Assembly (NCBI GenBank): GCA_022706235.1
Contig: JAKJCY010000024.1
Span: 1-36,608, forward strand
Reading direction: 5' to 3'
From: Candidatus Hydrogenedentota bacterium
GTDB lineage: Bacteria; Hydrogenedentota; Hydrogenedentia; Hydrogenedentales; CAITNO01
DNA length: 36,608 nucleotides
Below are positions 1 through 36,608 of the stretch, piece by piece. The translations under genes were made by a program, and so were the position numbers. Position 1 is the first letter of the stretch, and each line of letters begins with the position of its first letter. A model generated the notes under the pieces. That model ran no database searches, was not told the DNA's origin, and saw only the letters and a list, made by a program, of their open reading frames with translations.

Positions 1-3
1 CTT

Positions 4-1026
4 TCAGGATTTCCTGGTCCCTTCGCCGAGCAGGGCCTGGGCAAAATGGCCGGGATGCACCACCCATGAGGTTCCCAGATACCCCAATATCTTGCCTGTT
101 GTATCCGCCTTGGCGCGTTCCACCATGTGCAGTCCGGCCGTTTCGTTTTTCCAACTGGCCGGCCAGACACGAAACCCCTTTTCAAGGAAGAGGTCTATGG
201 ACGGATAGCTTTCCTGGGCGCTGTAATGCCAGTCGCAGATGATGATGTCTTTGGGAATCCTGTCAATGGCTCCCGCAGTGCCCTTGTCGCTGGCTTCCCA
301 GCCGTCGCCCATGTTCAGCGCCTTCTTGTCCAGCAGGCGATCGCCCCACATGAGCATGGTCATGCCCCGTTTGCCCACAATATGTCCGTGAAGTTCTTTA
401 ACCGCATGCGCCATGAGTTCCGCCGGGTCTTTGCCTGCACAACGGGGGCATTTAGGGCTGGCAAAGGTGAGTATTTCATCCATGCCCACGTGGAACGCGT
501 CCGCCTCGAAAGCCTCGGTAATTTCATCAATCAAGTCAAAAATGAGGGGATATACGTCAGGATGCAAGGGACACCAGTTCATCAGGGTTTTGGCCCGCTT
601 TTCTTCGGGCAGGTCGGGAACCTCTTCAAATTCCGGATGGACCGTCATGAGCGGGAAAACCATATCACCGTTAACCCAGGACTGGTGGCCCAGGCAATTG
701 AACTGGGGGATAAGGCGTATGCCCCGTTCCCGGCAGAACCGGGCCAGGTCATGGGCCGCCTCTTGAGTGATCATGTCGTCAAAACGCATGTCCGGGTGGG
801 AATCAAAGGCAAAGTTGTATCCTACCTCGTACACCAGCACATTTACGCCAAGGGGTTGCAGGACCTCGTCTATGGCGCGTTTGAGGACGGGCAAGCCTTC
901 GTTGCCTCCGGCCGAGCCCCACGCCATGACATGCACGCCGCGCCAGGCCGTATCCGCCGTGGCCGTCTTGACGCCAAGCAGCGCGGGGAGGAGAACCAGG
1001 AATGTTTTCAGGAAGGAGGGTTTCAT
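4..1026 (-). CDS. Exported GH20-like glycoside hydrolase (beta-hexosaminidase-type TIM barrel)
   Basis: 340 aa. Residues 1-24 form a Sec signal peptide (hydrophobic core FLVLLPALLG, Ala-rich cleavage region), so the protein should work in the periplasm or outside the cell. The HVGMDE motif at 179-184 matches the GH20 signature in which the Asp-Glu pair (D183, E184) performs substrate-assisted hydrolysis of N-acetylhexosaminides. A GH20-type GHQSW segment lies at about 113-117, and conserved Trp residues (W227, W266, W288) fit the substrate pocket. It contains the catalytic barrel only; the N-terminal alpha/beta domain of classical hexosaminidases is absent. The ATG is preceded by AAAGGAA at 7 nt. 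It is the last gene of the minus-strand catabolic group, 149 nt after the PHP lipoprotein gene. The fold call is fairly secure; the substrate is not. Confidence 0.8.
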   Translation of the reverse strand: MKPSFLKTFLVLLPALLGVKTATADTAWRGVHVMAWGSAGGNEGLPVLKRAIDEVLQPLGVNVLVYEVGYNFAFDSHPDMRFDDMITQEAAHDLARFCRERGIRLIPQFNCLGHQSWVNGDMVFPLMTVHPEFEEVPDLPEEKRAKTLMNWCPLHPDVYPLIFDLIDEITEAFEADAFHVGMDEILTFASPKCPRCAGKDPAELMAHAVKELHGHIVGKRGMTMLMWGDRLLDKKALNMGDGWEASDKGTAGAIDRIPKDIIICDWHYSAQESYPSIDLFLEKGFRVWPASWKNETAGLHMVERAKADTTGKILGYLGTSWVVHPGHFAQALLGEGTRKS

Positions 1027-1175
1027 AGAATGGTTCCTTTGGTGTTGGGAACACCGGCATTGAACTTGCTTCGAATAATTATCGCGGTCGGTATCAATTT
1101 AAACAGGGGTTGTTGCATAAGATTGAGATAGGACTCCGCGCATTTCATGTGCCTGCGGAAGTGCACCTTCCATAA

Positions 1176-2951
1176 TCAAATTTGCGGAATTTGCAGGGGC
1201 GCTGCGCCGGTGGTGTTTTCCGGTATCTCCAGGTCAATATCCACCATCTCGTCGCTTTGGATACGGACCCAGGACTTGTCGGGGTCAAAGTTCGGGTTGC
1301 GCCAGAGGAGTTCTGCCGTGATGTCACGGGCATAAATCGGACTGGTGATGGCGTGCACCTCCAGCGGGCCGAAGCCCCTGTCTTTCGGGTCGGCGGGTTT
1401 GATGACGCGCACGCGAAAAGCCGCCTCGACGGTGGGCACGCGCTTGAATTGTATCCCCGTATTTTTCCCGTTTATGGGAATGGTCCGTATGGGCCTGCCA
1501 TTTTCAATAACCTGGAGTTTCATACCGAGGGCGTTTTCAACGGCCACTTGAAAGGTAACCTCGGTATTCAGCGGGACAATGCCGCCGATGCCGACATCAG
1601 TCTTGCCGTCGCTCAGCACATCCGCGCCAAAATAGATCTTCGGGCCATCGGGGCCACGGGATACAAAGGTGCGCCCCAGCCGCAACCCCTCAAGCAGTCC
1701 GGGCACGGAGAGTTCCCGGGCATGGATGTAGGTGAGCGGGCACCCGAGGGGGACCTTGGGACTGCCGCTGCCGCTGCCGCCGATGGCGCCCGCCATGAGC
1801 CCCCGGACCAACTCGTAATCATAGAACAGGTTGCTTTGTCCATTCGCGGACATGTCGCCATGTTTGACGACCGCCGCCGCCGCCGCGATGGAATGAATCA
1901 AGTGGCCGTCTTTGCGTTCCCGGGCCTTTTCGCCCAGCTGCTGCAGAGAAAGGGGCGGGGCTTCCCGCCAGTCCCGAAACCATATCTGGACGCCGTTGAC
2001 GAAGCTCAGTCCCCATTGCCAGGGCTTGCTGGGAAAAGCCGGGTGGGCGATGATCCAGGCGCCGCCCTGGGCCTGGACACGGATGCATTCGGCTTGGGCG
2101 GCCATCACGGAACCGGGCGGTTCAGGACGGGTGCGCGGACCGTAAACAAGGGCCACGCCCATGGGGTCCGTGCCCCATTCCATGGCGGGCAGGCAAACCA
2201 GCCGCGCTGATTTATAGGCGGGGTCGTCCACGGCGGCCAGGGTATTTCTGTCAGTAATGGCCAGGAAATCCAGGTTCGCCTTTTCCGCGCGTTTCACCAG
2301 CGAAGCGACATCTTCGACACCGTTGCCATAACTCGAATAGGCCTGCATCTCCCCGCAATACCACCTGGTCGCAGCGTTCAGCACCCGGGTGTCATAAAAC
2401 CGTTCGCTTCTGCCGGGAATACTGCCGGCGTTGTTCGGATCCGTCCCCATGGCCAGTTCCACGCGGTCCAGGGCGAGGTCGCCGTCCGAATCGAACCCGC
2501 GCAGGGAAACAATGCCGCCGGCCCCTTCGAGCAGGTTTACCTCCAGATCCGTTACCTGGTTTTCACGGATATCCACATCTTTGGCTTCCACCATGACCGG
2601 CACTTCCGCTTCCAGCACGTGCACATAGGCCCGGTAAGAGCCCGTGGGCTGTTCCGCTTCCACCAATCCCTGGGGGGCATCAAGGGCGACCGTGATGCCG
2701 TCGTCATAACTGAACAGGTCCACGCGCGCCGGAAGATGGGCGCCCAGCACGTTGGTGATATCGGCAAGCAGTATGCCTTTGGGCAGGCCTGCGCGCTTTT
2801 CAAGGGCGGCCGCCTGCGCCGCTGCTTCCGTGTCGTCTTGCTTTACCGCGGTTTTAACCTCAGTGTCCCGCTCCGCCGTGCCGCGTTGCACGCCTTCTTT
2901 GCCCGCGCATGCCGCAAGAAGCAGGCATATCATCAACCTGGTGTATTTCAT
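1176..2951 (-). CDS. Lipoprotein with degenerate PHP (CehA/McbA-like) domain
   Basis: 591 aa from the ATG at 2951, chosen because AAGGATG lies just upstream and because it puts a lipobox (LLLAAC, Cys15) right after a short basic start. An upstream in-frame ATG would add nine residues before the signal. After a low-complexity linker comes a beta-rich segment, then a calcium-loop motif of the thrombospondin-3 type (DSDGD, about 154-158, with GTDPNN after it). A PHP-like domain follows from about residue 195. PHP phosphoesterases normally have an HxH strand and an ITDH motif; here the positions read EMQAY and ITDRN, so several metal-binding His are missing, though AHP (about 302-304) remains. 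The C-terminal part is beta-rich. Probably membrane-anchored in the periplasm; binding rather than catalysis is my inference. It starts 44 nt after the oxidoreductase gene. Confidence 0.75.
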   Translation of the reverse strand: MKYTRLMICLLLAACAGKEGVQRGTAERDTEVKTAVKQDDTEAAAQAAALEKRAGLPKGILLADITNVLGAHLPARVDLFSYDDGITVALDAPQGLVEAEQPTGSYRAYVHVLEAEVPVMVEAKDVDIRENQVTDLEVNLLEGAGGIVSLRGFDSDGDLALDRVELAMGTDPNNAGSIPGRSERFYDTRVLNAATRWYCGEMQAYSSYGNGVEDVASLVKRAEKANLDFLAITDRNTLAAVDDPAYKSARLVCLPAMEWGTDPMGVALVYGPRTRPEPPGSVMAAQAECIRVQAQGGAWIIAHPAFPSKPWQWGLSFVNGVQIWFRDWREAPPLSLQQLGEKARERKDGHLIHSIAAAAAVVKHGDMSANGQSNLFYDYELVRGLMAGAIGGSGSGSPKVPLGCPLTYIHARELSVPGLLEGLRLGRTFVSRGPDGPKIYFGADVLSDGKTDVGIGGIVPLNTEVTFQVAVENALGMKLQVIENGRPIRTIPINGKNTGIQFKRVPTVEAAFRVRVIKPADPKDRGFGPLEVHAITSPIYARDITAELLWRNPNFDPDKSWVRIQSDEMVDIDLEIPENTTGAAPLQIPQI

Positions 2952-2995
2952 TGTTTCATCCTTGTTCGAAACAAACATTCTCCGAAAAAAAACAG

Positions 2996-4495
2996 TTACC
3001 TCAAGTGATTAAGATGCGTCGCCACCTCGGACACTGTTGCCGAGGCGCCGGCAACGGCGGAACAGTCCAGGCGCTCCCGGGACGCCCGTGTCGCCGCGGC
3101 GGCAAGGCTCGTATCGCCGATAAGAATCGCTCCGGCGAGCAGGCCGTCACGGAACAGGAAACGCCTGTACGAACCTTCCTGCCGGTCCACGATTTCCCGG
3201 TAACTGCCATCATCGGGCTGTATGACACCCATACTGAACAACTTGATCCCCAGCACTTTCAGCGTGTTCGCCCGGGGCAGGCCGCCGAATTCAGACAGGG
3301 CCCCGGCGGCATTGAAACCGGCGATGGTTCCCTGGTATTGGGCGGGTTCCCATAATCCGGCGACGGCGCCGCCGAATTCCGCGCAGTCACCCGCCGCATA
3401 GATGTCGGGCGCCGAGGTGGCCATGCGCATATCGACGACAATCCCCTGGTTAACAGCGAGGCCCGCGCGACGCGCCAGGTGGCTGTTTGCCCGCACGCCC
3501 GTGGTGATGGTAACGGCCTTGGCCGTCAATCGCGTACCATCCTGGAGCAACACCGACGCCACCGCGTCTTCGCCTTCAATTGTCCGGCTGGAGGCCGTAG
3601 TGCGGACGGTGATTCCCATGGAGGCGACATGCGCTTCCAGCACCTTCGCGGCATCCCGGTTTAACTGGCGCGGCAGGAGGTATTCGAATCCCTCCAGCAG
3701 GGTCACCTGGGCACCCTGCCTGGCCAGCGCACCCGCGGTCTCCAGGCCCAGGATGCCCCCGCCGATGCATACGCAGGGAGTGTCCTTTTCCACTAGAGAA
3801 AGCAGGGTGTTTGCATCCTTCAACGTTCGCACCGCGGACACGCCCCGCAGTTCAGACCCCGGAATGGGGGGGATAAAGGGGTGGGCGCCACAGGCCAGAA
3901 TGAGTTTGTCGTAGGAAACGGTCTCTCCGCCATCGGTGGTAATCCTGTGTGCGTCCGGGTCCAGTTCCTGGATGGTCACGCCCGTGCGCAGCTGTATTGT
4001 ATGCTGCTCATACCAGTCGCGCGGGTGCATGGTAAGTTCCGTATCGGCGATTTCGCCCGCAAGGCGGCGCGTCAGGTTGAGCCGGTAATAGGGCAAATCG
4101 GTTTCCGCCGTAAACAGAAGAATCTCCGCGTTGGGAAGGGTCTGTCGGACGGCCGCGGCGGCGCTTACGCCCGCAATGCCGCCGCCGACAATGACGATCC
4201 TGCGGCGGTCGTCGGCGTTGACGGTCTCGTGGGAAGCCTCAACGCACGGCTCAAATTCTTCCTTGCCCGCGCCGCATAGCGGGCAGGTATCGGGTGGGGT
4301 TTCCCCGTCGTGAACGTAGCCGCAGATGATACAGCGCCAGGAGGCGCTTTCCGATGGCGACGGGGGAGAGGCATCTTCGAAGGCTTCGAAGTCATCCGCC
4401 GGGGCGCCGCATACCGGGCAGGCTTCCGGCGGAGTATCGCCGCGATGCACATATCCGCACACCACGCATTTCCAGGCACGGGTAGGGTCGGCCAC
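2996..4495 (-). CDS. FAD/NAD(P)H oxidoreductase with two rubredoxin-like domains
   Basis: 499 aa from a GTG at 4495, preceded by AAGGAG at 9 nt; the longer open frame runs back into the GH4 gene and is not credible as coding. Two near-identical metal knuckles open the protein: CxxC pairs at 10-13/26-29 and at 55-58/71-74, each with the CGY...PP..CP.CGA pattern of rubrerythrin-type rubredoxin domains. A pyridine nucleotide-disulphide oxidoreductase module follows: FAD-binding GGGIAG at 104-109, a central NAD(P)H-binding GGGILG, and the second FAD motif YAAGDCAEF. The family includes NADH:rubredoxin oxidoreductases and NirB-like proteins, so electrons probably pass NAD(P)H to FAD to the Fe(Cys)4 centres within one chain. 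Cytoplasmic; no signal peptide. It starts 43 nt after the GH4 stop, so co-transcription is likely. The electron acceptor is unknown. Confidence 0.85.
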   Translation of the reverse strand: MADPTRAWKCVVCGYVHRGDTPPEACPVCGAPADDFEAFEDASPPSPSESASWRCIICGYVHDGETPPDTCPLCGAGKEEFEPCVEASHETVNADDRRRIVIVGGGIAGVSAAAAVRQTLPNAEILLFTAETDLPYYRLNLTRRLAGEIADTELTMHPRDWYEQHTIQLRTGVTIQELDPDAHRITTDGGETVSYDKLILACGAHPFIPPIPGSELRGVSAVRTLKDANTLLSLVEKDTPCVCIGGGILGLETAGALARQGAQVTLLEGFEYLLPRQLNRDAAKVLEAHVASMGITVRTTASSRTIEGEDAVASVLLQDGTRLTAKAVTITTGVRANSHLARRAGLAVNQGIVVDMRMATSAPDIYAAGDCAEFGGAVAGLWEPAQYQGTIAGFNAAGALSEFGGLPRANTLKVLGIKLFSMGVIQPDDGSYREIVDRQEGSYRRFLFRDGLLAGAILIGDTSLAAAATRASRERLDCSAVAGASATVSEVATHLNHLR

Positions 4496-4538
4496 TATGA
4501 CTGCTCCTTTTTGGTTACAGGGTTGCGTGTGCTTAGAT

Positions 4539-5966
4539 TTAGTTGGAAGCTTTTTCCGCCAATTCGCCGAAGCGGTGCACCACGGCGAGCGCCGGGTCGA
4601 GCGGTACGGGCGCGTGTCCGGTTCCCGGAGGCGTTTCGATGTCCGGAGCGGCTCGCAACTGCTTTCCGGCGAATTGGGGCAGCCATTGTTTCTCTGCCTC
4701 GAGCATTTCGGCAACCATATCACGCGCCTGCTTCAGCGTCAAACACGCGCTGGTGAGCGGGTCCAGGGCCGCGGCGGCCACGGCCAATTCCGGGTCGCCC
4801 GTCAGCGCCGCTTCCACGGTCAATCCTTGGGCGGTCACGTTGCTCTGGTTCAGCGCGGCCAGTTGTGCCGGCAGCGCGCCCACCCGCACCGGGTGCAGCC
4901 CGAGCCGGTCCGCGAAGACCGGCACTTCCGCGCAGCAGCCGTCCGGCAGATTGGATATATACCCGTCGTTGCGCAGATTCCCCTGGAACTTGAATATTTT
5001 GCCCGTTTCCAATGCTTCCAGGATGTAGGAGCAATATTCCACGCTGCGCGGTCGTATGGATGAAGGTTCTTGCGCGAGCATATCCGTGTTTTCAAGTTTG
5101 TCCGCTATCAGCCGGCACCATTTCAGGTAGGCGCCGGTCTCCCCGCCGAAGGCGGGCTCATCGCAATAGCGTTCCAGGGCATCTTTGCTGCTGCGGAACC
5201 ACGGCACGTATTCAGACAGGTGTCCGGTGCTTTCCGTCATGAAATACCCGAAATGGCGCATCACCTCGATACGCACCTTTTCATTAATGTAATACTCGGG
5301 CAACTCACATTTTTCCTTGAACAAGGGGTACAGGTCTTTTCCCCGGTGTTCCATCTTGAGAAACCAGCCCATATGGTTAATACCTGCCGCCAGGTAGTCA
5401 ATTTCCGCCTTTGGCACGCCCACATACCCCGAAATCAGGTCGAGGGTGGTCTGTACCCCGTGGCACAAGCCGACGTAGTTCAGCCCCGGCACTTTTCCCA
5501 GCGCCCAGCATACGGACGCCATGGGATTGACGTAGTTGAGCAGATACGCGTTCGGACACAGTTCTTCCATGTCCCGGGCGAGGTCCATCATGACGGGTAT
5601 GGTGCGCAACGCGCGAAACAGGCCACCCGGCCCGAGCGTGTCGCCAATACACTGGTCCACGCCGTGTTTCATGGGGATTTCATAATCCAGTTGAAAGGCA
5701 TCCACGCCGCCGACCTGCAGCATGGCAATGACATAATCGGCGTCCTTCAGCGCTTCCCGCCGGTCCAGGGTCACCATGGTAGTGGCGGAAAGGCCATTGT
5801 CCTTGATGACCCGGTCGGCAAACATCTTCATGCGCTCCAGTTTAGGAAGGGTCCGGCTCATGAACCGGAACTCACTGTTGCGCAGGGCGGGCGTAGCCAC
5901 CATATCCAGAAACAAGGTCTTGCAAAATACAATACTTCCCGCGCCAATCATGGCAATTTTAGGCAT
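4539..5966 (-). CDS. GH4 family glycosidase (alpha-galactosidase/alpha-glucosidase type)
   Basis: 475 aa. GH4 enzymes use NAD+ and a divalent metal for a redox-assisted hydrolysis. Visible are the Rossmann loop GAGS at residues 8-11, the NYVNPM motif at 144-149, the metal-ligand Cys-His in GLCHG (C168, H169), and INHMGWF at 196-202 with the second metal/substrate His. This pattern resembles the MelA-like alpha-glycosidase branch more than phospho-beta-glucosidases, but substrate cannot be read from it. I start at the ATG at 5966, because AGGAGG at 5975-5980 lies 8 nt from it and only 2 nt from the alternative ATG at 5972. Cytoplasmic. Head of the closely spaced GH4-oxidoreductase-PHP lipoprotein run. 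Confidence 0.88.
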
Positions 5967-5974
5967 GTGCATAT

Positions 5975-5980
5975 CCTCCT
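5975..5980 (-). promoter_or_regulatory. Shine-Dalgarno of the GH4 gene
   Basis: Perfect AGGAGG on the minus strand. Its spacing (8 nt to the ATG at 5966, 2 nt to the ATG at 5972) decides for the shorter start. Confidence 0.75.
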
Positions 5981-5989
5981 TCGGTCAAC

Positions 5990-6663
5990 GCGGCGTACCG
6001 CAGCCTTAAACCAACTTTCGGCAGCAACCTTGGCAACACGTTGGCAACTCGTTCCCAAATTCCATTCTTGTCATTACCCACATCTTTCCGTTCAGGATAG
6101 GGTATTGAGATGCCGACGTAGGTATTCAGAATCCCAATGGGATTACATATCATAGCCCAGGGTTGCGGTACCCCGCTACCCTGGGTAAGCGATGTCTCTC
6201 CGTCTCTCTTTTCTACTCCAACGGAGTTACGTCGGTCTTCCCATACGGCATTTGTACCAATGTGACGCAACCCCCTTGGGGTAAACGGAAATTGGGGGCG
6301 ATTTCCAACCCAGGGTAGCGGAGTACCGCAACCCTGGGCTTTGTTCTTAAATCCCGTTGGGATATTGTATTCAAACATTCGCTTTTTACCGCTACTATTC
6401 ATTGCCAAAAGAAGTGGGTAATGACAAGAATTCCATTTGGGAACGCCATCTCCTGAGAAACTTAAATTGCAACTTGTTGATATAAAATAACTTAACCGAA
6501 TTCGGGTTTTTCGCGACTCATCTCGATTAGGAGATACGAGCACGAAACCCGAATCGGTGCAATCGTGCTCGTAATCGTAATCGTGCTCGTAATCGTAAAA
6601 GTTTCTTTTCACTAATACCCCCGGTATGCCGGGGTGCGCTGCTCTCTTGAAATTCCATTTCCT
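5990..6663. repeat. Composite block of dispersed palindromic repeats between GH4 and ThuA genes
   Basis: No gene supported here. Two related hairpins, 6156-6185 and 6309-6338, have arms CCCAGGGT/ACCCTGGG enclosing GCGG/CCGC and lie in opposite orientation to each other. Next to them are small palindromes of the form ATCCC-NN-GGGAT (about 6131 and 6353). A perfect tandem duplication of 18 nt lies at 6561-6578 and 6579-6596 (unit starts AATCGTGCTCG). A hairpin with arms CCCCGG/CCGGGG is at 6619-6634. The 22 nt at 6642-6663 recur exactly at 21198-21219. Together these look like several repeat families accumulated in one spacer. An open frame of 217 codons crosses the block on the minus strand but is made of the repeats. 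Confidence 0.75.
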
Positions 6664-6717
6664 ATTCTTTACCGCCTTTCCCTGCGAGTACCGGTGGCAC
6701 GTAACGTGTGTGCTTTA

Positions 6718-7461
6718 TCAGTCCATATTTTCCAGCGGCTGCACGTTGCCTTGTGTGTACCCGCCCGCAAGGCGTGTCGGCGCGGCCCACTTCACCGCAT
6801 TATAGATCACCTTTAAAACAAGTTCGTTGTGGAATATGGGGAAGGTCTCATGGCCGGGACGGAAATAAAACACTTTGCCCGCTTCCCGGTGCCAGCAGCA
6901 GCCGCTGCGGAAGACTTCACCGCCCTGGAACCAGCTGATAAACACCTGCTGGTCCGGTTGGGGAATCCCGAAGGGCTCGCCGTACATTTCGGTATTCGGC
7001 AGCTCGATATATTCCGGCAGACCGTCCACAATCGGATGCGACGGGTCCACCACCCACAGGCGTTCCTTCTCACCATGCTCCCCATATTCGCGCCACTTGA
7101 GGTTGCAGGCCGTGCCCATGAGCAGCATAAACGGCTTGGACATGTGCCCCGAATGCAGCACAATCAGGCCCATGCCCTGTTGCACCCGTTTCTGCACGCG
7201 CCGCGCGTTTTCATCCGTCACCTGGTCGTGGGCCTTGTGACCCCACCAGATCATGACGTCCGTATTCGTAAGAATAGCGTCATCAAGCCCCTGGCCCGGG
7301 TCGGACAATTCCGAACAATGCACAAAGGCAATCCCCTCCTGTTTTTCCAGGTGCCTGCCGATTTGCCTGCCCATCCCGTCGGGATAGAGCTCGCGGCATG
7401 TGGGCAATTCCTTTTCATGGAGGCCTTCATTCCATACGGTTACACGAATGTCTTTTGTCAT
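6718..7461 (-). CDS. ThuA-like protein (class I glutamine amidotransferase-like fold)
   Basis: 247 aa. ThuA-family proteins are implicated in trehalose/glycan utilisation; their biochemical role is not settled. Family signatures visible are VWNEG near the start, IWWGH at 71-75, LHSGH at 102-106, the EMYGEPF segment near 160, and the FYFRPGHE motif near 207. Length is normal for the family and there is no signal peptide, so it should be cytoplasmic. It points the same way as the GH4 group but is separated from it by about 750 bp of repeats, so a common transcript is doubtful. The ribosome site is weak (GGGAA about 11 nt before the ATG). Context supports a role in carbohydrate breakdown. Confidence 0.85.
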   Translation of the reverse strand: MTKDIRVTVWNEGLHEKELPTCRELYPDGMGRQIGRHLEKQEGIAFVHCSELSDPGQGLDDAILTNTDVMIWWGHKAHDQVTDENARRVQKRVQQGMGLIVLHSGHMSKPFMLLMGTACNLKWREYGEHGEKERLWVVDPSHPIVDGLPEYIELPNTEMYGEPFGIPQPDQQVFISWFQGGEVFRSGCCWHREAGKVFYFRPGHETFPIFHNELVLKVIYNAVKWAAPTRLAGGYTQGNVQPLENMD

Positions 7462-7856
7462 GGCTTTCTTTTCCCTGGGGTTCTATTCGTAGCCTGGAAG
7501 CGCCCCGCGTTTGTTGAATGAATCCGTCAAAGCCTTATTGTACCTGTAACGGTCCCTCCGCGTATAACGCATCATTACGCCGAAGCTTCGGAAGGCTTGA
7601 TGTACTTGGTGCGCCCGTCGCGTCAGCGTTTGAAGTCAGAACAGGATGGTAGCGGAAACGGACGGTGCAGTCAAGGTCTGGCGTTCAATGTCCGTGGTAG
7701 GGTTGGGCACTGAACCGGATGGTGCGGGCCCATGCCGGGCGTGCGTGACTGTCACACAGTGTTGCCTTGGTAACCGTGAAGATCCCCCAGGCGGCGATGT
7801 TTTGTATGCGTTTCAACGTAACCTTCAAGACTGATTTTACCAACACAAAAAAAGAC
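7462..7856. other. Intergenic, no gene seen
   Basis: Spacer between the divergent ThuA and MoxR-cassette transcripts. No open frame here has a ribosome site or family signature. A perfect 12-nt palindrome (CCGAAGCTTCGG) lies near 7580. The minus-strand promoter for the ThuA gene should be in this stretch, but I cannot point to a convincing one. Confidence 0.5.
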
Positions 7857-7885
7857 TTGCATTTCCGATTCATTTGTGTTATATT
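7857..7885 (+). promoter_or_regulatory. Sigma-70-like promoter of the riboswitch transcript
   Basis: TTGCAT at 7857-7862 and TATATT at 7880-7885, separated by exactly 17 nt. Transcription would begin near 7892, about 30 nt before the riboswitch aptamer. Confidence 0.7.
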
Positions 7886-7922
7886 CTGTTCAACAGTTTA
7901 ATCTTGCCGATACTCAGGTATG

Positions 7923-8017
7923 CAGACGAACGCGAGGGAAATGGCCCAATGACCGTTCGGGCAACCAGCCGCAAGGCGGGTGCCACTGCCATCTCGGATT
8001 GCCGAGAACCATGTCTG
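7923..8017 (+). promoter_or_regulatory. SAM-I (S-box) riboswitch aptamer
   Basis: The strand carries the S-box landmarks in the right order: the kink-turn strand GAGGGA, then GGCCC, then AATGA (the UGA strand of the kink-turn), then GGGCAACC, then a short hairpin (AGCC GCAA GGC), then GGTGCC. Helices can be drawn for the whole aptamer: P1 CAGAC/GTCTG (7923-7927 with 8013-8017), P2 GAACG/CGTTC flanking the kink-turn, P3 ACC-GCC/GGC-GGT, and P4 CTCGG/CCGAG. S-box RNAs bind S-adenosylmethionine and usually switch off methionine/SAM synthesis or transport genes by forming a terminator. Here a terminator follows 24 nt later, but the next gene is a MoxR ATPase. The aptamer call is from conserved sequence and pairing; the downstream target is the puzzle. 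Confidence 0.87.
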
Positions 8018-8040
8018 GGAACGTTGGAAAAGTGTTTTCC

Positions 8041-8080
8041 AGCCCCCTCATGATCCGACCTGAGGGGGCTGTTCGTTTTT
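8041..8080 (+). terminator. Intrinsic terminator of the SAM riboswitch
   Basis: A perfect 10-bp stem, AGCCCCCTCA (8041-8050) with TGAGGGGGCT (8061-8070), is followed by GTTCGTTTTT. Between aptamer and terminator lies another small stem (TGGAAAA/TTTTCCA, 8024-8040). CTGG inside the 3' strand of P1 can pair with CCAG overlapping the terminator stem, which gives a plausible antiterminator. The arrangement is that of a transcriptional OFF switch. Confidence 0.85.
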
Positions 8081-8211
8081 GTCCCCCTCCTGTCCGTTCA
8101 TGAACCCGCCCGTCCGCTTCCTGTGTATTCGATGCGGCGGGTCCATTGGGGATGCCGCCGCCTGTATCCGTGGTTGTGCCTAACGGCACGCAACGATAAG
8201 GAAGGACGGAC

Positions 8212-9708
8212 ATGGCGGAGCGAAAGAAAGCACTTGTGAAAAATGCGGGCGGATTGAAGGCTTACGCAAAAGCGAAACGGGGGAGCGGGGCCCTGCTGAC
8301 CAAACCCCTGGGACTGGAGGGCTGGGACCACCTTGAGGCCGTGCTGCTGGCCGCAGTGGTTTCGGAAACGCCCCTGCTGCTGGTGGGTCCCCACGGCTGC
8401 GCAAAGAGTTTCTTCCTGGAGAAACTCGCCAAAGCCCTGGGCCTGGAGTACCGGTTTTATAATACCAGCCTCATCAACTACGACGACCTGGTCGGTATTC
8501 CGGTCCCGAGCCAGGACCGCAAAAGCCTGGAATACATCTCCATTCCGTCCTCCATCTGGGACGCAGAGGTGGTGTTCATGGATGAGATCAACCGGACCCG
8601 GCCGGACCTGCAGAATAAAATCTTTCCCATCATCCACGAACGACGGGTACAGGGGGTACCCCTGGAGAAGTTGCGTTTTCGCTGGGCGGCCATGAATCCC
8701 CCGGCCGCTGACAGTATCTCCGATGAGGTGTGTTATCTGGGGGCTGATCCGCTGGACACGGCGCTGGCCGACCGCTTCGGCTTCATTGTCGAAGTGCCCG
8801 CCTGGAAAGACCTGAACCAGGAGGAACGGCGCGCCGTGCTGGCGGATCAGTTCTCGGGGGACCACCCCTTTCCGGTGGCGTTGGACCGCCTCATTGAAAC
8901 GGCGCGGGAACGGTTCGACGGCCTGCGCCAGGTGCGCCAGTATGAGATTGAGGACTACCTGATTCTGCTGTCCGAAGAACTCGCCAAGGCGGGCGTGACC
9001 CTTTCCACCCGCCGCATGGCCATGCTGCATGCGAATATTCTGGCGCTTCATGCCGCCATTGAAACGCTCCACGAATTAAAAAGTGGGCGCAAGAGGCGCG
9101 AGAACTGGGGCGCCTCCGCCTGGACCGCGCTGCGATACAGCCTGCCCCACATAGCCGAAGGTACGGCTCCGGAACCGGTAAAAATCCGCTCCGCCCATCT
9201 CCAGGCGTGGAAATTGATGCAGACCAGCAACGACTCGGCGGAACGGGCGTTGCTCACGGTGTCCGATCCGGTTGAACGCGCCCTTAAGGCGGTGCGCGGC
9301 GCCAAGGTATTGCCCGCGGAAACGCTCGGCGCCGCCGTCATCAACCTGCTGGCGAGTACGGACGACATGGCCGAGCGGGGCGCGCGGTGTCTCGCCTTTT
9401 ATTTGGCGTCCCACACGCGCTTGACCCTGCCCAACACGGCCCTGGCCGCGTTGCACGAAACCTTGTCCGGGATACTCACGCCGAGTTCCAGCTATATCAA
9501 GGTGCAGGACAGCCAAAAGGTGTTCTTCGTGGAGATGACGGAAACGGTCAAGAGCGTGAAGAATGAAGAAGAACGTATTGTCGCCCATCACGCGATGAAC
9601 CTTGCGGAGTGGGTGTTTGAGAAAACCGGACGCACCCTGGACAGCAAGCGCGCCCAGGCCCGTTTCCGTGAACTCTACAGGAAATTCAGCGCGGCCTGCG
9701 CGGCATAA
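8212..9708 (+). CDS. MoxR-family AAA+ ATPase
   Basis: 498 aa. The AAA+ core fills the first half: Walker A GPHGCAKS (59-66), Walker B VVFMDE (120-125), sensor 1 region AAMNPP (159-164), and the arginine-finger segment LADRF (185-189), all as in MoxR proteins. The C-terminal 200 residues are helical and without a recognisable motif, longer than in minimal MoxR proteins. MoxR ATPases act as chaperone-like remodelers, normally with a VWA-domain partner encoded nearby; the VWA protein three genes downstream is the obvious partner. Start ATG is preceded by AAGGAAGGA at 5 nt. The only promoter I see upstream is the SAM-riboswitch promoter, so this gene is probably the first gene of that transcript. 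Confidence 0.9.
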   Translation: MAERKKALVKNAGGLKAYAKAKRGSGALLTKPLGLEGWDHLEAVLLAAVVSETPLLLVGPHGCAKSFFLEKLAKALGLEYRFYNTSLINYDDLVGIPVPSQDRKSLEYISIPSSIWDAEVVFMDEINRTRPDLQNKIFPIIHERRVQGVPLEKLRFRWAAMNPPAADSISDEVCYLGADPLDTALADRFGFIVEVPAWKDLNQEERRAVLADQFSGDHPFPVALDRLIETARERFDGLRQVRQYEIEDYLILLSEELAKAGVTLSTRRMAMLHANILALHAAIETLHELKSGRKRRENWGASAWTALRYSLPHIAEGTAPEPVKIRSAHLQAWKLMQTSNDSAERALLTVSDPVERALKAVRGAKVLPAETLGAAVINLLASTDDMAERGARCLAFYLASHTRLTLPNTALAALHETLSGILTPSSSYIKVQDSQKVFFVEMTETVKSVKNEEERIVAHHAMNLAEWVFEKTGRTLDSKRAQARFRELYRKFSAACAA

Positions 9709-9722
9709 GAAAGGAAAACAGT

Positions 9723-10337
9723 ATGCGTATCTTTGGCAAAAACGATACCAAATTGTTGATGGGTGACGGAACGGGCGGCGGAACCGGTTGTGCCGGAAGA
9801 AGGCCCCGAAATATAAGTGTCACGATTAATATTTGTCGCGAACCGGCTTGCCCGATTACCGTGTTCAGCCTGATGTTCATGCTGCACCGGAACGGCTTGT
9901 GGATACCGGAACAGACTCCGGATACGATTTCAGGCCCGGAACTCTTGGCCGCGTTTAAGCGCGAAGTCCTGGAACCTGCGCTTCTGAGCGGTGACGATGA
10001 AGTATGGCCGCTGGTGGAAACGCTTCAGGTGGACCGGGAGCAGGTGGATCGGGCCGCCCGGGAACAGTTCCCGGGATATGCATTTTACTGGAACTACAAC
10101 GTGGATACTTTCAACGCATTTGATAAACACTTCATTCCAGAACGCCGGTTTTGTGTGGATCCTGTGCATGCGCTGGCTGTAATGGCAAGGCTTAACGGAG
10201 GATTCTATCATTCGGAGCGAAGCCCCGATTACAGTATCGGCCACCTTTGCGATAGCGGTGTCGCATTCAGCGACCCCCGTTTTTACGGAGAACCCATGTA
10301 TCCCCTTTGGAATCAAAAAACGGCCGGTAAGGCCTGA
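9723..10337 (+). CDS. Unrecognised protein, first of a tandem paralogous pair in the MoxR/VWA cassette
   Basis: 204 aa, family not recognised. It starts 14 nt after the MoxR stop with AAGGA 8 nt before the ATG, so it is surely co-transcribed. The first 35 residues are Gly-rich and basic. The rest is a compact domain with conserved blocks shared with the next gene: a FMLHRNGLW helix, EVWPLVE, VDREQVDRAA, a YW.YN aromatic stretch, RRFCVDP, ALAVMAR and a PDYSIGHL segment near the end. No signal peptide, membrane segment or nucleotide-binding motif is visible. Its constant position between ATPase and VWA protein suggests a cofactor, adaptor or substrate of that machine; this is inference only. 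Confidence 0.75.
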   Translation: MRIFGKNDTKLLMGDGTGGGTGCAGRRPRNISVTINICREPACPITVFSLMFMLHRNGLWIPEQTPDTISGPELLAAFKREVLEPALLSGDDEVWPLVETLQVDREQVDRAAREQFPGYAFYWNYNVDTFNAFDKHFIPERRFCVDPVHALAVMARLNGGFYHSERSPDYSIGHLCDSGVAFSDPRFYGEPMYPLWNQKTAGKA

Positions 10338-10359
10338 ACCATGGAAAGGAACCTTGAGT

Positions 10360-10984
10360 ATGAACCCCATATCCAACATCGCGTTGAAAAGCGGCCAATC
10401 CGCCCCGGCGTCCCCCCCCGCAATGTGAGGCCTATGACCCGACAGATTCGATCCTGTATAAACTGATGCACTGTGACAAGGTGGCCCGGCCCTTCGTGGA
10501 GCAAAAACTGAACACCGCCTCGACTATTATGGCATTCAACCTGGGCTTGATGCTGTACCGGAACGGTCTATGGAAGCCGGCGGAACCGCAAAAAATCAAA
10601 ATCGTTACGCAAATGCAATCGGCCTTCCGGTGCGAGATCCTCGAACCCCGCGGATACACCTTGGACAGCGAAGTCTGGCCCCTGGTAAAGCCGCTGGAGG
10701 TGGACCGGGAACAGGCGGACCGGGCGGCGTGTTCGCAGCTTCCCGGCTTTTTCTTCTGCTGGAACAAATGTTCCGCCTGCGATGAAATCTTTTCCGTATT
10801 CCTGCCGCAGCGCCGCCTCTGTGTGGAAGCGGCCCTGGCCCTGGGGGTCATGGCGCGCATCAGGGACGGGTTCTATAGGTCCGATCGCACGCCGGACTAC
10901 ACCTTTGGTCATCTCATGGAACAGTTCGTGTTCATCGCCGATACCCGATTGACCGGGGCGCGGCTGTATCCCATGTGGTCGTGA
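10360..10984 (+). CDS. Second paralog of the pair, reading frame interrupted at a C8 run
   Basis: An ATG at 10360 with a good ribosome site (AAAGGA, 9 nt) opens a frame that stops after about 22 codons just past eight consecutive C (10412-10419). Removing one C joins it to the frame that continues to 10984, giving about 207 aa, close to the 204 aa of the upstream paralog. The long frame alone would have to start at the ATG at 10466, which has no ribosome site. Shared blocks with the first paralog are LMLYRNGLW, EVWPLVK, VDREQADRAA, RRLCVE, ALGVMAR and PDYTFGHL. Unlike its sister it has a CWNKCSAC cluster. The frame break may be a sequencing or assembly error, phase variation, slippage, or real decay. 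Function unknown. Confidence 0.65.
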
Positions 10985-11085
10985 AGCGCCGCTTGAAAGC
11001 GTTCAAGGTTAAGTCATTTATTGAACATAATGCCGGTATCCGGGGGCGCCCGAAAGGGCCCCGGATCGCGGCAGGAGGGCGTAGT

Positions 11086-12558
11086 ATGAAATCCAACCCC
11101 GAAACGGCAATCGTTTCGACACCTGCGGGAGAGGCCGAAGCGGCCTTGGTCCGATTTAAAAACCAGATTATTAATGTATTGCCGGCGGGAACAGTGTACC
11201 TGGAGACGTTCCTGAAACTGGCCGATATACAATGGAGCGAAAGATTGACCTCCGCCGGAATCACCTGCGAAGACGCCCCCCGCCTGCTGGTCAACCGGGG
11301 CTGTGTCGAAAAGTATTGCCGCATAGACGATGACGTCCTGGTGCTGGTGATGCATGAACTCTATCATGTGCTTTATGGACACCACACGCTGTTTATGAAT
11401 GCGGGCGTGGCCCACAACATCGCCTTCGACGCCGTGATTAACGCGCGCCTGTGCCGCAGTTGGAGGAGTTCCCGAAGCGCCCGGTTCTTCCGCCGGGTTT
11501 ATCCAAAGCCGGGTTTTCCTGAAATTCTGTTGTGTCCGCCGCCGGAATGGCCCCAAACCGCCTCTCCCGACGCCCTGGCGAAAGAAGAGGTGCGACTCGC
11601 GGCAGAACTGGAACCCGAACTTCTCCGGGAAACCCTGGACCTGCGCAACCGGCTCTATGGCGGCGAAAATACCGTTTCCTATGAGGATATCCTGCGCCTG
11701 CTGCGAAAAAAAGCCCCCGAAACCAAACCTGTCCTGCTGGGTACCCATCACAGTCCGGGGGACCCTGAATGTCCGGAGAGGCAAATCGAGGCCACCTCCG
11801 ATCCCCTGCTGGTGGATACGGCCCGGCAAATGAACGAGCACCTGGAGCAGTTGGACGGCAGCCGGAAGGCCGGAGGCAATATGGGCCTGCACGATATAAA
11901 CCCGCCGGACAGGAATCCACGACGGACCTTTCTAAGGGCGCTGCGGGCGGTGTTGATGAAAGCCGGCGTGTATCAGCAGCGCGGTTCCCGGTACCGGCAG
12001 CGTGCCATGGCCGACATCCTGCGCCAGTCCATGTCCATCCTGCCGGAATGGCGCGATCGCACCGTCGCCGCAAAGGAAATCTTACTGGACACGACGCCGC
12101 TCCTCTACACCCGGGAGGTCCCCGCGCGGGCGCGCCTCTGGATGCCCGCACGTCAGGCGCACATCTACCTCGATTTCAGCGGGTCCATGTGGGATGACCT
12201 GCCCTGGATCATCGGCGCCCTGGCGCCGCTGGAAAAGGCGGGGCTCTGCCGGATATTTCTGTTCAGTACACAAGTATATGATGGGCCTAAAAACGGCATC
12301 TCTTCAAAAGCGCTTAAAACCACTGGGGGCACGGAAATTGAATGTGTGCTGCGTCATATCCTGGAGGTGCCCCCGAAGAAACGACCACGCCAGGCCGTCG
12401 TCCTTACAGACGGGTATTTCTGCATGCCCGGAACGGGGTTGATGACGGAATTTAAGGAATCCCGGGTGCTGTTGCATGGCGCCATCACGCATACGGGAAG
12501 TATGGCGCCCATGGACCACATCGCGGAGTATGCGGTGAAACTGCCGGACTACCACTGA
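11086..12558 (+). CDS. Metallopeptidase-like / VWA-domain protein (COG3864 type)
   Basis: 490 aa from the ATG at 11086, chosen because AGGAGGG lies 6 nt before it; a longer in-frame ATG at 10975 overlaps the previous gene and has no ribosome site. The N-terminal domain carries HELYHVLYGHH (90-100), an HExxH zinc-peptidase-like motif with further His after it, as in DUF2201-type predicted metallopeptidases. The C-terminal domain is VWA: DFSGS (D363) is the MIDAS metal site, with TGGTEIE and VVLTDGYF completing it. Proteins with this pair of domains are commonly encoded next to MoxR ATPases, as here. Whether the His motif is proteolytically active is unknown. Cytoplasmic, no signal. Last gene of the cassette; a repeat array follows. 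Confidence 0.88.
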   Translation: MKSNPETAIVSTPAGEAEAALVRFKNQIINVLPAGTVYLETFLKLADIQWSERLTSAGITCEDAPRLLVNRGCVEKYCRIDDDVLVLVMHELYHVLYGHHTLFMNAGVAHNIAFDAVINARLCRSWRSSRSARFFRRVYPKPGFPEILLCPPPEWPQTASPDALAKEEVRLAAELEPELLRETLDLRNRLYGGENTVSYEDILRLLRKKAPETKPVLLGTHHSPGDPECPERQIEATSDPLLVDTARQMNEHLEQLDGSRKAGGNMGLHDINPPDRNPRRTFLRALRAVLMKAGVYQQRGSRYRQRAMADILRQSMSILPEWRDRTVAAKEILLDTTPLLYTREVPARARLWMPARQAHIYLDFSGSMWDDLPWIIGALAPLEKAGLCRIFLFSTQVYDGPKNGISSKALKTTGGTEIECVLRHILEVPPKKRPRQAVVLTDGYFCMPGTGLMTEFKESRVLLHGAITHTGSMAPMDHIAEYAVKLPDYH

Positions 12559-12616
12559 TGAAGAGGTTTATCGTTTTCCGGGGCAGGGGCGCGGCGGTTC
12601 GGTCTTTGCTCCCTAT

Positions 12617-12651
12617 ATACATCCCCCTTGATCCCCCTTCAAAGGGGGACC
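12617..12651. repeat. Inverted copy of the array core
   Basis: These 35 nt are the exact reverse complement of the core in the tandem array downstream (the stretch running from GGTCCCCC to GGGATGTAT, for example in copies 2 and 3). It lies about 115 bp before the first array copy, so it could pair with any copy in a transcript or as cruciform DNA. Confidence 0.85.
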
Positions 12652-12730
12652 TTTCCCGGCCGGATTTCCTGCGCCGAGAAACGGCGAGTGCACTTCACCT
12701 TTTCCCGGATTCTAGGCACTCAGTGGGATG

Positions 12731-13488
12731 TTCCATTCGCGTTGCGATTATTCCACCTTCAGGTCCCCCTTTGAAGGGGGATCAAGGGGCATGTTGCCCT
12801 TAACAAAACCGTGCAGTACACAAAATTATTGTGAGACGTTCCATTCGCGTTGCGATTATTTCACCTTCAGGTCCCCCTTTGAAGGGGGATCAAGGGGGAT
12901 GTATGCTCTTAACAAAACCGTGCAGTACAAAAAATTATTGTGAGACGTTCCATTCGCGTTGCGATTACTTCACCTTCAGGTCCCCCTTTGAAGGGGGATC
13001 AAGGGGGATGTATGCCCTTACCAAAACCGTGTAGAGCAAAAAATAGTGTGAGACGTTCCATTCGCGTTGCGATTATTCCACCTTCAGGTCCCCCTTTGAA
13101 GGGGGATCAAGGGGGATGTATGCTCTTACCAAAACCGTGCAGTACAAAAAATTATTGTGAGACGTTCCATTCGCGTTGCGATTATTCCACCTTCAGGTCC
13201 CCCTTTGAAGGGGGATCAAGGGGGATGTATGCCCTTACCAAAACCGTGTAGAGCAAAAAATAGTGTGAGACGTTCCATTCGCGTTGCGATTATTTCACCT
13301 TCAGGTCCCCCTTTGAAGGGGGATCAAGGGGGATGTATGCCCTTACCAAAACCGTGTAGAGCAAAAAATAGTGTGAGACGTTCCATTCGCGTTGCGATTA
13401 TTTCACCTTCAGGTCCCCCTTTGAAGGGGGATCAAGGGGGATGTATGCTCCTAACAAAACCGTGCAAAACAAACGACTATTGCGAGAA
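12731..13488. repeat. Seven tandem copies of a 108-109 bp repeat containing a strong hairpin
   Basis: Copies begin (TTCCATTCGC) at 12731, 12839, 12948, 13056, 13165, 13273 and 13381. Each holds the palindrome TCCCCCTTTGAAGGGGGA followed by TCAAGGGGGAT. The linker between copies comes in two main types: one with GTGCAGTACAAAAAATTATTG (after copies 1, 2 and 4) and one with GTGTAGAGCAAAAAATAGTG (after copies 3, 5 and 6). The first and last copies are the most diverged, as expected for growth by internal duplication. Open frames across it are repeat artefacts. It lies between the MoxR/VWA cassette and the restriction-type module and would give a transcript a series of strong hairpins. Confidence 0.93.
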
Positions 13489-13650
13489 CAACAGCATGAT
13501 GAATCCCGCAAACAAACGGCATACAAGCATTCTTGGTGCGTATTCCAGTTCAACCTGCTTTGTTCACCTGCGCCAACAGGATCGAAAATATTTTAAAACA
13601 GCTCACCATTTATGCATAATGGATTTTAAGGAAAGAGAAAGGAAGTATTC

Positions 13651-16600
13651 ATGGCCAACGATACATTTCAATTGAGACATCTCTTCGAGTTCTTCGTGCC
13701 CAGCCAATGCCGCTGCGGTGAGTCTCTTCCTGATGAAAAGAGAAAGGAGGTATTGGGTGAGGCTAAAAAACGTATGTCTACATGGTTTGGCGGTTTTACC
13801 GTTACTGAAGCCCGGGGGGGATTTGTGCTGGAATCAGGGCAACTTGCGGAAGAGCCGGTATCCATTATCTTCAGCAATGCCACTGACGAAGCGCTGAAGA
13901 AACACAAAAATGATTTTATGGCGTTCGCCGAAAGCATTGCGACTCGCCTTTCCCAGGAAGCCATCGGCTATCGCATTGACGGTAAAATGTCTTTTGCGGA
14001 CGGTGACTCTAGTGTCCCCTGCATGCACAGACAGGCGCGGTTCACGAAAATGGATAGGAGGAAACGAGAGGTTCTCCTGGGGTATCAAGCTTTGGAGGTC
14101 GCTTTGCGACGTTTGTGTGATGGCGGCGCCCAAGATCGGCGGGATGCCTTTTTCAGTCTCGTCACCCATACGCTGGGGTATGATTTTGTAAATAAGCCGG
14201 TATCTACGCCCAATTGGGCGAATGAGATTCGGCAGTTACTTTTTAAACAAAAACCGCCAATCGTGGTTGCACAGAGCGATTCCGGCTTTAAAATCATACT
14301 TATTACCCTTGCAGATGAGCGCCTGCTTCTCACGGAACAACGGCAGATAATAGAGAGGTTGCTTAAGGATAACAATACCTTACGTGCCCTGTTCGTTGTT
14401 ACCAACGGCAACCAAAGCCATTGGCACTTCGTCAATGTACCGGAAAATACCACAGATAAACGTAGGCTGTTGCGGCGTTTCCGTATTGAGTCAAAAGATC
14501 AGCCCATGCGTACTATTGTGGAGCAATTCTCTCTTATAGATGTACAGAAAATCGGCGGAAAGGCATCAGTGATCGATATCAAGAAAGTTCACGATACCGC
14601 TTTTGATGTCGAGGCGATCACGAAGGAGTTTTACAAAAGTTATAAGGCCCTCTTCGATATTTTGCAGGAAGACCTGGGCAGGCAAACCGGGGACCGGGTC
14701 TGGGCGCATGACTACGTATTGCAGTTTCTCAACCGATTGATGTTTATTTATTTCATTCAGCGCAAACGCTGGCTGGGTGACGACCTGGATTTTCTAAAGC
14801 ATTTTTGGGACGCCTACAGGAAGGCCAAACAGCCTGACAATTCCTTTGTCAAACGCTGGCTGACCGTACTGTTTTTTGAGGCATTCAATGAAAAGTTTCA
14901 CGGTGGCCATGACTATTTTCCGGAAGGAATCAGCAAAACCCTTCAAATGGCCCCCTATCTAAACGGTGGCCTGTTTACACGCAACGATCTCGATGAACAA
15001 TATGTCAGAAAACTTACCATTACGGATGAACGGTTTGAGCAAACCATTACGTTTCTGGAGCACTACAATTTTACGGTAAGCGAGGATACCCCCCTGGACC
15101 AGGAAGTGGCGGTAGACGCCGAAATGCTGGGCAAGGTGTACGAAAGCCTGGTCAATGTATCTGAAGAAGAAAAAAGCGAAGAGGGAACCAAAAAGAAAAA
15201 GTCCGACAAGAAAAAAGAAGCGGGTATTTTCTACACGCCCCGTACGGAAATTGACATGATGTGCCGGTTGGCGCTGGTGGACTACCTCACCAATCACCTG
15301 GGGGAAATACATAAGCCCTTGCTCTATGAAACGGTTTTCGCGTACGCCTTGGAGGACAAGGCGTCTGCGGACAACAAACTTACCGAAAACAATTTGTGGG
15401 GCGAACTGGATGCCCTTCTCCAGAACATTACCGTGGTTGACCCTGCCTGCGGTTCCGGGTCCTTTCTCATCGGCATGCTGCAGGTGCTGGACGACCTGAT
15501 ACAGCGGGCAGATACCATATTGGGGCGAACGCAGACACCCTATGAGCGTCGCAAACGTATCATTGGCCAATCCCTGTATGGCGTGGATGTCATGCGCTGG
15601 GCCGTGGACGTGGCGGAGTTACGCCTGTGGCTTCAGCTGGTGGTGGAAACGGAACTGAAACCGGCCGAACTCAAGCTAAATCCCCTCTTGCCCAATCTCA
15701 CCTTTAAGATACGCCGAGGCGACAGCCTGGTGCAGGAACTGGGCGGTATAAACATGGCCCATATCAAAGGGCAGCAGACGCTCTCCCCCGCTTTAAAAGG
15801 TAGGCTTACCAGACTCAAAGGGGAAAAACTGAAATTCTATAACAATGACTTCGATCCTGAATTCAAAAATCTCAACGTTATTGAGCGGGAGGAGCGGGAG
15901 ATATTCCTCGATATTTTGAAGGAACGCAAGCATACCCTGGAGAATCGCCTGAAGGAACGCAAGCGCGCTCTCGCCACGGATACCGATCTACTGGGTGTTA
16001 CCGTCATAGGATTTGACAGTAAACCTCACACCGATGTGGAGGCGGAAGCGGTAGATATAGAAGCGGATATTTTACGGACAAAGAAAGCGCTCAACGCGCT
16101 TTCGGGGACAAAGGAATGTCCCTTCGTTTGGGACATCGCTTTCGTGGAAATTTTCACGGGCGAACGGGCGGGCTTTGATATTGTCATTGGTAACCCACCC
16201 TATGTGCGTCATGAACAGATTGCAGACCCAATGCTCGATAGAGAAGAGAGTGCTCCTGAATCGAAGACTGTTTACAAGGGTAAGCTTATCCAATCCGTGT
16301 ACCGCCTTTGGCCATCCTTTTTCGGTGTTGACTCGGAAAAACCAAAACACAAGATTGCTGAAAAGAGCGATCTATATATTTACTTCTACTTCCATGGAAT
16401 GGCCTTGCTCAACAATAAAGGTTCCTTCTGCTTTATCACCTCCAATTCCTGGCTCGATGTGGATTATGGTAAGGACTTGCAGCAATTTTTGCTCGAATAC
16501 GGGCACATTAAAATGGTGATTGACAATCAGGCAAAACGCTCCTTCAGTTCCGCTGACGTCAATACCGTAATTACCCTGCTGGCCGCACCGGAGAAACGGG

Positions 16601-17724
16601 TTGTGCCACTGCATACGAAGATGGCACGCTTCGTTATGTTCAAGGTGCCTTTTGAACAGGTGATTACCCATGATGTTTTCACATTCATTGAAGCAGTCAA
16701 AGATCGTTATTCCAATCCTGCGTATCGCGTGTGCCCGTTAGACCAGAAAACACTATTTGAAAAGGGATGCGATATACCGGAGGACGATGAATCGCACGCA
16801 ATTCCGACCAGGGGTAAATCGCAGGGCCCGCTCATTAAAGTTGCCCGATATATCGGAAATAAATGGGGTGGCAAATACCTTCGCGCGCCGGATATCTACT
16901 GGACCATCCTTGATAAAGGTAAGGGGAAGCTCGTCCGTCTTGGCGATATCGCTGAAGTGCGACGTGGCTTTACTACAGGGGCAAACGAATTTTTCTATCT
17001 CACGAATGAAGAGATACAGGAATGGGGAATCGAAGCAGAGTTCCTGAAACCAGTGATTGTGAGTCCAAGAGAGTGTGCCTCTGTTGAAGTGGTATTAAAA
17101 GATCTAAAGTACAAGGCTTTCTGCTGTAATTTGAACATGAAAGAGATAAAGGGAACAGCAGCACTGGAGTATATAAAATGGGGTGAGAAACAATCCTTCG
17201 ATTGCAGGCCAAGCTGTCGCAATAGATCGCTCTGGTATTCTTTTCCGGAAAAAGAGTGGGCAAAAGTCCTATGGCCCATGATACATAACGATCGTCTTAG
17301 TGTGTTCTGGAACAAGAAAAGAGTTGCTGTAGATCATAACTTATTTGAAATCTATGGTTTTGATGATGATGTACTATGGGGTAGCCTTGCGTGGACTGGT
17401 CAAGTTCTCTTTCGAGAATTACATGGAAGGGCAAATCTGGGGCAGGGGGCGTTAAAAACAGAAGGTATTGATATCAAGACTCTATGTATTATTGGCTTGG
17501 GTGATAAGAAAATACGTGAGGGGTTTAAGTCATCCAGATCAGCTCTTTCTGAAAGGAATATAGGGAACGTTAAAGATGAATCTGCGAAGAATGACCGACA
17601 CCTTTTGGATAGTGTAGTTTTCGATCTTTTGAGTTTTTCAAAAGGTGAACGAGAAGCCATATATGAGGCCGCCATCGAACTTGTTGAATCCCGTCTAAAG
17701 AAAGCAGACAGTTTAAACGCATAA
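13651..17724 (+). CDS. Eco57I-type N6-adenine DNA methyltransferase with target-recognition domain
   Basis: 1357 aa. The long N-terminal part (about 1-500) resembles the N-terminal regions of type IIG/ISP-like proteins (for example FLNRLMFIYFIQRKRWLG), but I cannot see a clear PD-(D/E)XK nuclease site. A Lys/Glu-rich linker leads to GIFYTPRTEID, then methylase motif I DPACGSGSF (D597) and motif IV NPPY (N848). An extended insertion separates them. From about residue 1096 the sequence RLGDIAEVRRGFTTGANEFF marks a TaqI-like/HsdS-like specificity domain, then a C-terminal helical tail. It should methylate adenine at a specific site using SAM. Start ATG has AAAGGAAG 5 nt upstream. It is 19 nt from the helicase gene, and the two probably form one restriction or anti-phage module. 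The 3' third is visibly richer in A/T than the helicase gene. Confidence 0.88.
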   Translation: MANDTFQLRHLFEFFVPSQCRCGESLPDEKRKEVLGEAKKRMSTWFGGFTVTEARGGFVLESGQLAEEPVSIIFSNATDEALKKHKNDFMAFAESIATRLSQEAIGYRIDGKMSFADGDSSVPCMHRQARFTKMDRRKREVLLGYQALEVALRRLCDGGAQDRRDAFFSLVTHTLGYDFVNKPVSTPNWANEIRQLLFKQKPPIVVAQSDSGFKIILITLADERLLLTEQRQIIERLLKDNNTLRALFVVTNGNQSHWHFVNVPENTTDKRRLLRRFRIESKDQPMRTIVEQFSLIDVQKIGGKASVIDIKKVHDTAFDVEAITKEFYKSYKALFDILQEDLGRQTGDRVWAHDYVLQFLNRLMFIYFIQRKRWLGDDLDFLKHFWDAYRKAKQPDNSFVKRWLTVLFFEAFNEKFHGGHDYFPEGISKTLQMAPYLNGGLFTRNDLDEQYVRKLTITDERFEQTITFLEHYNFTVSEDTPLDQEVAVDAEMLGKVYESLVNVSEEEKSEEGTKKKKSDKKKEAGIFYTPRTEIDMMCRLALVDYLTNHLGEIHKPLLYETVFAYALEDKASADNKLTENNLWGELDALLQNITVVDPACGSGSFLIGMLQVLDDLIQRADTILGRTQTPYERRKRIIGQSLYGVDVMRWAVDVAELRLWLQLVVETELKPAELKLNPLLPNLTFKIRRGDSLVQELGGINMAHIKGQQTLSPALKGRLTRLKGEKLKFYNNDFDPEFKNLNVIEREEREIFLDILKERKHTLENRLKERKRALATDTDLLGVTVIGFDSKPHTDVEAEAVDIEADILRTKKALNALSGTKECPFVWDIAFVEIFTGERAGFDIVIGNPPYVRHEQIADPMLDREESAPESKTVYKGKLIQSVYRLWPSFFGVDSEKPKHKIAEKSDLYIYFYFHGMALLNNKGSFCFITSNSWLDVDYGKDLQQFLLEYGHIKMVIDNQAKRSFSSADVNTVITLLAAPEKRVVPLHTKMARFVMFKVPFEQVITHDVFTFIEAVKDRYSNPAYRVCPLDQKTLFEKGCDIPEDDESHAIPTRGKSQGPLIKVARYIGNKWGGKYLRAPDIYWTILDKGKGKLVRLGDIAEVRRGFTTGANEFFYLTNEEIQEWGIEAEFLKPVIVSPRECASVEVVLKDLKYKAFCCNLNMKEIKGTAALEYIKWGEKQSFDCRPSCRNRSLWYSFPEKEWAKVLWPMIHNDRLSVFWNKKRVAVDHNLFEIYGFDDDVLWGSLAWTGQVLFRELHGRANLGQGALKTEGIDIKTLCIIGLGDKKIREGFKSSRSALSERNIGNVKDESAKNDRHLLDSVVFDLLSFSKGEREAIYEAAIELVESRLKKADSLNA

Positions 17725-17743
17725 GACATCTTGGGGATATTTT

Positions 17744-20700
17744 ATGTCCGACATCATCGACAATCGTGATACAAAACTTGTTGATTCCATCAACGCTATT
17801 CTGCCGACCTCAGCGTCGGTGGACTTTGCGGTGGGCTATCTCTTTCTTTCCGGTCTGGGGGCGATTGAAGCCACCCTGGATGCGCCGCAGCGGTTGCGCC
17901 TGCTGATCGGGAACGCGACGGACCGGGAGACGATTGAGCATCTGGCAGCGGCCTTTCATCGGGCGGAGTTGGTCCAGGAGCAGCAGGAGCGGGAGAAGTA
18001 CCTGACGCGGCAGCAGACGCGGGAGCGGGCGGCGGAAACGGCGCTGCAACTGCGGGAGGCCCTGTCGCTCATGGACCAGGGCAATGCGGAACAGGCGGTG
18101 GTATCCAAGGTCATGCGGCTTATTGTGGAGGGGCGGCTGGAGCTGCGGGTATATACCCGCGGCCGGCTCCACGCGAAGGCCTATATCTTCCATTACCCCG
18201 CGGGGGAGCGGTTTGAGAACGGCATGGGCATTGTGGGTTCCAGTAACCTGACCCTGGCCGGATTGACGCACAACTCGGAACTGAATGTGGCGGTCCACGG
18301 CAACGAGAACCACGCCCAACTCGCGGCCTGGTTCGACCGGCTGTGGGCGGAATCGACGGACTTCTCCGATGCGCTGTTGACGGAGCTGCGCCAGTGCTGG
18401 GCGGCCGCTGCCGTGACGCCCTATGACATCTACATGAAGACCTTATATGAACTGGTGTCGGAACGGATGGAAGGCCCGGCGGACGACGGCACCCTGTGGG
18501 ATGACGAGTTGACCCAGGCCCTGGCGGAATTCCAGAAGGAGGCCGTGAAAAAGGGGGTGCAGGTCATCCGCGAATACGGCGGCGTATTCATTGCCGACGT
18601 GGTGGGCCTCGGCAAGAGTTTCATCGGTGCGGCCATTCTGAAGCATTTCCGGCGCACGGAAGGCTGCAAGCCGCTGATTATCTGCCCGGCGCCCTTAAAA
18701 GAGACCTGGGAGGAATTCAGCCACCAGTTTGATTTGGGCGCGCGGGTGGTTCCCATGAGCATGCTCCGGGGCAGCCGCAACGTGCTGACAGGCAAACAGT
18801 ACCAGGACTATGATTTCGTGCTCATTGACGAAAGCCATCATTTCCGGCACCACACCTCGCAGCAGTATGCCGCCCTCCAGGACTTCCTGTTCAAACGGCG
18901 GAGTAAGCTGTGCCTGCTGACCGCCACACCCCGAAACAAGAGCGCCTGGGACGTGTACAATCAGATCAAGTTGTTCCACCCGGACGATATCACCATGCTG
19001 CCCGTGGACCCGCCCAATCTGAAGGACTATTTTAAACTGGTGGAGAAGGGATCGAAAACGCTGCAGACCCTGCTGAAACCCGTGCTGGTGCGGCGGACAC
19101 GAAGGCATATCCTGCGCTGGTACGGCATTGCGGAGGATTCCGGCCGATACCTGCGCGAGATGGACGACGGTCAGGCGGCCGACTACCTGAACGGCCGGAA
19201 GCGGGCCTACGTGATGGTGGGCGCACGACAGAACTATTTCCCCCGGCGCCGCCTGGGAACCCTCGCCTATAATATTGACGAGACCTATGCCGGGCTCTAC
19301 GATCACCTGCGCAGCCGCCTAGGCGGCAAAACCAACGGCGGTACGGGCGCGCACCTGAATTACGCGCGCTTCGGCCTGTGGCATTATGTCCTGCCCGCGA
19401 AACGGGACTTGCAGCCCTACCAGGGCCTGCACCGGGCGGGCGCCAACCTGCACGGCCTGATGCGGGTGATGCTCTTCAAGCGGCTGGAATCGAGCGTGTA
19501 TGCCTTTCTGAAAACGCTCGAACGGATGATCCTGATTCATGACGGGTTCCTGAAGATGCTGGACCAGGGCATCATCCCCGCCGGGGAAGAGGCCCAGAAG
19601 ATCCTGTACGCGTCCGACGCCATGGAGGAAGATGATCTGATCGAGGCGCTGGCGGGCTGCTGCGGGAAATACAAGATTGAAGATTTTGACGGGGACCGCC
19701 TGCGCCGGGACATTGCCGCTGATCGCGATTTGCTCGAACAGATGCGATCGGAAGTCGCCGCCATCACGCCGGACCAAGATGCCAAACTCCGGGTACTGCA
19801 GGAGAAACTGAACACCGACATCCCCAAGGCTTCGGGGAAGGTGCTGGTTTTCACCCAGTTCGCGGACACGGCGGCCTACCTGTATCAGAATTTGAATCCG
19901 GGCGACAGGAACAGCGCCATAGACGTCATTTACGGCACGGAAAAGAGCAAGGCCCGGGTGGCCGCGCGCTTTTCTCCCTTGTCCAATCCCTATATCCAGC
20001 TCAAGTCAAATGAACCGGAAATCAACCTGCTGATCGCCACCGATGTCATGTCGGAAGGGCTGAACCTGCAGGATGGCGATGTGATCGTCAATTATGATCT
20101 GCACTGGAACCCGGTGCGGCTGATCCAGCGCTTCGGCCGTATCGACCGTATCGGCACGGAAAATGACGAAGTCTGGGGCTTTAATTTTCTGCCCGAGCGT
20201 CAGCTGGACCAGAACCTGGGCCTGACCGTGACGCTCAGGGCGCGTATCCAGGAGATTCATGACACCATCGGCGAAGATGCCGCCATTCTGGACCAGGAGG
20301 AACGGATTAACGAAGAGGCCATGTTCGCCATTTACGAGAACCGGGACGGCCAGATGCTGCTGGCGGAAGAGGAGGAAGACGGGATACCCGACCTGGCCGA
20401 GGCGGAGGAATTCTTCCGCCGCCTGCAGGAAGAAGACCCGGAGGAATACAAACGCATCGCCGAACTCCGCAACGGCATCCGCAGCGCACGGACGGTGTTC
20501 TCGGGACAGGGCACCTATGTCTTCTGCCAGGCGGGCAAGTTCCAGCAGTTATACCTGGTAGACAACATAGGGAATACCATCTCCAAGGATATGGAGGAGG
20601 TGCTCCGGCGCATCCGCTGTCCCAGGGAGGAACGGCGCGACCCCGTGCCAGTGACTCACAACCAAACCGTAATGCAGGTGAAAGCGGAATTCGAAGCGGA

Positions 20701-21046
20701 TGTTCGGGAACGCATCGCGCAGCAGGAATCCCTCTTGTCCTTATCGGCCGCGCAGAAGTACGTCATCCGAGAACTACGGGCCCATGAAGCGCGCACGGAA
20801 GACGACGACGTGCGGCGTCGGTGCCTGGTCCTGGAGGAAGCCTTCAAGCAAACCCTGCCGGCGGCGTTGCGCAAGAACCTGAATACCATGCGGCGCAATG
20901 GCGTTACCGGGGACAATCTGGTCCGCAATCTGGCGGAACTGTATCAAGCCTTCGATCTGGGCGCCCGTGCGCAGAATGACCGGATTAAAATTGAACAGGA
21001 AGTCGCCGCCATCCCGAGGATCATCTGCAGCGAGGCGCTGCTCTGA
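17744..21046 (+). CDS. PLD-nuclease / SNF2-type DEAD-box helicase
   Basis: 1100 aa. Residues 1-200 form a phospholipase-D-like nuclease domain: H143 and K145 in LHAKAYIF and GSSN (N168) with LTLAGLTHNSELNV after it. The Asp of a full HKD motif is not at its usual place. A superfamily 2 helicase follows: motif I GLGKS (288-292), motif II DESH (362-365), LLTATPR (motif III), a LLIATDVMSEGLNLQD segment (motif V) and QRFGRIDRIG (from Q795, motif VI). The C-terminal 250 residues are charged and helical. Such proteins are found beside large adenine methylases in defence modules; here the pair would supply methylation in one chain and translocation plus cleavage in the other. Probably translated from the same transcript as the methylase. 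GC-rich, unlike the methylase 3' end. Confidence 0.9.
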   Translation: MSDIIDNRDTKLVDSINAILPTSASVDFAVGYLFLSGLGAIEATLDAPQRLRLLIGNATDRETIEHLAAAFHRAELVQEQQEREKYLTRQQTRERAAETALQLREALSLMDQGNAEQAVVSKVMRLIVEGRLELRVYTRGRLHAKAYIFHYPAGERFENGMGIVGSSNLTLAGLTHNSELNVAVHGNENHAQLAAWFDRLWAESTDFSDALLTELRQCWAAAAVTPYDIYMKTLYELVSERMEGPADDGTLWDDELTQALAEFQKEAVKKGVQVIREYGGVFIADVVGLGKSFIGAAILKHFRRTEGCKPLIICPAPLKETWEEFSHQFDLGARVVPMSMLRGSRNVLTGKQYQDYDFVLIDESHHFRHHTSQQYAALQDFLFKRRSKLCLLTATPRNKSAWDVYNQIKLFHPDDITMLPVDPPNLKDYFKLVEKGSKTLQTLLKPVLVRRTRRHILRWYGIAEDSGRYLREMDDGQAADYLNGRKRAYVMVGARQNYFPRRRLGTLAYNIDETYAGLYDHLRSRLGGKTNGGTGAHLNYARFGLWHYVLPAKRDLQPYQGLHRAGANLHGLMRVMLFKRLESSVYAFLKTLERMILIHDGFLKMLDQGIIPAGEEAQKILYASDAMEEDDLIEALAGCCGKYKIEDFDGDRLRRDIAADRDLLEQMRSEVAAITPDQDAKLRVLQEKLNTDIPKASGKVLVFTQFADTAAYLYQNLNPGDRNSAIDVIYGTEKSKARVAARFSPLSNPYIQLKSNEPEINLLIATDVMSEGLNLQDGDVIVNYDLHWNPVRLIQRFGRIDRIGTENDEVWGFNFLPERQLDQNLGLTVTLRARIQEIHDTIGEDAAILDQEERINEEAMFAIYENRDGQMLLAEEEEDGIPDLAEAEEFFRRLQEEDPEEYKRIAELRNGIRSARTVFSGQGTYVFCQAGKFQQLYLVDNIGNTISKDMEEVLRRIRCPREERRDPVPVTHNQTVMQVKAEFEADVRERIAQQESLLSLSAAQKYVIRELRAHEARTEDDDVRRRCLVLEEAFKQTLPAALRKNLNTMRRNGVTGDNLVRNLAELYQAFDLGARAQNDRIKIEQEVAAIPRIICSEALL

Positions 21047-21340
21047 GAGGCATTCTGAAGAACGCTGGTCACTATCATGGGATGAGATTGCTTCACTGCG
21101 TTCGCAATGACGGGTGGTATGCAGGCTCGTTCCCATTCTTGTCATTACACACAAATATCTTTCTTCGACTGGTTCCCAAATTCCATTTGGGAACCCTCTC
21201 TCTTGAAATTCCATTTCCTGTAATTTGCAGGCGACTGCGTATATCCTCAGAGAGTTCCAGCGGTTGCGAAGTGGAACTTCGCGGGCAACAGCGTTACCAA
21301 ATGGAATTTGGTAACGAGAGCGAATCTCACCGCCATCTCC
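21047..21340. repeat. Cluster of dispersed hairpin repeats after the helicase gene
   Basis: No gene. Three hairpins share a central TTCCA or TGGAA: GGTTCCCAAA/TTTGGGAACC at 21171-21195, GTTGCGAAG/CTTCGC..CAAC at about 21264-21289, and CGTTACCAAA/TTTGGTAACG at 21292-21316. The stretch near 21082-21113 (GAGATTGCTTCACTGCG...GCAATGACG) is of the widespread GCGAA/TTCGC chromosomal repeat type. The 22 nt at 21198-21219 recur exactly at 6642-6663. Confidence 0.75.
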
Positions 21341-21356
21341 TGGTACTGCCCCTGTT

Positions 21357-22283
21357 TTAGGCGTAGACATTCGGATTCGGATATTGATAGGCGCCGGTAT
21401 ACAAATCGAACAGGGTCCGGTAATAGCGCATGAACCGTTCGGGGTCCGGGTTCTCGGGGATCTCCGCGAGGCAGAAACCGGTATAGTTGATTTCCTTCAG
21501 CAGGGTGAACAGTTGTTGCCAGGGATACTGGTAGACGCCGATTTCGGTTATATGCACCAGGCCGATGGCATGCTTGACCAGGTCAAAATTCGCACGGATA
21601 TCGCCTTGTTCGTCCATGTCGCTGGCGTTGGAGTTCCAGCAGACCAGGGCGTTGGGATGGTCGGCGTAGTCAAGCATCTTGCGAATATTGGGCAGGCTGC
21701 GGGTCTCTTCCTTGCCGTGCACTTCCATGCGCACCTGTACGCCCATGTCAGCGGCCGCCGCGGCCACTTTTCCCCAGGCCTTACCGATGCGTTCCAGTGT
21801 GATTTCCGGGTCCTCGCCCGCCGGTACGCCGTTGGGACGCACTTTGATGCCGGGAGCACCCACATCGGCCGCCAGTTTTGCATACTCAATGGCGCCTTGA
21901 ATGTTCTTTTCAAGCTCGTCCGGGTCGTTGGAATGAAATTCAAAGGCCGAGCCCAGCCCGGCGATGGCAATCCCCGAATCCTCGAATTTTCTGCGCACTT
22001 CCGCGCGTTCCGGGGCGGAGAGGGACACCTCCACGCCGTGGGCATGGGTCGTGCGCAGTTCCACCCCGGCAAGCCCCGAGGCCTTACACAGGCGGATCAG
22101 TCTAACCACGGTCATATCTTTGCCCATGTTGTACGTGACCATGCCCAGTTTCATCGAAGATGCGGCCGGCGCCGCCGCGACGGCAGGTTCGGCGAAAGCA
22201 TCCGGGGATGTTGCGCCCGCAACCAGTCCCATACCCAACCCGACCGTTTCCAAAAAATGGCGTCGTTTCATTCCGGTATTCAT
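21357..22283 (-). CDS. Tat-exported sugar phosphate isomerase/epimerase-like TIM-barrel protein
   Basis: 308 aa from the ATG at 22283, preceded by AAGAAGGA at 8 nt; upstream in-frame codons run into a repeat. The N terminus has a twin-arginine signal (KRRHFLETVG, then a mild hydrophobic stretch and AFA), so a folded, cofactor-bearing enzyme is probably exported. The mature part is an AP-endonuclease-2/xylose-isomerase-like barrel: GVELRTTHAHG, then GIAIAGLGSAFEF, GIKVRPNG, MEVHGKEE with a likely metal Glu/His pair, CWNSNASD, VHITE and CLAEIPEN near the end. These strands carry the usual Glu/Asp/His metal ligands of the family. Substrate unknown; a keto-sugar or inositol derivative would be typical. 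Monocistronic in appearance. Confidence 0.85.
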   Translation of the reverse strand: MNTGMKRRHFLETVGLGMGLVAGATSPDAFAEPAVAAAPAASSMKLGMVTYNMGKDMTVVRLIRLCKASGLAGVELRTTHAHGVEVSLSAPERAEVRRKFEDSGIAIAGLGSAFEFHSNDPDELEKNIQGAIEYAKLAADVGAPGIKVRPNGVPAGEDPEITLERIGKAWGKVAAAAADMGVQVRMEVHGKEETRSLPNIRKMLDYADHPNALVCWNSNASDMDEQGDIRANFDLVKHAIGLVHITEIGVYQYPWQQLFTLLKEINYTGFCLAEIPENPDPERFMRYYRTLFDLYTGAYQYPNPNVYA

Positions 22284-22334
22284 CCTGGTGTTCCTTCTTG
22301 CTTGAAGTTGGACTAAACGGCTTCGCCGTGGATA

Positions 22335-22501
22335 TTCTTTCCTGTGTCCGCAAAAAGGGGACAGACAACCAAATAGCAGCAAGAACTGGCAGCCTCTGTG
22401 CAGCAATCATGTGCTATTTGGCAGTCAGTCCCCTTTTTGCTCAGTCTTCTTACTTGCGTTTAGTCCAACAAAGTTTTTCAGTTGGCAGGGCAACTGAAAA
22501 A
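22335..22501 (+). repeat. Dispersed REP-like element, copy 1
   Basis: About 167 bp shared with 26075-26245. Two 28-nt inverted arms, 22350-22377 and 22413-22440 (ends GCAAAAAGGGGAC and GTCCCCTTTTTGC), match at 25 of 28 positions. A second, perfect 11-bp hairpin follows: TTTTTCAGTTG (22474-22484) with CAACTGAAAAA (22491-22501), loop GCAGGG. No transposase is encoded inside, so it would be a non-autonomous element. Confidence 0.9.
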
Positions 22502-22552
22502 GCCTATTCGTTTTTTGCATTATAGTGATTGGGGAGAAGGAATTCCATTTTC

Positions 22553-22583
22553 GGGCCGGAACCCTGTCGGCGGGTCCCGGCCC
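22553..22583 (-). terminator. Possible terminator hairpin of the Cys-rich/HEAT-like gene
   Basis: Arms GGGCCGG (22553-22559) and CCGGCCC (22577-22583) continue inward with ACCC/GGGT. On the minus strand the one odd position becomes G-T, giving a continuous 12-bp helix just after the gene that ends at 22604. There is no U-tract, so efficient intrinsic termination is uncertain. Confidence 0.4.
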
Positions 22584-22603
22584 GGATGAAATCATCGTGT
22601 CAG

Positions 22604-23365
22604 TCAGGCGGCAACGCCTTTGCGCCGCCGCAAGACCGCCCTTGCCTGTTCCCGGACCTGCGGATGGGGATCCTCCAGGGCATCCTCCAACAGCGACTCT
22701 GTTTCGCTGCGGGGGCAGTTTTCCAGGGCCTCCACCACTCCCAGCCGGATGAGGGTGAAGGGGTCGTTCCCTTTTCCAAACCCTTTCGTCTTGGCGACGC
22801 TCTCCGCGTACAACCAGGATTCCACTTGATCCAGGCATTCGCCGTTGCTGATAACCAGGCCCGCCTGGATGGCGGCACGGATAACGTAAGCTCCGGGCAC
22901 GGTCAGCGGCGCGGGCGACAACCCGAAGCAGGCGGTATCGGCCGCCTCCAGCAACCGCAGGATGCCGGGCAGCGCGGCCTGCTCCCGCAGCGCTTCCAGG
23001 TGGTTGATCACGACCGCGTCAAAGGCCATTTCCGTAAAGCTTTGGCTGAAGCGGCGTTTTTTCTGAGTCATTTCCTCCAGAAGGGCCAAGAGGCGGGTCC
23101 GGATTGCCGGAGAATTGGGCGGGCATTTCCAGACCCCATGCAGGGAAGGATAACTGCCGGCCTTGAACACGGGACCGACGGGTTCCTGTATCTTCCGGGG
23201 ATTGTGGTTGGGATGGTTGATGCAATATCGGCGGGAGGGTTGGTCGATGGTCAGCTGCCGCAGCGCGCATTTCGCCTTACGCGCCCGTTGTCCGCCGTCG
23301 GCCGCATCTTGTTTCAGTTCATTGTAACAACACTTCGCACAACAATCATTTCCATAAGTAGGCAT
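22604..23365 (-). CDS. Unrecognised Cys-rich, HEAT-like protein
   Basis: 253 aa. ATG at 23365 has AAAGGAG at 7-8 nt, a good site. The N terminus contains CCAKCCYNELK within the first 20 residues plus further Cys (C33, C48, C80), which could hold a metal. The middle is helical without a known motif. The last 60 residues look like one or two HEAT-type helical repeats (FTLIRLGVVEALEN... and LLEDALEDPHPQVREQARAVLRR). No signal peptide or membrane segment. It stands alone, between a REP-like element and the hairpin-dense gene-free region that begins about 45 bp upstream of its start. No function can be assigned; protein-protein or nucleic-acid binding would fit the repeat part. Confidence 0.65.
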   Translation of the reverse strand: MPTYGNDCCAKCCYNELKQDAADGGQRARKAKCALRQLTIDQPSRRYCINHPNHNPRKIQEPVGPVFKAGSYPSLHGVWKCPPNSPAIRTRLLALLEEMTQKKRRFSQSFTEMAFDAVVINHLEALREQAALPGILRLLEAADTACFGLSPAPLTVPGAYVIRAAIQAGLVISNGECLDQVESWLYAESVAKTKGFGKGNDPFTLIRLGVVEALENCPRSETESLLEDALEDPHPQVREQARAVLRRRKGVAA

Positions 23366-23410
23366 ACCTGTGACTCCTTTGTTTTGTTACCAACATGATT
23401 CAAATGTCAA

Positions 23411-24019
23411 GGGCGGCGCCGCCGCCAATGCGGCGACGCCATAATCACACTGTGCTGGTTATGGTCCCGAAAGACCCGCAGTTTGTCCCCGCGGCGCAAG
23501 GTCGTCCCTGCGCCGCTACGGGAAGCCACACCTCCGCAGCCCCTGTACCTGCCCCTGGCGGGGCGCGACCAAAGTGCCGGGTGCATGAATCCGACTGTTT
23601 TCACGCACGGGGGAGGAACCCCCGGGCCGGGCCGCCATGGTTGCGCGCAACTTCGCCAGGGTTCGCGGAAGGAGAGGCTTCCACCTCACCGGAAATAACA
23701 CGTGATTCAACTGGTGCGCCAGATCCCTGGTGAACACCGCATCGGTTTCTCCAGGGCGTGGCCGGCGTGGAGTACCGCAGGCCGTGTTTCCAGGCACACG
23801 TCTGGCAGCGACCACCAGGTAGCCATACGCAGGCATGGATCGATCCCGGGATCGCGTTTTTGCCAGGTCGTGCACATGTGGTGTACCGTCCGTCGGCTCA
23901 TTTGGTTCGAGGGTTCAGCATCCGTTCCGGCGGAGACAGTTCCAGCTCCGGCACGGGACGGATCTTCCCCGGGGAACGTTAGTTGGCCCGGATGGACACA
24001 CCTGTGGCGTTACACAGGT
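23411..24019. other. Gene-free stretch dense in perfect hairpins; candidate structured RNA
   Basis: About 0.6 kb with no credible coding frame but a near-continuous run of hairpins. Examples: 23415-23440 (11 positions, one mismatch), 23463-23476 (GGTC/GACC), 23491-23516 (GCGGCGCA/TGCGCCGC), 23551-23564 (GCCCC/GGGGC), 23581-23608 (GTGCATGAA/TTCACGCAC), 23609-23623 (GGGGG/CCCCC), 23667-23682 (GGAAG/CTTCC), 23711-23722 (CTGG/CCAG), 23725-23756 (CCCTGG/CCAGGG around ACCG/CGGT), 23783-23800 (CGTGT/ACACG), 23802-23866 (CTGGCA/TGCCAG), 23841-23854 and 24000-24019 (ACCTGTG/CACAGGT). Two stems gain a G-U pair on the minus strand, two others on the plus strand, so the transcribed strand is undecided. 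I tested it against RNase P, tmRNA, SRP RNA and group II intron domain V and saw no match. Confidence 0.45.
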
Positions 24020-24369
24020 TCAAGCCACGTGGGTGAGGCAGGGGGACTTACCCCGAGTCTGTATTGGTAGGAAAAACACACTCACAACACCTCATAAACA
24101 AGTTTACCCCCATATTGCGGGGGCACCTGTTGTTGGAAGAAATGATTCTCTGCATGCCGTTAATTTACCACACTACAGCGTAAAAGTCAATTCTTTTTTC
24201 TCGGCCGCCTCTCCACAGATTGTAACGGAGGTCCGATAAAGTAATGGACCCACCGCCGGCCCGGTCACAAGAGTCTGAATAAAGGAAAGGGAAGGCCTCC
24301 TTTATCGTTGTATGGATGGACCCCGTAGAGGACGGAACAGCACAGGACTGTATGCGAGGGTGGGGGTGA
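24020..24369. other. Intergenic, no gene seen; weak hairpin after lysS
   Basis: Lower-GC spacer between the hairpin-dense region and the end of lysS. An ATAAAGGA/TCCTTTAT stem at 24279-24305 lies about 65 nt past the lysS stop and might act as a terminator on the minus strand, though it lacks a U-tract. Nothing else recognised. Confidence 0.4.
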
Positions 24370-25914
24370 TTAATCTCCCGGCCGAAGTTGTGGAAAGAGT
24401 ATCACATCCCGAATGGACGGCGAATCGGTGATGAGCATGGCGAGACGGTCGATGCCGATGCCGAGTCCGGCGGCGGGGGGCATGCCCACTTCCAGGGCAG
24501 TGAGAAAGTCTTCATCCAGATACTGGGCTTCGTCGTCCCCGGCTTCCCGCAGTGCGGCCTGCGCCTCGAAACGCTGGCGCTGGTCAATTGGATCGTTCAG
24601 TTCCGAAAAGGCATTGCCGACTTCAAGGCAGGCGATAAAGGGTTGGAACCGCTCCGTGAGCGCGTCATTGCCGCGTTTCTTTTTCGCCAGCGGCGACAGT
24701 TCAATGGGGTAGTCGTATAGGAAGGTCGGTTGTATGAGATGGGGTTGGACCTTCAGGGACATGACTTCGTCCACGATTTTGCCGTACCCCACGTCCGGGG
24801 TGATTTCCACGCCCGCGCTCATGGCCAGGCGCGCCGCTTCGTCACGGTCCCGGGTCGCCTCCAGGTCAATGCCGGCGTACTGGCGGATGGCTTCAAAGAG
24901 GGTGAGCCGTTTCCACGGCCGCTCCACGCTCAACTCGCATTCCTGGTAGGTGAATTGACGGCTCCCCACAACCGTTTCAATCACGTGCGTGAGCATGTCT
25001 TCGGTTTCGTCCATGAGTCCCCTATAGTCCTGGTAGGCTTCATAGAGTTCCATGGTGGTGAACTCCGGGTTGTGCCGTCCATCAACGCCTTCGTTACGAA
25101 AACAACGGTTGATTTCGAACACCTTTTCAAAACCGCCCACCAGGAGTTTTTTGAGATAGAGTTCCGGGGCGACACGCAGATAAAAATCCGCGTCATAGGT
25201 GTTGTGGTGGGTGATGAACGGCCGTGCCGTCGCGCCGCCGGGGATGGGGTGCAGCATGGGCGTCTCCACTTCCAAAAAGCCGTGGTTCAGGAGCCAGCCG
25301 CGCATGGCGTCTATCATCCGGATGCGCTTGCGGAAAATGTCCATGACCTCCGGGTTGGCGACCAGGTCGAGATACCGGCGCCGGTACCGCGTTTCCACAT
25401 CGGAAAGACCATGATACTTTTCCGCGGCGGCGCGCAGAGATTTGGAAAGCAGGCCGTATTCCTCGGCGAAGAGGGTAATCTCATTGCGGTGTGTCCGTTT
25501 TATTCCGCCTTTTACGCCGATGAAATCCCCGATGTCCAGGTCTTTGGAGGCCTCGTAGGCGGTTTCACCCACTTGTTTTTGGCCCAAAAAGACCTGGATG
25601 CGGCCGCATTCGTCACGAATATCCATAAAGGTGCTTTTCCCCTGGATACGGCGCGCGACGATTCGTCCGGCCAGGCTGGCGGGCAGCGGCTGGAGTTCTT
25701 CTTGCGCGGTCCGGGCTTCCAGGTCTTCAAAGGCGCTTCGGGCCTCTTGTATGGTATGGGTGCGTTCATACAAATACTTGTACGGGTCGTCGCCCCGTTC
25801 CCGGAAGCGCTCCATTTTGGCCAGCCGGTGCCTGCGCAATTCGGCCTCGCCGCCCTTGCTTAACTCATCCGGTCCGGAATGGTCTTCGGGGATATCCTGG
25901 TTACTGTTTGTCAT
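24370..25914 (-). CDS. lysS: Lysyl-tRNA synthetase, class II
   Basis: 514 aa from the ATG at 25914, which has AGGAG at 7 nt; the longer open frame runs back through a spacer repeat and is not credible. The protein has the N-terminal OB-fold anticodon-binding domain (GRIVARRIQGKSTFMDI and onward), then the class II catalytic core: motif 1 around FLEVETPMLHPIPGGA, motif 2 FRNEGVDGRHNPEFT, and motif 3 GLGIGIDRLAM near the C terminus. It charges tRNA-Lys in the cytoplasm. Length is normal. prfB-lysS adjacency is a common bacterial arrangement; here the two are separated by about 550 bp that holds a REP-like element, so lysS may need its own promoter. Confidence 0.97.
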   Translation of the reverse strand: MTNSNQDIPEDHSGPDELSKGGEAELRRHRLAKMERFRERGDDPYKYLYERTHTIQEARSAFEDLEARTAQEELQPLPASLAGRIVARRIQGKSTFMDIRDECGRIQVFLGQKQVGETAYEASKDLDIGDFIGVKGGIKRTHRNEITLFAEEYGLLSKSLRAAAEKYHGLSDVETRYRRRYLDLVANPEVMDIFRKRIRMIDAMRGWLLNHGFLEVETPMLHPIPGGATARPFITHHNTYDADFYLRVAPELYLKKLLVGGFEKVFEINRCFRNEGVDGRHNPEFTTMELYEAYQDYRGLMDETEDMLTHVIETVVGSRQFTYQECELSVERPWKRLTLFEAIRQYAGIDLEATRDRDEAARLAMSAGVEITPDVGYGKIVDEVMSLKVQPHLIQPTFLYDYPIELSPLAKKKRGNDALTERFQPFIACLEVGNAFSELNDPIDQRQRFEAQAALREAGDDEAQYLDEDFLTALEVGMPPAAGLGIGIDRLAMLITDSPSIRDVILFPQLRPGD

Positions 25915-26004
25915 GTGGCTTCTCCTGGTCATGGAAAAGGTTTTTAATGCGGGCGCTGTCTGCGACCCAGAAAATAAAACAACATTTGAGCATAAAATGG
26001 GATG

Positions 26005-26062
26005 GCCTCCGGCGCATTTAAAAACCATGAGCGATGTACTTAGCCTGAACCGTGCCGGAGGC
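26005..26062. repeat. Inverted repeat upstream of lysS
   Basis: Perfect 9-nt arms GCCTCCGGC (26005-26013) and GCCGGAGGC (26054-26062) enclose about 40 nt. On the plus strand TTTTTT follows 8 nt later, at the edge of the REP-like element. It may be a leader structure of lysS or part of a composite repeat. Confidence 0.5.
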
Positions 26063-26074
26063 TGTCCCGCTTTT

Positions 26075-26245
26075 TTCTTTCCTGTGTCCGCAAAAAGGGG
26101 ACAGACAACCAAATAGCGGCAAGGACTGACAAACATCTTCTATGCAGCAATCAGGGGCTATTTGGCAGTCAGTCCCCTTTTTGCTACGTCTTCTTGCTCG
26201 CGTTTAGTCCAACAACGTTTTTCGGTTGGCAGGGAAACCGAAAAG
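26075..26245 (+). repeat. Dispersed REP-like element, copy 2
   Basis: Same element and orientation as 22335-22501. The long inverted arms are 26090-26117 and 26157-26184. The second hairpin is TTTTTCGGTT (from 26218) with AAACCGAAAA (26235-26244), loop GCAGGG as in copy 1. One stem pair is A-T in copy 1 and G-C here, both sides changed. It sits between prfB and lysS. Confidence 0.9.
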
Positions 26246-26467
26246 TAGTTCAAACCATATTTGCGGCAGGAACACTGCATCCAGTCTGTTTGTGATGGGC
26301 GGAGGAAACAGTCCCATTTTTCTCTGCACGTGCATTCAACTTTTTGTTTTTTTGTCGTGCCGTAACAGCCGATAAGCACCCAACGCGGACGCGATGCGCA
26401 CGCTGAACGCGTGAACAACGTACGCGTATTTTTCATGATACCCTAGGGGCGCCTTATGCCGGCGGCG

Positions 26468-27586
26468 CTACCTTACCTGTCTGCTTTTTTGTCCCAGTTT
26501 CCATTTTAAGTAGGCCTCAACAAACAGGGTCAGGTCGCCGTCAAGCACCTTGACGACATTGCCCGTTTCGGCGCCCGTGCGATGGTCTTTGATCATCTGA
26601 TAGGGATGCAGCACATAACTGCGTATCTGGCTTCCCCAGGCCACGTCCTGCTGATTTTCCCGCTGGGCGTTCAGTTCCGCCTCCTGACGTTTCACTTCCA
26701 TATCATACAACTTTGCCTTGAGCATGTTCATGGCCGTGTCGCGGTTTCGATGCTGGGAACGCTCGATCTGACAGGAGACAACGATGCCGGTCGGGAGATG
26801 GGTGAGTCTTACGGCGCTGCTGGTTTTATTGACCTTCTGACCGCCCGCTCCGCTGGAACGGAACACGTCCATCTTCAAATCATCTTCTCGAATCTCGATG
26901 TCAATGGTATCGTCCACTTCGGCCAGCACTTCGATGGCGACAAAGGATGTGTGTCGGCGCGCGTTGGCATCGAAGGGAGATATTCTCACGAGGCGGTGTA
27001 CGCCCTCTTCGGATTTGAGCAGCCCGTAGGCAAAGGGTCCGCTGACGCGCAGGGACACGCTCTTCAATCCGGCTTCGTCACCCGGTTGGTAATCCAGGAC
27101 CTCCACATTGAACTCGCATTGTTCGCAATAGCGCGTTATCATGCGGTACAGCATCTCCGCCCAGTCGCAGGATTCGGTGCCGCCCGCGCCCGGATGAATG
27201 CTCACTATCGCCGTTTTTTCGTCGCGGGGGTCCATGAAAAGACTGTTCAATTCTAGGCGGTCCAATTTTTTCTTCACATTGTCCAGGTGCCCCTGGATTT
27301 CGGCGGAAAGGGAGCCTTCCTCCTCTTCCGCGGCGATTTCAATCAAGGTGGAGGCGTCCTCAATTTCGCGGTGCAGTTCGTCCGGCATGGTCACCACCGC
27401 CTTGTAGGCCTTCAGTTGCTGAACGTATTTCTGGGCCTCTTCCTGGTCATCCCAAAAGCCGGGCGCGGACATTTTATCTTCGATGGCGGCGATTTCTTTT
27501 TTAAGGTTGTCCACATTCAAACAGGCGCGCAGCTCATTCAGGCGCGTTGCATAGTGTTCAACCGTTTCTCGTTCCACTTCGTACAT
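26468..27586 (-). CDS. prfB: Peptide chain release factor 2, without the programmed frameshift
   Basis: 372 aa from the ATG at 27586. RF2 recognises UGA/UAA stop codons and triggers peptide release. Visible are the SPF anticodon-like motif (203-205), the catalytic GGQ loop (248-250) and the PGAGGTES segment (132-139). Most bacteria control RF2 by a frameshift at a CUU-UGA near codon 25. Here the matching region (LRACLNVDN) is read straight through: the codons are TGT TTG AAT GTG, with no in-frame UGA, so that feedback is absent. Upstream the open frame continues through cdsA without a ribosome site, so I take the ATG that gives the normal N terminus. Its ribosome site is weak. It starts 40 nt after the cdsA stop and is likely part of that operon. 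Confidence 0.95.
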   Translation of the reverse strand: MYEVERETVEHYATRLNELRACLNVDNLKKEIAAIEDKMSAPGFWDDQEEAQKYVQQLKAYKAVVTMPDELHREIEDASTLIEIAAEEEEGSLSAEIQGHLDNVKKKLDRLELNSLFMDPRDEKTAIVSIHPGAGGTESCDWAEMLYRMITRYCEQCEFNVEVLDYQPGDEAGLKSVSLRVSGPFAYGLLKSEEGVHRLVRISPFDANARRHTSFVAIEVLAEVDDTIDIEIREDDLKMDVFRSSGAGGQKVNKTSSAVRLTHLPTGIVVSCQIERSQHRNRDTAMNMLKAKLYDMEVKRQEAELNAQRENQQDVAWGSQIRSYVLHPYQMIKDHRTGAETGNVVKVLDGDLTLFVEAYLKWKLGQKSRQVR

Positions 27587-27626
27587 GAATGTATTGTATC
27601 CTGGATTCAAGGGGGAAGGAACAGCA

Positions 27627-28463
27627 TTACCAAATTGACGCATACAGACCACAGAAATAATGGAGCACCGGACCGCCGAAAAGAAAGGCGTCACACCGGT
27701 CAAGTACGCCGCCGTGCCCGGGGAACAGGCTGCCGGAATCTTTGACCCCGGCATCCCGTTTAAGCAGGGATTCGGTGAGGTCGCCCACCTGGCCGATGAC
27801 GGACAAGAGGATTGCCGCGAGCACATAGGCCGCCGGAGACCATGCCGGAAACGAATCCCAGTGCAGGATGGTTTTGAGTGCGAACAGAACAAGTCCGGCC
27901 ATCGCCGCGCAGACCACGGCGGCGATGGCGCCTTCCACCGTTTTGTTCGGGCTGACTTTCGGGGCCAGTTTATGTCTGCCGAACCGGCGACCGACCGCAT
28001 AGGCACCCGTATCCGAAACAGCGATGACCACCAGCAGAATCGTCACCAGGGCGGGGCCGCTCTTATTGACCGTATGCAGTGCGACAAAATAGACGGGCAA
28101 GTACCCGGCATAAATCAATCCGAAAACGGATGCGGATAATCCCGCGATGGTGTGTCGGGAAGAACACACATGGGCCATAATGATGATAAACAGTTCGGCA
28201 AGCAGTATCATCCGCATGTCCGTAATGAGGGAGCCCGCCACGAGCAGGGGCGCCAATACCGTAACGAGGACATCATGCGCTCCAATCCCTTTTTCCCGGG
28301 TCAAAGCGAAAAATTCCCGGGCGCCCATGAAACTCAGGAACATGACCAGCAGTATGAAGGCCCAGCGTATGGCGGGAATCCATACAACGGCGACCACAAA
28401 GGGCAGCCACAACAGGGCGGTAAGAAGACGCAGCCCGGTACCTTGGAGTTGAAACAGGCTCAT
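27627..28463 (-). CDS. cdsA: Phosphatidate cytidylyltransferase
   Basis: 278 aa. Converts phosphatidic acid and CTP to CDP-diacylglycerol in the inner membrane, the branch point of phospholipid synthesis. At least seven hydrophobic segments are visible (for example LLTALLWLPFVVAVVWI, WAFILLVMFL, ILLAELFIIIMA, LVTILLVVIAV). The family signature near the C terminus is complete: SLLKRDAGVKD, then PGHGG and LDRCD. The start ATG overlaps the uppS stop by four bases (ATGA), so translation is coupled. Normal length. It is next to uppS as in many bacteria. Confidence 0.96.
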   Translation of the reverse strand: MSLFQLQGTGLRLLTALLWLPFVVAVVWIPAIRWAFILLVMFLSFMGAREFFALTREKGIGAHDVLVTVLAPLLVAGSLITDMRMILLAELFIIIMAHVCSSRHTIAGLSASVFGLIYAGYLPVYFVALHTVNKSGPALVTILLVVIAVSDTGAYAVGRRFGRHKLAPKVSPNKTVEGAIAAVVCAAMAGLVLFALKTILHWDSFPAWSPAAYVLAAILLSVIGQVGDLTESLLKRDAGVKDSGSLFPGHGGVLDRCDAFLFGGPVLHYFCGLYASIW

Positions 28464-29200
28464 GGTCGCCCCCCAAACCGGCGGTTGCGCGACTGGTATT
28501 CGACAAGGGTTTCGTGCAAACGGTCCCGGTTGAAGTCGGGCCACAAGGTGGGGGTCACCACGATTTCCGCGTAGGAAATCTGCCAGAGCATGAAGTTACT
28601 GATACGGTTCTCTCCGCTGGTGCGGATGAGCAGGTCCACCTCGGAATGCCCGGGCAGATAGAGGTGGGCCGCCAGGGTTTCTTCCGTGATATCTTCGGGG
28701 CGCAGTTCGCCCTGCTGCACTTGTCGCGCTATTTTTCGTGCGGCGTCCGTCAATTCCCGGCGCCCGCCGTAGTTCAGGGCGATGCAGACATCCATGGCGG
28801 TATTGTTGCGGGTCAGTTCCACGCACTTTTGAATGTCGCCGGCCACTTCCGCAGGGAGCCCGTCGCTGAGGCCCATGTGCAACAGGCGCACATTCGTTTT
28901 GTGTATCTGGTCCGAATACCGTTTGATGGACTTGGTCATGAGATTGAACAGGGAATCGACTTCCCGCTTGGAACGGCGCCAGTTTTCCGTGCTGAACGCA
29001 AAAAGGGAAAGGGCTTTCACGCCCAGTTCGCGGCAGGCTTCGGTAATCTCGCGAACGTTGCGGGCTCCCGCCTCATGCCCTTTGGAGCGTGGTTGTCCGG
29101 TGCGTTTGGCCCAGCGTCCATTACCGTCCATGATAATGGCCACATGCCGCGGAATCCGGGCCATATCCATCCGGGGGTCCGGACCCTTGTTGTTTGTCAT
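28460..29200 (-). CDS. uppS: Isoprenyl transferase (undecaprenyl diphosphate synthase)
   Basis: 246 aa from the ATG at 29200, 6 nt after GGAG; a TTG four codons earlier is possible but lacks spacing to a ribosome site. The enzyme condenses isopentenyl diphosphate onto farnesyl diphosphate to make the lipid carrier for peptidoglycan. The signature IIMDGNGRWA is at 22-31 with catalytic D25, followed by GHEAG, FSTENWRR and, toward the end, the RTSGE and SYAE motifs of the cis-prenyltransferases. Normal length, cytoplasmic/peripheral membrane. Coupled to cdsA by a 4-nt overlap. Confidence 0.96.
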   Translation of the reverse strand: MTNNKGPDPRMDMARIPRHVAIIMDGNGRWAKRTGQPRSKGHEAGARNVREITEACRELGVKALSLFAFSTENWRRSKREVDSLFNLMTKSIKRYSDQIHKTNVRLLHMGLSDGLPAEVAGDIQKCVELTRNNTAMDVCIALNYGGRRELTDAARKIARQVQQGELRPEDITEETLAAHLYLPGHSEVDLLIRTSGENRISNFMLWQISYAEIVVTPTLWPDFNRDRLHETLVEYQSRNRRFGGRP

Positions 29201-29332
29201 AACGCACTCCAATTCCGGCGTTGAATGCCCGGGGGCAGTCCTGGCGCTGTCGGGGAAAGGTCCGGGGCGTTGCCGGGCCTGCCGTACCTGGCGCCTCTTT
29301 TTCCGGCGTACCGCAGAAACGGACCGCGCCGG

Positions 29333-29893
29333 TTACACTTCCATAATATCCGCTTCTTTCGCTTTCAAGGCCTCGTCGATGGATTCAATATGGGCGTCGG
29401 TCACTTTTTGAATCTCATCCGTCAGGTGATGGGCGTCATCTTCGGGAAGGGCGCCGTCTTTTTGCTCCTGTTTGATGGTTTCAACCGCGTGACGCCGGAT
29501 GTTGCGCACGGCGACCTTGGCCTCTTCGGACATTTTGCCTGCGAGTTTCACCATGTCCCGGCGGCGTTCCTCGGTCAGGGGGGGGATGGGTATCCGGATT
29601 AACCGACCATCATTGGTGGGATTTATGTCCAGGGGCGAGGCGCGCAGGCATTTTTCCACTGCGGCCATTTGTGACTTGTCCCACAGGTCTATGGCTATGG
29701 TATGCGGATCCGGAACGGTGACTGTGCCCAGCTGATTGATCTTCATTTTGGAACCGTACACTTCGATATCCACACTGTCCAGCATGCCCGGGTTGGCGCG
29801 CCCCGTCCGGATATTGGCGATCTCCTGCCTCAGGGCCTGAAGACTTTTGTCCATCTTTTCACGGGCTTCTTTAAGAATGATGTGTTGGGACAT
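29333..29893 (-). CDS. frr: Ribosome recycling factor
   Basis: 186 aa, the normal size. RRF, with EF-G, splits post-termination ribosomes. Hallmarks are the three-helix bundle, LRQEIANIRTGRANP near the N terminus, INQLGTVTVPDPHT in the beta domain, and the RIPIPPLTEERRR helix start. Start ATG has GGAG 8 nt upstream and is only 2 nt after the pyrH stop. A 132-nt gap separates it from uppS with nothing recognisable in it. Member of the rpsB-tsf-pyrH-frr operon. Confidence 0.97.
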   Translation of the reverse strand: MSQHIILKEAREKMDKSLQALRQEIANIRTGRANPGMLDSVDIEVYGSKMKINQLGTVTVPDPHTIAIDLWDKSQMAAVEKCLRASPLDINPTNDGRLIRIPIPPLTEERRRDMVKLAGKMSEEAKVAVRNIRRHAVETIKQEQKDGALPEDDAHHLTDEIQKVTDAHIESIDEALKAKEADIMEV

Positions 29894-29895
29894 GG

Positions 29896-30618
29896 CTATT
29901 TCTCCATCACTAGGGTACCTATGGGTTCTCCTTGTATGACACGAAGCAGATTGCCCGACTGGGTCAGATCAAACACCAGCACGGGCAGTTTGTTTTCAAG
30001 GCACAATGATATGGCGGTGGAATCCATGACGCGCAACCGTTGCGACAGTACCTGCGCATAGGTCAGTTTTTCATAGCGGACTGCGCAGGTGTCTTCCTCC
30101 GGATCGGCGGAATAAATGCCGTCCACCCGGGTCGCCTTGATAAGAATTTCGGCGCAGATCTCACTTGCGCGCAATGCCGCAGCCGTATCGGTGGTAAAAA
30201 AAGGATTGCCTGTGCCCGCGGCGAAAATAACCACGCGGCCTTTATCCAGGTGGCGGGTGGCGCGGCGCCGGATATAGCGTTCCGCCACGGGCGGCATTTC
30301 AATAGCGCTCATGACGCGCGTGGCGACACCGCGGCTTTCCAGCACCGCCTGAATGGCGAGTGCGTTTATCACCGTGGCCAGCATGCCCATGGAGTCGCTG
30401 GTGGGCCGGTCCAGGCCGATTTCCTCGCCCTCTTCGCCCCGGAAAATGTTGCCGCCGCCCACGACCAGGGAGATTTCAACACCCAGCGCGGCCACTTCCA
30501 CGATCTCGTCGCAGAAGCGGCCCACAGTTTCGAAATCAATACCGCGCCGGCCGCCTTTGCCTTCGAGCGCCTGGCCGCTCAGTTTAAGCATGATCCGCTT
30601 GTATGCTGCTTTGGGCAC
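29896..30618 (-). CDS. pyrH: UMP kinase
   Basis: 240 aa from a GTG at 30618 with GGGAG 9 nt upstream; the longer frame overlaps tsf and is not credible. The hexameric enzyme phosphorylates UMP to UDP in pyrimidine synthesis. Visible are the N-terminal KRIMLKLSGQAL strand-loop, the phosphate-binding GGGNIFRG (54-61), the family-specific SDSMGMLATVINALA stretch, GTGNPFFTTDTAA, and the KATRVDGIYSADP nucleotide-binding segment. Normal length. It lies 19 nt after tsf and 2 nt before frr. Confidence 0.97.
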   Translation of the reverse strand: MPKAAYKRIMLKLSGQALEGKGGRRGIDFETVGRFCDEIVEVAALGVEISLVVGGGNIFRGEEGEEIGLDRPTSDSMGMLATVINALAIQAVLESRGVATRVMSAIEMPPVAERYIRRRATRHLDKGRVVIFAAGTGNPFFTTDTAAALRASEICAEILIKATRVDGIYSADPEEDTCAVRYEKLTYAQVLSQRLRVMDSTAISLCLENKLPVLVFDLTQSGNLLRVIQGEPIGTLVMEK

Positions 30619-30637
30619 GGTGTCACACTCCCGGTAA

Positions 30638-31300
30638 TTACGATTGCTTGACTTTGGCCAATTCGGCTGCCACTTCGGCGGCGAGGTTGCTTTCAGCCTT
30701 TTCAATGCCTTCACCCAACTGGAACCGCACAAAACGGCGGATGTCGATCTTCTCGCCGCACTTGGCCGTGAGTTCCGCCATCAGGTCCGTAATGGTTTTC
30801 TTGTCATCCTTAACAAAGGGCTGTTCCAACAGGCATACTTCGCTGAACCATTTGTTCATCTTGCCCTCGGCGATTTTCTCGCAGATATTCTGGGGCTTGC
30901 CGGTTTCCAGCGATTGCTTGACGTACACCTCTTTTTCAGCGTCATAGGCCGCCGGGGGTACGTCCTCTTTTTTTACATACAGCGGGGAGGCCGAGCAAAT
31001 CTGAAGGCAGAGGTCTTTGACAAAGGTCTGGAAGGCCTCGCCGCGTGCTACAAAATCGGTCTCGCAATTTACTTCCACGAGCACCCCGATTTTTCCGCCC
31101 ATATGGATGTAAGACGCAACGGCGCCCTCGGACGCCACTTTGCTCGAACGTTTGGCGGCTTTGGCGATGCCCTTCTCCCGCAGATGCTTGACGGCACTGT
31201 CAAAATTGCCGTCCGCTTCCTGGAGGGCCCGCTTGCAATCCATCATGCCCGCGCCTGTCGCGTCGCGCAGTTCTTTTACTTGTTCAGTGGTTATGGTCAT
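30638..31300 (-). CDS. tsf: Elongation factor Ts (short form)
   Basis: 220 aa. Exchanges GDP for GTP on EF-Tu. The N-terminal UBA-like signature (LRDATGAGMMDCKRAL) and the core signature VEVNCETDFVAR are clear. At 220 residues it is shorter than the E. coli protein (about 280) because one of the two core subdomains is reduced, as in several other phyla. The ribosome site AAGGAG is 12 nt before the ATG, a long spacing. A small hairpin (CTCCCG/CGGGAG, 31334-31354) lies in the 77-nt gap after rpsB and could modulate the ratio of the two proteins. Confidence 0.97.
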   Translation of the reverse strand: MTITTEQVKELRDATGAGMMDCKRALQEADGNFDSAVKHLREKGIAKAAKRSSKVASEGAVASYIHMGGKIGVLVEVNCETDFVARGEAFQTFVKDLCLQICSASPLYVKKEDVPPAAYDAEKEVYVKQSLETGKPQNICEKIAEGKMNKWFSEVCLLEQPFVKDDKKTITDLMAELTAKCGEKIDIRRFVRFQLGEGIEKAESNLAAEVAAELAKVKQS

Positions 31301-31377
31301 GGGTGTAATTTACTCCTTGGGTAGTACGTTTATCTCCCGCGCTTGGGCCGGGAGTCAGGTTAGAAGAAAAAACAAGG

Positions 31378-32256
31378 TTATGCGTTTTCGTCCGCTTCGG
31401 CGGCGCCGGCCACTTCGGCAGTGTCGGCATCGGCTGCATACGCCGCATCATAGGCGTCCTCGGGGGAAACCGCAGGGGCGGCGGGCGTTTCGGGTGCGTG
31501 GACTTCCTTGTCGCTGTCGGCGCCTTCACGGCGGGCGCGCCGGGCATCTTCCTTCTCCGCGTTAATTTTCTCGGCGCGAAGTTTGCCCTCGATAACCGCA
31601 TCGGCCATCAGTTTACAGTATAAATTGATGGCACGGATGGCGTCGTCATTGCCGGGAATGGGTAAATCCACATCGTCAGGATCGCAGTTGGTGTCAATTA
31701 CGCCGATACAGGGAATTTTCAGGCGACGCGCTTCACGCACCGCGATGTCCTCGCGTCCCGCATCCACCACAAAAAGGGCGGCGGGCAGTCCGGGCATTTG
31801 CTGAATGCCCAGCAGGTTTTTCTCCAACTTGCTCCGCTTCTTGCGGAAGATGGCCGCTTCCTTCTTGCTGTATTTCTCGATGGTGCCGTCCTTTTCGATT
31901 TCCTGGAGATGGGTCAATTCGCCGATGCTCTGCCGGACCGTCTGGTAGTTGGTGAGCGTCCCGCCCAGCCACCGGGTCGTGACGTGATACATGCCGCACC
32001 GCTCCGCTTCCCGGGCGATGGCTTCTTGGGCCTGGCGCTTGGTGCCGACAAAAAGCACATGACCGCCGTTGGTGACGGTGTCGCGTATCAGGCCGTAGGC
32101 GCGATACAGGTGCCGCAATGTGTGTTGCAGGTCGATCAGGTAAATCCCGTTACGCTGCCCGTAAATGTACCGTCCCATTTTAGGGTTCCAGCGGCGCGTC
32201 TGATGACCGAAGTGAATGCCTGCTTCCAGCAGTTCCCGCATTGTAACCAATGCCAT
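31378..32256 (-). CDS. rpsB: Ribosomal protein uS2 with acidic C-terminal tail
   Basis: 292 aa. A complete S2 core: [20 protein letters not shown] at the start, [20 protein letters not shown], and the [13 protein letters not shown] end. Beyond about residue 235 a 55-residue tail rich in Ala, Asp and Glu is added, a feature seen in some phyla and probably disordered. Start ATG has GGAGG 9 nt upstream. First gene of the rpsB-tsf-pyrH-frr-uppS-cdsA operon. Confidence 0.97.
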
Positions 32257-32371
32257 AGATAAAATCCTCCGTTCGGGTTAAACCTCGGAGCGTCACGTGC
32301 ATCCGGCGCACACCGCCGGACACCCGAATCTCCACCCTTGGATAGGGTACGACGCCCCTGTGAATTTGGAA
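32257..32371 (-). promoter_or_regulatory. rpsB leader with possible ribosome-site-masking stem
   Basis: The untranslated leader contains a perfect stem TCCGGCG/CGCCGGA (32302-32320). A second pairing, CTCCG (32286-32290) with CGGAG (32267-32271), would cover the rpsB Shine-Dalgarno at 32266-32270. S2 is known to repress its own mRNA in other bacteria; a similar leader is inferred, and I do not claim homology to a described motif. Confidence 0.4.
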
Positions 32372-32377
32372 TACGTT

Positions 32378-32407
32378 ATCATAGCATTTTCACTGGTATA
32401 CGTTCAA
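32378..32407 (-). promoter_or_regulatory. Extended -10 promoter of the rpsB operon
   Basis: On the minus strand TTGAAC (32407-32402), 18 nt, then TATGAT (32383-32378), with TG one base before the -10 (TGCTATGAT). Transcription would start near 32371, about 115 nt before the rpsB ATG. Confidence 0.7.
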
Positions 32408-32451
32408 TCTTTTCCGGGGTCCCTAAATCCGCACGTAAGGAATGGCGCAAT

Positions 32452-32528
32452 CGTAGAAGCGGCATCCTGCCGCTTCCTGCGGCCCGCATGTCCGTCTCGA
32501 TGCAAAGCGGCAGGATGCCACTTCTACG
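32452..32528. repeat. Dispersed inverted repeat with 24-nt arms
   Basis: Arms 32452-32475 and 32505-32528 (outer end CGTAGAAG/CTTCTACG) are complementary at 23 of 24 positions around a 29-nt loop. It lies between the divergent rpsB and V-ATPase promoters. No coding content; looks like a small non-autonomous repeat. Confidence 0.85.
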
Positions 32529-32722
32529 TTACTTGTCCTTAATGGCTTTACGCCAGCACCCCGGTTTCTTGCATGCTGATTTTTTTTGGGGGCCCTGTGG
32601 AACCGCTTTGTCACTTGCCGAAGTAAGTGCAAAATCAGGAGGAATGCCGGAAGAGGGAGGACAGAAAAAAAATGATGCATTTCTGTCTATGGGTGCAATG
32701 AAAATAATGTTCGGACAAAATG

Positions 32723-32752
32723 TTGCATTCGATAAAAGATTTCCGTTATACT
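32723..32752 (+). promoter_or_regulatory. Sigma-70-like promoter of the V/A-ATPase operon
   Basis: TTGCAT at 32723-32728, 18 nt, TATACT at 32747-32752. Start near 32759 gives a leader of about 170 nt, with a small hairpin AGTTTCT/AGAAACT (32890-32908) just before the first ribosome site. Confidence 0.65.
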
Positions 32753-32926
32753 CACGAGCGAATCGAAGGCGATTGTTGCCGGAAGGTAGTGTAAGTCCGT
32801 TGCCGCACAGGCAATTTCGGGCAGGAAACAAGAATACGCAGCGCTACTTTTTTAAGCGTGTTGAGTGTTAGACCTACCGTTCAGTAAGCAGTTTCTACAT
32901 CAGAAACTAGATTGAGGGTGGTGATT

Positions 32927-33238
32927 ATGGACTCGCTGATTGACAGGCTCTTATCCGTGGAAGACGAGGCGGGCGCCATCATTGAAAAGGCGCGCGCTGA
33001 AGTCAAGGACTTGGAAAAACAAACGGCCGCAAGCATCGCGGCGGTCCATGATGAAATCGTGTGCGGGGTGGATCGGAAATTCGCCGCGTTTCGTGAAGAA
33101 GCCCTGGTCCGGCATGAGGAAGAGGCTGCCAGGCAAAAAGAGGCCGCACGCAAGACCTTGGAAGCAGCGGGACATATTCCCGCCGAACTGATTTCAAGGC
33201 AGGCGGAGAAAATCGTGGCCCGGTTTCGTGAGATATAA
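32927..33238 (+). CDS. V/A-type ATP synthase peripheral-stalk subunit (G/H, NtpF-like)
   Basis: 103 aa from the ATG at 32927, with GAGG 9 nt upstream; a TTG five codons earlier is less likely. Almost the whole protein is a charged helix rich in Ala, Glu, Lys and Arg with heptad character (EDEAGAIIEKARAEV and on), as in the peripheral-stalk subunit that pairs with subunit E. No membrane segment. Weak sequence specificity, but its place as first gene of an F-I-K-E-C order, as in the Enterococcus ntp operon, makes the call firm. It ends 2 nt before the subunit I gene. Confidence 0.8.
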   Translation: MDSLIDRLLSVEDEAGAIIEKARAEVKDLEKQTAASIAAVHDEIVCGVDRKFAAFREEALVRHEEEAARQKEAARKTLEAAGHIPAELISRQAEKIVARFREI

Positions 33239-33240
33239 TT

Positions 33241-35304
33241 ATGGCCATTGACCTGATGAAAAAAGTGACCCTGCTCTGCCCGGTCACCGCAACGCAGCGC
33301 CTCCTGAAGGAACTGCATGCGTTGGGTATCATGGAAGTGACCGATGTGTTCGAGCGCTACGAGGATGCACGGGATAAACTGAGCCGGCAGGAAATCTCCA
33401 CGGAAGTCTGCGACCGGGAGTTGCAGCGTATCAATCTTATATTGGGGTTGGTGGACCTGTTCGCTCCGGAGAAGAAATCCTTTGTGCAGGGTCTGGCCCC
33501 GGTGCCGCTCCTTGTGGATCCGCAGGAACTGAATCGGGTTAAAGAAAAGTTCGATCTGGACGCCCAGTACAAAATAGCAGAGGACCTGGATACGGAATAC
33601 AGGCGTATTGAAAGGGCCTTGGGAGAGACTGAAAACCGCTTGAAAGACTTATCGCCTCTGGAAACTTTTCCGGTTGCTGTCGATAAATTGCGGCGTCTTC
33701 GGCACTACAGGGTGGTGTTCGGCAGTATTTCCCGGCAGAATCTGGTGTCCTTGACCCGGACAGCTGAAATGCCCGCCCTGTCGGCTTGGGAAGAAGTGGT
33801 TCCCGCTGCTGTCGAAGCCGTCGGCAATGGGAAGAAGGGGAGCGGCGCCCAGGCTGGAAAAGAGTCCATGTGGGTATTGGCAGCCTGTTTGCCGGAAGCC
33901 GAGGATGCCCTGCGAAAGGCCTTGGGCGAACACGGGTTTGTGGAGATTATCCTGCCACAAATCACCGGGACGGTTCAGGAGCAGATAAAAGCGCTGGAAG
34001 GCGACTTGGATGAACTTCAGAATCGGGTAAAAGGCATCGCGGCTAAAGTGGCCGCGTTGGCCGGCCATCGGCGTGAATTCCTTATGCTCAAGGCTTTCTG
34101 GGAGGATAATCGCAAACTGTTTCTGGCGCGGACAAGCAGCGCCCATGGCAAATGGATACAAGTCCTTACAGGGTTCATCCGGGAGCGGGATATTCCACAG
34201 ATGGACGACCTCCTGAATAAATATTTTCCGACGGTTACTCCATGCGTGGAAGACCCCACACCGGAAGATAACCCGCCCGTCAGCATCACCTTGTCGCCTT
34301 TCGTGCGACCGATTCAGATGCTGGTAGACTTGTTTGGCCGCCCTGATTACAAAACCTTTGATCCTTCGCCGTTTATTATGCCCACCTTCCTGCTCTTTTT
34401 CGGTATTTGTTTCGGCGATGTGGCTTACGGCACGATGCTGACGGTGCTCAGCCTCTATATTATGCGCAAAACCAAGCCCTATGCCGGGATCTATAATTTT
34501 GCGCGGTTGATGCTCTATGCGGGCATTGCCACCATCGTCTTTGGTTTTCTGCTGGGGTCGTTGTTTGGCGACCTTTATGCTGAGAAATATCTGGGTGAAA
34601 ATAATCTCTTATACAGACTGATGATGGCCACACAGGTAATCGACCCGATCCAGAAGCCTATTGTGGTACTTCTGGCCGCACTGGGCATCGGCATGTTCAA
34701 CCAGTTCTATGGAATTGCGCTGAAGATGTACAGCGCCCTGTTGCGGGGCGACAAGGCGGAGGCTTTATGTGACGGCCTGTTGTGGCTGGTGATTTGTCCC
34801 GGTTTTGTAATTATGATAGCCAAAATGTTTGCACCGGTCCCGGCGCCTGTCTTCTATATCGGATTGTTGCTCTTCTTTGCCGGGGCGTTGGGCTTGATTC
34901 TCACGCAAGGGCGTGAGTCGAGCGGGTTGGTGGGCCGGTTGATGACCGGTGTCATCAGCCTGTATGGCATTGTGGGCAGCTATGGGTTGACTGCATTCAT
35001 CGGCGATACCATGTCTTATTGCCGTTTGCTGGCATTGTCGCTGACCACGGCCATCGTCGCCCTGTCTTTCAATATGATGGCGGGATTGCTCCGGCCCATC
35101 CCGTATGTGGGCCTCATCCTATTTGTCGTTGTGCTGATTATAGCGCATATTTTTAATTTCTTAATCAGTGTTTTGGGCGCGTTCGTGCATTCAATGCGCC
35201 TTATTTTTGTGGAGTTTTTTGGACGGTTCTATGCGACGGGTTCCAGGCCCTTTGAGCCGCTTGGGTTCGATTCCAAGTCGGCCATATTGCACAGACAGCA
35301 ATAG
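33241..35304 (+). CDS. V/A-type ATP synthase subunit I (a-subunit)
   Basis: 687 aa. The N-terminal half is soluble with long coiled-coil stretches (about 90-135 and 240-290) that attach to the peripheral stalks. The C-terminal half, from about 370, has some seven or eight membrane helices (PTFLLFFGICFGDVAYG, then IATIVFGFLLGSLFG and others). In the penultimate region TMSYCRLLALSLTTAIVAL carries R595, the position of the essential Arg that faces the rotor carboxylate during ion transfer. Normal length. Ion half-channels between it and the K ring move H+ or Na+. Confidence 0.93.
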   Translation: MAIDLMKKVTLLCPVTATQRLLKELHALGIMEVTDVFERYEDARDKLSRQEISTEVCDRELQRINLILGLVDLFAPEKKSFVQGLAPVPLLVDPQELNRVKEKFDLDAQYKIAEDLDTEYRRIERALGETENRLKDLSPLETFPVAVDKLRRLRHYRVVFGSISRQNLVSLTRTAEMPALSAWEEVVPAAVEAVGNGKKGSGAQAGKESMWVLAACLPEAEDALRKALGEHGFVEIILPQITGTVQEQIKALEGDLDELQNRVKGIAAKVAALAGHRREFLMLKAFWEDNRKLFLARTSSAHGKWIQVLTGFIRERDIPQMDDLLNKYFPTVTPCVEDPTPEDNPPVSITLSPFVRPIQMLVDLFGRPDYKTFDPSPFIMPTFLLFFGICFGDVAYGTMLTVLSLYIMRKTKPYAGIYNFARLMLYAGIATIVFGFLLGSLFGDLYAEKYLGENNLLYRLMMATQVIDPIQKPIVVLLAALGIGMFNQFYGIALKMYSALLRGDKAEALCDGLLWLVICPGFVIMIAKMFAPVPAPVFYIGLLLFFAGALGLILTQGRESSGLVGRLMTGVISLYGIVGSYGLTAFIGDTMSYCRLLALSLTTAIVALSFNMMAGLLRPIPYVGLILFVVVLIIAHIFNFLISVLGAFVHSMRLIFVEFFGRFYATGSRPFEPLGFDSKSAILHRQQ

Positions 35305-35382
35305 GCCCGACGGTGCCCGTCGTTTTTGGGACGAAACACATTTGTGATGAACGTGTACAACATCAGCTAATGGAGAGTAACC

Positions 35383-35889
35383 ATGGATCAGTCACTAGCT
35401 ATTGAAATCGGTCGTGGATTGGCGATTGCCGGAGCGGGATTGGCCGTTGGCCTGGGATGCTGCGGGTCCGGTAAAGGCATCGGTATTGCGTCACAGGCGG
35501 CGGCAGGCGTAATCAGTGAAAAGCCGGACCTCTTCGGGCAGCTGCTGGTGATGCTGGCGTTACCGGGTACCCAGGGATTCTATGGTTTCATTACAGCCAT
35601 TATGATTTTCATGCGCACAGGTCTTATCAACGGCGCTTGGGAGGCTTCTGCATCCGTCAGTACGGGTGTGGCGCTGTTTTTTGTCGGCCTGGCGGTGGGC
35701 TTGGCCCTTTTTGTTTCCGCCGTGTGGCAGGGGGAAGCCTCCGCGGCCGGCATCGCGCTGGTGGCGCGCCGGAAGGAAGAGTCGGGCCGTGCGCTGCTGT
35801 TCCCCGCCATGGTGGAAACCTACGCCGTGGTGTCGCTGCTGGCCGGAATCCTTACCATCATCTGGCTTACCTCTATTGGCGTTGCATAG
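35383..35889 (+). CDS. V/A-type ATP synthase subunit K (rotor proteolipid), Na+-type ligands
   Basis: 168 aa with four membrane helices, the doubled hairpin form. The first hairpin has LPGTQGFYGF without a carboxylate; the second has PAMVETY with E145, so there is one ion site per subunit. In the Enterococcus hirae ring Na+ is held by L61, T64, Q65, Q110 and E139; here L60, T63, Q64, Q116 and E145 fall at matching places. A Na+-coupled rotor is therefore likely, by inference. Start ATG lies after GGAGAG at 6-7 nt. 78 nt after subunit I, 54 nt before subunit E. Confidence 0.93.
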   Translation: MDQSLAIEIGRGLAIAGAGLAVGLGCCGSGKGIGIASQAAAGVISEKPDLFGQLLVMLALPGTQGFYGFITAIMIFMRTGLINGAWEASASVSTGVALFFVGLAVGLALFVSAVWQGEASAAGIALVARRKEESGRALLFPAMVETYAVVSLLAGILTIIWLTSIGVA

Positions 35890-35943
35890 AGCCTTTGCCA
35901 AACAACAGTTGATTCTTAAGACGATAGAAACAGGGATAAAGCC

Positions 35944-36540
35944 ATGGCACTCGATCAGATAACCCAGGCGGTGCTCGAAGCGGCCCGCACGGAGGCGGAC
36001 CTCATACTGAAGACCGCTAAAAAAGCCGCGGACGATAACCTTGCTTCGGCGAAGAAAGCGGCTGAACTCGAAGCGGACCGGCGCTATCAGGCGATGATGC
36101 GTGCCTCCGAGGAGGAACTGTCCCGCAAGCTGATCCAACTTCAGGGCGCGGCAAATAAAGAGGTACTGCAGCGCAAGAACGCCGTAATGCAACAGGTTTT
36201 TGCAGAAGCCAGGAAACGCATTCTGGCGCTGCCGGTCGAGGAGTATGCCTCCATATTAAGGAAGTTGCTAAGGAGCACCGTGACGGATCGCGGCGGAAAA
36301 CTGCGGGTTCATCCGGCGGAAACAGACCTTTTCGAGCGCTTGGCCGCAGATTTCAATCAGAACTGTCCTGATGCGCTGAAGGTGACTATAGACGGGGAGC
36401 ATGTCCTGTCCGAGCGCGGCGGCTTTATTTTTGTCAGTGACGTGTTCCAGGTGGACCAGACGCTGGATACACTGCTGGAAAATATTGAGTATGAGTTGGC
36501 CCCGCTGATTTCAGCGGAATTGTTTTCAGGGCAGAAATAA
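35944..36540 (+). CDS. V/A-type ATP synthase subunit E
   Basis: 198 aa, the usual size. The N-terminal 100 residues are one long charged helix (AARTEADLILKTAKKAA...), which pairs with the G/H-like subunit in the peripheral stalk; the C-terminal part forms the globular head that binds the catalytic headpiece, with GGFIFVSD and an acidic end. AGGGA lies 8 nt before the ATG. Order and spacing match V/A operons. Cytoplasmic. Confidence 0.9.
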   Translation: MALDQITQAVLEAARTEADLILKTAKKAADDNLASAKKAAELEADRRYQAMMRASEEELSRKLIQLQGAANKEVLQRKNAVMQQVFAEARKRILALPVEEYASILRKLLRSTVTDRGGKLRVHPAETDLFERLAADFNQNCPDALKVTIDGEHVLSERGGFIFVSDVFQVDQTLDTLLENIEYELAPLISAELFSGQK

Positions 36541-36555
36541 CGAGAGGAATCTTTG

Positions 36556-36608
36556 TTGGCAGCCTTGACAAAAAGCCAGAATAAATGGGGATTCGTTTGC
36601 GGGCGTGT
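36556..36608 (+). CDS. Start of next V/A-ATPase gene (probably subunit C), cut by window end
   Basis: After GAGAGGA (36542-36548) a frame opens at TTG 36556 (or 36553) and runs to the window end as LAALTKSQNKWGFVCGRV. Position after E and the early GRV-type motif fit subunit C (V0 d-like), as in the ntp order. Only 17 codons are present, so this rests mainly on operon order. Confidence 0.45.
   Translation, partial: MAALTKSQNKWGFVCGR

Follow-up and report, generated by a model that had tools for sequence, protein, structure and literature searches.

The 36.6-kb window, by which we mean the whole stretch of DNA that was analysed, forms contig 166 of a draft genome of 5.0 Mb that is 88% complete and 6% contaminated, and the named relatives that carry the same gene cassette are metagenome-assembled genomes of Candidatus Hydrogenedentota. 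The original prediction of a SAM-I riboswitch in this DNA was borne out by the Rfam covariance models. A cmscan search of the entire window placed RF00162 at positions 7915-8017 on the forward strand with 59.6 bits against a gathering cut-off of 44.4 (E = 1.5e-11); the match is full length (model positions 1-108), it is the sole Rfam gathering match in the window, and it was recovered again by a whole-genome search. Of the bounds first proposed, 7923-8017, the end was correct, but the start clips helix P1 and belongs at 7915. Its aptamer resembles the SAM-I and SAM-I/IV (RF01725) families in sequence and structure, with scores above the gathering level, and from this likeness it would be expected to bind SAM. 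SAM-I elements are usually, though not by definition, located before methionine or SAM genes. Unlike those, this one has a MoxR gene as its first gene and controls a MoxR-VWA operon.

Behind the aptamer lies an intrinsic terminator at 8040-8080 (+), with an 11-bp main stem (8040-8050 paired with 8061-8071; -22.9 kcal/mol by RNAfold) and a U-rich tail. It had been described as a textbook terminator; the stem is present, but the U tract is interrupted (TTCGTTTTT) and the element was left uncalled by a simple consensus scan. Calling the upstream promoter good was likewise too strong: TTGCAT/TATATT does not match the sigma-70 consensus and gave 0 matches in the scan. We derived the switching fold by folding 3'-truncated leaders with RNAfold, which yielded a predicted antiterminator at 8010-8052 (+) composed of the pairings 8010-8013/8049-8052, 8017-8019/8045-8047 and 8023-8031/8035-8043; three divergent homologous leaders behaved alike. 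The CAUG at 8010-8013 is common to the predicted antiterminator and the 3' strand of P1, and positions 8040-8052 are common to the predicted antiterminator and the 5' arm of the terminator. This geometry is kept in four sequence-divergent Hydrogenedentota leaders, namely that of the window and three others, which have clean T7 runs, and in all four the expression platform is predicted to be exclusive with P1. Because the antiterminator and terminator behind the aptamer are mutually exclusive, we predict a transcriptional OFF switch, a platform shared with SAM-I and SAM-I/IV riboswitches. When SAM is plentiful, the aptamer would close P1, the antiterminator would be blocked, and transcription would stop.

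The genes that follow form a cassette whose core consists of MoxR, a fast-evolving small protein that we call B, and a VWA/HExxH metallopeptidase. As predicted, the first gene encodes a MoxR-family AAA+ ATPase (8212-9708, +; Pfam AAA_5, AAA_3 and bpMoxR, and the family alignment), whose ATG at 8212 follows the terminator by about 132 nt and whose Walker A and Walker B motifs are GPHGCAKS and VVFMDEIN. Protein B (9723-10337, +) has homologues at this position in relatives and belongs to no Pfam or PADLOC family; its AlphaFold model (pLDDT 80.6) has no PDB match, and we rejected its assignment to a known fold on that basis. A second copy of B, 44% identical to the first by alignment, is encoded at 10466-10984 (+). 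The VWA protein (10975-12558, +) carries the metallopeptidase motif in HELYHVLYGHH and a MIDAS motif, DFSGS. A motif scan of 53 homologues found HExxH in all 53 and MIDAS in 50, and one homologue (L085) matches Pfam VWA_CoxE and DUF2201_N. No component of the core, including the SAM synthetase-like protein MetK' described below, is represented in PADLOC. We also considered a phage- or plasmid-borne element, which is unsupported: the cassette was not found in IMG/VR and had no close plasmid match.

Further downstream on the same strand are an Eco57I/PglX-like, type IIG-like N6-adenine DNA methyltransferase (13651-17724; Pfam Eco57I, 2.4e-29; PADLOC REase_MTase_IIG, 175 bits) and an HKD/PLD nuclease fused to an SNF2 helicase (17744-21046; Pfam PLDc_2, SNF2-rel_dom and Helicase_C; PADLOC C3a139 HKD+Snf2, 254 bits). 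In the window, about seven 108-bp units repeated in tandem (12723-13487; TRF), each containing the motif CCCCCTTTGAAGGGGGATCAAGGGGGA, form an array between the VWA gene and the methylase. The suspected link between cassette and methylase was strengthened by two relatives, G008 and G006, in which no such array occupies the corresponding place and the methylase lies 117 nt and 49 nt, respectively, 3' of the VWA gene. The methylase and HKD-SNF2 pair is also present in G011 and G013, whose cassettes are interrupted by contig ends, and in a rumen locus, L104.

A whole-genome search of the window genome (G000) returned two SAM-I matches, each ahead of a MoxR gene of the same family. Among the 17 genomes of family f1 listed, SAM-I was present only in G000, G002, G006 and G008, where it always precedes the cassette, and only cassette carriers have SAM-I. 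Separately, in three genomes of the same order we observed SAM-I elements of 120-136 nt before threonine synthase (L020, L021 and L022).

We then looked beyond these relatives by scanning the MoxR alignment against 84,980 species genomes, which gave 79 loci. The sample is mostly metagenome-assembled genomes, some with unreliable organism names; gene calls are our own ORF calls, and the pattern-based locus finding is not exhaustive. Besides the window and its C509 paralogue, 67 operons had a readable upstream region, 69 in all, and these upstream regions were checked by whole-genome RF00162 search, cmscan of the loci, permissive cmscan of about 1 kb upstream, and a custom model. A SAM riboswitch lies just upstream of MoxR in 62 of the 69, across more than ten phyla: 15 are SAM-I, 46 are SAM-I/IV or like it, and one is weakly SAM-II-like. 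Thirty-two of the 62 elements score above the Rfam cut-off, and the remainder are matches to the custom model or sub-threshold matches to Rfam models, each of them correctly oriented and a short distance upstream. The custom model, R1, was built from 27 training sequences and represents 14 pairs, only part of the structure, so that its matches rest mostly on sequence; those outside the training set were counted as support solely for strand and position. The permissive upstream search returned essentially SAM riboswitches and nothing else.

These counts bear on two simple explanations of the arrangement. Chance adjacency is rejected: cmscan of 140 kb of loci gave five gathering matches, every one of them in a MoxR leader, and 118 kb of outgroup MoxR loci gave zero Rfam matches. 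The second, raised in the original prediction, is that the riboswitch was orphaned by a rearrangement that removed its met gene. It is true that no met gene stands directly behind the window aptamer; however, the recurrence of the same pairing throughout the MoxR family and the maintenance of the switching fold argue against an orphan, and on these comparative data we reject this explanation as extremely improbable. The other possibility offered at the outset, that the cassette responds to SAM, gains from the same survey, and SAM control of the cassette is well supported.

The seven operons that yielded no SAM element comprise four from Anaerolineae (L125-L127 and L130), which also lack MetK', two from Firmicutes (L128 and L129), and L097, which adjoins a contig end. 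In two Firmicutes loci MetK' is present and the SAM element absent. As a side observation, two Firmicutes cassettes with MetK' and without a SAM riboswitch (L194 and L195) have a conserved leader upstream, together with a divergently transcribed small ORF that is putatively regulator-like.

The class of riboswitch is not constant within the family. On a tree of 70 MoxR proteins and two outgroups, 5-6 changes are required to explain the SAM-I label and 7-8 to explain the SAM-I/IV label; thus the class was swapped several times while SAM control persisted, unlike usual SAM-I and SAM-I/IV elements in that the class is exchanged between homologous operons. Because SAM control that outlasts the exchange of RNA class is hard to explain otherwise, we take SAM to be the relevant signal. 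Expression platforms may differ as well: several leaders from gut-Firmicute-like and Acholeplasma loci contain a downstream (CU)CUUUAUGG complementary to the 5' strand of the aptamer, CCAUAAAG(AG), suggesting a different platform there. Two further leader types deserve mention. In a Myxococcota locus (L203, 801-878), a weak SAM-II-like match lies upstream of MoxR (24 bits against a cut-off of 36); SAM-II is structurally unrelated to SAM-I. Two Chloroflexota loci have tandem SAM-I elements before MoxR (L201, 72-174 and 239-339; L202, 53-152 and 210-309, minus strand), suggesting a steeper or two-input response.

No SAM synthetase is encoded in the window, whereas 41 homologous loci carry one, MetK', as the fourth gene of the cassette after VWA. 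MetK' occupies the fourth place more often than any other gene does and usually closes the cassette; it is absent in Hydrogenedentota, Acholeplasma and others, where the riboswitch is still kept. A canonical metK is present elsewhere in all 36 genomes checked. Against the canonical MetK model (TIGR01034), MetK' proteins score 94-173 bits, below the cut-off of 309. Like canonical MetK they retain H14, D16, D118, K165, D238, K245, K265 and D271, which are invariant across 36 sequences, and their ATP/phosphate residues do not vary. In contrast to canonical MetK, E55 is replaced by R in 34 of the 36, Q98 and I102 are replaced, and R229 is read from the sequences as D. Since the published SAM contacts of the E. 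coli enzyme are E55, Q98, I102, H14, D163, R229, F230 and D238 (PMC8727953), four of the eight are altered. With ATP/phosphate residues kept and SAM contacts changed, MetK' is probably catalytic with an altered methionine side, and the subfamily is possibly a new S-adenosyl-transferring enzyme. The rumen locus L104 encodes one member of it (4004-5179), and 40 other loci encode the rest.

Two other observations concern SAM synthetases. At L224 (G064:C12:82000-89000), a canonical-like metK heads the cassette and MetK' ends it, and a SAM-I/IV-like element (32.7 bits) precedes the canonical-like gene. Many Streptococcus phages (MK448997.1, MK448935.1 and others) encode a SAM synthetase that is 25-28% identical to MetK'.

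The residue pattern of MetK' could also be read to mean that the enzyme makes a modified S-adenosyl compound and that the riboswitch provides feedback on that compound instead of on SAM. The four altered contacts beside invariant ATP/phosphate residues would suit such an analogue; yet standard models of SAM-I and SAM-I/IV fit the aptamers, and MetK' is missing from the window and from other carriers, which leaves this explanation improbable.

The main rival to a role in phage conflict is metabolic. MoxR-VWA pairs serve other enzymes, as in NorQD, CbbQO and CobST, and the MoxR-VWA pair might likewise activate, metal-load or repair a SAM enzyme (MetK' where present) when SAM is limiting. That metK is a classic S-box target speaks for such a module, as do the prevalence of MetK' in fourth, usually last, place and the G064 cassette headed by a canonical-like metK behind its SAM-I/IV element. 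On the other hand, a canonical metK already exists in every genome checked, the methionine pocket of MetK' is changed, the switch persists in lineages that lack MetK', the distribution is patchy across phyla, and the cassettes of Hydrogenedentota and L104 have a restriction-like pair attached. We regard the metabolic module as a real possibility, though on balance a doubtful one.

That restriction-like pair raises the comparison with known defence systems. In Hydrogenedentota the N6 methylase and HKD-SNF2 take the place of MetK' behind the VWA gene, and L104 bridges the two forms, for there a single run of genes holds MetK', an XRE regulator, HKD-SNF2 and the methylase. In loci other than L104 and those of Hydrogenedentota, defence genes were not a consistent feature among the neighbours examined downstream. 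A published analysis (PMC12839542) describes MoxR-vWA-peptidase systems as counter-invader modules; in Type-2 BREX-related systems, it assigns the effector and self-marking parts to HKD-Swi2/Snf2 with an N6-MTase. The cassette resembles the former in that a MoxR AAA+ with Walker motifs adjoins a protein joining a VWA domain with MIDAS to a peptidase motif, accompanied by a fast-evolving small third component. It differs in adding a SAM riboswitch and a MetK' gene, and its third component, B, was not recognised as iSTAND and had no family or PDB match. The term riboswitch is absent from that paper (PMC12839542), and our literature search, with subscription papers outside its reach, found no paper that connects SAM riboswitches to MoxR or to phage defence. 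The window shares the HKD-Swi2/Snf2 helicase and N6 DNA methyltransferase with Type-2 BREX-related systems; however, Pfam identified no DUF499 ATPase among its 17 proteins, and MoxR-B-VWA stands in the operon in place of that ATPase. DISARM, defined by drmA and drmB next to drmMI or drmMII, was not found, as there were only weak DrmMI-, DrmD- and DrmA-like cross-matches and no DUF1998 among the scanned neighbours. A defence role for the cassette is plausible.

We consider it likely that the window holds a working SAM-I OFF switch acting on its own operon, and that the operon responds to SAM depletion, most likely in phage conflict. The recurrent pairing with different kinds of SAM switch makes these genes appear built to be switched on at low SAM, and expression would rise under that condition. 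Falling SAM would allow the genes for MoxR, B and the VWA-metallopeptidase to be read together with the genes downstream, usually MetK' and, in Hydrogenedentota, the N6-methylase and HKD-SNF2. Phage conflict is plausible because the SAM lyase of phage T3 degrades SAM and inhibits MetK (PMC11580459); by lowering SAM, phage SAM-degrading enzymes cause up-regulation of the host methionine pathway (PMC7877911). A leader that is off in SAM would thus turn the cassette on exactly during an attack on the SAM pool, and the phage SAM lyase would itself be the trigger.

A bolder and rather unlikely extension is that the cassette is a mobile conflict module whose SAM riboswitch serves as an infection alarm, a counter-counter-defence gated by a metabolite. 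Here a phage SAM lyase or heavy methylation would drain SAM and cause the MoxR-VWA-metallopeptidase to be made, along with a MetK' that might escape inhibition by the phage lyase or might make a modified cofactor; the alternative partner would be the methylase and HKD-SNF2 restriction unit.

The operon family spans many phyla, and its near-constant feature is SAM control through exchangeable riboswitch classes, and this argues strongly for low SAM as its physiological trigger. The finding offers a way into MoxR-VWA-peptidase systems and the signals they answer to, and the survey brings to light a subfamily of SAM synthetases in which the methionine pocket is changed. Were the conflict reading true, a metabolite riboswitch would turn immunity on when the cofactor of restriction systems is taken away by a phage.
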